The notes under the pieces were generated by a model. That model made no database searches, was not told where the DNA came from, and saw only the letters and a list, made by a program, of their open reading frames with translations. Positions 1-46,011 of a DNA stretch of 46,011 bases are shown here, piece after piece. The position numbers and the translations under genes are program-made. Origin of the DNA: a virus; the IMG/VR virus record IMGVR_UViG_3300008516_000138, positions 1-46,011 of that record; one strand, given 5' to 3'. The first letter of the stretch is position 1. Every line of letters begins with the position of its first letter.

Positions 1-134
1 CAGGCCGCGGCTGAAGTCTTCCCAGACCCCACCGGGCCGACCATGCACCGATAGGTAGCCCCCGAAGAATGAAAAAGCCGCATCGTGGGAAGCGGCTCGT
101 AAGTCTTGGTCTCTGCTTGGTCAACGTCTGTCAA
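1..134 (-). CDS. terL: Terminase large subunit, N-terminal part (cut by left edge)
   Basis: DNA-packaging ATPase/nuclease that drives genome entry into the procapsid. Only the first 44 codons are here. Read from a TTG at 134 they give MTDVDQAETK... and reach a clear Walker A, RCMVGPVGSGKTSAAA, as in podovirus terminases. The TTG has GGAG six bases upstream and the reading overlaps the end of the small basic gene above it. The other end of the gene is at the right edge of the window. The window breaks inside the codon, and the two pieces are not in the same phase when joined. Identity is secure from the P-loop plus the matching C-terminus; the TTG start is inferred from spacing. Confidence 0.8.
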   Translation of the reverse strand, partial: MTDVDQAETKTYEPLPTMRLFHSSGATYRCMVGPVGSGKTSAAA

Positions 135-258
135 TCAACTCTCCATTATCTGCTTGCCGAATAGCCCGGATCAATTTCTTTGCCTTGCGCCGACACCCCC
201 GGAACCCATTCTTGCGCAACTCCCGGGCAACTGGCCCAACTCTATTTTTTCGTAACAT
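121..258 (-). CDS. Small basic protein, 45 aa, upstream of terL
   Basis: An unrecognised Arg/Lys-rich peptide (MLRKNRVGPVARELRKNGFR...), predicted to be highly basic and so possibly nucleic-acid binding. The start is supported by GGGAG four bases before the ATG at 258. That ATG lies inside the 3' end of the preceding gene (17-nt overlap). The end overlaps the proposed terL start by 14 nt, which fits the tight packing of this genome. Function unknown. Confidence 0.6.
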   Translation of the reverse strand: MLRKNRVGPVARELRKNGFRGCRRKAKKLIRAIRQADNGELIDRR

Positions 259-658
259 CTTTCTCCCAGGGCTTGCGCATATCTTCTATAACTACCGTTA
301 AGCCGGCAATCTCATTTCCAGAAACTTTTTGATTAATTAATTCTATACATTTGAATATCCTATCCATAACATATAAAATTAATCGCACATCACCCTTTTC
401 TTTGGCTTGTTCGTAAATATCCAATAATTCCCGATACCATCTACTCGCCAAATGAGTAACATTCTCAGCATCCGCAAGCTTTTTTTCAACATCTGCCAGT
501 TCCAAAAGTTTCGGCATACATTCAAGTTTATGTCTGCGTACTGACTGCCAGCCGATATTAAATTTTTTACCTATGTTTCGATAAGGGACTTCACGAATTA
601 TCGCATCATGTATCTCGTTAAGTTTCGGATGTCTACAAACAGTACAAGTCTGGGACAT
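242..658 (-). CDS. Zinc/HTH protein next to terL, possible small terminase
   Basis: 138 aa. The N-terminus has CTVCRHPKLNEI (CxxCxHP), then a helix-turn-helix-like stretch (YRNIGKKFNIGWQSVRRHKLE, residues about 26-46), and then a helical C-terminal half. Proteins of this CxxC-HP plus HTH plus helical layout are common beside phage terminases, and a DNA-recognition subunit of the packaging motor is the natural guess from its position one small gene upstream of terL. The sequence alone does not prove it. A second gene at 9796-10101 carries the same N-terminal module. The start at 658 has a poor ribosome-binding site. Confidence 0.6.
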   Translation of the reverse strand: MSQTCTVCRHPKLNEIHDAIIREVPYRNIGKKFNIGWQSVRRHKLECMPKLLELADVEKKLADAENVTHLASRWYRELLDIYEQAKEKGDVRLILYVMDRIFKCIELINQKVSGNEIAGLTVVIEDMRKPWEKDVTKK

Positions 659-663
659 AATAT

Positions 664-1140
664 TTACTTTATTAAATCCATATATTTTTGAATTAATCCT
701 TCATATCTCTCGGCCAAGTCTAAAATCTCTTTTTTGAACGGATCATATTTTGATCGAAATGCCTCATCAATGACCTTCAATTTTGTGGGAAACTCCTCTT
801 CGTTTTCCTTCTCATCGTTAAATTGTTTATTATAAATTGGCTGGAAATGCTCAATAAGAGCCCTTTCCAAAATATCAATATCCACATTTTCCGGGACAAA
901 ACGATAAGCGCAATGAGTGAAAACTTTCTTATGCCCATGACGGCCAAGACGAGAAAAAATATCGGTTGTTTGTCCAATATAAACTATCTTGTTTCCCTTC
1001 TTGGTTTCATCTAAAAGAAAATATATATAAGTTCCAGATGGAAACTGCTGCCAATCTTTCTCTGTTGACAAAAGTTCCAGAAAAAAAGTCTTTGTTTTTT
1101 CTTGAAGATTTTCTAATCCCTCAAACATCTTGTTAGCCAT
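664..1140 (-). CDS. GIY-YIG family endonuclease
   Basis: 158 aa. Residues 36-58 hold the two signature pieces, GTYIYFLL and VYIGQT. These are followed by an Arg in SRLGRH, a Glu in LERALIEHF (about 92) and a final PIYN. These match the catalytic core of GIY-YIG nucleases, which cut one DNA strand through a Tyr/Arg/Glu site. The C-terminal 50 residues are charged and helical. It is a free-standing gene between a small-gene cluster and the putative terS, so it is most likely a homing endonuclease. It is more A/T-rich than its neighbours, consistent with separate origin. Confidence 0.85.
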   Translation of the reverse strand: MANKMFEGLENLQEKTKTFFLELLSTEKDWQQFPSGTYIYFLLDETKKGNKIVYIGQTTDIFSRLGRHGHKKVFTHCAYRFVPENVDIDILERALIEHFQPIYNKQFNDEKENEEEFPTKLKVIDEAFRSKYDPFKKEILDLAERYEGLIQKYMDLIK

Positions 1141-1150
1141 ACCATGTTAC

Positions 1151-1252
1151 TTACAACCACACCGAATGAATTTTGTTTGCAATTCTCCAGCAAACAAGAG
1201 AAAGCTTATTTAAAATTCTATACAACATTCGATACACAACCTTCTTGATCAT
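1151..1252 (-). CDS. Possible 33-aa peptide
   Basis: Short reading frame MIKKVVYRMLYRILNKLSL... whose ATG overlaps the stop of the gene above (ATGA). That is the junction style used throughout this genome and the only reason to list it. It is basic and partly hydrophobic, and could be a membrane-associated peptide. No family recognised; it may simply be a spacer before the GIY-YIG gene. Confidence 0.3.
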   Translation of the reverse strand: MIKKVVYRMLYRILNKLSLVCWRIANKIHSVWL

Positions 1253-1392
1253 CTTTTCTTCCTTTTCTTTTGAGTACTCGGTGTCCACCCGGTCTTTCGA
1301 AGCGTTCCATACACATAGGCCCCGCTCCGCTTCTTGCCATAACCTCGTTTTTTAGCCGTGGCCTTAAGCTTCCGCTCCATTTTTACCGGCAT
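1249..1392 (-). CDS. Small basic phage protein, 47 aa (AYVYGTLRKTGW type)
   Basis: MPVKMERKLKATAKKRG... with a central AYVYGTLRKTGWTPS and a Lys/Arg-rich end. From memory, a YGTLRKTGW core recurs in small basic phage proteins of unknown function. The ATG lies one base after the stop of the secreted protein above, with AGAGGTGGTGAG as ribosome-binding region. It is too short for usual gene-calling limits. Likely real; function unknown. Confidence 0.65.
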   Translation of the reverse strand: MPVKMERKLKATAKKRGYGKKRSGAYVYGTLRKTGWTPSTQKKRKKR

Positions 1393-1393
1393 C

Positions 1394-1804
1394 TCACCAC
1401 CTCTGTTCCGGGCGCAACACGTTCATATCCGTTATCGCGTTTCCCCACGGATCGGTCGGTCGTTTCTTTTGTTCTCGTTGACGGAACACCATCATCAGCG
1501 CCACCCACTCCGGGGGAACGGTCTGTTCGCTGTCCCGATAGAAGGCAACCACCCTCCAGCCGGTTTTTTCAAGCCGCCGCGCTACAACAACAACCGGGTC
1601 ATGCAACCCCCACAACAGGGTAGTCTCCATACTACCAGGATACACTTCGTCGGGGTCACACCCCATGGCCGCTATGTACGGAGCCACCGCTTGCTGCAAA
1701 GTCTGAATCGAACTGTCGCCCCGGGATCCTGCGGTCCCCAACACCGAACACACGAAGACCAAACAGATACAGGTTGCGAGAGCGATCAGACAAGCCTTTT
1801 TCAT
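1394..1804 (-). CDS. Secreted small protein A (paralogue of the next gene)
   Basis: 136 aa with a classical export signal: MKKA followed by a hydrophobic run to about residue 22 and a small-residue cleavage region (VLGTAGS). The mature part begins SSIQTLQQAVAPYIAAMG and includes DPVVVVARRLEKTGWRVVAFYRD. The same pattern (LxxAVxPYxxAxG, then a beta-rich W-containing stretch) is in the gene immediately upstream, so the pair arose by tandem duplication. The ATG overlaps that gene's stop (ATGA). Probably acts in the periplasm or outside the cell. Function unknown. Confidence 0.7.
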   Translation of the reverse strand: MKKACLIALATCICLVFVCSVLGTAGSRGDSSIQTLQQAVAPYIAAMGCDPDEVYPGSMETTLLWGLHDPVVVVARRLEKTGWRVVAFYRDSEQTVPPEWVALMMVFRQREQKKRPTDPWGNAITDMNVLRPEQRW

Positions 1805-2100
1805 CCGATGTTAGCGGGTATCTCCACGAGCTCTCCCGATGCTTCATACACCACCCACTCTCCATCCCAATATGCAAAAATCACATAATGAATGGTTTCG
1901 CCGAAAGCATCGAGCCAAAAAAATCCCGCCGCTGTTCCCTGTACCTCATCAGATGCAAGATGATATCCATAATACGGGCCCCAGGCTTCCACATAGGGTT
2001 GTACAGCACGTTTAAGCGGTCGGGTGTTGACGATGTCCAGGGCAAACACCATGGCCGCCACCATCAAAAGTACGAGTACGCACAAGAGTATCTTTTTCAT
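1801..2100 (-). CDS. Secreted small protein B (paralogue)
   Basis: 99 aa. Signal peptide MKKILLCVLVLLMVAAMVFA, then a mature domain with RPLKRAVQPYVEAWG and VIFAYWDGEWVVYEA that parallels its downstream neighbour. The ATG at 2100 is preceded in frame by TTG at 2106, within AGGGGGAACTTGGCAATG, a recurrent initiation element of this phage. Either codon could be used. The gene follows two tRNA genes. Function unknown; an envelope-located host-interaction role is only a guess. Confidence 0.7.
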   Translation of the reverse strand: MKKILLCVLVLLMVAAMVFALDIVNTRPLKRAVQPYVEAWGPYYGYHLASDEVQGTAAGFFWLDAFGETIHYVIFAYWDGEWVVYEASGELVEIPANIG

Positions 2101-2118
2101 TGCCAAGTTCCCCCTATA

Positions 2119-2189
2119 GCGCGGACAGGAATCGAACCTGCGTCATTCGGCTTATGAGACCGAGCTAGAGCCTCTCCAGTCCACCGCGC
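2119..2189 (-). tRNA. tRNA-Met (CAT)
   Basis: Read on the minus strand, GCGCGG pairs with CCGCGC at the two ends. The anticodon stem TCGGT/GCCGA encloses loop CTCATAA with anticodon CAT. The T-arm has the standard TTCGATT loop between GCAGG and CCTGT. The D-stem CTGG/CTAG contains one G-T pair. No CCA is encoded. The cloverleaf is good, although the seventh acceptor pair is poor. A CAT anticodon could also be a lysidine-modified Ile tRNA; identity beyond the anticodon was not tested. Confidence 0.85.
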
Positions 2190-2192
2190 AAC

Positions 2193-2263
2193 GCAGAAGG
2201 ATGGAATTGAACCACCGCCCCTCACCTTAACAGGGTGTCGCTCTACCTCTGAGCTACTTCTGC
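2193..2263 (-). tRNA. tRNA-Asn (GTT)
   Basis: Acceptor GCAGAAG/CTTCTGC is perfect over seven pairs. The D-arm is GCTC/GAGC, the anticodon loop is CTGTTAA with anticodon GTT, and the T-arm GGTGG/CCATC encloses TTCAATT. No encoded CCA. It lies three bases upstream of tRNA-Met in transcription order, so the two are probably processed from one transcript. The stop of a small upstream reading frame falls at the tRNA's TAGCTC. Confidence 0.92.
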
Positions 2264-2385
2264 TCTACTAAACTACGGGCCTGCTCTATAAGAAAATCCG
2301 TAAGTTTATCGAGCCATTCCCGCACTATCTCATCCGCTTCAGCACAACGTTCCATAATTTCAGTTGCCGTCATTAGTTTTTCCAT
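2254..2385 (-). CDS. Possible 43-aa helical peptide ending inside tRNA-Asn
   Basis: MEKLMTATEIMERCAEADEI... ends RSLVEQK. It is amphipathic and probably all helix. It overlaps the methyltransferase end by 26 nt, and its TAG stop is part of tRNA-Asn (tRNA positions 8-10). A second Met at 2373 could be the start. It is listed because it fills the only gap here and the composition is protein-like. No family recognised. Confidence 0.4.
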   Translation of the reverse strand: MEKLMTATEIMERCAEADEIVREWLDKLTDFLIEQARSLVEQK

Positions 2386-2911
2386 CGATAAACGCCCCCA
2401 TGTATCCTTTCTGCCCGTCCAGGGCTTCGTGCCATTCTTTGAACAGCGTCTTCCAACCGAGTTCGCCGAGCTCTTCCTCGGTGAACCAACACTTGTGAGC
2501 CTCGAAGTCGTTCCCTTCTACCGGTCCCTGCTTGTATTCAAACAACGGCGTGGAAACAATCGCCAGCATCGGTGCGTCTTTCAGACACACCAACAGCTTA
2601 ACCGCATCTTTCTTCTCGAAATGCTCGATCACGTCCATGCACAACACTATGTCGCCCCACACGGGGAACACGCCATTGATAACTGCTTCAATCGGTGCGT
2701 GGATCCGAGCCGTGTACTGCTGGGAAAATTGAGTCTGGAAATATGGTAACCAACCGTCCAGCCCAATCATGACGATATCGGGATTGACAGACCGTATCAT
2801 GGCCCCGTATAACCCGCTCCCCATACCCAGATCAAACACCGTCTTTGGTTTCTGCTCGAGAATGTAGGGAACTACCTTGTTCCGGATCTCTGGAGAAGAG
2901 AGTCCGACCAT
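2360..2911 (-). CDS. Class I SAM-dependent methyltransferase
   Basis: 183 aa from the ATG at 2911, which shares its A with the TAA of the gene above (TAATG). Motif I is TVFDLGMGSGLYG (about residues 24-36), binding SAM. A motif IV-like stretch is IVLCMDVIEHFEK (about 88-100), with the VIEH often seen in small-molecule or sugar methyltransferases. The fold is clear, the substrate is not. Placement directly after the fibre/spike genes suggests modification of a tail, glycan or lipid target, but that is inference. Confidence 0.8.
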   Translation of the reverse strand: MVGLSSPEIRNKVVPYILEQKPKTVFDLGMGSGLYGAMIRSVNPDIVMIGLDGWLPYFQTQFSQQYTARIHAPIEAVINGVFPVWGDIVLCMDVIEHFEKKDAVKLLVCLKDAPMLAIVSTPLFEYKQGPVEGNDFEAHKCWFTEEELGELGWKTLFKEWHEALDGQKGYMGAFIDGKTNDGN

Positions 2912-3219
2912 TACCCCGGCCACCCGTCAGACGGAGCCTTGATCACATATAGAGCTCCACTGTCCAGCGTGGTAACAGTTAAATCGTTCACGGGATGCTT
3001 GAGTACAAAAAGCTTAGTATAGTTCGCTCCGTCGGCAACGTCGGGCCAAATCTCATTCCCTGCCCCATCTGAAACCAACAAATCATCACCCGCGATTGCG
3101 GTCTTAGAGATCCAAAGTAAAAAGGCAACATCCACGATTGGATCTGCCAACTTATCGGACATCTTGTCTCCCTCAGCCGCCATTTTGATAACCGGTGTCG
3201 TTTCCTGTGTTACCGCCAT
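2911..3219 (-). CDS. Hypothetical protein in the fibre cluster, 102 aa
   Basis: Starts at the ATG at 3219 behind GGAGG with a six-base spacer (MAVTQETTPVIKM...). The composition is beta-rich: AFLLWISKTAIAGDDLLVSDGAG, then a Val/Thr-rich end. No known domain was recognised. It sits between fibre genes and the methyltransferase and may be a small tail accessory or chaperone, but nothing in the sequence shows this. Confidence 0.65.
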   Translation of the reverse strand: MAVTQETTPVIKMAAEGDKMSDKLADPIVDVAFLLWISKTAIAGDDLLVSDGAGNEIWPDVADGANYTKLFVLKHPVNDLTVTTLDSGALYVIKAPSDGWPG

Positions 3220-3398
3220 TTGTTTCCTCCAAATATTGTCATGATTAAACTTATTGCTATCACAAACCGACCCGGCAAGCGCCGCCCCGACTCCCCGGGC
3301 GGAACACCGGCCCAAGCCCCCACATCTGAGGACATAAACCCATATCCCATTTGCGATTCGCCCCTCGATTCCATCCCATAACCCAAGTCGATTATCAT
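3210..3398 (-). CDS. Possible 62-aa protein with C-terminal hydrophobic segment
   Basis: The ATG at 3398 directly follows the stop of the fibre gene (TAAATG), and the end overlaps the next start by 10 nt. The first 45 residues are Gly/Ser/Met-rich (MIIDLGYGMESRGESQMGYG...) and the last part has a short membrane-like run, RFVIAISLIMTIFGG. Junction spacing favours a real gene, but the composition is low complexity. Function unknown. Confidence 0.45.
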   Translation of the reverse strand: MIIDLGYGMESRGESQMGYGFMSSDVGAWAGVPPGESGRRLPGRFVIAISLIMTIFGGNKWR

Positions 3399-4532
3399 TT
3401 AACTGCCTGTCTTGATGAGTCGCAGGGTGGGATCACATGCCGCTGCAGTGAAATGGAAAAGAAGCATATCACCATTCCGATCAGTTGCGTTCGCGGCTAA
3501 CTTGTACCATCCAAGAGCAAGTTCGGTAATCGCTCCGGTAACTGCACCAAAGCCAGCCCCATCTATATTGACTTGGCCGCTGACCGTCTTACCCGTTGCC
3601 AGTGCGTGATTCGTGCTATCCCGCATAGTAAAAAACAGATCACCAGAAACGGTAGAATTTTTGAGAATCCCAAGCTGGGTACTGACCTGAGTAGCAATCT
3701 CCTGAGCAGCATCTAAATTGAGACCTACGGCTTTCAACACCACCCCGGCTGTTCCAGTATCATCAAGGATAGAAGCTATGTCAGCAAGAAGGGCCGTAAG
3801 CGCCCCGGCATCGGGGATAACGTCTGTGATCGCCTTGATCGCCGCTATTGCAGCGAGCAGGTCTGTCAGTGCGCCAGCGTCAGGAATAACATCCGTCACC
3901 GCCTGGATCGCTGCTGCGGCAGTTCCCACAGCTCCAGCCTCAACAGCAGTATTAACTCCCGCTGCATCCGTCAACAATGTTGATAAAGACATATCGCTCG
4001 GCACCAAGACCTCAAAGGTAGTGGAACTGGTAGGCGTGTCAGTCCAGGCATCAGCGACCGTTGCTATCTTCGTTTCCCCAACATATCCGATGATTTTAGA
4101 AACATCCCCCTGAACCCCGGCAGGAGTGTTATTTGAACATCGAAGCAGGCACCCGACATAAACACCATCTTTAGCTGAAGCACTGGCATCGAGCGTCATG
4201 GTAGATACTCCACCAGCCTGAGCCGTACCTGAACGCAAAACGGGGAGCCGTTGGGGAAAGAGCTTGATTACTCTCGTCAACGCATCCGTGCTTTTCGGAA
4301 CGACTACCACACACTTATATGCCATTTCACTGTAGGGAAAATCAAGCGAGCAAAAACCCGTTGAGATTTCCGACATTTCTACTGCGGAATCAGCAAAAGC
4401 CGCACCATCTTTACTCAGCTCGGTATCACCATCGGCGAGGGCTTTGGCCGCCCCGCCCGAATCCACAAGCTCGATATACTCTCTGTGCTTGCAGTTGTAA
4501 ATCGGTACAATCCTTGCATCTTTAGCTGCCAT
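3399..4532 (-). CDS. Putative tail fibre / neck appendage protein
   Basis: 377 aa. The N-terminus (about 1-90) contains DGDTELSKDGAAFADSA, typical of phage fibre subunits. The middle has an internal tandem repeat, ITDVIPDAGALT-LLA-IA-I, present twice (about residues 215-262) as an Ala-rich helical stretch. The C-terminus is beta-rich (KTVSGQVNIDGAGFGAVTGA, then ALGWYKLAANATDRNG). This helical linker followed by a beta C-domain suits a trimeric fibre. It is one of three consecutive large genes with fibre/spike character. Start chosen at ATG 4532. Confidence 0.65.
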   Translation of the reverse strand: MAAKDARIVPIYNCKHREYIELVDSGGAAKALADGDTELSKDGAAFADSAVEMSEISTGFCSLDFPYSEMAYKCVVVVPKSTDALTRVIKLFPQRLPVLRSGTAQAGGVSTMTLDASASAKDGVYVGCLLRCSNNTPAGVQGDVSKIIGYVGETKIATVADAWTDTPTSSTTFEVLVPSDMSLSTLLTDAAGVNTAVEAGAVGTAAAAIQAVTDVIPDAGALTDLLAAIAAIKAITDVIPDAGALTALLADIASILDDTGTAGVVLKAVGLNLDAAQEIATQVSTQLGILKNSTVSGDLFFTMRDSTNHALATGKTVSGQVNIDGAGFGAVTGAITELALGWYKLAANATDRNGDMLLFHFTAAACDPTLRLIKTGS

Positions 4533-4541
4533 AACGTACTC

Positions 4542-5822
4542 CTATAAATACTTATTAATTACCTTTGTCGCTGCATGAAACCACGCCAAACCCCCGAGCG
4601 TTCTCAGCAACCCCAATAGATACTGAATGATAGGGATCATAAATAGTTGAGACACAACCATCAGTAAATCAGACGCAAACGGCCCTTCGCCCGATGGTCC
4701 CGGGTCACCGCCGCATAAAGGATGGGGATAGGTGTAAGGGGCATAGACTCCACCGTTTATTGTCTCTCCTACTGGATTGGTTAAAAAATAATCCCTGTCT
4801 TCTTGAATAAATACAATATCATCTTCGTAATATCGAAGAGTAGGTTCAAAAGTTGCCGCGTTCAAGGTGTTGTTGTAGATATATGTTTCTTCAACCGGAT
4901 CATATCCCGGCCATTCGCTCAAAAAACCAAATCGCCAGCCGTCCTCTTCGGTCATGTTCCAATCGACCCCACCAGTACCCGTGATCGTGTTGTTAAAAAC
5001 TAGACCTATTCCCCCACGATGGTAGAAAAACCGACTTGCTCTAGTATTGGGTCCACTTATCGTGTTTTCGTAAATCTCCGTACAAACAGTCCCCCTGTGA
5101 CCTCCGTGGGGGGGATTGTTTTCTACATTATATGGTGCTGTTACCGGCTCCTGATTACCGTGAGCATCGCAAATCTCGAAATAATTACCACCATCCAACC
5201 AGTTAACTGTATTATGTCGAAAGGTATACCTGCCGCCCTGTCCACAGTGCATGACAAATGTCACATACCGATTTCCCGTAGTGGAAATGGCATTATCTTC
5301 AACTATTAGATAGTGTGCTGAGCCCAGGTCAATAGGTATCAGATCCCAGGAGTTCCAATAATCTCCGTATACGCCGCAGAAAATCTGACAATCAACGGCC
5401 TCATTATTGTCTACCAACCCATGGACAAATCCACTCCAAGCAAGCGCACGAGTGGTACATTCGAAGAACCTATTGTGATCAATCCGAATCTGCTCAAATA
5501 GTGTCGTAGTGCCATTCGATATTGATATCCCACGACTCTCATTATTCCCGTCGAAAGTAAATCCGGTAACTCGTATCAAATCCGTGGTTGCCGGTGCCGC
5601 AGGTACAATACTAATGGCGCTCCCACCGTCATCATTCTGGCCATTTGTAATAACCGTATTTCCTATCCCAGCACCTTGCAAAGTTATATGTGTCGTTATT
5701 GTTAAACCACTATTCCATGTTGACGAACCGGAAGGGACTGTGACAATATCTCCGGCATCGCACAGATCCACGGCAGCCTGAACATGAGATAGACTGGTGC
5801 TTTCCGCTTCGTGTGTTGCCAT
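4542..5822 (-). CDS. Right-handed beta-helix protein, putative tailspike
   Basis: 426 aa. After a short N-terminus, residues about 10-340 read as pectate-lyase-like beta-helix coils: LTITTHITLQGAGIGNTVI, IRIDHNRFFECTTRAL, LIVEDNAISTTGNRYV, TFRHNTVNWLDGG, EIYENTISGPNTRAS, VFNNTITG. Phage proteins with this fold bind or cleave host surface glycans. Unusually, the last 45 residues are strongly hydrophobic (LLMVVSQLFMIPIIQYLLGLL, then GLAWFHAA), after a Pro/Gly-rich hinge at about 375-385. No catalytic residues can be assigned. It ends 10 bases before the fibre gene downstream. Confidence 0.75.
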   Translation of the reverse strand: MATHEAESTSLSHVQAAVDLCDAGDIVTVPSGSSTWNSGLTITTHITLQGAGIGNTVITNGQNDDGGSAISIVPAAPATTDLIRVTGFTFDGNNESRGISISNGTTTLFEQIRIDHNRFFECTTRALAWSGFVHGLVDNNEAVDCQIFCGVYGDYWNSWDLIPIDLGSAHYLIVEDNAISTTGNRYVTFVMHCGQGGRYTFRHNTVNWLDGGNYFEICDAHGNQEPVTAPYNVENNPPHGGHRGTVCTEIYENTISGPNTRASRFFYHRGGIGLVFNNTITGTGGVDWNMTEEDGWRFGFLSEWPGYDPVEETYIYNNTLNAATFEPTLRYYEDDIVFIQEDRDYFLTNPVGETINGGVYAPYTYPHPLCGGDPGPSGEGPFASDLLMVVSQLFMIPIIQYLLGLLRTLGGLAWFHAATKVINKYL

Positions 5823-6512
5823 CTATATACGCCGCCTTCGCTGACTAATGAGAAGAGGAACAATGCTACCACCACCATTCCCAGATGCCGGTCTAAATGC
5901 CAGAATCTTAAAAGGAATGGTTTCTGAAATACTGGGGGTAATTGTATGTGCTTCCTCGGTTGCGTCGGTTTGTAAGTGCTCCTGCATATAAATCCATTCA
6001 AAATATGTAGGACGACAATAATCCACCCGTTCCGTACATGCCGGAGCACCATCTGGTGTGCCTGATATAGCTTCCGTTGCATCTCCTCCACATATCGAAA
6101 CAATCATGCAATTATTGTTAGTTGGTGTTATCGGACCTGTATCTGCCCCCTCAGTTTCTCCTAAATCCCCACTAACCTCGGCTACATCCAAGGGAGTACT
6201 CTGATCTACACCGCTATAAGCAGCCGCGAAAGCAGCACCTTGTTCATTTGCGACAAAAAGATTAGTGAGTGTCCACGTGGCGCCTTCGCCACTCGCTATT
6301 TTGTAAAGCACAAATAACGTAGAATCCAAACCGCCATTCTCTAGGGATAATAACGTCCAGCCCGCAGGGGTTTCATCTCCAGTATTTGTTGTCGCTGTTA
6401 GTAAACCAATTACGATCAAATCCCCATTAGTAAGGCCAGCGGGGGCGGTAACTTCGGGTGAAACCGTAGCCCCAAAGGATGAAGTTGCCATCGAACGAAA
6501 TGCTATACCCAT
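5823..6512 (-). CDS. Beta-sandwich tail-associated protein
   Basis: 229 aa. A recognisable surface-protein pattern: SPEVTAPAGLTNGDLIVIGLL, TPAGWTLL, LFVLYKIASGEGATWTLTN, and AAYSGVDQSTPLDV, which recurs in phage tail and fibre-associated proteins. It ends with a basic QRRRRI. It directly precedes the beta-helix spike gene (adjacent stop and start), suggesting they act together in host recognition. It follows the structured intergenic region. Confidence 0.65.
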   Translation of the reverse strand: MGIAFRSMATSSFGATVSPEVTAPAGLTNGDLIVIGLLTATTNTGDETPAGWTLLSLENGGLDSTLFVLYKIASGEGATWTLTNLFVANEQGAAFAAAYSGVDQSTPLDVAEVSGDLGETEGADTGPITPTNNNCMIVSICGGDATEAISGTPDGAPACTERVDYCRPTYFEWIYMQEHLQTDATEEAHTITPSISETIPFKILAFRPASGNGGGSIVPLLISQRRRRI

Positions 6513-6533
6513 CTAAAATCCAACTCCTCTACA

Positions 6534-6890
6534 CCCCGCAGCCAGACTCGAACTGACAAAACTCCAGTTAACCTTACGACACCGGAAAATGGAAAACGGG
6601 GGAGAACCGCAGGATACCCGTCGGCATCCCAAACGACCGAATGCCAAAACGCCCTGAATCGGCAACGAGACGCACGCATCTCTTTCAGTCGACGGTCTCC
6701 CCGCCTACGTAGGTGGCCGCAAGTCCGTCAACTCTTGGCCCTTCATTACCGGACATTAAGGGTTGTCCGTGACCCGACCTTCGGGGGCATAGCACATAGT
6801 ACTCATATAAAGTACTCATCAACCCGAAGGAACCTTTTACAGTGTGCGCATAACGCCCACCGAGCTCCTTCCGCTCCGTGGCGGATGAGC
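6534..6890 (-). ncRNA. Structured intergenic RNA candidate with tRNA-like T-arm
   Basis: This 377-bp gap (6513-6889) has no convincing gene. On the minus strand it shows a hairpin at 6864-6890, an 8-bp hairpin 6778-6785/6823-6830 and an H-type pseudoknot at 6739-6769 (CGGACA/TGTCCG with CCCTT/AAGGG). A 7-bp helix (6599-6605 with 6696-6702) closes a domain holding GGCAT/ATGCC and CCGA/TCGG pairings. The 3' end has a textbook T-arm (6541-6557, loop TTCGAGT, stem GTCAG/CTGGC) and an acceptor-like TGCGGGG at 6534-6540. It lacks the conserved tmRNA start and tag and makes no normal cloverleaf. It could be a tmRNA-like RNA, an ornate phage RNA, or a tRNA relic beside other structure. Folding was by eye. 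Confidence 0.45.
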
Positions 6891-7090
6891 TATACATTTA
6901 CCCTGGCCGCAAGCAACGACCCGCTATCAAGTAATTCGTCAATAGGGCAATTTTCAATCTCTTGTAAATTACCTTGATGAAACCTCTCCAGCTCTTTTCG
7001 AAGAAAAGCCTTTGGATCCGGGGCAAGTGCAATTAATTCTCGATCAATTAGCAATGCTACCTTGAACGGTTTTTCCCTTTTCTTACCCAT
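6890..7090 (-). CDS. Hypothetical protein, 66 aa
   Basis: Starts MGKKREKPFKVALLIDREL at 7090, 21 bases after tRNA-Thr. It has a basic N-terminus, then KAFLRKELERFHQGNLQEIENC, a probable long helix. Its TAG stop is the first part of a TAGCTC that begins the structured region below. No family recognised. Moderate support from composition and an SD-like GGGGGAG. Confidence 0.55.
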   Translation of the reverse strand: MGKKREKPFKVALLIDRELIALAPDPKAFLRKELERFHQGNLQEIENCPIDELLDSGSLLAARVNV

Positions 7091-7111
7091 GTTTTCTTCA
7101 CTCCCCCTCAA

Positions 7112-7184
7112 GCCGACACGAGGCATCGAACCCCGGACATCCTGATTACAAATCAGGTGCTCTGCCAAACTGAGCTATGCCGGC
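7112..7184 (-). tRNA. tRNA-Thr (TGT)
   Basis: Complete cloverleaf on the minus strand. Acceptor GCCGGCA/TGTCGGC, D-arm GCTC/GAGC, anticodon stem CCTGA/TCAGG with loop TTTGTAA (anticodon TGT), T-arm CGGGG/CCTCG with loop TTCGATG. No CCA is encoded. The gene above it terminates inside its first ten bases. Confidence 0.95.
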
Positions 7185-7420
7185 ACAAACAAACTCGGTT
7201 TCCGCCGCTCTTTCCCGCATTTCTGACACCGTGCGGCCGATTGAAGCTTCCTGTTTCTAAATACGTCGACCATCTTCACCACACCCCCGCACATACAAAA
7301 AAACTTATCGGGCGCTCCACCCTTCCGGTGCATTCTGGTGCGCGTACCGTTATCGGTCTTCCCCCCACGTTTGGGATGGACAAAAACAGCCCGGAATTTC
7401 TTTTTCAACGGAATAATCAT
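7175..7420 (-). CDS. Zinc-ribbon-like protein, 81 aa
   Basis: MIIPLKKKFRAVFVHPKRGG..., then KFFCMCGG and ARCQKCGKERRK, giving two Cys pairs (CxC and CxxC) about 24 residues apart, which suggests one zinc-binding site. Very basic, so probably a nucleic-acid binder. Its ATG overlaps the stop of the gene above (ATGA), and its own TAG falls within the 5' end of tRNA-Thr. Specific role unknown. Confidence 0.65.
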   Translation of the reverse strand: MIIPLKKKFRAVFVHPKRGGKTDNGTRTRMHRKGGAPDKFFCMCGGVVKMVDVFRNRKLQSAARCQKCGKERRKPSLFVPA

Positions 7421-7569
7421 GCTACCCCCGGACAAAACCGCTGCACGATCATTTCGAAAAGCGTAACCTTGCGGTCCATACTATAAGCACCCATGCGCCG
7501 CAACGTGCGCCGAAACCGTTTGTTCTCCCAGGCCCAAGTATGCCGCTTTTTCTTCCACGGTACTTTCAC
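7417..7569 (-). CDS. Small basic protein, 50 aa, GTG start
   Basis: MKVPWKKKRHTWAWENKRFR... starts at a GTG (7569) four bases after AGGGAGGCTTC, a strong ribosome-binding site that decides the start. Basic and Trp/Arg-rich N-terminal half, hydrophobic C-terminal half. It is the first gene after a leader hairpin, and its stop overlaps the next ATG. No family recognised. Confidence 0.6.
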   Translation of the reverse strand: MKVPWKKKRHTWAWENKRFRRTLRRMGAYSMDRKVTLFEMIVQRFCPGVA

Positions 7570-7578
7570 GAAGCCTCC

Positions 7579-7628
7579 CTAAGGGTTTGGGCTCTTTGCT
7601 GATGTGAGGACGGAAAGAGCCCCCTTAG
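7579..7628 (-). promoter_or_regulatory. Leader hairpin upstream of the 7569 gene
   Basis: Two-tier stem: outer CTAAGGG/CCCTTAG (7579-7585 with 7622-7628) and inner GGGCTCTTT/AAAGAGCCC (7589-7597 with 7614-7622). The last bases of the outer stem (CTTAGGG) overlap the ribosome-binding site of the GTG-start gene, so pairing could mask translation. No U-tract follows, so this is not a simple terminator. Upstream, around 7672-7720, are three A-tracts that would bend the DNA. A possible -10 (TATAGT, 7655-7660) lies between, with no good -35. Confidence 0.45.
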
Positions 7629-7688
7629 ACCGCCCTGAGAGTTTTTTACCCCTCACTATACTAGGGAAGCAAAAACGACCCCTTTTTT

Positions 7689-8042
7689 TCACGCGCATAT
7701 TTTTTTTCGCTTTTTTTTGAATTTACGCCTACGAGTGCGCTGGTAATGCGCGCTTCCAATCCACGGCTTAAACAATTCCCGATATTTCTCCCCGCGTTTC
7801 CTCAGTCGGTCCATAGCCCGATAGCCAATATTCTTGTAGTATTCCGGGCTCTTTTGATTACGCGCATCGGCATCTTTACCCGCCAGTGGTTTAATCCCGG
7901 ACAGGTATTCGCAGACAGCAAGCCACGCTTCTTGGCGCAAATCTTCCTGCAACTCAAGTACGTGCGTTTTTGTTTGCGCCATTTCACGAAAAAACTGATC
8001 AAGTTCTGGATCCTCGCAGATTCGCCACCATTCGGGTTTCAC
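7689..8042 (-). CDS. Sigma-70 region 2-like protein
   Basis: 117 aa from the GTG at 8042, with AGGGAGGGGG five bases upstream (a TTG at 8066 is the longer alternative). The pattern DLRQEAWLAVCEYLSG, then EYYKNIGYRAMDRLRKRGEKY resembles the region 2 helices of sigma factors (DLxQEAxL and a basic aromatic helix for -10 recognition). It is too short to hold region 4 and ends in a very basic tail (RRRKFKKKRKK). It may be a phage transcription regulator. The similarity is judged by eye, so this is a moderate call. Confidence 0.55.
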   Translation of the reverse strand: MKPEWWRICEDPELDQFFREMAQTKTHVLELQEDLRQEAWLAVCEYLSGIKPLAGKDADARNQKSPEYYKNIGYRAMDRLRKRGEKYRELFKPWIGSAHYQRTRRRKFKKKRKKICA

Positions 8043-8055
8043 CAAATCCCCCTCC

Positions 8056-8739
8056 CTATAACTCAAGCTGTTGTACCTTCCCTATTTCTTGATCATCAAA
8101 CAAACGGGGCTGCTGATATGCCAACTCTATCCGCTTGCAAGATATGTCAAAATATTTAGGTTCTATTTCTATGCCGATGAACTTACGGCCAAGATTCGCA
8201 CAGGCGACACCGGTTGTGCCGGAGCCCATGAAGGGGTCGAGAATGGTGAGAGGATGGGGAAGCAAATTAATACACCAAGTAATGAGAGCAACAGGTTTTT
8301 GAGTAGGATGCTCTTTGCCATCTTGAACTGCGCGTGATCGAGAATAATCAAAAATGCGCCCGGCTTTCTGCTGTGAACTCCATGCGACTTCAAAATCTGC
8401 CAGACTGAATTGTCGTTGTCCCTTGTCCCAGATGAGCCATTGCATGGTTGGGGGCAGGAGGTCGGTGAAATAATTACCCCCCCAAAAAATCTGGTGCTTT
8501 GAGCGTTCACGGAGCATGTCAAAAATCTTTCGGGGGGGGGCGCATCGATCCCATTGACTTTCGCCATAGAACTTCCAGCCCCATTTGCCCTTATTTTTCG
8601 CAGCAGCCTCGTCGGCACCAATTCCATATGGTGGATCGGTTACTACCGCATCCACTGGCCCGAGCGTCGGTAGGATCTCTGGGCAATCGCCGAGATAGAG
8701 CGTCGCGTCACCGATCTGTTCTGTTCGCCAATTCCCCAT
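8056..8739 (-). CDS. DNA methyltransferase (DPPY, N6-A or N4-C, beta-type order)
   Basis: 227 aa from ATG 8739. Catalytic motif TDPPYG at residues 34-39, HPTQKP at 144-149, then the SAM-binding motif ILDPFMGSGTTGVA at about 166-179. Catalytic motif before SAM motif is the order of beta-class amino-methyltransferases. It transfers a methyl group to adenine N6 or cytosine N4 in DNA. No partner restriction enzyme is adjacent, so self-protection or epigenetic control is likely. An in-frame TTG at 8745 lies in the AAGGGGAACTTGGTAATG element and could be the true start. Confidence 0.9.
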   Translation of the reverse strand: MGNWRTEQIGDATLYLGDCPEILPTLGPVDAVVTDPPYGIGADEAAAKNKGKWGWKFYGESQWDRCAPPRKIFDMLRERSKHQIFWGGNYFTDLLPPTMQWLIWDKGQRQFSLADFEVAWSSQQKAGRIFDYSRSRAVQDGKEHPTQKPVALITWCINLLPHPLTILDPFMGSGTTGVACANLGRKFIGIEIEPKYFDISCKRIELAYQQPRLFDDQEIGKVQQLEL

Positions 8740-8753
8740 TACCAAGTTCCCCT

Positions 8754-9569
8754 TTACACCGCTACCCGGGCCCCTACCATCCTCGGGTCATACCAGAGTC
8801 TTCGAAAAGACATCCAATCTTGCTTTCTCTTTCCCGTGCGGTCCCGATAGAGCATGGCAAAAGGCATAATGCCTAAATCACATACCGATTGCAGCCGCTT
8901 CTCCGCATCCTCAAACGAGTCGTCGGGATACCCGATTAGGACATAACAGCGAACCTTGTGAGCACCACCTATCAATCCCGCTTCTCGCAACATCCGAGCG
9001 ACCAGCCGTAGAGGTTCATAATCATCAGGGGTGTCATACGCTACAAACATCCTTTTGAGCCGCAATTTCAAAAGCTCCACAATATGCCAATCCCGCAACT
9101 GCGCCGCTTCCAATCCCCCGGTCAAACAAGTCGGTTCCGGTTGCCGGCGTAACATCTCAAAAACTGCCCGTATGTGATCGTCTGAACATGCCAACAGATT
9201 ACTGTCTAACACGTTCCAGCCCTCGCGGATCGGCAATTCCCGAATCCCACCCTCGCGTTTCCATACATCACAAAACCAACACCGGTTCGGACATCCTCGG
9301 GAAGTAATCACGTATCCCGGTTTCAGATACATTCCGGGTTCAAACTCCCCTCCAACCATCCCGGTTGCAGGACCGCCCATTTTGACAACCGGGGCATGAT
9401 GTCGCCAATTCTCGGCCAAATATTCAGCCCAACCCAAATCCCAAGAAAAAGTCACCGAGATATGTACCTCATCACAATCTGGCACAAAGAAATCGGGCAA
9501 ACCCACATAGGCGTAGCGATCCACGGGAGTAGCGTTCGTCCTATGCGGGAAAACCCGGATGATTTTCAC
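8754..9569 (-). CDS. Radical SAM protein
   Basis: 271 aa. The cluster motif CPNRCWFC (Cys 93, 97, 100; CxxxCxxC) binds the 4Fe-4S that cleaves SAM to a radical. The N-terminal 85 residues (DRYAYVGLPDFFVPDCDEVHI, then VVKMGGPATG) look like the cobalamin-binding-type or Rossmann leader of B12/radical SAM enzymes, but lack an obvious DxHxxG. Later motifs CLTGGLEAAQLRD and RCYVLIGYPDDSFEDAEKRL fit the barrel. Starts at GTG 9569 overlapping the previous stop (GTGTGA). Substrate unknown; the nearby DNA-modification genes make nucleotide or tRNA modification possible. Confidence 0.85.
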   Translation of the reverse strand: MKIIRVFPHRTNATPVDRYAYVGLPDFFVPDCDEVHISVTFSWDLGWAEYLAENWRHHAPVVKMGGPATGMVGGEFEPGMYLKPGYVITSRGCPNRCWFCDVWKREGGIRELPIREGWNVLDSNLLACSDDHIRAVFEMLRRQPEPTCLTGGLEAAQLRDWHIVELLKLRLKRMFVAYDTPDDYEPLRLVARMLREAGLIGGAHKVRCYVLIGYPDDSFEDAEKRLQSVCDLGIMPFAMLYRDRTGKRKQDWMSFRRLWYDPRMVGARVAV

Positions 9570-9787
9570 ACCGCCACCTGCTGCGGTAGATCCTTCTCCA
9601 GCACAATCGGATAGTGCTGCTGGTTACAACATCCCCTAGAAGTACACAGGCCATAGGCATAATGAGAACACCGGGACTTGTGCGGGATCCCGATTTCAAG
9701 ATTATCGAGAATGACCTGGCTGTACGGATTCCGTAAACAAATGGGTCTGTCATCCAGATATTTGTTGCCGTCGATTTTTATAAACAT
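9566..9787 (-). CDS. Cys-rich partner of the radical SAM protein
   Basis: 73 aa, ATG behind AGGGGGAACC. Five cysteines: one in RPICLRNPYS and four clustered in RCSHYAYGLCTSRGCC, enough for a metal site or Fe-S cluster. Its stop overlaps the GTG of the radical SAM gene, so the two are probably co-translated and may work together, as a small substrate/carrier or as an electron/metal partner. The idea of a peptide substrate is inference only. Confidence 0.6.
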   Translation of the reverse strand: MFIKIDGNKYLDDRPICLRNPYSQVILDNLEIGIPHKSRCSHYAYGLCTSRGCCNQQHYPIVLEKDLPQQVAV

Positions 9788-9795
9788 GGTTCCCC

Positions 9796-10101
9796 CTACA
9801 CCGGCACCACAAAATGATTGTGCACGTGTCGAAAAATACTGTGGTAGCCAACATTAAATTGCTTCGCCACTTTTCTATAAGATTGTTGCAAAACAAGCTG
9901 TTCAATTTCGGTGCGTTGCGGGTGTGTGCAAATTGTACAAAAACGCCCACCCCCCATGTGTAAACCATATGCAAGTCGGGCCTCCGGGCCAGATAATTTA
10001 GAAACGGGACCAATATCGGATTCCTCTTCGGGATTCGGTAATTCTATAGTTGCAACGGTTTCGACTTGAGCAGCTTGCCCGCGATAATCTGACTTTGCCA
10101 T
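9796..10101 (-). CDS. CxxC-HP helix-turn-helix protein
   Basis: 101 aa, ATG 10101 behind GGGAGGGG. The C-terminal half, CTICTHPQRTEIEQLVLQQS followed by YRKVAKQFNVGYHSIFRHVHNH, matches the N-terminal module of the gene at 242-658 (CxxCxHP plus HTH). Probably a DNA-binding protein, possibly a small regulator. It overlaps the 3' end of the metallophosphoesterase by 58 nt. The N-terminus is acidic and not recognised. Confidence 0.65.
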   Translation of the reverse strand: MAKSDYRGQAAQVETVATIELPNPEEESDIGPVSKLSGPEARLAYGLHMGGGRFCTICTHPQRTEIEQLVLQQSYRKVAKQFNVGYHSIFRHVHNHFVVPV

Positions 10102-10841
10102 CGATATTCCCCTCCCTTGTCGATATCAAACCAAACAAGTCCCATATGTACGGTTCCCTCGCATTGCCGCACACCATACTGTGAGTACGCCTGCATCCCG
10201 GGCCCTGTCATGACCAGATGGTCCGGTCCGCCAGCGAAAACATGGTAATGAACGTGGTGGCGAACCAGCACCCGCGCGGCCTTCCGCTCTTCCCAGTCGG
10301 CCCAAAGTTTTTCCCACAGATGTTGTCTCAAAATAGGTGTTATCCGGCCATGCGGTATCACGCTCCTGCCAACTTTGTGACGAATATTGAAAAGCACACC
10401 GTTAAAATCCACCCACAACATATCGGTCAGTTTTTCGGCACTCACCTCCCTGGCCACCTGCCGCTCCCAGTCTTCCGTGACTCCCGTGTGATACGGAGTT
10501 CCGAACGTCATGAGATTATGTTTAGCCCGGAACAACTTGATCACTTGCGCGGCCATCGAGCACTGCTCGTCCCGGTCCGCCGTGATCAGCTCTCTCGAAC
10601 CATTCTTTGTTCCCTTGCCGTCAATAGCGTCCCCATTGTAAATCAGGGCATACACAGGCTGCAGCTTCTTCGCCCAGTACACTACGAAATCCCAAAGCAA
10701 CCGCTGTACCTCGGCGTACTTCTCGTACTCGTGCCGCAGGTACTTGTCCTCCGGATACGGTTTTTGGTACTGCCAGGCCGGCGGGGTCAGTCCGGCCCTA
10801 TGCCCCGAATGGCCGTCCCCGATAATTACTATTCGCTTCAT
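10044..10841 (-). CDS. Calcineurin-like metallophosphoesterase
   Basis: 265 aa. Motifs in order: IIGDGHSGH (residues 6-14, metal ligands Asp and His), IYNGDAIDG (about 67-75), FGTPYHTG (replacing the usual GNH(D/E)), and VRHHVHYHVF near residue 198 for the final His ligands. This is the dinuclear-metal phosphoesterase layout, with the third motif altered. Phage members may act on nucleotides, nucleic acid ends or cyclic messengers; the substrate cannot be read here. Its start overlaps a Cys-containing microprotein stop (ATGA). Confidence 0.75.
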   Translation of the reverse strand: MKRIVIIGDGHSGHRAGLTPPAWQYQKPYPEDKYLRHEYEKYAEVQRLLWDFVVYWAKKLQPVYALIYNGDAIDGKGTKNGSRELITADRDEQCSMAAQVIKLFRAKHNLMTFGTPYHTGVTEDWERQVAREVSAEKLTDMLWVDFNGVLFNIRHKVGRSVIPHGRITPILRQHLWEKLWADWEERKAARVLVRHHVHYHVFAGGPDHLVMTGPGMQAYSQYGVRQCEGTVHMGLVWFDIDKGGEYRWQSQIIAGKLLKSKPLQL

Positions 10842-10903
10842 ATGTCCTCCTCGGGCGGGATAGATACCGCCATATTTTCCCTACACATCCTGCAGGTTTC
10901 CAC
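10838..10903 (-). CDS. 21-aa microprotein with CxxC
   Basis: GTG start behind GGGAGGCGAC, the same ribosome-binding context (GGAGGCGACGTG) used by the gene at 11447. Encodes METCRMCRENM... and its stop overlaps the phosphoesterase ATG (ATGA). The duplicated start context and perfect junction argue for translation, possibly only for coupling. An upstream in-frame ATG at 10912 would give 24 residues. Confidence 0.4.
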   Translation of the reverse strand: METCRMCRENMAVSIPPEEDI

Positions 10904-10920
10904 GTCGCCTCCCATATGTT

Positions 10921-11268
10921 TCAACAATTCACGCCGGGCTTAAAATCAGATTTCTGCAGGTCATCCAGTTCTTTGATCAAGGCCAGCAATAGATCAAGGT
11001 AGTTTTGGGCGTCTGCAATCCGACCTCTAATGTCCTCGCTATATCTCTCCCGGCCCTCGGTGCGGATGTAGCGCATGATAGAATCCATATGCTTTTGCAT
11101 GTAAATACCAACTACCGTGAACGGGTGAACATCGAACATACCCGCCAGACGCTTGAAATTGTCATGGCGGTCTTTGCCATCGGTGTAATCTCTGCTTTTC
11201 ACATCGCAGAGATCAAAACGGACAGCAGTACGTTCCTCGCGGTGCCGTAGGAAATCTATGTTTTTCAT
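10921..11268 (-). CDS. Nmad1/DUF1599-like protein
   Basis: 115 aa. The pattern SRDYTDGKDRHDNFKRLAG, KHMDSIMRYI, then GRIADAQNYLDLLLALI matches the layout of nucleotide-modification-associated domain 1 proteins (K-DY-DR--NF, then a helix ending D--NY--LL). These small helical proteins are often found beside phage DNA-modification or nucleotide genes. Its ATG overlaps the upstream stop (ATGA) with AAGGAG before it. Family call by eye; enzymatic role unknown. Confidence 0.6.
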   Translation of the reverse strand: MKNIDFLRHREERTAVRFDLCDVKSRDYTDGKDRHDNFKRLAGMFDVHPFTVVGIYMQKHMDSIMRYIRTEGRERYSEDIRGRIADAQNYLDLLLALIKELDDLQKSDFKPGVNC

Positions 11269-11447
11269 ACTTTCTCCTTCGTAGCTTTCGCTTGATAGTG
11301 ACGGACAAGTTCATTCCGCTCCTCAACCCGCCGCCTGGACTTCTTCCTGGGCTTCTTCTTGCGACACGTCGCCCGTGGTGGTTCCAACTCCTGCTTCGCC
11401 ACCCTATCCCTGAGATTCCTGAGTTTGTTTCGCTTCTTTTTGTCCAC
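11265..11447 (-). CDS. Highly basic 60-aa protein, GTG start
   Basis: MDKKKRNKLRNLRDRVAKQE..., then RKKKPRKKSRRRVEERNELVRH, with more than a third Lys/Arg. The GTG is set by AGGAGGCGAC five bases away. Probably nucleic-acid binding. It is the first gene after a two-tier leader hairpin (11473-11522) and is translationally joined to the Nmad1-like gene. No family recognised. Confidence 0.6.
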   Translation of the reverse strand: MDKKKRNKLRNLRDRVAKQELEPPRATCRKKKPRKKSRRRVEERNELVRHYQAKATKEKV

Positions 11448-11472
11448 GTCGCCTCCTAAAAGTAGTTGACGT

Positions 11473-11522
11473 GGCGCATAAGGTAGGCTATATTTACAGT
11501 GTTACGCGCCTACCATAGCGCC
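11473..11522 (-). promoter_or_regulatory. Two-tier leader hairpin (copy 1)
   Basis: Outer stem GGCGC/GCGCC (11473-11477 with 11518-11522) and inner stem GGTAGGC/GCCTACC (11482-11488 with 11508-11514), with an A/T-rich 19-nt apical loop. It sits just ahead of the AGGAGG of the 11447 gene. A similar two-tier structure with the same GTAGGC/GCCTAC core is at 16296-16348, so this is a candidate cis-acting RNA element used twice. Confidence 0.45.
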
Positions 11523-11531
11523 AAGTTCCCC

Positions 11532-11571
11532 TTCCGGCCCGGTTGCCAAGCTGGGCCGGAACTTTTATTTT
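11532..11571 (+). terminator. Intrinsic terminator-like hairpin (plus orientation)
   Basis: TTCCGGCCC (11532-11540) pairs with GGGCCGGAA (11553-11561) over nine bases, followed on the plus strand by CTTTTATTTTTT. On the minus strand, the direction of the genes, no U-tract follows the stem, so it may serve as a barrier to antisense transcription or as an mRNA-stabilising 3' end for the gene above. Confidence 0.55.
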
Positions 11572-11879
11572 TTCTCGTTTATCCAAATCGTCATTTTACT
11601 TCCGCCGTATGATCCCAAATACCACTCTATATGATCCAATTCCAAAACCAAATTCTCAAACAATAATAACCAACTCAAAAATCGATAATAGTCGAATGCG
11701 TATGGTTCCCGTTCTTTGGGAAAAGTACTCAAATATTTTTCTTTCAGTGCATCAACATCTAGGTCTTCTAACGCCCGACAAACTGTGAATACCTGGAAAT
11801 CAGAATACTCTCCTGCACTGATAAGAAATTGACTATCCTTTGGTATTACCCTTTTCTCAAATTCTCTTTGCTTCATCAT
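11565..11879 (-). CDS. Hypothetical protein downstream of dnaB, 104 aa
   Basis: Starts at 11879 or the adjacent Met at 11876, overlapping the dnaB stop (ATGATG). Mixed helix/strand with an aromatic-rich middle (YAFDYYRFLSWLLLFENLVLELDHIEWYLG). It could be a helicase accessory by position only. No family recognised. A/T-richer than dnaB. Confidence 0.6.
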   Translation of the reverse strand: MMKQREFEKRVIPKDSQFLISAGEYSDFQVFTVCRALEDLDVDALKEKYLSTFPKEREPYAFDYYRFLSWLLLFENLVLELDHIEWYLGSYGGSKMTIWINEKK

Positions 11880-13102
11880 GCCACCCCCAAATCCGTATAT
11901 TTCGTAAACTCCGGTTTGAACATCACAACAAACTCTTCCACCGGACCGTTCCGTTGTTTCGCCACATCTACTATGGTCTCATAGGTCTCGGCCTTGCGGT
12001 CGCGGTGTAAAAATATGACCATATCCGCGTCCTGCTCTATCTCGCCGCTCATCCGGAGCTCGGCCAACGTCGGGCGCCTGCCCTCGGCTTCCCGGCTCAA
12101 CTGAGACAACACCACCACGGGAATATCCAGTTCCCGCGCCATCCATTTCAGATTGTGAGATATCTCGCCCACCCGCTCGAAGGTCCGCATCTGAGAGTTG
12201 CCAAAGTGAATGAGCGTAAGGTAATCTATGAACAATATCTTGCAGCCCATCCGCACCAGCCGGCGGGCCTGGCTACGAATGTCGGATAGTTTGTATGAGT
12301 GATGGTCGAAATAAATGGACAAGTTTGCCAGCTTATTACAACCATCTATCAGCCTGGAAAAATCGCCCGTTTGCAGATACCCGGTGCGCATATTCACGAT
12401 ATTCACCGAGGCTTCAGCAGCCAACAGTCTGTGCGGGGACTGGGATTGTTCCAGCGAGAAAAAACCCACCATATGCCCCGCGCCGGCTGCGGTTCGAGCC
12501 ATATGTAACGCGAGCGCGGTCTTGCCGATCGATGGTCTTGCCCCAATAACAATAAAATCTCCGTTCTGAAACCCGCCGGTCAAAAAGTCAAGCTTATCAA
12601 ACCCCGTCAGCACCCCCGGAAGCTTGCCCCGGTTGTTGTAGCGGTCTTCTATCTGCTCCAGGGCAGTACTCAACAAATCCTTCAACGGTTCCAACTGTTT
12701 GGCCCCGGTCGAGAGATGGGTGAGCGCCGCTTCCAGAGCCTCAACGATTTCCCCCGGATCCTTGCCGACATCTATACTGTCTGTGATAGTTTTACCTATA
12801 CTTCCCAACTTGCGTAAATGAGACAAATGGAGCACTGAGTCAACATAGAACTGAATGTTCGCCGCGGTCATCGGTTCTATCTTCGCCAAATAACTTTGTT
12901 CGATACCTCTACACTTGTCTGCCAACAGTGGCAAATCCGGACGCTGGCCGTCCCGTATAATCTGGCCGATTGTCTTGAATATTGTCGCGTGCCGAGAATC
13001 GTAAAAGTCTTCAGCAGAAACGGGTATTTCATCGAACGTTGAAACATCGTAAATGACTGAAGACAAGAGTTTGAGTTCGTGGTCTAGGTTATATAAATTC
13101 AC
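11876..13102 (-). CDS. dnaB: DnaB-type replicative helicase
   Basis: 408 aa, slightly shorter than bacterial DnaB (about 450-470). The N-terminal domain (1-140) has the typical LDHELKLLSSVIYD opening. The RecA-like domain follows LTGFDKLDFLTGGFQNGD with Walker A GARPSIGKTA (187-196), Walker B LFIDYLTL, the SQLSREAEGRRPTLAELRMSGEIEQDADMV block and the arginine-finger region. Starts at a GTG with GGAGG six bases upstream. Forms a hexamer that unwinds the fork, probably loaded with help from the replisome organizer two genes upstream. Confidence 0.95.
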   Translation of the reverse strand: MNLYNLDHELKLLSSVIYDVSTFDEIPVSAEDFYDSRHATIFKTIGQIIRDGQRPDLPLLADKCRGIEQSYLAKIEPMTAANIQFYVDSVLHLSHLRKLGSIGKTITDSIDVGKDPGEIVEALEAALTHLSTGAKQLEPLKDLLSTALEQIEDRYNNRGKLPGVLTGFDKLDFLTGGFQNGDFIVIGARPSIGKTALALHMARTAAGAGHMVGFFSLEQSQSPHRLLAAEASVNIVNMRTGYLQTGDFSRLIDGCNKLANLSIYFDHHSYKLSDIRSQARRLVRMGCKILFIDYLTLIHFGNSQMRTFERVGEISHNLKWMARELDIPVVVLSQLSREAEGRRPTLAELRMSGEIEQDADMVIFLHRDRKAETYETIVDVAKQRNGPVEEFVVMFKPEFTKYTDLGVA

Positions 13103-13985
13103 GCTCTACCTCCGCTATCGCTTGCAAGATCGGGTAGACTTGCTGAGGAACGACTGCGTTTCCTAATGCCCTGAGTTTGTTCACTCTGTCTTTGACTCCT
13201 TTGGCAACTCTTGGGATGTCAGGTTCAACCATCCAGTTGGAAAACCCATCAGCCAGGTCACCCATCCCGGGTTTAGCGCACCGTTGAGCGTCTTCGAATC
13301 GACAATCTTTTTCAGTTTCGCTCGTGCTCCCGCCCCGCCCCATTTGCAAAGTGCCGCCCCCCCCGTGTCCGTTATTCCGGTCGGTGTCGGCCACATCTTG
13401 ACTTGCACCTGCAAGCTTGTCGGTGTGTATCTTGGTCCGCCCTTCATCCTGGCCTTCATCGCCATGTGTGCTTCCGGACTCTTGTTGTCGTCGTTCGCCG
13501 TTGGCGTGGCCCACAATAAAGACTCGCTCCCGTCTGTGGTTGGCACCCACGCCCGAAGCTGGAAGTACCAACGGAAACACTTCGTATGTCGCAGCTTCCA
13601 ACGAAGCAAGCAAATTCTCGAAGAGAACGCCTTGTTCGAGACTAAGGATTCCAGGAACATTTTCTGCCAAGACCCATGTCGGTTTAATTTCAAGTATTGC
13701 TCTAAGCATCTCCGGCCAGAGGTAGCGGTCATCTTGCTTGCCTCTTCGCTTCCCGGCAGCACTGAACGGCTGGCAGGGGAACCCGCCGGAAACAAGGGTA
13801 ACTGCCCCGTAGTCCTGATCGGGGAAGTCCCGGATATCACTGACTCGGTGGACTCCCGGCCAGTGCTTCTCGAGCACTTTGAGACAGTAGGGATCCCGCT
13901 CGACTTGAGCAACAGTCCGAAAGCCCACCCATTCTGCGGCAATTCCGATCCCCCCGATCCCTGCGAAGAGTTCAACATGGGTCAC
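13089..13985 (-). CDS. DNA (cytosine-5) methyltransferase
   Basis: 298 aa. Motif I ELFAGIGGIG (5-14), motif IV SGGFPCQPFSAAG (catalytic Cys 71), motif VI ENV (108-110), motif VIII NHRRERVFIVG (149-159), and motifs IX/X RVNKLRALGNAVVPQQVYPI at the end, so all catalytic parts are present. The start is taken as GTG 13985, overlapping the stop of the organizer gene (GTGA) with GGAG upstream; longer starts would overlap that gene by about 90 nt. The recognition region (about 160-255) is Gly/Asp-rich. The same DNA read one frame over also looks like a methyltransferase C-terminus. Confidence 0.93.
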   Translation of the reverse strand: MTHVELFAGIGGIGIAAEWVGFRTVAQVERDPYCLKVLEKHWPGVHRVSDIRDFPDQDYGAVTLVSGGFPCQPFSAAGKRRGKQDDRYLWPEMLRAILEIKPTWVLAENVPGILSLEQGVLFENLLASLEAATYEVFPLVLPASGVGANHRRERVFIVGHANGERRQQESGSTHGDEGQDEGRTKIHTDKLAGASQDVADTDRNNGHGGGGTLQMGRGGSTSETEKDCRFEDAQRCAKPGMGDLADGFSNWMVEPDIPRVAKGVKDRVNKLRALGNAVVPQQVYPILQAIAEVEREFI

Positions 13986-14740
13986 TTCACCATCTCCGGC
14001 CGACTCTTCGACCATCCGCATTTCATGCAGACGCCAGTACCCCGGCCCAGTACTTCTCCGCCACACACAGGACATTTTTTGTGTTCTCTCGGCTTCGACA
14101 ACTCTAACTTCCCACTCTTCTCATCGTTACGAATATACGTGTGGACAGCGTTAACCCAGTTGCTATAACTTTTCCCGTGGTTCTCGCAGTAGTCGTCTAC
14201 TTTCTGTATGTACTCGTCGGCCACCGGTTTGCCGTAGCGGTCGCAGAGGTCGGAGTAGTTAGGGTCAGTGAGCAGGACGTGCTTGTTTTCGCCGTATTTA
14301 TGCCTCTTCGTTACATCCGTTACTGTAACGTTTCCCTCTACTCTCTCTTCTAGTCTCTTCTTCTCTCTGAAAGAGGCCACCCGTTTTCTATTTTTCTCGC
14401 GCATGATAGCCAACGCATCCTCGTTCTGGTGTTTGTACCAGTTGAGCAGCACTATCCGTTGGTCCTCGGCAGTCTCTATCATCTCGAGCTTTTGAAACGT
14501 ATCGAGCGCCAGCCGTACCACGTTCAACGGGCGGTTGAAAAGAGTGGATAACATCTCGTCGGTGTACGGGATATTTTCAGACAGATAGATGGTTCCGCCA
14601 TCATTACACTTGCCGGCCAATACTAACAACCGGATCCAGATGTAAAACAGCGTGTCGCGCTCAGGCATGGCCTCCATGAGAGTAATCTTTTCGTCTTTGA
14701 AGATACCGAGACTGAGCTTAATCCATTTTACTTCAGACAT
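13982..14740 (-). CDS. Phage replisome organizer with C-terminal zinc ribbon
   Basis: 252 aa. The first 130 residues match the replisome organizer N-terminal family: WIKLSLGIFKDEKITLMEAMPE, YTDEMLSTLFNRPLNVVRLAL, NWYKHQN, then a basic RKRVASFREKK. It binds the origin and recruits the helicase. Residues about 222-245 form a zinc ribbon (CPVCGG...CMKCGW). Start ATG with GGAG seven to eight bases upstream. The family is best known from Firmicutes phages. It sits two genes before dnaB, with the methyltransferase gene between. Confidence 0.85.
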   Translation of the reverse strand: MSEVKWIKLSLGIFKDEKITLMEAMPERDTLFYIWIRLLVLAGKCNDGGTIYLSENIPYTDEMLSTLFNRPLNVVRLALDTFQKLEMIETAEDQRIVLLNWYKHQNEDALAIMREKNRKRVASFREKKRLEERVEGNVTVTDVTKRHKYGENKHVLLTDPNYSDLCDRYGKPVADEYIQKVDDYCENHGKSYSNWVNAVHTYIRNDEKSGKLELSKPREHKKCPVCGGEVLGRGTGVCMKCGWSKSRPEMVK

Positions 14741-14761
14741 TAATTTCTCCAGATAAAAAAT

Positions 14762-15298
14762 TTATGCATTAGCACCAACCTCGGTAAAATATTGATAATT
14801 CCGGGAAGAAAATTCTTTGAGTTCTTGTACCTCGGGCTCCGTCAACTCGTGAATATTCTTCATCGCACTAAGGGGAAAGTATATTTCTTCAGTGCCTTTT
14901 CCATTCCGCTGTCTCAGTGGGTATAGCAATTCCTTGCGCTTCCAATATATTTGATGCGGTTGCATTAGATCGTGCAGCTTATTCCCATAAATGGATTTCA
15001 TATCTTCATCAACAAAAAAGATCCAAACATCAATATTGTATTTTTCTTGCATATATAAATATTCGTTAAACGTTTTTAGATTGATTCCCGTATCTGGATA
15101 AAACGATCTTCGAGCCTTGGCTTTAGAATCTACAATACATAAATATTTTTTGTTTTTGGTCGCACATAATCTATCGAATGGGTGCGCCCCGTCGACCTGC
15201 GGAAAATACGGAATCAGGCCGATTGATTTTAGATATTTATCTATTATGTCTTCACCGAGATTACCCTTTTGTGTTTGAATTTGGTCATTCCAATTCAT
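14762..15298 (-). CDS. PD-(D/E)XK-like nuclease
   Basis: 178 aa. GNLGEDIIDKYLKSIGL (helix with the first acidic residue), VDGAHPFDRLCATKNKKY (Asp of the PD motif) and LCIVDSKAKARRS (D-x-K) follow the order of the restriction-endonuclease-like fold used by resolvases and repair or restriction nucleases. A basic ARRSFYPDTGI follows. It may trim or resolve replication intermediates. It overlaps the end of the MT-A70 gene by 14 nt; the pairing of a methyltransferase with a nuclease could also mean a small modification-restriction pair, but the evidence is only adjacency. Confidence 0.65.
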   Translation of the reverse strand: MNWNDQIQTQKGNLGEDIIDKYLKSIGLIPYFPQVDGAHPFDRLCATKNKKYLCIVDSKAKARRSFYPDTGINLKTFNEYLYMQEKYNIDVWIFFVDEDMKSIYGNKLHDLMQPHQIYWKRKELLYPLRQRNGKGTEEIYFPLSAMKNIHELTEPEVQELKEFSSRNYQYFTEVGANA

Positions 15299-16274
15299 TG
15301 CTTAATACCGGGGCAATCCCCGGCCTCCTTGTTCGTGGAAAATATTCTCCGATGGTGCCCGGGCATAACCCCTTTACCATCTCGTAAAACTCTTCAGGTT
15401 TTTGGCTGTGTTTCCGCAATGGGCCACGAAGAAGCGTTGTTTGATTTGTAAGCTGGTGGATGGGCTTACCTTTAACCGCCATGATACAAAACTCAGATTG
15501 TGAACGGAGCCAGCTACCAGTTCCCATCCTATCTTTTACCCATGTAAGAATTGCCACATCACGGAAACCCCAGGCATCAAGGATATCGAATGAATGGCGC
15601 ATGAACTTGTGAGTAGTCCATAGCCACAAGATGCAATCTTTCTTCGCAGCTTTTTCTATTGGGGAATCCTTCATTTCCGTGATTTCTTCAAGATCCATCT
15701 CTGGATATGGGCATGTCCCTCTTCTCGTTTGAGGATCATATTTTGTCCCATAAGGCCAGGGAGGATCGATTATCAGCACATCCCAAGGGCCGGTTTCGGT
15801 GTAGATCGCTTGTTTTCTGATATCATCAATTAGCTTTTTGCGTTCTAACTTTCTCAGTTCATTGACGGGCTTATAGTAGGCAGGCGGTTTCCGCTGTTCT
15901 TCCAGGGTAATTACAACCGCTTCAAGTATTTTTTCATCATGTACCAGCGCATCATAGAAGCGGCGGGCATGCTCCCTTTCCCCGCGATCTGACCCTACAT
16001 AGGTCTGTGTAGGGTCAGCCTTTCCCTTTAACATGGATGCTTCCCCCGACCCTAGCAATTCACCCAGCTTTGCATGAGCTAACCAGGTTTCTATCAGTCC
16101 GGTTATCGTAAGATCAAGTAGCTGTTCCTTCTGTTCTTTCGCATCCTGCAGGCTCTTCGTTGCTTCAATTACGGCCAGTCGCGCTTTATGCTTCTCTTTG
16201 CCGATCTTAACGAATTGTTGGAGTTCTTCTATCGTTGCGGGCAAATTCTCAATGTGTTTCGTAATGTTCGCCAA
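15285..16274 (-). CDS. MT-A70 family adenine-N6 methyltransferase with helical N-terminus
   Basis: 329 aa, started at TTG 16274 within AGGGAGGGGAACTTTGG. The first 125 residues are coiled-coil-like (ENLPATIEELQQFVKIGKEK). The catalytic domain has IIDPPWPYG (DPPW 170-173), CILWLWTTHKFM, DILDAWGFRDVAILTWVKD, and a C-terminal LLRGPLRKHSQKPEEFYEMV, all standard MT-A70 motifs. Methylates adenine N6, probably in phage DNA. Preceded by a structured leader (16296-16348). Confidence 0.9.
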   Translation of the reverse strand: MANITKHIENLPATIEELQQFVKIGKEKHKARLAVIEATKSLQDAKEQKEQLLDLTITGLIETWLAHAKLGELLGSGEASMLKGKADPTQTYVGSDRGEREHARRFYDALVHDEKILEAVVITLEEQRKPPAYYKPVNELRKLERKKLIDDIRKQAIYTETGPWDVLIIDPPWPYGTKYDPQTRRGTCPYPEMDLEEITEMKDSPIEKAAKKDCILWLWTTHKFMRHSFDILDAWGFRDVAILTWVKDRMGTGSWLRSQSEFCIMAVKGKPIHQLTNQTTLLRGPLRKHSQKPEEFYEMVKGLCPGTIGEYFPRTRRPGIAPVLSNELE

Positions 16275-16295
16275 AGTTCCCCTCCCTCTTTACAG

Positions 16296-16348
16296 GGGAC
16301 CGTCGGCGTGGTAGGCTTAACTGCTCTGTTGGCCTACGCCGCAGTCCC
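16296..16348 (-). promoter_or_regulatory. Two-tier leader hairpin (copy 2)
   Basis: GGGAC/GTCCC (16296-16300 with 16344-16348), CGGCGT/ACGCCG (16304-16309 with 16336-16341) and AGGC/GCCT (16313-16316 with 16332-16335) stack around a 15-nt loop. A second G/C-rich hairpin (CCCGG/CCGGG) lies at 16350-16378. Both are between the HTH gene and the MT-A70 ribosome-binding site, so the 150-bp gap 16275-16423 looks like a structured leader. It resembles the element at 11473-11522. Confidence 0.45.
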
Positions 16349-16423
16349 GCCCGGTTCCCGGTTGCGCCCGGGGCCGGGTGTTATTTATATGCTACGTATT
16401 TGTGGCCCAATGATCAATATTTC

Positions 16424-16885
16424 TCATGTTGTTTTTTCCCAGCGTACCCCAGTCCTGGTATGTAGACGCACGGCCTTCCATCCCAACTGACGAAGTCTTC
16501 CGGTGACCGTATTTGCATGATATCCAATTTCTTGAGCTAACTGAGCAGCCGTTTTTTTATTTAAATTTGCTATCACATATTCCATGAGTTCAGACGCTAT
16601 CGCCCGGGTTCTCACCATTTTGGGAGCGCGACCTTTCTTCACCAGTCTCGCATAATGCAACATCAGATTCCCCGCAACCGCATAAAAAATATCTGCAATC
16701 TCCGTCCAAGTCCTGCCTTCCCCCACAAGCTCAATCAAATACTCTTCATTCTCCGGGGTCCACTCCACATGAAATTCAGTGTCGCCTTTTTCGGGCTTGC
16801 AAAAATCTAGGCTCATCAACCGGGTATAAGCGTCGCCGGTCAGTCGGTGTGGATATGGATATCTGCAACCCGAGTATCGGTACAC
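16424..16885 (-). CDS. HTH DNA-binding protein (Myb/SANT-like plus second HTH)
   Basis: 153 aa from a GTG behind GGGAGGGGAGC. EWTPENEEYLIELVGEGRTWTEIADIF (about 41-67) has Trp and Leu spacing like a Myb/SANT repeat, and KKTAAQLAQEIGYHANTVTGRLRQLGW (about 110-136) is a clear helix-turn-helix. A phage regulator controlling early genes is likely. Target unknown. A structured leader and the MT-A70 gene follow. Confidence 0.7.
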   Translation of the reverse strand: MYRYSGCRYPYPHRLTGDAYTRLMSLDFCKPEKGDTEFHVEWTPENEEYLIELVGEGRTWTEIADIFYAVAGNLMLHYARLVKKGRAPKMVRTRAIASELMEYVIANLNKKTAAQLAQEIGYHANTVTGRLRQLGWKAVRLHTRTGVRWEKTT

Positions 16886-16906
16886 GCTCCCCTCCCGTGG
16901 GATTAC

Positions 16907-17629
16907 TTACTTCTCCAATAGTTGGTGAGCTTTCGTAGCTATATCAATCGGTTTATTCCATGGATGATCGGCTATATCCTTCAGCCCTTCCTCCAACTGC
17001 TTCACCCGCTCTTGGAGGCGGCGGTTGTCGGTTGTTTGTTTGGCGCGAGTAGATAGCCTATCTCTGATCCATTTGATACATTCGTCAATAGTTTGAAATT
17101 CGGAACCGCCGGGAGTCAGATTTCGGAGATCGGCCACGGCTTCCATTTTCCCGTCCTCGGCTCCCTCGTTGTAAATATCCATTCGCTGATCCTTGAGAAC
17201 GTCGTTGTATCGCTGCAACTGTGCGAACCCGGCCTCGGCTTTCTCGCAAGCATCGACAGCCCACAACAGTTCTTGTTCCAACCCGGCGATACGGGCCTCG
17301 GCTTTATCTGCTCGGACAGAATGGAATCGAACAGCATCATCCTTATAAAAACAGAAATGTCTCTGCCAGGTTCGGCATTCTTTTAATGCCCACTTCCGGT
17401 GGCGGCGCTGGTAGGTATTTTGGTCAAGCAATTCCTCAAGATGTATGTCAGCATCTATTTCCTGTTGCACCCGCAGCCGCTCTATCTCCCGATCCTGCTC
17501 GGCTTTTCCAGCACGGTAGCCGTCTTGATATCCGCCCTCATAGCCTCTATCCATTAACTTGTCACATACATGAAGCGATGCTCCGGTGTAGCCTAAGTCT
17601 GCACCACAGTAAACACATTTCTCACTCAT
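16907..17629 (-). CDS. Coiled-coil protein with zinc-binding N-terminus
   Basis: 240 aa, ATG behind AAGGAG and overlapping the previous stop (ATGA). The first 25 residues carry CVYCGADLGYTGASLHVC, a likely zinc knuckle. GYEGGYQDGYRAGKAEQDREI leads into long coiled coils (about 45-165 and 205-235). It shares TYQRRHRKWALKE with the gene at 18837-19460, so the two are related. Role unknown; a scaffold or DNA-structure protein is possible. Confidence 0.6.
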   Translation of the reverse strand: MSEKCVYCGADLGYTGASLHVCDKLMDRGYEGGYQDGYRAGKAEQDREIERLRVQQEIDADIHLEELLDQNTYQRRHRKWALKECRTWQRHFCFYKDDAVRFHSVRADKAEARIAGLEQELLWAVDACEKAEAGFAQLQRYNDVLKDQRMDIYNEGAEDGKMEAVADLRNLTPGGSEFQTIDECIKWIRDRLSTRAKQTTDNRRLQERVKQLEEGLKDIADHPWNKPIDIATKAHQLLEK

Positions 17630-17835
17630 TTCCCCTGCTCCTTTAGCCGCTCGGCTTCTGCCCGTACCCATGCTATCCTAAGAGCTGGCGCGAACTTACA
17701 AATGACGTCCGCCATCTCATCTATCCCCTCTTTCCGGGCTTCAGTGGCTACGGTGCGCAAAATGCCTTTCGTGATTGCTATACTTCTCGATCGAAGAATC
17801 GTTTCTGCTGCATCGTGTATCCGTCCCTCAATCAT
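17626..17835 (-). CDS. Small helical protein, 69 aa (EARKEGIDE motif)
   Basis: ATG behind AGGAGGAACC. MIEGRIHDAAETILRSRSIA, then LRTVATEARKEGIDEMADVI; all helix by appearance. The segment LRTVATEARKEGIDE recurs nearly unchanged in the broken frame at 19973-20176 (LRTVAAEARKEGIDE) and more loosely in the Lar-like protein (VAAEAREEGIEEAVD). This marks a shuffled short module. Function unknown. Confidence 0.6.
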   Translation of the reverse strand: MIEGRIHDAAETILRSRSIAITKGILRTVATEARKEGIDEMADVICKFAPALRIAWVRAEAERLKEQGK

Positions 17836-17843
17836 GGTTCCTC

Positions 17844-18050
17844 CTACAAAGTCAGCGCCAACTGAAGGGCCTCGCCTGTCGTCCCTTCGGTGGATCGCTC
17901 CGCCCGATCGGTAGCCACGTTCACCCGTCTATAACATTTGCCGCACACCTGCCGATACTTCAACCCATGTTTTGCGTCCGGCGGCACATCGGTCTCGCGG
18001 GTATCATCCGGATCTAATTCGCGCCTACATCCCGGCATTTCACATTTCAC
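17844..18050 (-). CDS. Small zinc-finger-like protein, 68 aa, GTG start
   Basis: Starts at GTG 18050, overlapping the stop above (GTGA), with AAGGAG seven bases upstream. MKCEMPGCRRELDPDD and later RQVCGKCYRRV give two CxxC/CxxxxC pairs spaced about 32 residues, a single zinc ribbon. Possibly a nucleic-acid-binding accessory protein. No family recognised. Confidence 0.6.
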   Translation of the reverse strand: MKCEMPGCRRELDPDDTRETDVPPDAKHGLKYRQVCGKCYRRVNVATDRAERSTEGTTGEALQLALTL

Positions 18051-18406
18051 AACGAATCTCCTTTGACAACACAATCACTGATATTGTCTTTCATCTTCCC
18101 GTGAATATAGGTTCCCCACACCACCCAGCGCGACATTTTGGCTATGTGCTGCATCGGTATATATACCGATGCAACAAGTCGGTGTCTCGGTGTTCCGGGA
18201 ATCTCCCGCTTCAGCATATTCTTGACCTGGTGCTTGAGTTGCACAAATCGCCATCGGGCATAGAACCATTTATTCACCCCGCGCCGCAGCAAAATCATCC
18301 GCAACACTTCAAGCTGGTACTTGTCCAGCCCCAAGAGCTCTTGAGCGTCCCGAATAATCAGTTCCGGATGGTCCTGCTTTTCGTTCCAGATGGTTTTAGG
18401 ATCCAA
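18047..18406 (-). CDS. Hypothetical protein after NinG, about 119 aa
   Basis: Begins near the 3' end of ninG in another frame. TTG 18406 has GGAG six bases before it; GTG 18409 is an alternative. DAQELLGLDKYQLEVLRMILLR is helical, followed by a basic Trp-rich middle (NKWFYARWRFVQLKHQVK) and KMSRWVVWGTYIHG. No domain recognised. The open frame continues further upstream but only as a shadow of ninG. Confidence 0.55.
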   Translation of the reverse strand: MDPKTIWNEKQDHPELIIRDAQELLGLDKYQLEVLRMILLRRGVNKWFYARWRFVQLKHQVKNMLKREIPGTPRHRLVASVYIPMQHIAKMSRWVVWGTYIHGKMKDNISDCVVKGDSL

Positions 18407-18818
18407 CACAGACTCCCAACAACTCTTCCGTCTTCTGCCTAAACCCAGCCTCGAGTTCGACAAGTTCGGCCACCGTGTACTTCCGGGTGATTTTCTCAAG
18501 CCGCCTGAGTTCGTCCACCACCTCCCGGCCGTAGTCAATAAGCATCTGCTCAAGATATTCCAGCGTCGCGCCTTCTCTTGAGTAGTTGCAGCGGACACAT
18601 TGCGCATGAATCCCCCGAGTATCAAAAAGAATCGCATTACCCCGGCCAGGGATAAAATGACCAGCCTGTAACTGGGCAAACTTTTTATTTTCGCCGCAGG
18701 TGTAGCACCGTCCGTATTCCGGGCTCCCAGTAGTCTTTAGACAATCCCGGGTACGGACGTACCTGCTACAGGCAATCCAAGTTTTTCGTTTTTGTGTGCC
18801 GAGCTTTGATTTTGCCAA
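18396..18818 (-). CDS. ninG: NinG-like recombination protein
   Basis: 140 aa. RCYTCGENKKFAQLQAGHFI (zinc pair plus QAGHF), GRGNAILFD and HAQCVRCNYSREG match the lambda NinG family: a treble-clef nuclease-like core (GHF...R...N..QC..CN) thought to assist recombination, with a charged helical tail. Starts at TTG 18818 in GGGAGGGGAACTTGGC, one of the recurrent start elements. Fits the early recombination/replication block. Confidence 0.8.
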   Translation of the reverse strand: MAKSKLGTQKRKTWIACSRYVRTRDCLKTTGSPEYGRCYTCGENKKFAQLQAGHFIPGRGNAILFDTRGIHAQCVRCNYSREGATLEYLEQMLIDYGREVVDELRRLEKITRKYTVAELVELEAGFRQKTEELLGVCVGS

Positions 18819-18836
18819 GTTCCCCTCCCGATGAAA

Positions 18837-19460
18837 TTATTGCGCCGCTTTCTCAAGTTCCCTAATTTTGGTTGCGCAATCTTTAAGTTGTGCTTCCAAC
18901 ATCAACTCTCTATCACGAGCTTCGCACCTAAGCCCACTCTTTAAGAGTTCAAGGACGGCCTCGACTTTCTTATTTCTATTGTCAAGACGAATAAGCGACC
19001 TGCCTCGCTCCGTATATTTTTTAAATAGTTGATTATACTTTTCTTCGATCTCCCATTTCTTTTTTTGCCAACGTCTTACCTCGGCCTTAGCTTTCATCAC
19101 CCTTTCTCTTTCGCACTGCCAGCGATGTTCTGCATCTTTAAGCTGGGCCTCGGCCTTCTCAGCACGTAATGTATCATTGCGTTTGAGATAATTATTTGCT
19201 ATTTTGCGCAAGGCCCTTGCTTCCTCCAAAGCCCACTTCCGGTGTCGGCGTTGATAATCCGTCTCTTTGTTTTGCTTGTTCCACCGACCCCATCCATCCC
19301 GTAGCCGCTGTATCTTCCGGTCCTGCTCTTTGACCTTGGAGAGAAGTCGAGGGACAACATCAAGGAAAACTGACCAATAATCCACAAGCATCGTCGGATT
19401 CCGAAATTGCTCCAGCCACTTCTCTATCCCCTCCAGCTTCTTGCTATCTACTTTAGTCAT
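18837..19460 (-). CDS. Long coiled-coil protein
   Basis: 207 aa, ATG behind AAGGAG (longer starts would run into the 54-aa gene). Nearly all charged heptad-like sequence with low hydrophobicity. Contains DYQRRHRKWALEEARAL, the motif shared with the gene at 16907-17629, and AEKAEAQLKD repeated in spirit near the end. Cytoplasmic by composition. The two coiled-coil genes flank ninG and may be duplicates. Function unknown. Confidence 0.6.
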   Translation of the reverse strand: MTKVDSKKLEGIEKWLEQFRNPTMLVDYWSVFLDVVPRLLSKVKEQDRKIQRLRDGWGRWNKQNKETDYQRRHRKWALEEARALRKIANNYLKRNDTLRAEKAEAQLKDAEHRWQCERERVMKAKAEVRRWQKKKWEIEEKYNQLFKKYTERGRSLIRLDNRNKKVEAVLELLKSGLRCEARDRELMLEAQLKDCATKIRELEKAAQ

Positions 19461-19473
19461 TTCCCTTTCTCCT

Positions 19474-19638
19474 TTAGCCACTTCCCAACTCTTCAACAGA
19501 CACTAAATCTCGCCAATTTCTTAAATACTGATCTAATTCATCTTCTTCAATATGTTTGATTAATGCGTTCTTGGCCTCATCCCCGTCTGGATATTCGCCC
19601 TCTATGTATCCGTCCCAAGTTATTCGGTAATATGGCAT
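19474..19638 (-). CDS. Small protein, 54 aa
   Basis: MPYYRITWDGYIEGEYPDGD, then an acidic helix KHIEEDELDQYLRNW. ATG directly behind GGAGGAGGG; overlaps the Lar-like gene by 19 nt and ends 13 bases before the next ATG. Looks like a compact alpha/beta fold with strongly acidic charge. No family recognised, but composition and signals are good for a real gene. Confidence 0.65.
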   Translation of the reverse strand: MPYYRITWDGYIEGEYPDGDEAKNALIKHIEEDELDQYLRNWRDLVSVEELGSG

Positions 19639-19976
19639 CCCTCCTCCTTCAGCCGCTTAATAGTTTCGATCAATCTATCTGAATAGCTACGAGCAAGACC
19701 AAGCGTGGCTCCCATAACGTCATAAGCAAGTTTTATTGCCACATCCACTGCCTCCTCTATCCCCTCTTCCCGGGCTTCGGCGGCCACGAGAGAATCGCGA
19801 GTATTCCATGCTTCTATTGCCTGTGCTGGTGTGTGATAAAAGAGTCTTACACTTGCCCCACAATTCGTACAATTTATCATAAAATCATCTGTGTCGGTAA
19901 AATCTTCTGTATATTTCATTGCTGTGGGATTATCTGCTGCTCCTCCACAAAATGGACACGGTTTTAGTTTTATCAT
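19620..19976 (-). CDS. Restriction-alleviation (Lar) type zinc protein
   Basis: 118 aa, ATG behind AAGGAG. KPCPFCGGAA...INCTNCGASV, then QAIEAWNTRD: two CxxC pairs followed by A--AWN-R, the signature of the Lar family, whose phage members weaken host type I restriction. The extra C-terminal half (about 60-118) is helical and contains AAEAREEGIEEAVD, a module shared with neighbouring small genes. Lies in the early region, as expected for an anti-restriction gene. Confidence 0.75.
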   Translation of the reverse strand: MIKLKPCPFCGGAADNPTAMKYTEDFTDTDDFMINCTNCGASVRLFYHTPAQAIEAWNTRDSLVAAEAREEGIEEAVDVAIKLAYDVMGATLGLARSYSDRLIETIKRLKEEGCHITE

Positions 19977-20176
19977 CCCTGCTCCTTTGGCCACTCGGCT
20001 TTCTTGTAAATATCCCCTACGTAGATATACTGAGGCCCCGCATCATCCCATCCCTTAACCCATCTTACTATCTCATCTATTCCCTCTTTCCGGGCTTCGG
20101 CGGCTACGGTGCGGAGAAGCTTGGCCGTTTCTTCCGCAAAGGGTGTCGCTAATTCCTTTATCCGTTCCTAAGTCAT
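19973..20176 (-). pseudogene. Small EARKEGIDE-type gene with TAG at codon 3
   Basis: An ATG (20176) overlaps the stop of the gene above in the usual ATGA way, but reads Met-Thr-TAG. The frame then stays open for 64 codons (ERIKELATPFAEETAKLLRT...) to a stop that overlaps the Lar start (ATGA). The protein-like body holds LRTVAAEARKEGIDE, also in the 17626-17835 gene. No ATG, GTG or TTG lies between the TAG and this motif; only an ATA with AGGA upstream. Most simply a gene broken near its start, or one using a non-standard start. Confidence 0.5.
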
Positions 20177-20613
20177 CTCCCATACTCCCGAATCAAATCA
20201 TCTATCGTTATCGAATTGTTTATACAAGCCATGATCGTGCCCTCGATGAGCGCACCCATCTGTGCCTTGGTATATTCTCGCGTACTTTTCATGAACACGA
20301 TTTTGTCGTAGATTTCCACAAACTCACCCGCCCATTTCGGCGGCTCAAAACTCTCATCGTAAGGCAGCCATTCTCCCCACGAATATTTGAGTTCAGCCTT
20401 GCCGTGGTCCCGGGTGTACCCCATGGCCGTGGCGTACCGATCTCTGAGTTTGTGGAAATACCGACTAGCGTTCTCGGAGCGCCCAGACTCCCACTCAGTA
20501 AGCTTCATCTCGATGTGAGTACCGTCTTGGTACGCCGAGCAAAAATCCTTGATTTTTTCAGGCTCCAGAGGATGAAGTGTTTTGTTCTTGACGATACACT
20601 TGATAATTTCCAT
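20173..20613 (-). CDS. Early-region hypothetical protein (RSxNxxRYFxxL type)
   Basis: 146 aa from ATG 20613 (a GTG precedes it). HIEMKLTEWESGRSENASRYFHKLRDRYA resembles the opening of phage DUF1367/NinB-like proteins, in which RSxxQNRYYW leads a nuclease- or recombination-associated fold. GYTRDHGKAELKY and KWAGEFVEIYDKI follow. The resemblance is weak and by eye. Sits among recombination genes. Confidence 0.5.
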   Translation of the reverse strand: MEIIKCIVKNKTLHPLEPEKIKDFCSAYQDGTHIEMKLTEWESGRSENASRYFHKLRDRYATAMGYTRDHGKAELKYSWGEWLPYDESFEPPKWAGEFVEIYDKIVFMKSTREYTKAQMGALIEGTIMACINNSITIDDLIREYGR

Positions 20614-20870
20614 CACAGATCCCCGTTTAATACCGTCTCAGCTTCATTTCCCCGTACGGGGGAGCCATTACGTGGCGCCTCCTGTAACAATTCAAGAAGG
20701 AGCGGTTTCAGCATGTCTTTTAGGCCTTGACGCTTGAGATGTTTCTTCGCATCGGCCAGTGCCGAATACCGCACAAACTCGCTCGTCGTGCGCCCATTGG
20801 CCCGTGCCGAAGCTTTGATAATCTGATATTCCGTATCGGTAACACGGTAGGTTCTCTTCTTGCGGATCAT
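20613..20870 (-). CDS. Ribbon-helix-helix (MobC-like) DNA-binding protein
   Basis: 85 aa; ATG overlaps the exonuclease stop (ATGA). RTYRVTDTEYQIIKASARANGRTTSEFVRYSAL is the beta strand and two helices of a ribbon-helix-helix fold like MobC/NikA accessory proteins. A helical tail LKDMLKPLLLELLQEA follows. Likely a repressor or DNA-bending accessory for the recombination operon. Confidence 0.7.
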   Translation of the reverse strand: MIRKKRTYRVTDTEYQIIKASARANGRTTSEFVRYSALADAKKHLKRQGLKDMLKPLLLELLQEAPRNGSPVRGNEAETVLNGDL

Positions 20871-21424
20871 GCAAATTCCTTTTTCCATCTATAGCCGATC
20901 AGCGCCGCTTTCCACACCGTTTCATCGTAGCGATCACTGTGTTCCACAAACTCGTACTTCCCGGTGGGCTTGAGATAAACACACGCCCGCCGGCAAGGTC
21001 GTCCAGCCAAATACTTGTAGCCGGCTAACTGAATTGCGTGCCACGACATTTTCTGACCACTCTTAATATCAAGAACGTAGTGCTGGCCCTGGATCCGCGC
21101 GAACCTATCAACAGTTCCCGCGCATCCGCGATCCTTGCCGCCTACCATGACCTCACAAAACAGAATCTCCGCCCCGGTGTCTCGCTTGAACTTCTCCCAC
21201 GCCTCGGCATATGAATACAGGGGATGAAGCATCAGAGTGTTGAGCGTCTTCTCGCCCTCATCGATCTGTTGCGTAAGTAAATGAACCTCTGTACCCCGGT
21301 CCGCCGATCCTTCAGTAAAGACTTTGGGATTGTAGAATCCCTCCGCCCCCAGTATGGTTGTCACTGAGGGCAGGAGGGTTTCGTCTTCAGTATAGGTATG
21401 GTTCAGAGCATCAAAGACAATCAC
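20867..21424 (-). CDS. PD-(D/E)XK exonuclease (RecB/Cas4-like)
   Basis: 185 aa from GTG 21424 (GTGA overlap with the gene above). YTEDETLLPSVTTIL opens as in phage exonucleases. The core GTVDRFARIQGQHYVLDIKSGQ (G-x-x-D ... D-x-K) and AIQLAGYKYLAG (Q--GY) give the metal-binding and end-resection motifs. It probably degrades one strand at DNA ends for annealing or repair, together with the SSB-like and coiled-coil genes upstream. Confidence 0.8.
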   Translation of the reverse strand: MIVFDALNHTYTEDETLLPSVTTILGAEGFYNPKVFTEGSADRGTEVHLLTQQIDEGEKTLNTLMLHPLYSYAEAWEKFKRDTGAEILFCEVMVGGKDRGCAGTVDRFARIQGQHYVLDIKSGQKMSWHAIQLAGYKYLAGRPCRRACVYLKPTGKYEFVEHSDRYDETVWKAALIGYRWKKEFA

Positions 21425-22065
21425 GCCGATCTCGCTCCCACCTGTTGATCGGAGTAGACCCGGATTCCGGGAATGCTGGTTTTGTCCTTGAGAGCTTTGA
21501 CCACACCCTGAATCTTCCGTTCGTCCGGGATCATGTAGTCCCTGGGGATCTGCTTCACGTCCACGATCTCGAAATGCCAAACTTCGGTGAAAGAGATTCC
21601 CGCCATCTTGGGGATCTCAGTTTCCAGGGTGGGTCTGGCAAGCATGATCTCATCGTCCAAGATCGATTCGTCACCGTTGGCCTCGGCCTCGTCCAATAAC
21701 TGATCTTCTGCTTCTGCCTTGAGCTCAGCCAACCGCTTCTGTTCTTCTTCCCGGCGCCTCTGCTCCTGCTCGACCCGGTACTCGCCGAGCTTCTTCTTGA
21801 CGATGATCTCAGCTTTTTCCAGGGGTCTTTTGTAACCGTTGATTTCGGCCAAAATCTTTTGTTTTTCAGCTTCGGCCTTTGCCCGTCTAGGTTCAAAGCA
21901 ATCCTTGACCTCTTTCTGCTTACCCTTGATCCCCTGCAGGAACTCGGCGGTCTCCTGGAACTGTTCGTCGTTAGTGATTGCCAGCTGTTCCATTTTGGCA
22001 AGAATCTGATCCACGTCCTGCCGGAGGGCTACTTCGTTTTTTGATTGTCCGAATAGTGCGATCAC
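21421..22065 (-). CDS. Coiled-coil protein of the exonuclease operon
   Basis: 214 aa, GTG start with AAGGAGGG five bases upstream. Residues 15-135 form charged helices (KKKLGEYRVEQEQRRREEEQ). The C-terminus is an alpha/beta domain ending IPRDYMIPDERKIQGVVKAL and IPGIRVYSDQQVGAR, a C-terminal pattern I recall from phage proteins encoded beside PD-(D/E)XK exonucleases. Probably a recombination accessory or nuclease partner. Confidence 0.6.
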   Translation of the reverse strand: MIALFGQSKNEVALRQDVDQILAKMEQLAITNDEQFQETAEFLQGIKGKQKEVKDCFEPRRAKAEAEKQKILAEINGYKRPLEKAEIIVKKKLGEYRVEQEQRRREEEQKRLAELKAEAEDQLLDEAEANGDESILDDEIMLARPTLETEIPKMAGISFTEVWHFEIVDVKQIPRDYMIPDERKIQGVVKALKDKTSIPGIRVYSDQQVGARSA

Positions 22066-22076
22066 AGTAACCCTCC

Positions 22077-22598
22077 TTAAAAAGGGATGTCGCTGTCGAA
22101 ATCGTCTGGACTCGGGACCCCGTTGTCACCGTTGATCAGTCCCAAGATCCAGTTCGGCGTGTATCCCGGCTGTTCCGGCTTCATCTTCTTCTGACCCTTG
22201 TGCAGCCCCGTGATGCTGGCTACGTTCACAAACGTCTTGCCGGAACCACTGGTCTTTTCAACCATGTTGAGATTGCAGTTGACGTTGAGAAGCATGTCCA
22301 GCTCAAACCCGGCTCGTTCCTCCGGAGTGAACGCCTTCCCCCTCCAGGATTCCAGATCCTTGCTGAGATTCGAGCGTTCGTTCAGGCTCGCAGTGTACTT
22401 CTTGGTCACGATAAACCGTTGGCCCGAAAACTCGCCTTCGGCCCGGCGTTCCTCGAGTTCCCACACAACTACTAGTTGGTGGGTAGGCTTCCCCCCGTAT
22501 CCCTCCTGCATACCCAGATCGTGTATGGCACTGCATACCCCTGGTTGTACGCCCGTAGGGATCGCCTCGAAATCCCTCGCCTCATCTTTGACTACCAT
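22077..22598 (-). CDS. Phage single-stranded DNA-binding protein-like
   Basis: 173 aa. Begins ARDFEAIPTGVQPGVCSAIHDLG with a beta-rich body: VVVWELEERR, VTKKYTASLNERSNLSKDLESWRGKAFT, and ends in the acidic SPDDFDSDIPF, the same C-terminal tail type bacterial SSB uses to recruit partners. The central -YT-SL-E-S-L--DLE-WRG--F pattern is typical of a phage SSB-like family. AAGGAG six bases before ATG. It protects ssDNA during replication and recombination; heads the early operon. Confidence 0.75.
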   Translation of the reverse strand: MVVKDEARDFEAIPTGVQPGVCSAIHDLGMQEGYGGKPTHQLVVVWELEERRAEGEFSGQRFIVTKKYTASLNERSNLSKDLESWRGKAFTPEERAGFELDMLLNVNCNLNMVEKTSGSGKTFVNVASITGLHKGQKKMKPEQPGYTPNWILGLINGDNGVPSPDDFDSDIPF

Positions 22599-22648
22599 CT
22601 ATAACTCCTTCCCCCGTCAAGCCGTTAGGTCAGCCACTTAACACTTCC

Positions 22649-22668
22649 AGTTGACACATCTGTCAACT
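22649..22668. promoter_or_regulatory. Perfect 8-bp inverted repeat containing TTGACA on both strands
   Basis: AGTTGACA and TGTCAACT flank CATC, 50 bases upstream of the SSB-like gene. Each arm carries a consensus -35 hexamer. On the minus strand a weak TGTTAA lies 17 bases downstream. It could be an operator over a promoter for the early operon, or an mRNA hairpin. The -10 is poor, so promoter function is uncertain. No gene covers 22599-22689. Confidence 0.4.
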
Positions 22669-22689
22669 TTACGCCTTTAGTAAGATCTC

Positions 22690-23028
22690 CTATCCTGCCA
22701 ATTTTTTTAGAATATATATTTCCGGTGATGTTTCGAGCCAAAAGATTGACAACTTCCAATCTATGGCCATAAGACAAGCAATAAGCAAAACGGCACATCC
22801 CAAAACCAGAAACACTATCCATCCGCCGTCAAACTCACCCCATTTGCAAATGATTGCAACAACCATTAGGACAAACAGGACAACCGCCATAAGCATCACA
22901 ATGAGCCAAGCCGTGTGATATATCCCTAGCCTCTGCCCATACATCACAATCAACTTGCGCATCAATTCGGGCGCTATCGCCTTGAATTGAACCAACTGCT
23001 CATATGCCAAATTCAATAACTCATCCAT
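22690..23028 (-). CDS. Inner-membrane protein, two segments
   Basis: 112 aa, ATG behind AGGAGG. An N-terminal soluble helix (1-38), then two membrane spans: TAWLIVMLMAVVLFVLMVVAI and GGWIVFLVLGCAVLLIACLMA, with a short loop KWGEFD. The C-terminal 20 residues are soluble. An early membrane protein suggests superinfection exclusion or host-envelope control, but no family was recognised. Confidence 0.7.
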   Translation of the reverse strand: MDELLNLAYEQLVQFKAIAPELMRKLIVMYGQRLGIYHTAWLIVMLMAVVLFVLMVVAIICKWGEFDGGWIVFLVLGCAVLLIACLMAIDWKLSIFWLETSPEIYILKKLAG

Positions 23029-23031
23029 TTT

Positions 23032-23196
23032 CTACCTCCTGGCCCGTATAGCCGTTAGCGCAGCTTTAATTTGTTTCCCCTCCCGGTCTTTCATCAACTT
23101 CGACCTACACTCGTCGCAAATACCGTGAGACACCCCGCCATTCGTGGTCCAGCGGCGGCCCAGCTCTTTGCGACACCAAGCGCACACCGTAATCAT
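23032..23196 (-). CDS. Small zinc protein, 54 aa (CAWCRKELG type)
   Basis: MITVCAWCRKELGRRWTTNGGVSHGICDECRSKL: CxxC and CxxC spaced 21 residues, with a typical V-SHGIC-EC zinc knuckle often seen in small response-regulator-like and phage proteins. ATG 23196 is chosen as the start; a GTG at 23223 would overlap the peptide gene above. Likely a structural zinc domain of unknown role. Confidence 0.6.
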   Translation of the reverse strand: MITVCAWCRKELGRRWTTNGGVSHGICDECRSKLMKDREGKQIKAALTAIRARR

Positions 23197-23201
23197 CTGC
23201 T

Positions 23202-23291
23202 TCAAAGTGTCGTCGCGTACCACAGGAATATCCCCATCCAGGCAAGAGCGTAGATACCGTAGATCGCTTTCTCGACTTTAGGATCGATCAT
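23202..23291 (-). CDS. 29-aa single-span membrane peptide
   Basis: MIDPKVEKAIYGIYALAWMG, then IFLWYATTL. The ATG overlaps the HNH stop (TGATG) with AAGG seven bases upstream, and the peptide is one membrane span with a short charged N-terminus. Early phage peptides like this can act on host membrane proteins. Too small for homology judgement. Confidence 0.5.
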   Translation of the reverse strand: MIDPKVEKAIYGIYALAWMGIFLWYATTL

Positions 23292-24103
23292 CACGCAACC
23301 TTTAACATTAATTGTTCTAAATATCTTTTCCAAAATTTACGATTATGATTTGTTTTTGTATGACAACTTCTACATAACGATATTAAATTATCAAAACTCA
23401 GATTTTTTTTATCATAATCAATATGATGAACACATAATCTTGTGCCATTCTCTGGCGCACCACAAACCATACAAGTACGTTGATCTCGATTCCGTATCGT
23501 TTCTTTTAAAGACTTTCTCCAGTCAAATGGATATGGTTCGAATGATATTCCCCCACGCCATGAATGTATTTGCTCTCCGTGTCGTTGACGCTGTACTGCG
23601 TCATAACATTTTCTACTACAATATTTCCTTACACGACCAGATCTCCTGATTTTGCAACGCTCCACTTGGAAACGAATTCCACATTTTTCACATATCAAAA
23701 AAACTCTCGGAATTCTTATTCTGCGTTTATAAATACTTAAACATTTTTTTCCACAGGTTATTTGATGAGAAGAAGGCACTACTTCAAAAATATTATTACA
23801 AATTAGACAATATCTTTTTTCTCGAACTCGCTTGTCTGGCCAAGGACCAGATCGTAAAATTGCCCCACATTCTTTACTACATGTTTTCTGATTTGGTTTC
23901 CGCGACAGATACACTTTGCCGCACACAGCACATGCCCTCTCGGATGGGCCACCATGCCAATTGGGATGTTTGTTACCACATTGATAGCGAGATAACCACT
24001 GACCATAACATTTGCTTGAACAAAATCCATAATCCCGCCCATGATAGCAACATGATCTATCTTGTTGGGGAGTTAAAGGTTTGCCACATATTTTACAATT
24101 CAT
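23291..24103 (-). CDS. HNH endonuclease with tandem zinc knuckles
   Basis: 270 aa. The N-terminal 175 residues contain four repeated Cys modules (CKICGKPL, CAVCGKVY, CLICNNIF, CEKCGIRF), each followed by a CS--C or CGKKC pair. The C-terminus has the HNH core: CMVCGAPENGTRLCVHHIDYD, NLSFDNLISLCRSCHTKTNH. Arrayed fingers probably give DNA specificity to the nuclease. Much more A/T-rich than the neighbouring phage genes, as expected of a mobile homing nuclease. Transcribed from the strong promoter at 24142-24170. Confidence 0.85.
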   Translation of the reverse strand: MNCKICGKPLTPQQDRSCCYHGRDYGFCSSKCYGQWLSRYQCGNKHPNWHGGPSERACAVCGKVYLSRKPNQKTCSKECGAILRSGPWPDKRVREKRYCLICNNIFEVVPSSHQITCGKKCLSIYKRRIRIPRVFLICEKCGIRFQVERCKIRRSGRVRKYCSRKCYDAVQRQRHGEQIHSWRGGISFEPYPFDWRKSLKETIRNRDQRTCMVCGAPENGTRLCVHHIDYDKKNLSFDNLISLCRSCHTKTNHNRKFWKRYLEQLMLKVA

Positions 24104-24141
24104 ATCAACACCGTGCTCATTATCGCTTCTCTTTGTTTAAC

Positions 24142-24170
24142 ATATTACAGCATTTGAAAGCAGAAGTCAA
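24142..24170 (-). promoter_or_regulatory. Strong sigma-70-type early promoter
   Basis: On the minus strand TTGACT (24170-24165), 17-base spacer, TAATAT (24147-24142), immediately followed by GTTAAAC. Drives the HNH gene and probably the whole early operon to the left. Diverges from the promoter at 24202-24230. Confidence 0.75.
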
Positions 24171-24201
24171 GCTAGTTTGGAAAATATTTTGATTTTTTTT
24201 G

Positions 24202-24230
24202 TTGCATAAACTACACAAATGTTGTATATT
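24202..24230 (+). promoter_or_regulatory. Divergent promoter for the plus-strand regulator
   Basis: TTGCAT, 17-base spacer, TATATT, then GTTTAAC. The ATG of the regulator is only ten bases past the -10, so its mRNA would start at or within a few bases of the ATG. ACAAATGTTGT, an inverted repeat, lies in the spacer as a possible operator. Confidence 0.65.
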
Positions 24231-24240
24231 GTTTAACGAA

Positions 24241-24420
24241 ATGAGCAAACGTGAAGCGAAAGTCATTACGGTGGGGGTCCGGGTAACGCCAGAGTTCCAC
24301 GTCCTACTCAGGAAATACGCAGACAAAGAACACCGGACAGTAGCCAACTTTATGCGGAGCGTGGCAAACCAGTATATTGAGAATTTGGAAATAGGACTTG
24401 ACGAGTCAGATAAGACGTGA
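24241..24420 (+). CDS. Ribbon-helix-helix transcriptional regulator
   Basis: 59 aa. KVITVGVRVTPEFHVLLRKY (strand and first helix), then EHRTVANFMRSVANQYIENL (second helix): Arc/CopG-type fold that binds DNA as a dimer pair. One of only two plus-strand genes, placed back-to-back with the early promoter. It is the obvious candidate to control both divergent promoters through the GTTTAAC repeats. No Shine-Dalgarno is present; the mRNA looks leaderless, as for some phage repressors. Confidence 0.8.
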   Translation: MSKREAKVITVGVRVTPEFHVLLRKYADKEHRTVANFMRSVANQYIENLEIGLDESDKT

Positions 24421-24440
24421 TTAACTTTCATCATCGGTGA

Positions 24441-24489
24441 GAGAGGCGGGGGGAATGTCGGTACCAATGACACCCCCGCCCCCTCTTTT
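24441..24489 (+). terminator. Intrinsic terminator after the regulator
   Basis: GGCGGGGG (24445-24452) pairs with CCCCCGCC (24473-24480), with an inner GTC/GAC, followed by CCCTCTTTT. It lies 20 bases past the regulator stop on the same strand and would stop plus-strand transcription before the opposing HNH-AP2 gene. Confidence 0.7.
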
Positions 24490-24507
24490 GTCCCCTCTCC
24501 AGCTTCT

Positions 24508-25242
24508 TCATACCGGATTCAAATAAGCACAATCACCAAAATATTTTGAAGCGGCCCGGTTATATGCACAAGCAGCCTCGCTTTCTGAGTAATAAGAACC
24601 TAATGAATATTTTTTAGAATTAAACTGAATAGAAGCAACCCATTTCCCCGATGGTTTGCACAAACATACCCCACGATACTGGGAAGTACCCCGTCCGGGA
24701 ATACGAGCATTGCACTTATTTTGCCCTCTTGTGCAAACTCGCAAATTGCTTTTGCGATTGTCTAGACCGTCAAAATTGATGTGATCAACATCCATACCTA
24801 CGGGCGCACCGGTAATCATTCGGTGCATCCCTATGTGCCGATATCCTCGGGATGTCAATTCGTTTGTAATTGCATACCAATTTTGTCCTATGTGAGCAGC
24901 ACACCAAACTCTGTCCTTGATTTTGCCCCAGTCTTCGGCATCAATCAGGGCATATTTATCTTGTGTTAGGGGAACGAGTCTTGTATTCTGTCTACTTGTG
25001 GATTGGTAGTTTACGCTCGATGGACATGAGGCGTTGATCGACAGTTTCCCGCCATTCTCCGAGTTCGTTGAAGAAAGACCAGAAGGTGACCATGAAAACC
25101 CGGTAATCGCACTCGATTTTCTCGATATCCTTACGGGATTGGATTCGCGGGGTCGTTGGGGGGTTGGGAATCGGTGTAAAAGTACGCATATTGTCCTATT
25201 TCGTAGAGACCATATTCTGTCTACTTGTGGTACCCGATCCAT
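24508..25242 (-). CDS. HNH-AP2 homing endonuclease, start uncertain
   Basis: From about 24980 leftward the protein is a standard HNH-AP2 enzyme: VPLTQDKYALIDAEDWGKI, MHRMITGAPVGMDVDHINFD, LDNRKSNLRVCTRGQN (HNH), then the AP2 DNA-binding half QYRGVCLCKPSGKWVASIQ, YSLGSYYSESEAACAYN and a final FGDCAYLNPV. No ATG, GTG or TTG lies close to this homologous part. The frame stays open back to ATG 25242 (AGGGGAAC upstream), through DNA also coding a 65-aa protein in another frame. So either the N-terminus is a read-through of unrelated sequence or the start was lost. Confidence 0.7.
   Translation of the reverse strand: MDRVPQVDRIWSLRNRTICVLLHRFPTPQRPRESNPVRISRKSSAITGFSWSPSGLSSTNSENGGKLSINASCPSSVNYQSTSRQNTRLVPLTQDKYALIDAEDWGKIKDRVWCAAHIGQNWYAITNELTSRGYRHIGMHRMITGAPVGMDVDHINFDGLDNRKSNLRVCTRGQNKCNARIPGRGTSQYRGVCLCKPSGKWVASIQFNSKKYSLGSYYSESEAACAYNRAASKYFGDCAYLNPV
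24984..25001. repeat. 18-bp direct repeat, copy 1
   Basis: TATTCTGTCTACTTGTGG, repeated exactly at 25213-25230 (229 bp away). Copy 1 covers the stop of the 65-aa gene and the point where HNH-AP2 homology begins. Confidence 0.85.
24992..25189 (-). CDS. Hypothetical protein, 65 aa
   Basis: MRTFTPIPNPPTTPRIQSRK, then DYRVFMVTFWSFFNELGEWR and QRLMSIERKLPIHK. AGGA four bases before the ATG. A Pro-rich start and one amphipathic helix; composition is protein-like, unlike the overlapping frame. The stop lies in the 18-bp repeat. Function unknown. Confidence 0.55.
   Translation of the reverse strand: MRTFTPIPNPPTTPRIQSRKDIEKIECDYRVFMVTFWSFFNELGEWRETVDQRLMSIERKLPIHK
25213..25230. repeat. 18-bp direct repeat, copy 2
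   Basis: Same 18 bases as 24984-25001, here just inside the ATG of the frame at 25242. The pair brackets the 65-aa gene. Confidence 0.85.
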
Positions 25243-25263
25243 TTTTGTTCCCCTCACCTTACA

Positions 25264-25293
25264 ATATTACACCGATTTCGAAAAAAAAGTCAA
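25264..25293 (-). promoter_or_regulatory. Promoter for the 25.2-kb genes
   Basis: Minus strand TTGACT (25293-25288), 18-base spacer with a T-run, TAATAT (25269-25264). Its -35 context, CCCTTGACTTTTTTT, is nearly the same as in the promoter at 25758-25786. Confidence 0.7.
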
Positions 25294-25296
25294 GGG

Positions 25297-25650
25297 CTAA
25301 TTGAATAAATTTTTAAACCTTGCCCATACGGTCCATTTGGAAGATACAATTTGTCCTTCGGGCGCTCGATGTATCGGACGATTCGCTTTCTTCTCACGGC
25401 GCCGATCTTTCCAATATACAAAGCCAAAAATGAGACACGCCAGCATAACAAACGCCATTCCACTTAACATCTTTTCACCAAAAGAAAAACCTTCCGGCTC
25501 TGGATTAATCAAAGAAACGAGCGGAAGTATAATGCCACAGAATAGCAAGGTACCAGATATCAAAAGTATGGTTTTCTTGTGATATCTGAAAAAAAATCGG
25601 AAACGGAATCGCATACTATCATCGCGTTGCGCTTCCATGTCCACATTCAT
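25297..25650 (-). CDS. Inner-membrane protein, two segments, 117 aa
   Basis: ATG 25650 behind GGAGAGAGGGG. A basic aromatic N-terminus (MRFRFRFFFRYHKK), spans TILLISGTLLFCGIILPLV and MLSGMAFVMLACLIFGFVYW, then a basic tail. Preceded by its own promoter and a leader hairpin. Early membrane protein of unknown function; no family recognised. Confidence 0.7.
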   Translation of the reverse strand: MNVDMEAQRDDSMRFRFRFFFRYHKKTILLISGTLLFCGIILPLVSLINPEPEGFSFGEKMLSGMAFVMLACLIFGFVYWKDRRREKKANRPIHRAPEGQIVSSKWTVWARFKNLFN

Positions 25651-25672
25651 CCCCTCTCTCCTCTAAAATAAC

Positions 25673-25723
25673 CCGCCCCGGATGCTATGACCGGGCTAGG
25701 TGATTGCATCCTGAAAAGGGCGG
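25673..25723 (-). promoter_or_regulatory. Leader hairpin before the 25650 gene
   Basis: Outer stem CCGCCC/GGGCGG (25673-25678 with 25718-25723) and inner GGATGC/GCATCC (25680-25685 with 25706-25711). On the minus strand it is followed by GTTATTTTA, so it could act as a weak attenuator between the promoter at 25758 and the gene. Confidence 0.45.
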
Positions 25724-25757
25724 ATTTGATTTTCATGATTGGCCCGATCATGATATA

Positions 25758-25786
25758 AACATATCACCCCCGCAAAAAAAAGTCAA
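25758..25786 (-). promoter_or_regulatory. Promoter for the 25650 gene
   Basis: Minus strand TTGACT (25786-25781), 17-base spacer, TATGTT (25763-25758). Diverges from the plus-strand promoter at 25832. Confidence 0.65.
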
Positions 25787-25831
25787 GGGGGTAGAAGCTT
25801 TTTTTGAAAATATTTTGATACCATTTGTACC

Positions 25832-25861
25832 TTGACCCATGCAACTAAACGGTAGTACATT
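25832..25861 (+). promoter_or_regulatory. Promoter for the plus-strand membrane peptide
   Basis: TTGACC, 18-base spacer, TACATT, then the ATG only seven bases later, so the transcript would be leaderless. The -10 is moderate (4 of 6). Confidence 0.5.
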
Positions 25862-25868
25862 ACGTACC

Positions 25869-26102
25869 ATGAAACGCATCCGCCTCGTCTGCCTCATCCT
25901 CTCAATCATGCTCGTGGTGATCGGTATCGTCGGGGGGTTGCGCGAAATGGGGATCTACTCTACCCCGTTCAATCAGTTCAAGTATGTGATAGGAAGTATC
26001 ATAGGGATGTTGGTGTATACTGCAGGTGTGTGGGTGTTGTATGGGGTGGCCGCCGGCATCCGCTTTATCGTGTTGCGGCAAAAGCACCACCGGCCAGTAT
26101 GA
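25869..26102 (+). CDS. Plus-strand small membrane protein, 77 aa
   Basis: MKRIRLVCLILSIMLVVIGI, then SIIGMLVYTAGVWVLYGVAAGI: two membrane spans and a basic tail (RQKHHRPV). No Shine-Dalgarno; ATG 25869 is favoured over 25839 because the promoter overlaps the latter. Its end overlaps the opposing spanin-like gene by 38 nt, a convergent arrangement. Could be an exclusion or lysis-inhibition protein; unrecognised. Confidence 0.6.
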   Translation: MKRIRLVCLILSIMLVVIGIVGGLREMGIYSTPFNQFKYVIGSIIGMLVYTAGVWVLYGVAAGIRFIVLRQKHHRPV

Positions 26103-26523
26103 CGATAAGTTCAATCAGCGAGAGGGTCCGCCAAATTTTCTTGCGCCGGATCTCCTTCGCCGTTCTCTTCTGATAGTCTTCGAATGAGAGCTTCAAGTTG
26201 TCTGTTTGCGTCTCGACCAACCGCAATTGCTTCTCGGCCTCTACGAGCTGCGTCGCCGATCCGCCCAAAGCTTGCTTCAAGTTCTTGATTTCTTCTATTA
26301 AGGCTGTCGCTTCTCTCTTCAATAGCCCGAGCTCTCTCCCCTGCTCTGTCTGCAGACTCCTGGCTGTCTGCAACTCCGCCTCGAGCTCGTTCAACGCTTT
26401 CTCGACCTCGTTCAACGCTATCTGAAACTGACTGGATATCGCTTTCAACTCGTCCACCAGCGGTGTCGAGCCGAGAGGGGCCAAACAGAGTATCAAGAAA
26501 AGACAGACCATTCTGAACCACAT
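26065..26523 (-). CDS. Spanin-like protein nested in the next gene (frame 2)
   Basis: 152 aa. N-terminal export signal MWFRMVCLFLILCLAPLGS (a Cys is present, but LILC is not a good lipobox), then a heptad-rich coiled coil (about 25-125) and a C-terminal membrane span, LSLIELIVILAGGAFA. Signal plus coiled coil plus C-terminal anchor is the layout of a unimolecular spanin. AGGGGG eight bases before ATG. 413 of its 459 bases lie inside the gene at 26111-26584 in another frame, like Rz1 in Rz. Confidence 0.65.
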   Translation of the reverse strand: MWFRMVCLFLILCLAPLGSTPLVDELKAISSQFQIALNEVEKALNELEAELQTARSLQTEQGRELGLLKREATALIEEIKNLKQALGGSATQLVEAEKQLRLVETQTDNLKLSFEDYQKRTAKEIRRKKIWRTLSLIELIVILAGGAFAATR

Positions 26524-26584
26524 AGAAAGTACCCCCTAAAAGTACAACTAAGGTAAAAAGTATAATGAGCCATTTACGTTTCAT
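26111..26584 (-). CDS. Rz-like inner-membrane spanin (frame 1)
   Basis: 157 aa. One N-terminal span (KWLIILFTLVVLLGGTFYVV) and a long periplasmic region of charged heptads (SVSDSVERGRESVERARGGV through RRLSEENGEGDP). This is the topology of an i-spanin, which with an outer-membrane partner fuses the membranes at lysis. ATG overlaps the stop of the 42-aa gene (ATGA), with GGGGGA upstream. Last gene but one of the lysis block. Confidence 0.7.
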   Translation of the reverse strand: MKRKWLIILFTLVVLLGGTFYVVQNGLSFLDTLFGPSRLDTAGGRVESDIQSVSDSVERGRESVERARGGVADSQESADRAGERARAIEERSDSLNRRNQELEASFGRIGDAARRGREAIAVGRDANRQLEALIRRLSEENGEGDPAQENLADPLAD

Positions 26585-26709
26585 GTTTCATGTTTCCCCC
26601 ATACATACACAAACCACGTCTCGACAAACACCCACACCAGCCAACACCACCAGCAAGCGTAGCCGAGGATGTCAGCGATTGTTTTCTTGATCGATGCTCG
26701 TTTGACCAT
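26581..26709 (-). CDS. Trp-rich micro-membrane protein, 42 aa
   Basis: MVKRASIKKTIADILGYACW, then WCWLVWVFVETWFVYVWG. A positive N-terminus and a single span with seven tryptophans. It starts within the holin gene (38-nt overlap, other frame) and ends by overlapping the spanin ATG (ATGA). Position and topology suggest an antiholin, pinholin or spanin helper. The ribosome-binding site is weak, so translation may be coupled. Confidence 0.55.
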   Translation of the reverse strand: MVKRASIKKTIADILGYACWWCWLVWVFVETWFVYVWGKHET

Positions 26710-26917
26710 TCTGTTTGCGCTTCAGATAGTTTCCAAAGAATGCGGCCAACACCTCGGGGCCGATGAATATGGCGATAATCATAGCCAGCTTGGTCAGCTC
26801 GTCAATCGTGGCCCGGGTCTTGCAGAAGAGAATGATCAGTCCCGATACCAACAGTGCGGCCACGGTAACAAACAGGGCAATCGCACTACCGTACTGAATG
26901 ACCTTAATCGACTTCAT
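26672..26917 (-). CDS. Holin
   Basis: 81 aa. Two membrane spans, AIALFVTVAALLVSGLIILF and LAMIIAIFIGPEVLAAFFG, and a charged C-terminal tail (KRKQNGQTSIDQ). Small size, two spans and a start overlapping the endolysin stop are typical of class II holins, which open the inner membrane to release the endolysin. No sequence family recognised; the call rests on topology and context. Confidence 0.7.
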   Translation of the reverse strand: MKSIKVIQYGSAIALFVTVAALLVSGLIILFCKTRATIDELTKLAMIIAIFIGPEVLAAFFGNYLKRKQNGQTSIDQENNR

Positions 26918-27447
26918 CGGACACCCTCTACATCATTCAAGAATCTGACCCATTCGTCGGGATTTCGCACGAACCACCGTGGACAATCTTTCCCCGTACA
27001 AAAATGGTGCGTGAAAATATCGTCTTCGGTCAGCCCAAATTCTTGGCATAGCCAGGCGCACAGTTTGACAGCCGAGTGCCAGGTCTTGTCTGTGTACCGC
27101 CCGTCCCAATCCAGATGACAGGTCTCAATACCAATCAGACACCCATTCGGATAATCCCCGAAGATCCTCTTCGCCTCTTTGGTTGTCTGCGGTGTCGGTC
27201 CGGCATGGTGAGCTACTTCATCCAATGGAACACACTGGAGGATCTCACCATCCAGCCCCACGATCAGATGTGCCGATCCGTACCCGTGTTTCCCGTCTTT
27301 TCGCATTTCAAAATAGGCACGGTTGAAAAACGCCGTGGTCCAGGGATTGCCGACCCAGTGCATGATCAGCCCCTTGACCCTGTGCAACGGGGTCTGTGGG
27401 CGTGAGTATTTGTTGGGTGTCAACAATTTCTGCGTTATCTCGATCAT
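26914..27447 (-). CDS. N-acetylmuramoyl-L-alanine amidase endolysin
   Basis: 177 aa. PGRP/amidase_2 fold: LIMHWVGNPWTT (zinc His 30), HLIVGLDGEILQCVPLDEVAHHAG, CLIGIETCHLDWDG (Glu 108), TDDIF-type EDDIFTHHFCTGKDCPRWF (zinc His 147/148 and Cys 155). Cuts the bond between muramic acid and the peptide. No signal peptide, so it needs the holin next door. Starts at ATG 27447, overlapping the membrane protein above. Confidence 0.93.
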   Translation of the reverse strand: MIEITQKLLTPNKYSRPQTPLHRVKGLIMHWVGNPWTTAFFNRAYFEMRKDGKHGYGSAHLIVGLDGEILQCVPLDEVAHHAGPTPQTTKEAKRIFGDYPNGCLIGIETCHLDWDGRYTDKTWHSAVKLCAWLCQEFGLTEDDIFTHHFCTGKDCPRWFVRNPDEWVRFLNDVEGVR

Positions 27448-27986
27448 AAAAGTGTCAGGAGCAATCCCCCTCCTGCCGCCACTACCAGCGAAATTCCACC
27501 ACCTACCAACAACCATTTAAGTTTTTGCCTTGCTTCCAGGGCTTTTTTGCCGGGTATGTCTTCGAGTTCATTCAACTGCCCCGCCTGGCCGTTGACCTTG
27601 CCTCCGAGTCCCTGGACAACTTTTTCCAAATGTTCCGTACAAGTTTCTAGTTTCGCCGTAGCCACCCGTTGTAGATCATGACCTTGTCGCAACTCCGTGA
27701 CAGCCTCACCCAACACCCGTACCTGCGGCATGTACATCTCCATAGTGCCTATACGGTCGACTATGCCCTCGGTTTTACGGTCGATGTGCTTCTGCAGCAT
27801 GTCGCGGTAATGAACACAAGTACCGTCTCGGGCTTCCAAAGCCTTTGTGTGCAGATCCACGACCAGACCCTTGAGCTCGGGAAGAATCCTGTCTTCAACG
27901 GCTTTCACAATCTTCTGTTTGAACCCGTTGTCCAGAAAGTCAGTGATATCGGCCAAAAGTTTGGTTTGTAGTTCAGCGTAGGTCAT
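27444..27986 (-). CDS. Tail-anchored coiled-coil membrane protein of the lysis block
   Basis: 180 aa. Soluble helical part (1-150) with heptads and no signal, then one C-terminal span, WLLVGGGISLVVAAGGGLLL, leaving almost nothing outside. ATG overlaps the lipoprotein stop. Could be a lysis regulator or holin-like factor; similar tail-anchored proteins are sometimes placed beside phage endolysins. No family recognised. Confidence 0.6.
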   Translation of the reverse strand: MTYAELQTKLLADITDFLDNGFKQKIVKAVEDRILPELKGLVVDLHTKALEARDGTCVHYRDMLQKHIDRKTEGIVDRIGTMEMYMPQVRVLGEAVTELRQGHDLQRVATAKLETCTEHLEKVVQGLGGKVNGQAGQLNELEDIPGKKALEARQKLKWLLVGGGISLVVAAGGGLLLTLL

Positions 27987-28231
27987 TCGATAGCCCCCCA
28001 CCATTCTGGTGATATATCGGGTTTGTGGCCAATATTGTCATCCCGAAGACTTTCGTACCACATATCATACCGGACGATATCACCCTTCATGTACATTTCG
28101 TTTGGCCACCACAACTCATCTAAACCCGTTATCACAATCGTGACAGAACCGGTTTGCGGTACAGATTGCCAATAACAAGCACCTAAAGCTAAAATTATGA
28201 GCAACAAAAACACAAATCGCTTTTTCATCAT
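27983..28231 (-). CDS. Lipoprotein with CBM-like C-terminus
   Basis: 82 aa. MMKKRFVFLLLIILALGACY has a lipobox (LGAC), so the mature protein begins at the Cys and is lipid-anchored. The C-terminus YMKGDIVRYDMWYESLRD, then KPDISPEWWGAI resembles small carbohydrate-binding modules (Y-GD-V-Y--W-Y------P--SP-WW). It is short enough for an o-spanin but has an unusual domain. Exclusion or glycan binding at the outer membrane are other options. First gene after the bidirectional terminator. Confidence 0.6.
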   Translation of the reverse strand: MMKKRFVFLLLIILALGACYWQSVPQTGSVTIVITGLDELWWPNEMYMKGDIVRYDMWYESLRDDNIGHKPDISPEWWGAIE

Positions 28232-28240
28232 TCCCCCAAT

Positions 28241-28270
28241 AAAAAAACCGGCGCGGGCCGGTCTTTTTTT
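28241..28270. terminator. Bidirectional intrinsic terminator
   Basis: ACCGGC (28247-28252) pairs with GCCGGT (28257-28262), flanked by seven As on the left and seven Ts on the right, so it works in either direction. It separates the ejection-protein genes from the lysis genes. The remaining gap to 28365 holds only an imperfect AAAGTG/CACTTT repeat. Confidence 0.85.
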
Positions 28271-28365
28271 GCAAGCAGAAAGTGGCAATTCCGACACTTT
28301 ATGCAAGCAAAATATACATATTTGTAGATTTTCGTTAACGTCTGTTTTTTAACATCATGCCGAAA

Positions 28366-31300
28366 TCAATCCTTTACCTCTTCGATAACCCGTTCAACCA
28401 TCTTCTTCGGTGTCGAATAGGGAATCCCGAACGTCGTCAACAACATCTCTGCAGTTTTGTCTACGCATCGAAGCGCTTCTTTGTGTCGCTTCTTCCTGGA
28501 GGGAAGCGAAAACATTCTAACGAAATGTGCGCCGGCACTGACCACGGTGTTTAGATATCGGAGTACGGGTACAGAAAAGTCATACCCGGCATATGTGCCC
28601 TTCTCTATTTTGCTGGTAAGAGATTGAAACACATCCCGGACGATATAGAACATACTCACCCAATTCTTGAGCAACCGGGTATAGATTTTGTCATCGTCAT
28701 CCCGGCCATAAATACGATTTCTCAATTCATCAATGGCTATATTCCCTATCGTGTTGACAAGCATCACAGAAACAATAGCCCGGGCCGCCCGCTTGGTAGC
28801 CAATTTGTTTTTACTGCGCACGGCATCATTCACGGTACGACGCAACAAGTTGAGGGCCTGATTCGTGAAAGTGGTGAATTGGGTCATCATCTTTTCCAAC
28901 GGTGCCCCGCGCGAGATAGAAGACCGATGCTCCGGGGCAAACGTGGGCTGGGTTCTATTGGTTGCCCATTCTGCAAACCGATAGGCCTTCTGCATCTTCT
29001 CTTCAGCGGTCAACTTCGCAATGTCTTTGTCTCGCATATCAAGGGCAGTTCTTACCTCTTCAGACAACTTCTCTTCCTGAAACTCGGACAGTACCTGTAG
29101 CACCGCACCCTGCATCCCCGGAGTCACCGTTTGCTTGTCAAACCATTTAATTCCGCCCATCATCTTTTCGGGTAGCTTGGCCTTGCCTTTGTACAACCGT
29201 TTCGCCGTTCCAGCTTTTTTCGTAACTTCCTGGACATCCCGACTAAACCCTCCTTCGATACGTTCAAGATATTCAGGAGAATAAAGCTTGTGCCGTTCTA
29301 TGAGCTCCTTGGGATGAGTCGCATAGTCCACAATTCCTTGCAACAGATATTTTGGTTTCACATATGTAGAATACATACTGTAGGATAATGGCTGCTTGAA
29401 CATGACAAATGGGTTTAGGCCTAAAATTGCGGTAGATAACCGAGCACGCATCTTGAGCATCCCTTTTTGAACGTCTGTATAACTCTTCTGTTCTCCGGCA
29501 ATATCCCTCAGCCCCTTTTCAATTTCATTCCACGTTTCTTTGCCATACCGGAGCGTCATCTGTCCTCGGAAGTTCTTGTTGTACAGAAGTTTGCTTGCGT
29601 CACTCAAAGGAATCTCCAGCCCGATATATGCAGCAGCATTCCGAACGGACCTGTTGATTACCTCAGTCAAAGGGTGAATATAGATAGGCTTGTTAACTCT
29701 CCTTCTTCTTTCAAGCATGCCCTTCTCAAGTCCCACCCGGGTCCACTGTCCCCTGAACTGTTCAAGTGCGCTCTCCTTCTCAATATCCATGCCCCGAGAA
29801 ATCGGCATCACGTCCTTGGGGAAATATATGTCTTCCTTGGGAAGCTCGTATCCGTTCTTCTCCTTGAATACAGGATTCAACCTGTCATACTGCTTTTCAA
29901 ACAAATTCCGCACCGGGGCGCCGGCAAAAGCCCTTTCGTCCGATGTCAGACTATTCATGATTGCCATAAGAGTTCTGTCAGTTATCGTGTAAATCTGATT
30001 GGGATCGGGACCATGCTCAAGCCCAAGCCCATCTGAAATCATGGATTCTCGATTGTCCTCATTCAAAAAGTGATTATACAAAGTCATGCGTTCGTTTCGG
30101 GTAAGATCAAACTTCCCTACTTTCACCCGCTCATTCAACCATGCATCCGTGTCCTCGCGCTTAAAACCGGCTTTTTCTAGATCCTTTTGATACGCCCTGA
30201 ACGTCTCCTGTGGATAACGCAACTGTTCTGTGATACCCTCTTTCACGCCCGCAAACAATACTTTGTCCATGGTGCTATTTGGCCCCGCGAGTTGTTCAAT
30301 AACCAGATCATAATGATTGTGGCGAAGACCAAAAAAGTTCTTGAGCTTCCGCCCTACAGCCTTGGCTTTTTCTACAGGAGTGATCTTCGAAGATACGATC
30401 TCGGCGGAAATCTGCTTGGGCGCCTTCATTTCGTTCATGGCCTGAGCAATAACCAGCGTCGCCCGGTGATCCTTTAGCCCAATACGGATCTGTTGTTTAC
30501 GGTTCTCAAGATGCGCATGGTGCATGACCGCGGTATAGATATCTTCCACTTCGTCCATGGAAAGATCGCGGATGCTACGTTTATCAAGAGTCTCCAGCCG
30601 TTCCTTGATACTGTCGGAAATTTCAACCTCGGGATTGTTCTCGAAATATTTCCGTGTTTTCTCCAGACTGATCACGGTGGATTCCCGGGGCTTGGTAAAA
30701 TCCAATCCGTTGATCAACTCTCGTATGGGTGCAGCATGCGCCTCAGACATAACATCGAGCTTGCTTTGAACTTTTTTTAGATCATGGATTATCTTGTTCA
30801 AATGCTCTCGCTGTTCTCTGCGGGCTATACCTTTTAACCGTGCCGCATGCGTCGCTTTTTTGTGCTGCGCAACACCCACTTCTTTACCAGCGGTATAAGC
30901 CTTACCAACAGCACGCTTGCCGGTACCAGTCTTGAGTTCCGCGATTTCCTGCACCAGCTCGGAAACTTTCGTCTCCCGAGCCTCGTCCCGGGCCCGTCGC
31001 ACTTCTTTTCGAGTATACTTTTCTCCCTCGATCTCAACGACTCGGGATTCCTTCATAGCCTCCTTAATTGCAGGCGCGGGCTCGATAGTTTCCGGAACCG
31101 CCCCAATCTCAATTGCCGCCCTTTCTTCAAAAGAGAGCGTGGTTGTCTCTGTTCTGTATCCCTCGGATACCGTCTTAAGCAGTTCTTCCTGTTCCGGAGA
31201 CATTTTTTCAACTTTGCCTTCTGTTCCGACTGGGCCCCTGACTGGGCCCGCTTTCTGTGCCCGCCGTGCCTCCAAAATGGACGACGTACCTGTCCCCGGA

Positions 31301-32442
31301 AGAACCATGACCGCAAACGCAAGAGCCGAGTGAATAGCAGTATCTTTCAGTCGGTTCAAAATCTCTTCTGGGGTTGCATGAACCGGAGCAACACCACGAC
31401 CACCAGGCCGACGAATTTGGAACTCTTTGCCGATCTCTGTTCCCAGTATCGTGACTACTTCCTGTATAATCTCTTGCGCGGTTTCAAAAGTGATATGTTT
31501 GCCGTACTGAGTAGCAAATCGCAATGCTATCTTCTTCAGCCCGCCCTCGGCAATTATCTTCTTTGTTGCCCGGGTCACCGCTTTGCGCAAAAGTGTCTGA
31601 CCACCAGGGATTGTCTTGAACAACTCACTAATCTGGGCAGTCTCAATCAATCCGTTAATTACACCCACCGTAATGCCGATAGGCTTGGCAATCTGGGGAT
31701 CCACACCAGCAACTAGCATCTCATCATAAGCCAACCCACCCTCGATCTCTACGATTTCCTGAGCACTGCCCGTAGCCATACCAACAGAGAACAACGTCAA
31801 AAAGGCACCAGGGATGGTCACAATCTCTTCAGGTAATCCGACTTGTGGGCCCATCTGACCAAGAATGGCCGCTGTTGCAGCACCGCCGGCGCCGGAAACT
31901 AAACCCGTCTTGGCTCCGCGCTTGATACCCGCCCACATAACTGGCGCCATCTCGATAGCCGCCAACAACGCCTTCACGGGTAATGATCGCTCCGCAGTCT
32001 CCGGGAGCATCATCTTGCCCTTCAGGGTGTCAACCTCCAGATTCATCTCTTCACTCTCGGCGGTAAGCATTTGCCGCCATCGTAATTTACCGAGTTCTAC
32101 CTGTTGCTGACCGTAATTCCAGACATCTTGAACTTCTTGGGTAAACTTCTTGTGTGGGGGTTTCTCTTCGCCAGTTAGCTGAGTAAGATATTCGTCCACA
32201 TGATCATAGGCTTCGCCGGGTTCCACGCTAAAATGCTCAGCAACAAATTCAGAATTGTTGATCCTGGCAGCCTCTTCCTCCGGATCGGCGAACTTTGGGA
32301 GGGTGAGATTGATTTTTGTCTTGGGTAATGTGTCGTCGCGGGAAGGTTCTACGAGATTCCACCCTTCCGGGAGGGAAACATCGCTTACTTGCGGGGGTTC
32401 GTCTACAAACTTCCAGCCGCCGGGTAATTGAATATCGCTCAT
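28366..32442 (-). CDS. Large ejection (internal virion) protein, gp16-like
   Basis: 1358 aa, the biggest gene. The N-terminus carries two LPxGW motifs (QLPGGWKFVDEP and SLPEGWNLVEP). Residues about 155-300 include hydrophobic/glycine-rich stretches (GAGGAATAAILGQ, FLTLFSVGMATGSAQEIV) that could insert into membranes, followed by long helices and a C-terminus with LLTTFGIPYSTPKKMV. Size, position after two core proteins and helical composition match the T7 gp16 slot, the protein ejected to form the DNA channel. No lytic transglycosylase motif was found. Confidence 0.75.
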   Translation of the reverse strand: MSDIQLPGGWKFVDEPPQVSDVSLPEGWNLVEPSRDDTLPKTKINLTLPKFADPEEEAARINNSEFVAEHFSVEPGEAYDHVDEYLTQLTGEEKPPHKKFTQEVQDVWNYGQQQVELGKLRWRQMLTAESEEMNLEVDTLKGKMMLPETAERSLPVKALLAAIEMAPVMWAGIKRGAKTGLVSGAGGAATAAILGQMGPQVGLPEEIVTIPGAFLTLFSVGMATGSAQEIVEIEGGLAYDEMLVAGVDPQIAKPIGITVGVINGLIETAQISELFKTIPGGQTLLRKAVTRATKKIIAEGGLKKIALRFATQYGKHITFETAQEIIQEVVTILGTEIGKEFQIRRPGGRGVAPVHATPEEILNRLKDTAIHSALAFAVMVLPGTGTSSILEARRAQKAGPVRGPVGTEGKVEKMSPEQEELLKTVSEGYRTETTTLSFEERAAIEIGAVPETIEPAPAIKEAMKESRVVEIEGEKYTRKEVRRARDEARETKVSELVQEIAELKTGTGKRAVGKAYTAGKEVGVAQHKKATHAARLKGIARREQREHLNKIIHDLKKVQSKLDVMSEAHAAPIRELINGLDFTKPRESTVISLEKTRKYFENNPEVEISDSIKERLETLDKRSIRDLSMDEVEDIYTAVMHHAHLENRKQQIRIGLKDHRATLVIAQAMNEMKAPKQISAEIVSSKITPVEKAKAVGRKLKNFFGLRHNHYDLVIEQLAGPNSTMDKVLFAGVKEGITEQLRYPQETFRAYQKDLEKAGFKREDTDAWLNERVKVGKFDLTRNERMTLYNHFLNEDNRESMISDGLGLEHGPDPNQIYTITDRTLMAIMNSLTSDERAFAGAPVRNLFEKQYDRLNPVFKEKNGYELPKEDIYFPKDVMPISRGMDIEKESALEQFRGQWTRVGLEKGMLERRRRVNKPIYIHPLTEVINRSVRNAAAYIGLEIPLSDASKLLYNKNFRGQMTLRYGKETWNEIEKGLRDIAGEQKSYTDVQKGMLKMRARLSTAILGLNPFVMFKQPLSYSMYSTYVKPKYLLQGIVDYATHPKELIERHKLYSPEYLERIEGGFSRDVQEVTKKAGTAKRLYKGKAKLPEKMMGGIKWFDKQTVTPGMQGAVLQVLSEFQEEKLSEEVRTALDMRDKDIAKLTAEEKMQKAYRFAEWATNRTQPTFAPEHRSSISRGAPLEKMMTQFTTFTNQALNLLRRTVNDAVRSKNKLATKRAARAIVSVMLVNTIGNIAIDELRNRIYGRDDDDKIYTRLLKNWVSMFYIVRDVFQSLTSKIEKGTYAGYDFSVPVLRYLNTVVSAGAHFVRMFSLPSRKKRHKEALRCVDKTAEMLLTTFGIPYSTPKKMVERVIEEVKD

Positions 32443-34454
32443 AATTCAGAAATCAATTCCTTCGTATAGGGATCGCGGATCTCGCGGGTACGTTCATCGT
32501 ACACGCCGATCTCCCCGTTTGGTCCCTCAATATAATAAAGTTGCGGATCATCAAGAGGTGGCAATACCTCCACGCCCTCGTTCCGCAACCACCCAAGATC
32601 CAAATCTTCGAATGACTGGATTCCCAGCGTCCGGAATTGTTCTTCCGTGGGAATACCAACTAATCGCCCATAACGATCAAGTCGTCCCTCTTCCGCCCAC
32701 TGTTTCATGACTTCTTCGGGACTCATTGCCCGGACCTGCCAGGGGGTACCACCGCGCAATCCCCGCTCGACTCCCCGTATCAGTTGTTTGCGTGCCTTAT
32801 CGGACATCAGAGGTTTGGTAAAATTCATAAATGCCGCGTCTATCTCATCGGGCATGGGATCACGGCCATTTTTCGTTTTGAAATCCTCGACCCACTGCCC
32901 AAAGGCACCCTCAGCCTCGTATTTTTCGCGTTCGCTCTGGGCCGCCGCCTCGAGTTCGTCATCAGCGGCTAAATCTTTCGTCTCCTCGTTATACAGCTTC
33001 ACAATCCCGTGTTTAGCTGCTTCCACGCGATAGTTGGGTTTTTCTTTACTCAATGTGTCAATTTTGTCATCGATCTTTTTGATCCATTTCCCATACATAT
33101 CGTTTCCAACACGAGGTACCGTGAGAGCAGTTTCGGCAGGACCCCGGTTGTCCGCAACATACCGCCGTAATTCTGTTAATTCCCCGGCCGTAACATCCTC
33201 TTTGTAGAAAATACGGTCAAACTCTTGATAAAACTCAGGCGCCGTCACCTCCCAAGCTTCTTGTTCCTCACGTCGTCTGGCACGAGTCTCGCGATCCTTT
33301 ATGGCCTGCTCGTAATCTTCACGAAAGGATTTGAATCGTTTGTCTTCTTCGGGAAATTGCTTACCAAATGCCTCAATTGCTTTCTCCACTTCATCGGGAG
33401 CTATCTCATATTTACCCAAATCCAAAAACATCTGTTCAAGAGTAATTTCCGCAATATCCAGCTCTTCTTGTGCCGCCGCTGTTCTTTGATCCAATTCTTT
33501 CTGTCTCTGTTCATCTTCTGCTTTTGCGGCTTGCTCCAGGATCATATCTGAATAATGTACTCGGGTTGAATAAGGAATATCGGGATATTTTTCTTCGTCA
33601 AATGGTTCGTAAGGATCAGTTATTTCCCGACGAATACCAATTGCTTTCCATAATTCGTTTGATTGTTTCTCTATTCTGGCTGCTTCTGCATCCCCCGCTT
33701 GCTGATTCAAAAGACTCAATTCGGCATTCAGCGCGGATGCCATAGACTTCCGGGTATCAGGGTCCAGATTGTACAAAGAATCGCCCACCCGATAAGCAAA
33801 CTTCTCACCGGCTTCCTTAGATAACAACCAACTCACGCCAACATCACCGAGAGCTCGGGCGTAGGCCATCGTTCGGTCCCGTACGATCTGAGGAATAGCG
33901 GTTTCCTGGATTTTCAAAAGATCCTGTTCATAAAATTCCATAGCTTCTCGGGATTTCTGGATTTCCGACATTACCCCATCAGCATCTTGATCTCTGACAA
34001 GTTGATTAATGGTTTGCTTCCGTACCGCCCCAGCGTGATCAATCGCTCGGTCATCTGAATACCGTTCAATCGTGTCTTCCCATTTCAACCGGAACTCGTC
34101 AAGATTCTGCCTGAGTCCCAGTTTTGACTTGGGCAGACGCATCTTCGCGGACAAATCTTCGTTCAGCCCATCGTAGAATGTTTTGAACTTATCCCCGTAG
34201 GATGTATATTCGGGGTCTTTCTGGATATCCGCCCAAAACTTCTGCCACTGGTCCCGAGCACCGACAAGAGCTTCGTTCAACTCATTCTGTGCGGCCAGGT
34301 CAAACAGTCTGCCAGCAAACGCAGTACCGACCTGCTGTACCTGCCCTGCAAACTGACCTACGGCTCCCGCTTTTGCGGCCTCGGCACTGACTTGTTTCCG
34401 GAGTCTCGGGGGTTTGGGTGCTCCTATCTGTTGACTATAAAGAGGAATTGGCAT
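32439..34454 (-). CDS. Internal virion (core) protein, gp15-like
   Basis: 671 aa, almost entirely charged helix, ATG behind GGAG. Begins PIPLYSQQIGAPKPPRLRKQ with a Gly/Ala helix (GAVGQFAGQVQQVGTAFAG); the middle is coiled coil (about 100-440), and the C-terminus FRTLGIQSFEDLDLGWLRNE plus beta-like YYIEGPNGEIGVYDERTREI. Fits the second core protein ejected into the host. Stop overlaps the next ATG (ATGA). Confidence 0.7.
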   Translation of the reverse strand: MPIPLYSQQIGAPKPPRLRKQVSAEAAKAGAVGQFAGQVQQVGTAFAGRLFDLAAQNELNEALVGARDQWQKFWADIQKDPEYTSYGDKFKTFYDGLNEDLSAKMRLPKSKLGLRQNLDEFRLKWEDTIERYSDDRAIDHAGAVRKQTINQLVRDQDADGVMSEIQKSREAMEFYEQDLLKIQETAIPQIVRDRTMAYARALGDVGVSWLLSKEAGEKFAYRVGDSLYNLDPDTRKSMASALNAELSLLNQQAGDAEAARIEKQSNELWKAIGIRREITDPYEPFDEEKYPDIPYSTRVHYSDMILEQAAKAEDEQRQKELDQRTAAAQEELDIAEITLEQMFLDLGKYEIAPDEVEKAIEAFGKQFPEEDKRFKSFREDYEQAIKDRETRARRREEQEAWEVTAPEFYQEFDRIFYKEDVTAGELTELRRYVADNRGPAETALTVPRVGNDMYGKWIKKIDDKIDTLSKEKPNYRVEAAKHGIVKLYNEETKDLAADDELEAAAQSEREKYEAEGAFGQWVEDFKTKNGRDPMPDEIDAAFMNFTKPLMSDKARKQLIRGVERGLRGGTPWQVRAMSPEEVMKQWAEEGRLDRYGRLVGIPTEEQFRTLGIQSFEDLDLGWLRNEGVEVLPPLDDPQLYYIEGPNGEIGVYDERTREIRDPYTKELISEL

Positions 34455-34463
34455 CTCATACTC

Positions 34464-34922
34464 CTATATAAACATACCAGCACCGGAAGCAACACCACCG
34501 AGAAGACTTCCGGCAACCTGCCATGGTCGGGTTTTCTTGTACGCCTCGGCTTCCTCACCATATTGTGAGGCTTCAAACAACCGCGATTCTTTCTCCCACT
34601 TCCCGGACAGGGACAGGCGTCTCACGTCTTCGGACATCATTCTCGAGGTTTCCGCCTGGAGCGCAAGAGGGGATCCGCTGCTGAGTTCTACCCCGGACCG
34701 ACCAATCACGGCCTTTTGGTGACCCCGAAAACGGGCCTGCTGAGTCTTCAAATCGGATATTTGGAATTCGGTAGCCTGTGCAATCTGCTCGGCTTCTTTT
34801 TCAGCCTGCGTTTTGTTGGCTTCCGCCATTTCCTGTTGAGCCTTACTTGCTTGAGAACTTGATACAGCACTCGTCACACCACCGATAAGTGCAGCACCCG
34901 CCGCTAAAATTGCCCAAAACAT
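34464..34922 (-). CDS. Internal virion protein, gp14-like
   Basis: 152 aa, AGGAG before ATG. The hydrophobic N-terminus AILAAGAALIGGVTSAVSSS leads into a helix with Gln/Ala (QASKAQQEMAEANKTQAEKE), then SGVELSSGSPLALQAETSRM and a Gly-rich hydrophobic C-terminus. This is the common layout of the small podovirus ejection protein that forms the outer-membrane part of the channel. Confidence 0.75.
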   Translation of the reverse strand: MFWAILAAGAALIGGVTSAVSSSQASKAQQEMAEANKTQAEKEAEQIAQATEFQISDLKTQQARFRGHQKAVIGRSGVELSSGSPLALQAETSRMMSEDVRRLSLSGKWEKESRLFEASQYGEEAEAYKKTRPWQVAGSLLGGVASGAGMFI

Positions 34923-34931
34923 ATTTATCTC

Positions 34932-37799
34932 CTAATTTGCTTCCAGTTCCGCCGCGATTGCCAATACGGTCATGGGTAACGGCTGGTCCTGCACAATTAT
35001 CAGATCCCCTTCTCGGCTGAACGTTCCCTGGATTCTTGCGTCCACCGTGCCGGTCAACAAAGCGGAACTGGCGTGTTGAATAGCGTTCAAGTTGTCTTCA
35101 TTGCTGCCGATTTTCCCACCCCTGGTTTTATACAACATTAGAACCGTTTCCTGGATCTTGCTTTTCAAAAACTGGCCGAGCCGTTGCGGTCTCAGCTTGC
35201 CAGTATAGGGTAAACCCACATGAATCTTGCTGGCATATTCATCAATCGTAATGGAACCGGTATCCACAACTTCATCACCGAGTTCCACACCGTCAGCATA
35301 GACAGCTACGGTTTTCCCTTCCAAATGGGTCAGGCCCGGAACCGCCTTCACGACCTTTACGCACGTACCCCCGGAGACATACGCCGTGAATCCCGTACCG
35401 TCGAGCGGGGTTGTGCCGTCAGTTTCGTAGAGCTCAAAGTCGTCCACGAACTTATTCTTTACCATATAAGTGTTGCCGTTCAGTTCGGTCATACCCACAA
35501 CACCCGTGATTTTCACAAACTCGTCGTTGACAAAAGGATGAGCCGAAGCCGTAATCACCACCGGTTCCGCCGCGGTCGCATCTTCAATAGAATCGGTTGT
35601 GGCCGTATGATCTATGGTTATTCCACAATCCACAAAGAAACAATCCTCTTCGTCGTCTCCCCAATCGATCAGTTTGAGGTATTCAATGTATTTCTTCGGA
35701 TCGCCACCAATCGTTCGTTCCACCGCCATGTACACGATGTCCTCGGCAGCCCCCGGAATAACCGCTGCACTCTCCACGGTCCCATCGGTTGGGTGTCTGT
35801 GCCAAGCCTGAATACTGTAATTTCTGTCAAGCGTGAGAGCCGCCAGCTCTCCGTTCCCCCGTACTATCCACAGCAAAGAAGCGGGAGACCGTTGCCACGC
35901 CAGTTCTACAAAGTTTTCCCGTCCGATATGATCAGCCCACCGTGACAAATCAGGAGAAATGTATCCACCACGTTCCTGACTGTATAAGAACTCGCGCAAT
36001 CGCTGGGCGCCGTCTTGCACAAACAGAATAGATTCATTCGCCATGACCGCGGCGATGTTCGCACTTCCATGTGCAGACACACGATCCACATAGACATTTG
36101 CAGCTGTGAGCGGTGCGTCACCCCCTGTCATTAACCACTCGCCCATACCTGAACCGAGGATGATATTATGGTTTTTAGTGAGCATCCACAGCACATCTTC
36201 AAGTTGATTTGCGGCAAACTTATATTCATATCCGTAGCTTGTATCTGCGGCATCTATCCTGAAATCTTGCAAGAACCCCACCCGAGAAGCCCATACTTTG
36301 CGCCCACGCGCTACCACAAGACGTTGTTCGTGAAATGTCAGGGCACTTGGGTATTTTGTTGCCCACGGAACGCCTACCCACCCGTCCAACGCAAAAGCAC
36401 AACCGTTTCCCACTCCGTCCGGTAACGTTGCTGGATTATCAAGTTTTGTGAATGTTTCCACATCTATTTCATAAATTGTCACGTAGGGAGATACTCCGTG
36501 AGCTGCAGCAAGATACAAACTGTCATAGGAAAACGAACAAGACTCTACAGCACCAGTGGGCATCGTGGCGGGATTTGCTAATTTTATAAAAATATCGCCA
36601 GTGCGTTTGTAGATGGTAAGCTTTCCAGTCTCGTGTCCAACCGCCAAAAACAATCCATTTGGTGAAAATGCACATCCTTTTCCTGTATCATTGGGTAACG
36701 CTGCCGGATTTGTCAGTTTAGAAAAGACATCCCCGCTACGCTTATAGATCGTAATATAAGGAGAAGTTGCGTGAGCAACAGCAAGATAAACACCATCATT
36801 AGAGAAATGACACTCTTTGCCCGTTCCCGTGGGCAAAGTACCTGGATTGTCCAACTTGGTGAATGTATCTCCAGATCGCTTGTAAATGGTGATGTAGGGT
36901 GAGGTTGTGTGTGCAACCGCCAAATAAACACCGTCTTTAGAGAACGAACACCTTGAACCAAGCCCCGTCGGTTTGGTTGCCGGATCGTCCAATTTGGTGA
37001 ATGTATCACCGCTACGTTTGTATATCGTTATATAGGGATCTGTGTTGTGGGCAACCGCTAGATAGACACCATCGGGTGAAAACGCACATCCATATGCGTT
37101 TCCCGTTGGCTTTGTAGCTGGATCGGCTAATTTAGTAAAAACGTCCCCGCTACGTTTATAGATACTCACGTATGGATCTGTCGTATGAGGCACGGCTAAA
37201 TACAAACCATCGGGTGAAAAAGCGGGTACGTACCCTTCCCCCGTCGGCGGGGTTGCCGGGGCTGCTTTTTTCTCAAAAATACCATTACTATAGCTGTAAA
37301 AATTAGTATAAGGAGAACCTTCCGTGCCCAAGGCCAGGAACATAGAGAAATCAGCATTAACCAACGCCCAGGCATTAGAAGTCCCATATACTAATTTGGT
37401 AAGCTGATAATCCGGATGTGCAAAATAGATCGCGTCCTCTGTCTGTGCATACTTCAGTTCAAACAGATCAGCCTCGGCCCAGGGCGTAGTGATCATTAGA
37501 TCCTCTCCCCCGGACTGTACCAACGCTCCGTCTTTCCATATCCTGATTATGTAGTCGGTCAGTTCCAACACATACGCTTCTGTTTTCGAGCGCACAAAGG
37601 GAATAAGCCGTACGATATCACTTTGAGCACACGTTTCCCCGCAATAGTAAGTTCCTGGCCGGAGGTCCGCCCCGCCGGAAGGGTGAAGCAGAAAGTTCTC
37701 AAGCGTTCGGCAGGTCTGATCATAGTCCTGAGAATCCATTCGACCGGCCACGCGATCGGAGACTTCCCCGCCCCGGAAATTGGTAAGTATTTTGCGCAT
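34932..37799 (-). CDS. Tail nozzle protein (gp12-like) with inserted beta-propeller
   Basis: 955 aa. N-terminus ILTNFRGGEVSDRVAGRMDS is typical of tail tubular protein B. Residues 163-478 are seven repeats of about 45 aa, pattern YITIYKRSGDTFTKL--PAT-PTG----CAFS-DG-YLAVAH, which should fold as a seven-blade propeller. The nozzle resumes with YPSALTFHEQRLVVARG (483-499), a hallmark of this family. Near the C-terminus (746-811) is an FCCH-like domain also found in the adaptor above. The nozzle conducts DNA and touches the host; the propeller is unlike the standard form and may bind a receptor. Confidence 0.8.
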   Translation of the reverse strand: MRKILTNFRGGEVSDRVAGRMDSQDYDQTCRTLENFLLHPSGGADLRPGTYYCGETCAQSDIVRLIPFVRSKTEAYVLELTDYIIRIWKDGALVQSGGEDLMITTPWAEADLFELKYAQTEDAIYFAHPDYQLTKLVYGTSNAWALVNADFSMFLALGTEGSPYTNFYSYSNGIFEKKAAPATPPTGEGYVPAFSPDGLYLAVPHTTDPYVSIYKRSGDVFTKLADPATKPTGNAYGCAFSPDGVYLAVAHNTDPYITIYKRSGDTFTKLDDPATKPTGLGSRCSFSKDGVYLAVAHTTSPYITIYKRSGDTFTKLDNPGTLPTGTGKECHFSNDGVYLAVAHATSPYITIYKRSGDVFSKLTNPAALPNDTGKGCAFSPNGLFLAVGHETGKLTIYKRTGDIFIKLANPATMPTGAVESCSFSYDSLYLAAAHGVSPYVTIYEIDVETFTKLDNPATLPDGVGNGCAFALDGWVGVPWATKYPSALTFHEQRLVVARGRKVWASRVGFLQDFRIDAADTSYGYEYKFAANQLEDVLWMLTKNHNIILGSGMGEWLMTGGDAPLTAANVYVDRVSAHGSANIAAVMANESILFVQDGAQRLREFLYSQERGGYISPDLSRWADHIGRENFVELAWQRSPASLLWIVRGNGELAALTLDRNYSIQAWHRHPTDGTVESAAVIPGAAEDIVYMAVERTIGGDPKKYIEYLKLIDWGDDEEDCFFVDCGITIDHTATTDSIEDATAAEPVVITASAHPFVNDEFVKITGVVGMTELNGNTYMVKNKFVDDFELYETDGTTPLDGTGFTAYVSGGTCVKVVKAVPGLTHLEGKTVAVYADGVELGDEVVDTGSITIDEYASKIHVGLPYTGKLRPQRLGQFLKSKIQETVLMLYKTRGGKIGSNEDNLNAIQHASSALLTGTVDARIQGTFSREGDLIIVQDQPLPMTVLAIAAELEAN

Positions 37800-38618
37800 C
37801 TACATCTCCGTCACCAGAACCGAATGTTTGTCCGGCTGTTGCCGCCACATTGCGTCTTCACCACGAGCCAGCCGTAGCAACCCCGCAAACTCTTGGTCAA
37901 GAGCTTTCCGTTTGGGTCCGTAGTCTTTCACCAACGCCGGAGCGACCATATAGGCCAGCCGAGTAGCAATCGTGTCGATCAAAAGAGGGCTGAAATAGGT
38001 GGGATCAGATAGATAGTAGATGTACTGAATGGAGAGTTCGTCGTCTTCGCCGTTCGTAAGCAGAAAATTGTTTTCCTCAACCCACGGCATTGTACCCAAT
38101 GCGGTCTTCAGGGGTTTTAAACAATCGTCGGGCAGTTTGAACATATAAGAGTACTCGTAATTGGGTACTCTCCAGATCACTCCACCGCTATCGTAGGCCG
38201 TGAACGCTTCACCATCGAGGTGGATGGTTCCGTTCTCATCCCACAACTCAAAAGTATCGGCAGTTTTATTTTTGACCATGTAGGTATTACCGTTAAGCTC
38301 CGTCATTCCCACAACATCAGTGATTTTCACCAGATCATCGTTCTGAAATGTATGAGCCGTAGCGGTAATCACCACGCAGAATGCTATCATCCTGGTCACA
38401 CCCTCGACAAGATCCTTGTCGCGCTCGAGCGTGACCCGTTTCCGGGCGCACTTCCACTCACCCAACTCCAGCACTTCGTTCAAAACCGATGTCCAGACAT
38501 TGTTCATCGTATTGACATCAAGTGTGCCGTCGGTTGCGGGGTCGGTAACAAACTGCGAGATACCCAGTTTGATAAGGGCAAGATTGTAAATTCCTGCCAG
38601 CGTAGCGGTCGTATTCAT
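37800..38618 (-). CDS. Tail adaptor (gp11-like tail tubular A) with FCCH-like insertion
   Basis: 272 aa. IYNLALIKLGISQFVTDPAT, NNVWTSVLNEVLELGEWKCA and the later YSYMFKLPDDCLKPLK, IQYIYYLSDPTYFSPLLIDT follow the tail tubular A family, which forms the ring joining portal and nozzle. Between them (82-147) is inserted a beta domain, VVITATAHTFQNDDLVKITD plus MTELNGNTYMVKNKTADTFE, of the E1-FCCH type, nearly identical to one in the nozzle gene. Start ATG behind GGAG. Confidence 0.8.
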   Translation of the reverse strand: MNTTATLAGIYNLALIKLGISQFVTDPATDGTLDVNTMNNVWTSVLNEVLELGEWKCARKRVTLERDKDLVEGVTRMIAFCVVITATAHTFQNDDLVKITDVVGMTELNGNTYMVKNKTADTFELWDENGTIHLDGEAFTAYDSGGVIWRVPNYEYSYMFKLPDDCLKPLKTALGTMPWVEENNFLLTNGEDDELSIQYIYYLSDPTYFSPLLIDTIATRLAYMVAPALVKDYGPKRKALDQEFAGLLRLARGEDAMWRQQPDKHSVLVTEM

Positions 38619-38626
38619 GATTACTC

Positions 38627-38661
38627 CAAATAAAAGGGCCAGCCCCTAGAGGCTGACCCTT
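38627..38661 (-). terminator. Intrinsic terminator between cement and adaptor genes
   Basis: Minus strand AGGGTCAGCC pairs with GGCTGGCCCT over ten positions (one G-T), loop TCTAGG, then TTTATTT. It probably lowers tail transcription relative to capsid. Confidence 0.75.
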
Positions 38662-38685
38662 GTTTCGTCTTTACTGATTTACCGG

Positions 38686-39072
38686 TTACGGATTCAGTAC
38701 GATCCGCGCCATGATCTTTCCGCCAGCCGTCAACTCCGTCCCAGTGGTTTTGAGAGAAACAAAATCAAGTAATCCCACTGAGGGCAACGGCACCTTGGCT
38801 TTAAGACCAGCCACGGACAGTATTTTCGCGTCGGTATTCAGAAGAGTCTGAACCACGGTTGAGCCCGGAGTAGTGGATCCCGTCAGGAGCTCAATCGTTG
38901 TGTTTTTCGCTCCACTGGTAAACCCACCGTCCGACCAAATCTCCACGAACTTCTGGTGACCCTTGCCGAGTTCCGTTATATCATGCCCGTGCAAGGTCTT
39001 GGTCAGAACAAGGACTGCGGTTGTAATCGCATCACCGGTTTCAGCGGTAAAATAAAGATATGCGTCGTCCAT
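38686..39072 (-). CDS. Bbp16-like capsid cement protein
   Basis: 128 aa from ATG 39072 behind AGGGAGG. MDDAYLYFTAETGDAIT, TELGKGHQKFVEIWSDGGFT, KAKVPLPSVGLLDFVSLKTT and a final GGKIMARIVL match the layout of the Bordetella phage BPP-1 Bbp16 cement protein: D-QLLFS-A------S----D, beta sandwich, G-I-A-I-L. It decorates and stabilises the capsid. Directly follows the capsid gene. Confidence 0.75.
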   Translation of the reverse strand: MDDAYLYFTAETGDAITTAVLVLTKTLHGHDITELGKGHQKFVEIWSDGGFTSGAKNTTIELLTGSTTPGSTVVQTLLNTDAKILSVAGLKAKVPLPSVGLLDFVSLKTTGTELTAGGKIMARIVLNP

Positions 39073-39083
39073 AATAGCCTCCC

Positions 39084-40091
39084 TTATGACGCCAACACCG
39101 CTTCGGTGTCTTTGATTGAGGACCACTTCCTAACGGGTACGTTGCCCTTGAACATCATGACATCAGCCTTGTTGTCCAGGGTTACCCATTTCAGAACGTG
39201 TTCACCCAAATTCTTGACTTCCTGCTCTAACTGCATGTAACCAGTTTTGCCAACGTACAGAATCGCGCCCTCGGCTCCACCAGGTGCATCGTCCATGTTG
39301 TGATACAGCTCGATCAGTTTGTCGATATCGATCTTATTGGCCGTGGTTGTTCCGATGTTAGCTAGTCGTTGCAAAAACCGTTCGTCCATGACCATGATCC
39401 CGAATCTGAAATAGAACTCGGTCACATAGGCCCAGAACTGTTTGCTGTTTACACCGGTCGTGAGCTGCTTGCCCATATCCTTTTCCTCTACCATTTGCAA
39501 TTGATGCATGGGAGGATACAGGAAGGATACTTTGTCCGGCCCCCAGTTGATCAGATACGCCGAAGTCACCTTGTCAGCCTCCGCATCACCGCAATTCAAA
39601 CAGTTTGCGCCGGAATATGCGGGTCGACGTGTTGCAAATCCATCAATGTCCCTGGGAGTCGCCACTACCCGTGCTCCATACAGAAACTTGTCACCCAGCC
39701 ATACACCACCACCACGAAGGTGCGCATCGTCTTTTCGGCCCCTGAACTCCACACCCCCGCCCGGCTTCGCAGCATCGGCGAGCGCAATAAGCTCTTCGTC
39801 AACGATAGCCCGGTCCTGGTAAAGAGAAATCGGCTCAGTTATCTGATCCGTTGCCCCTCTGGTCGCGTCAATACCGTTGTTAATAGCCCTCATCTCTCCA
39901 TTGGGCAGAACGGCGTCACGCCCAAACAAGTGACCACCGGTCTGGTTCCCCGACTCCCAATGTGCGTCCTGGAAGGGAGGAACCGCTTTTGTCAGGATCT
40001 TGGCTACATCTACAAACCGGCCTCCACCGGGTTGTGTTTCTTGTGCCAGATCCAGCAGGGTTACTTTCCCTGTAAGGTCTACATCTGCCAT
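39084..40091 (-). CDS. Major capsid protein
   Basis: 335 aa from ATG 40091 (AAGGAG upstream). GKVTLLDLAQETQPGGGRFV opens as in podovirus coat proteins of the BPP-1/epsilon15 type. RGATDQITEPISLYQDRAIV, GDKFLYGARVVATPRDIDGFA, FYFRFGIMVMDERFLQRLAN (matching the receptor-free coat core) and the C-terminal VMMFKGNVPVRKWSSIK agree with HK97-fold coat proteins. Position between terminator and cement gene supports it. Contains NCLNCGD, a Cys pair of unknown meaning. Confidence 0.88.
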   Translation of the reverse strand: MADVDLTGKVTLLDLAQETQPGGGRFVDVAKILTKAVPPFQDAHWESGNQTGGHLFGRDAVLPNGEMRAINNGIDATRGATDQITEPISLYQDRAIVDEELIALADAAKPGGGVEFRGRKDDAHLRGGGVWLGDKFLYGARVVATPRDIDGFATRRPAYSGANCLNCGDAEADKVTSAYLINWGPDKVSFLYPPMHQLQMVEEKDMGKQLTTGVNSKQFWAYVTEFYFRFGIMVMDERFLQRLANIGTTTANKIDIDKLIELYHNMDDAPGGAEGAILYVGKTGYMQLEQEVKNLGEHVLKWVTLDNKADVMMFKGNVPVRKWSSIKDTEAVLAS

Positions 40092-40167
40092 CACTTAGCT
40101 CCTTATTGAGTTTTGGAGCTTCCTTCCACAGCAACTTGTTCCCTTTTGACTCGCAACCATTTTCCCC

Positions 40168-40191
40168 AAAAAAACCAGCCAATTGGCTGGT
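40168..40191 (-). terminator. Intrinsic terminator upstream of the capsid gene
   Basis: ACCAGCC/GGCTGGT with loop AATT (40174-40191), followed on the minus strand by seven Ts. It ends transcription from the packaging/scaffold genes, so the capsid gene should have its own promoter in 40092-40167, where I see no clear sigma-70 boxes. Confidence 0.85.
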
Positions 40192-40247
40192 CTTCCAGGT
40201 TAAACGTTCCGAATCTCAGGTAAGCTATGTCTTTGTATCAGGTCTAC

Positions 40248-40913
40248 TCAAGCAGGTTCCGGAACAACGTTCCGATCCACCTGCATAATTACTAGTTTTT
40301 GATGTCCTAAATTGACAGCCGGATGAGCATAAATATGCCACCCCAGCTTCTTCGCCCGTAGACACCAGCCAAAATCTTCACCCGGACAGATTATTCTGTC
40401 TTCCACCATGAAAGATTCCGGCCAGAACCACGGATAGGACATACTCTCAAACACCCCATGCTTCACCAATACAAAAGCGAATCCACAGAAATCTATCTCG
40501 AAGATAGGATCTTCCGGTTTCACGGAGGCTATGTTGAGATGTTTTACGGGGGAAAAGTTATTGAACAGGCCCAGAGCTCCCCTACCGCTCATATCCACAG
40601 GGACCATTCCAGTAATAATATCCTTGTCAGCTTCCAACAATTTATAAAAGTCATCGGGTTTAAACACGGTGTCACTATCAATCCACATCATGTAGTCATA
40701 TGGCATCCCGCCAAACGGTACTGCGTCTTTTTTGGGACCATCGACACCGTGAGCCACAAGTTGATTGCGCAAATGCACAATACTTGCCATACCTCCCAGG
40801 ACTATCGTCATCTGAATATCACCACGTTTAGCCACTGCAGAACGTAGATTATTCCAGCTTTCGAAATATCCTTCGGTGTAGGACCGCCCAGGAAGACAGA
40901 AGACTACGTGCAT
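40248..40913 (-). CDS. GT-A glycosyltransferase
   Basis: 221 aa. MHVVFCLPGR opening, MTIVLGGMASIVHLRNQLVA (nucleotide-binding region), MMWIDSDTVFKPDDFYKLLE with the DxD motif DSD (79-81) for metal-sugar-nucleotide, and CPGEDFGWCLRAKKLGW near the end (acceptor/catalytic acidic). A GT2-type fold. Its place between scaffold and coat genes suggests it glycosylates a virion protein or modifies host glycans. ATG follows directly on the stop of a 51-aa gene. Confidence 0.8.
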   Translation of the reverse strand: MHVVFCLPGRSYTEGYFESWNNLRSAVAKRGDIQMTIVLGGMASIVHLRNQLVAHGVDGPKKDAVPFGGMPYDYMMWIDSDTVFKPDDFYKLLEADKDIITGMVPVDMSGRGALGLFNNFSPVKHLNIASVKPEDPIFEIDFCGFAFVLVKHGVFESMSYPWFWPESFMVEDRIICPGEDFGWCLRAKKLGWHIYAHPAVNLGHQKLVIMQVDRNVVPEPA

Positions 40914-41069
40914 TTAATATCCTTTTGGACAACGGCTAACAATCTTTTCGTTAAGCTTACGAACTTCAGCGATCAGATCCCGAATGATCTTAGTGGCGTT
41001 TCCCCAGCCGTACCCTTCGTACTCTGGAAGCTTGACTTTTTCAAGAAACTCAAGTTCTTCTTCGGTCAT
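40914..41069 (-). CDS. 51-aa protein between scaffold and glycosyltransferase
   Basis: MTEEELEFLEKVKLPEYEGY, then GWGNATKIIRDLIAEVRKLN. ATG overlaps the scaffold stop (ATGA); the stop abuts the glycosyltransferase ATG. Acidic start and an amphipathic helix; clearly protein-like. Possibly a partner or chaperone for the glycosyltransferase. Too short for normal gene finding. Confidence 0.7.
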   Translation of the reverse strand: MTEEELEFLEKVKLPEYEGYGWGNATKIIRDLIAEVRKLNEKIVSRCPKGY

Positions 41070-42007
41070 TCAAGTTTCTCCATACTTTTATACCGACCCT
41101 TCAGATTCTCGGGAATCGCGGCAGCTGGGGTTTCTTTGCGTTCTCCAAACATCTCGGGACTGTTCTTGTACCGCTCTTTAAGGTCGGCCTGTTTCTGTTC
41201 TTCGGGACTCAGTTCTGCAGCCCCCCCCGTGCCCGGTACGAGCGTACCTTCTCCCATGGCCTTGCCTATTTCGTAAAACGTTTTGGTGACAGCGGGATGA
41301 TTGGATACTCCAAGCTCGTCAAACAGAGCAACGAGAGCATCCTTACCAAAAGTCTCGATAGCGCGTCGGCTGACTTCTACATTCGGCTCGAAGTCACCCT
41401 TCCAGTCCTTCTTGAGTGCTTCCAGGCCGTCGGTCTTGGCCTTTTCAAAAGCCTCCCGGGCGGCTTTCTCCTGCTCAAACACCTGCTTGACAAACAGAGC
41501 TTGCGCTTCTTGGGCCGATTCTTTGCTCCACCCGTTCTTGTGCGCCATTTCTTGAATGACCTTATCCACTTCACCGAAATACGCCGTGATAGCTTCCCGG
41601 TAAGGTTTGTAATCATCACTCTGCAACTCTTTGGGAAACTCAGCAGCCGCAAATTCATATGCCTCGGGAGATTCCGGGGGCTTGAACGCGGCCTTTTCCT
41701 CTGCAGCATACATCCGGTCAAGCACTTCGCCGATATTCTTGTGCTTCAACAGATCGTCAAGCTTCGCCTCGTCTTTTCGGTATTTATCCGGAGCTTGTCC
41801 AACCCATGTACCAAACCATCTAGGTTTGTCAGGTGATTTCTCAGGCGGTTTGTCGGGTCCCTTACTGGCATCCGTAACATCAGCCTTTTCCCCACCATCG
41901 GTGGTTTCCTCGGTCTCACCACCAACCGTATCTTCCGCAAACCACTGTAGATCCACATCAAACGGTGTTACATTCTCAAATGGATTCCCCTGGTTCTTAC
42001 GTTCCAT
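41066..42007 (-). CDS. Scaffolding protein
   Basis: 313 aa, AAGGAG before ATG. VDLQWFAEDTV near the N-terminus, a Pro/Glu/Lys-rich linker, a long helical acidic middle (QEMAHKNGWSKESAQEAQAL) and a C-terminal basic helix ending IPENLKGRYKSMEKLE. The composition and position before the coat gene are as in podovirus scaffolds, which guide coat assembly through their C-terminus and then leave. Confidence 0.8.
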   Translation of the reverse strand: MERKNQGNPFENVTPFDVDLQWFAEDTVGGETEETTDGGEKADVTDASKGPDKPPEKSPDKPRWFGTWVGQAPDKYRKDEAKLDDLLKHKNIGEVLDRMYAAEEKAAFKPPESPEAYEFAAAEFPKELQSDDYKPYREAITAYFGEVDKVIQEMAHKNGWSKESAQEAQALFVKQVFEQEKAAREAFEKAKTDGLEALKKDWKGDFEPNVEVSRRAIETFGKDALVALFDELGVSNHPAVTKTFYEIGKAMGEGTLVPGTGGAAELSPEEQKQADLKERYKNSPEMFGERKETPAAAIPENLKGRYKSMEKLE

Positions 42008-42074
42008 TCTGGTCTCCTTCTAGTATGTCCTTAATTCGTGGACATACACGCTTTTTTGAAGCCGTCAACGACGA

Positions 42075-42293
42075 CTATTTTGTGTTTCTATGGCGCTGAA
42101 TCATCCAAGTCTTGAAGATGTCACAGAAAAGGCCATCATCAGACTTCCTCGTACTTACGTTGGCTACAAGTGTCGCCTGATACGCGGCGAGAAATTCTCT
42201 ATCTGAGACGGGAATTGAAGTCTCTAGCTCGAGTTTGTCCAATAATTTGTTATCTTCAAGCATCACTTCGGCCACCTGGTTATCGTAATTCAT
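42075..42293 (-). CDS. Small head-module protein, 72 aa
   Basis: MNYDNQVAEVMLEDNKLLDK, then LAAYQATLVANVSTRKSDDG. ATG overlaps the HNH stop (ATGA), but the gene probably belonged directly after the Bbp19-like gene before HNH insertion. Mostly helical, unrecognised. Confidence 0.6.
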   Translation of the reverse strand: MNYDNQVAEVMLEDNKLLDKLELETSIPVSDREFLAAYQATLVANVSTRKSDDGLFCDIFKTWMIQRHRNTK

Positions 42294-43123
42294 GCCGTTT
42301 TCTCCTTTCTCGTGAAATTTGTATCCCAAAGGTTAACAACCTTCCTAAAATGATTTATGAATTCCTCCTGCGCCATTGTACCTTTGGCCCAATTGCATAC
42401 AGCACAGGAAGGAACCACATTTCCCCTTATATATCCCTGAGTATTATCTATTCTATCGAGACCGTTATAATAAAAATCACCATTGCCACTTCGATTCTTG
42501 ATATGATTGGATGGTTTATTGCCACAATAAAAACAGGGCATGGTCATAATTTGCTTGGCTTCCTGGTTGGTAAGTTCAAAAGAATAATCACGTCGCCGAG
42601 CATTACTTTTTATCTGAGCTAGTGCTCGCCGAAACGCCGCCTCTCCCTTCCCCAATCTTTGTAAAAGTGATTCCCTGTGCAAACAACCACAACTTTTTGT
42701 ATTGCCTGTTCTTAAAGCACGACCACTCACAATTGTTCCCTTACCACAATCACATCGACAAATCCAATAAACCATTCCTGGTTTTGTTTCTGCTCTTTTT
42801 ATTACAGTTAATTTCCCGTATTTCTTTCCCGTTTCATTTTTCCCAGCTTTCTTGCCAAGACGTTTAGCTCTGATTAGGGCTCTGGTTTTACCGGAAACAG
42901 TATGTCCTTTGAGTACCGCCGACATTTTATTCCTTGTAACTTCATCGGGACGATTCCCCGTGTGCGCCTTCGATAGATTCTCTCGGTGTTCTTCCGTGAA
43001 TACCATACCCTTGCGCGCCTCACTGATTTTCATACACGTCTCTTTTGGGAGTGAACCCATCCTTCTCCTGGCCGCAGCTATTCTGCCCCGCGTTTTCTGG
43101 GAAAGCGTCCACCCGCCCCTCAT
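42290..43123 (-). CDS. HNH homing endonuclease with NUMOD3 motifs
   Basis: 277 aa. N-terminal NUMOD3-type repeats (ISEARKGMVFTEEHRENLSK, then HTVSGKTRALIRAKRLGKKA), a zinc-ribbon middle (CRCDCGKGTIVSGRALRTG, KSCGCLHRES) and a C-terminal HNH core, CFYCGNKP, NGLDRIDNTQGYIRGNVVPS. Inserted in the head operon between the Bbp19-like gene and the scaffold region, overlapping both neighbours by ATGA. Its own AAGGAG decides ATG 43123. Confidence 0.85.
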   Translation of the reverse strand: MRGGWTLSQKTRGRIAAARRRMGSLPKETCMKISEARKGMVFTEEHRENLSKAHTGNRPDEVTRNKMSAVLKGHTVSGKTRALIRAKRLGKKAGKNETGKKYGKLTVIKRAETKPGMVYWICRCDCGKGTIVSGRALRTGNTKSCGCLHRESLLQRLGKGEAAFRRALAQIKSNARRRDYSFELTNQEAKQIMTMPCFYCGNKPSNHIKNRSGNGDFYYNGLDRIDNTQGYIRGNVVPSCAVCNWAKGTMAQEEFINHFRKVVNLWDTNFTRKEKTA

Positions 43124-43416
43124 TCTTTCTCCTTCTCTTGATTTTCCCACATCTTCACGGGCTCATCTTGCCCCATGAAATGTTGAATCATATTGACCAG
43201 ATTATCTTCACGGATAATCCCTAATCGCTTCAAAAACCAATTGGCAAAATTGCGTAAATAGTGAGCCGGGGCCATATCTGCAGGATTTATTTCTTCCCAA
43301 TACCCACACTTCATCAAAATGTCACATGCTACCACCTGGCCGGCGTACTGAGAGAACACGGCCTTGTACGCCCGGGCAATATCGGCCTCGGTAAGTTTCT
43401 GTCCCGCAAACATCAT
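43120..43416 (-). CDS. Bbp19-like head protein
   Basis: 98 aa. AYKAVFSQYAGQVVACDILMKCGYWE, then AHYLRNFANWFLKRLGII follow the Bbp19 pattern (VF-T--G--VL-DLL---G, then R-----IL). These small proteins sit next to the portal in podoviruses. Overlaps the portal stop (ATGA). Precise function is not known. Confidence 0.65.
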   Translation of the reverse strand: MMFAGQKLTEADIARAYKAVFSQYAGQVVACDILMKCGYWEEINPADMAPAHYLRNFANWFLKRLGIIREDNLVNMIQHFMGQDEPVKMWENQEKEKE

Positions 43417-45125
43417 GCCGCACCTCCCGGTGCCACTCCGCCAGCACCCATCAACGCTTCCATCGGAGAACCCGGCTGGGGGGCTGTACTCATAGCCTTG
43501 CCAGCATCGGCACCAGTTTTCGCTAGTTCCGCCTGTTGCATCATCTGTTGTATCTTCGCTCTCTGTTCGCGGATCTTCTTGACTTCCTCGTCGCTTCTCA
43601 CGTCTTTCTCGGGCATCCCGTGAGCGTTCGCTAAATCTTCCATCACCTCGTCACCGTTAATTCGATCAACAGAATCGGGCCAATATGCGGCGACCTTATC
43701 AGCAGTTTCCAGGAAACTCATAATCCCATGAGTCTTGAACAACATGCGTTGCGCCTGATACAACGGCCCTAGATACTCGATGTCCAGCTCCGTGGCCCCA
43801 AGCTCGTACAGAATATCCGGGGGTTCCGGGAGTCTTCCAGCTTTTCGGGCCAGCATAGCCGAGCGTTCGGTCAGCCTGTCCAACACATCACCGATAAACC
43901 GATAGATAATAGGAGCCAATACAGTAGATTTCTCACCCATCTTCTGAGCCACTTCGAAAGCCGTCATCTGTTTCTCGGCCAGCAGCAAACTCAGGAAGAA
44001 GTCATAAAAGAAGTGACGCTTGACACTTTTTTCTATCCTGTCCATCTGATCCACGAGAAAGGGTATCTGGATACCAACATTAACTCCCTGGATCTGCCCG
44101 GGCTGGTCCCCTGCCCGTAACCAGTTTGCACCGCCAGGGTTAAGATCAATCATGCCCCGTCGTTCTATTGCAGCTTCATACGGAGGATCCGCAAGCTTCT
44201 GTCCACTGACAATATTAACTTCCGACATCCGATTCGCCATCTTGACATCTTTAAGAGCGTTGCTGCCCGGGCAACGCGGATACGTTTCGCCGCTATCCAA
44301 AATGCACCGATACGCTACGGTGGGCATGGTCTCAAACCCGCTTTCACCAAGAATCGAGCCTTTTTTGATGTCCACGTAGTAAGAAGCAAACGGCATGTGT
44401 TTGACGCTCTTCAGTCCCTCTATCCGCTCTTCCCGGGGCAAGACGATCCATAGAATACTGAACTCTTTCAACGGCTGATCTTTGGCAGCTTGTACACGTT
44501 CCGGGTGTAACTTCTCTTCGCCAAAATACTTCACGGCATTTCGGTTGGAAATGTTGTATTCCCTCAGTATCATGTCAACTTCCCCATCCTCATTAACGCC
44601 GATATACATCTCGATGGGATGGAAGACGTGATACAGTAATTTGTGCTTCTTTGAGTGTTCGGTTGTGAAACAATAACCGGGTCCAATACTTACCCCGTCC
44701 CGCAGAAGCACGCCAAGAGCCTGATAAAACCCCCCGCAGTTTCCACCAGAGTTTTTAAACTCGGCATACATGGCCTCTTCATATTCCTGTAAATACCGTT
44801 TGATTTCCGGAATATCATTTAAGTTCGGCACACCGGGAACACGCCCAACCTGATATCGATTCCATTTGTAGACTGGCGAAGCCATGTATCCCAGAATCCC
44901 GTCTGAACATACCTGAACAACATGATTACCGATCCCGTCAAAAACGTTGTCCTCGGTGGTCATGCCTTTTGCGTTGCTACCCCGCATCAAAATCTCGCGG
45001 TTGGGCAACAGGTACTCGGCTTGCTTCTGCCATCTAGCCTCGTGGGGTTTACGCTGTTTCTTAAAAAGACCCAGGGTTGCAATAAGCGCCTGAGCCAGTT
45101 TCTTCTCTTCTACGGTCTCAGCCAT
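43413..45125 (-). CDS. Portal (head-tail connector) protein
   Basis: 570 aa from ATG 45125, whose A is shared with the upstream TAA; AAGGAG is eight bases before it. KKQRKPHEARWQKQAEYLLP, VCSDGILGYMASPVYKWNRY, GVSIGPGYCFTTEH and IRMSE-type ANRMSEVNIVSGQKLADPPY are typical of the podovirus head-tail connector family. It forms the dodecameric ring through which DNA enters and to which terminase and the tail bind. The C-terminus is Ala/Gly/Pro-rich. Confidence 0.9.
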   Translation of the reverse strand: MAETVEEKKLAQALIATLGLFKKQRKPHEARWQKQAEYLLPNREILMRGSNAKGMTTEDNVFDGIGNHVVQVCSDGILGYMASPVYKWNRYQVGRVPGVPNLNDIPEIKRYLQEYEEAMYAEFKNSGGNCGGFYQALGVLLRDGVSIGPGYCFTTEHSKKHKLLYHVFHPIEMYIGVNEDGEVDMILREYNISNRNAVKYFGEEKLHPERVQAAKDQPLKEFSILWIVLPREERIEGLKSVKHMPFASYYVDIKKGSILGESGFETMPTVAYRCILDSGETYPRCPGSNALKDVKMANRMSEVNIVSGQKLADPPYEAAIERRGMIDLNPGGANWLRAGDQPGQIQGVNVGIQIPFLVDQMDRIEKSVKRHFFYDFFLSLLLAEKQMTAFEVAQKMGEKSTVLAPIIYRFIGDVLDRLTERSAMLARKAGRLPEPPDILYELGATELDIEYLGPLYQAQRMLFKTHGIMSFLETADKVAAYWPDSVDRINGDEVMEDLANAHGMPEKDVRSDEEVKKIREQRAKIQQMMQQAELAKTGADAGKAMSTAPQPGSPMEALMGAGGVAPGGAA

Positions 45126-45418
45126 TAACCCCTCTCCTTGGGATACATCCACGGTTGCGCCCACGGTTCAACCGTCACCTTGCCACGCTGCCACATTTTC
45201 TTTTTCTCATTCCAGGCAAACCCCTCTTTTTGCATGGCCTGGACCTGGGATTGCCACTGGGCCAGTTCGTCTTCCGAGGGACCGCGCAGAGCCTTGAGTC
45301 TGGATTTGATACCACGAATCAACGGGATAGGCGTTCCGTGTTCAGCACCCCGGGCCACGGGGTTGGGATTACGTTGTAACCATTTAGTCGATCTAAACGG
45401 AATGCGTTCGTCAGCCAT
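45125..45418 (-). CDS. Small protein between terL and portal, 97 aa
   Basis: ATG 45418 with GGAGG five bases upstream (a TTG at 45430 would overlap that site). MADERIPFRSTKWLQRNPNP, then ELAQWQSQVQAMQKEGFAWN and KVTVEPWAQPWMYP. Basic, Trp/Pro-containing, one helix. Translationally joined to the portal gene (TAATG). No family recognised; a portal or packaging accessory by position. Confidence 0.7.
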   Translation of the reverse strand: MADERIPFRSTKWLQRNPNPVARGAEHGTPIPLIRGIKSRLKALRGPSEDELAQWQSQVQAMQKEGFAWNEKKKMWQRGKVTVEPWAQPWMYPKERG

Positions 45419-45431
45419 GATTGCCTCCAAT

Positions 45432-45469
45432 AAAAAACCCCACCAGAGCCTTGCGGTGATCCGGTGGGG
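45432..45469 (-). terminator. Intrinsic terminator after terL
   Basis: Minus strand CCCCACC (45469-45463) pairs with GGTGGGG (45444-45438), followed by TTTTTT. It lies between terL and the portal operon. A possible TTGTCG/TATAAC promoter (about 45481-45508) upstream would be attenuated by it. Confidence 0.85.
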
Positions 45470-45531
45470 ACCAAATGTTATATCGTAACTGCAGATAGCG
45501 ACAAACGGTGTCGTTGTCTACAGTAGAAATG

Positions 45532-46011
45532 TTATCTCAACGAATTGTACCGTCTTGTCCCTTCCAGCGGATCATATCGGTCTCGCCGCTGCTGCTGCAA
45601 CAACATCGGCACCGGGTCTCGAGCGTCTGGCCGCAGGTCCGGAGCAAACAACCGCACCATCACGTACTGCAACGCATCGTGAATGTGCGAGTACTTGTTC
45701 TTCAGTATGTTGGGCAGAAACTCACCCATCAGACTCTTGTTCTGCGGGTAACAGTATCCACCCAAAAACCCGTTGATCAGTCGTGTGCAGCTGGGATCAA
45801 TCAATATCCCGTCTATCCGCCCCAACATCTGATCCACGGATTCTATTCGAGCCTGTACATTCTGCTCACTCGGGGCCACCGCTACCCCGCACTGAGCCAT
45901 CAGCTTGGCGTTACTGGTAAATCCGCCCTCTTTCTTTGAGTACTCAGCATTCCCCGCAGGGTCCGCCCAGTGCTCGACAGCTTTTGCCCCCGGAAACGCC
46001 AGGTTCATTTG
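45532..46011 (-). CDS. terL: Terminase large subunit, C-terminal part (cut by right edge)
   Basis: 159 codons to the stop, open to the window edge (so the Met at 46008 is not the start). HWADPAGNAEYSKKEGGFTS, GVAVAPSEQNVQARIESVDQ, ILIDPSCTRLINGFLGGYCY and SHIHDALQYVMVRLF are the RNase H-like nuclease domain with its acidic residues and the terminal SH-DALQY. Cuts the concatemer during packaging. Pairs with the ATPase end at 1-134. Confidence 0.9.
   Translation of the reverse strand, partial: QMNLAFPGAKAVEHWADPAGNAEYSKKEGGFTSNAKLMAQCGVAVAPSEQNVQARIESVDQMLGRIDGILIDPSCTRLINGFLGGYCYPQNKSLMGEFLPNILKNKYSHIHDALQYVMVRLFAPDLRPDARDPVPMLLQQQRRDRYDPLEGTRRYNSLR

Follow-up and report, generated by a model that had tools for sequence, protein, structure and literature searches.

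ROOL and GOLLD are large, ornate RNAs of unknown function that are encoded by phages, often near tRNA islands; GOLLD RNAs are in many cases longer than 800 nt (PMC12286853). Few large structured RNAs have been described from phages, and the roles of the known ones are unexplained. Stable non-tRNA RNAs are also found among the tRNA genes of T4, RNAs C and D, both of which are much shorter than the 334 nt of the RNA described here.

The window, by which we mean the whole stretch of DNA analyzed (46,011 bases), is an uncultured phage record of IMG/VR, IMGVR_UViG_3300008516_000138. Its head, tail, and portal genes (portal: phrog_332) are on the minus strand, and ARAGORN finds three tRNAs in it. 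A structured RNA of 334 nt is very probably encoded on the minus strand between positions 6891 and 6558. Strong conservation begins at AGCUCAUC and ends at GGAGUUUU, and these two points thus set the limits of the unit. The relative with which the window is compared is a 47-kb contig, IMGVR_UViG_3300031553_000006 (L004/L011), which was reached via the portal protein of the window (91% portal identity). BLASTN within that record reveals a homologue of 309 nt after the same tRNA-Thr, and a covariance model places this homologue at L011:6511-6819, minus strand.

In both phages, tRNA-Thr(TGT) lies upstream of the RNA (7111-7184 in the window, minus strand), and the remaining neighbors differ. On the 5' side, a 66-aa ORF separates tRNA-Thr from the RNA in the window (6890-7090, minus strand), and its stop codon touches the first bases of the RNA. 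In the relative, this ORF is absent and tRNA-Thr is immediately followed by a second, degenerate tRNA (L011:6876-6949, minus strand), which matches the tRNA-Sec model weakly (24.7 bits, under the gathering score) and is not called by ARAGORN. On the 3' side, the gene directly downstream in the window encodes a 229-aa protein (5823-6512, minus strand) that has no homologue in the relative's record, whereas the homologue in the relative is followed by a short ORF and then by a 376-aa protein with weak β-helix similarity. The genes downstream of the RNA are presumed to be tail genes. The sequence CTTGCGGCCA occurs twice at this locus, at 6898-6930 (where the 66-aa ORF ends, shortly before the RNA begins) and at 6704-6730 (P5, in the invariant core).

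Several other features of the window were observed in the course of this comparison. tRNA-Met(cat) and tRNA-Asn are encoded near the left end of the window, at 2116-2191; the corresponding place in the relative, L011:2041-2116, encodes tRNA-Ile(gat). The window ends (1-114 and 45872-46011) correspond to L011 967-1080 and 1-140, such that about 0.8 kb is missing between them; the right end carries a piece of the terminase large subunit, and the record is probably not complete but cut inside or beside the terminase gene. A radical-SAM-type protein (phrog_9298) is encoded at 8754-9569 and is conserved in the relative; its gene adjoins a DNA methyltransferase gene (N6_N4_Mtase, 8056-8745). Between 16000 and 21000, short stretches of up to 49 nt are repeated, with three copies at 17714, 19750, and 20070. 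These repeats are within early-type ORFs, are common to the relative, and probably represent duplicated protein modules. An HNH endonuclease is identified by PHROGs at 23291-24103, and endonuclease-like genes at 664-1140 and 42290-43150 appear GIY-YIG-like and HNH-like, respectively, by eye only.

The predicted fold of the RNA is a multi-branched molecule in which a long-range helix, P6, would close an invariant core (all helices on the minus strand, described from 5' to 3'). The first hairpin, P2 (6870-6885), reads UCCGC-CACGGA-GCGGA in the window and UCUAC-CACGGA-GUAGA in the relative, and therefore contains two compensatory pairs around an unchanged CACGGA loop. This loop recalls CsrB and RsmZ, decoy RNAs that soak up the CsrA/RsmA protein via ANGGA motifs in hairpin loops, and one could imagine that the phage RNA is likewise a decoy for a host regulator of this kind. 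Four ANGGA motifs are found at the same places in both phages (p about 0.03), three of the four are ACGGA (chance 0.002-0.005 by letter shuffles), and two ACGGA motifs are in hairpin loops, including the hexaloop of P2. Total GGA content is not enriched, however, a decoy would need neither a long invariant core nor a pseudoknot, and it would require a host that has CsrA; taken together, we consider a decoy very unlikely.

P2 is followed by hairpin P3, GUG.GCGU/GCGC.CAC (6844-6860), with one U-G to C-G change, and by the long hairpin P4, formed in the window by CCUUCGGG/CCCGAAGG (6778-6830). In the hand alignment, P4 of the relative is a short CCCCC/GGGGG helix, in which CCUU/AAGG is replaced by CCCC/GGGG. 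The core contains hairpin P5, GGCCAAG/CUUGCGGCC, with a 10-nt loop AGUUGACGGA (6715-6740); the 5' strand of P6, GGGGAGACCGU (6692-6702); hairpin P8, GGGAUGCC-GACG-GGUAUCCU (6611-6630); and the 3' strand of P6, GCGGUUCUCCCC (6599-6610), all of them invariant. A 7-bp long-range helix, 6599-6605/6696-6702, had been proposed in a preliminary description of the region; it is unchanged in the relative and is extended by 4 bp at 6607-6610/6692-6695. The core also contains a palindrome, CCUACGUAGG, which taken alone is not significant. Between the 5' strand of P6 and P8 lies a variable domain (6631-6691), which is branched in the window but forms one hairpin in the relative; a CGUG loop is common to both (GAGAUG-CGUG-CGUCUC and GGGCUG-CGUG-CGGCUC). 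The last hairpin, P9 (6558-6587), consists of UUCCGGU/ACYGGAG followed by UUUU and shows one G-U to G-C change. P9 is terminator-like but has a large loop and was not flagged by the terminator scan. It competes for the same bases with a closing helix, P1, in which AGCUC (6887-6891) pairs with GAGUU (6560-6564).

Two blocks, 6692-6743 (52 nt) and 6590-6630 (41 nt), are identical in both phages. The length of these blocks is not used as proof, since head genes of the two phages share identical runs of up to 88 nt. Outside the identical blocks, changes in helices mostly preserve pairing. With two family members, in which most core helices never vary, the invariant core helices remain predictions.

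Between P4 and P5, an H-type pseudoknot at 6750-6775 (minus strand) is predicted from GGGU/ACCC and CGGACA/UGUCCG. A pseudoknot had been suggested at 6739-6769, and the region is indeed the correct one, although a different loop partner is better supported. In the best-supported pairing, the loop sequence ACCC (6760-6763) pairs with GGGU (6772-6775), which is upstream of it, and the stem is formed by 6764-6769/6750-6755. The relative contains two copies of this pseudoknot, as its extra 33 nt are in part a second copy that is 80% identical to that of the window over 30 nt. All ten pairs hold in each of the three copies, of which the window has one and the relative two, with one double change and a few single changes, and sliding the pairing partners reduces pairing to 22-47%. 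A shuffle control on the three sequences, in which 334 of 500 shuffles reach the observed value, is uninformative. The downstream partner originally proposed, AAGGG (6739-6743), forms 5 bp in the window and, by reading, about 3 bp in the relative, and is a plausible alternative partner in the window that is weaker in the relative.

Folding of the single sequence provides weak support when taken alone: compared with shuffles, the minus strand has a z-score of -2.3 and the plus strand one of -0.7. Aligning the same gap in the related phage, as the preliminary description had proposed, gives a clearer result, with consensus-fold z-scores from -3.9 to -6.0. For the hand alignment, RNAalifold compared with column shuffles yields z = -6.0, with 72 pairs and none broken, and the plus strand of this alignment yields z = -2.6. 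The hand alignment was built with helices in mind, so the fair values are those of the MAFFT alignment, which are -4.7 when the 33-nt insert of the relative is taken out and -3.9 when it is left in. By comparison, 18 coding control stretches from the same two phages range from +1.3 to -2.9. The G-U/G-C exchanges in P3, P9, and the pseudoknot stem pair on the minus strand only. Compensatory changes do occur, but their count is not used as proof on its own, since double changes are about as numerous in coding controls (9 in one control).

These data bear on the possibility that the region contains no functional RNA and is instead a decayed gene or tRNA region that folds incidentally. The modest single-sequence z-score, the restriction to two sequences, and an 89-aa frame that the relative keeps across the region would fit such an origin. 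Incidental folding is nevertheless improbable, given consensus-fold z-scores of -4 to -6 against controls, invariant blocks located beside freely changing helix tips, gaps that are not multiples of three, and a pseudoknot that is duplicated in the relative with matching changes in its stem. The frame in question, L011:6508-6777, is the longest over the region in the relative and is interrupted in the window. Gap lengths between the two RNA sequences include 1, 2, 7, and 28 nt, and a protein reading of the region was rejected because these indels break the frames. The earlier impression that 6534-6890 holds no convincing ORF is confirmed, as no consistent gene crosses the region, and comparison with the relative reveals no conserved protein across 6685-6897. 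A conserved fold, compensatory change, and the absence of a protein frame, which are general features of structured noncoding RNAs, are all present here, on two sequences.

The RNA was at first described as ending in a tRNA-like T-arm. A T-arm of genuine tRNA type is indeed present at 6541-6557, adjacent to an acceptor-like TGCGGGG at 6534-6540, in a 26-nt segment that is found in the window only (6532-6557, minus strand). The motif is GTCAG-TTCGAGT-CTGGC, with one G-T pair in its GTCAG/CTGGC stem; in 350 nt of a single strand, about 0.005 such motifs are expected by chance, and the window has three further minus-strand matches to the motif, all of which are true tRNAs. The T-arm is not, however, the end of the conserved RNA, which stops at 6558. 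The 26-nt segment is absent from the relative and sits exactly between GUUUU and the UAGAGGA of the next gene. In addition, CCCCCG, the only evident acceptor partner of the T-arm, is already in helix P6, and the relative keeps P6 without a T-arm. As the T-arm is outside the conserved RNA, the latter is not a tRNA-like or tmRNA-like molecule. The T-arm itself is best read as the 3' end of a tRNA gene that was probably left over or captured, at a place where tRNAs come and go. An origin as the 3' exon of an intron-split tRNA was rejected, as no matching 5' half was found upstream by reading. An origin as an attP core is not favored, since no integrase is among the proteins scanned (part of the set) and the relative has no T-arm.

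The RNA does not correspond to a described family. A cmscan search of both phages with all 4227 families of Rfam 15 at E up to 10, of the kind called for at the outset, gives only tRNA and chance matches, with nothing credible in the region, and at Rfam's curated thresholds the window contains only tRNAs. That the RNA is neither a standard tRNA nor a tmRNA is upheld by Rfam and ARAGORN, which give no credible match, and Rfam likewise gives none to group I introns. An intact or intron-containing tRNA was rejected because ARAGORN, allowing introns of up to 1000 nt, finds only tRNA-Thr. ARAGORN finds no tmRNA at normal thresholds; a tag frame was discarded, as the tmRNA mode returns nothing and spurious permuted matches appear only at a halved threshold, and a tmRNA-type tRNA-like domain was discarded because the T-arm is missing in the relative and no acceptor 5' strand is free. 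Membership in GOLLD or ROOL fails in that neither covariance model matches. Group I and group II introns and described ribozymes were likewise rejected, with no Rfam match and an intergenic location in both phages. A self-processing or catalytic RNA of an undescribed kind, intron-like or self-cleaving, could be envisioned from the compact multi-branched fold, the pseudoknots, and the invariant internal loops, together with homing-type endonuclease genes elsewhere in the phage. An endonuclease gene is found neither in the RNA nor directly beside it, no Rfam intron or ribozyme model matches, and the RNA is not inside a gene in either phage; catalysis would seem very unlikely.

The distribution of the RNA appears narrow in exact-pattern and BLASTN searches, which could miss distant members and records very near the window. 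BLASTN (E up to 10) matches nothing among 50,697 phage and 72,556 plasmid records, and a 20-mer of the core is not found in GTDB genomes. Scans of IMG/VR with three core patterns recover only the one relative with the RNA; a short core pattern is shared by the IMG/VR records L012-L015 and L019, from which the rest of the RNA is absent. Searches for relatives through proteins yield a single long contig, together with fragments or distant records that do not contain the RNA. A covariance model run on related records recovers the two copies already known and no others, if a 5.8-bit match at E 0.5 is disregarded.

With regard to function, we give roughly even credence to a noncoding RNA of about 334 nt that stands alone, is encoded on the minus strand of a podovirus-like phage, is probably transcribed together with tRNA-Thr, and most likely acts in trans. 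Promoter and terminator scans reveal neither a promoter-like site nor a standard terminator for the RNA, and the lack of a promoter-like site directly upstream suggests that it is probably co-transcribed with the upstream tRNA-Thr. Processing would free the 5' side of the RNA, and the 3' hairpin with its U-run would end the transcript. The product would fold into the multi-branched molecule with at least one pseudoknot described above and could persist as a stable RNA during infection, binding itself or a partner via its invariant core. Action in trans is preferred because the place after the tRNA is kept while neighboring genes are exchanged, and because the fold is multi-branched with an invariant core.

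The main rival to action in trans is a cis-acting leader, that is, a structured 5' region of the transcript of the downstream presumed tail gene that would control termination or translation, for example by a possible switch between P9 and the closing helix P1. The 3' end of the RNA lies against the ribosome-binding site of the next gene, an arrangement that also fits a leader: TAGAGGA follows the RNA directly in the relative and after 26 nt in the window. P1 and P9 overlap, and the downstream genes, although different in sequence, may share a role, that of the relative having the β-helix similarity noted above. These genes are not homologous, however, whereas a leader is usually associated with genes of a single kind; the element is also larger and more branched than most leaders, and its own promoter was not found in the scans. 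A leader is thus possible, but we regard it as clearly the less probable of the two.

A more specific version of a trans-acting RNA is also conceivable, although it is rather unlikely: the RNA could represent a new phage RNA class that is much smaller than GOLLD, is produced during infection from a tRNA-containing transcript, and works via its invariant core (about 90 nt), perhaps in a dimeric or oligomeric form made of RNA alone. Returning to the broader reading of a stand-alone RNA that most likely acts in trans, a compact RNA with an invariant core that is kept amid different neighbors is tractable for probing and structure work.

Comparison with known systems shows a mixture of shared and distinct features. 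Similar to tmRNA, the new RNA has several hairpins, a pseudoknot, and a comparable length, and in the window a T-arm adjoins its 3' end; unlike tmRNA, it is matched by neither Rfam nor ARAGORN and its acceptor ends are not paired. With CsrB and RsmZ it shares ANGGA motifs in hairpin loops, and it differs from them in its few GGA motifs, its long invariant core, and its pseudoknot. In contrast to RNAs C and D of T4, it has no BLASTN match in cultured phages. A further resemblance is to ROOL and GOLLD, with which it shares an elaborate fold containing a pseudoknot and a setting in phage genomes near a tRNA, tRNA-Thr being directly upstream in both phages; the differences are its length of 334 nt, its two examples, and the lack of detectable similarity. 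RNA families that are missing from Rfam can thus be hidden next to the tRNA genes of uncultured phages, in gaps such as this one, and we read the present RNA as representing a new and small family of noncoding RNA from phages, in a setting comparable to that of GOLLD and ROOL.
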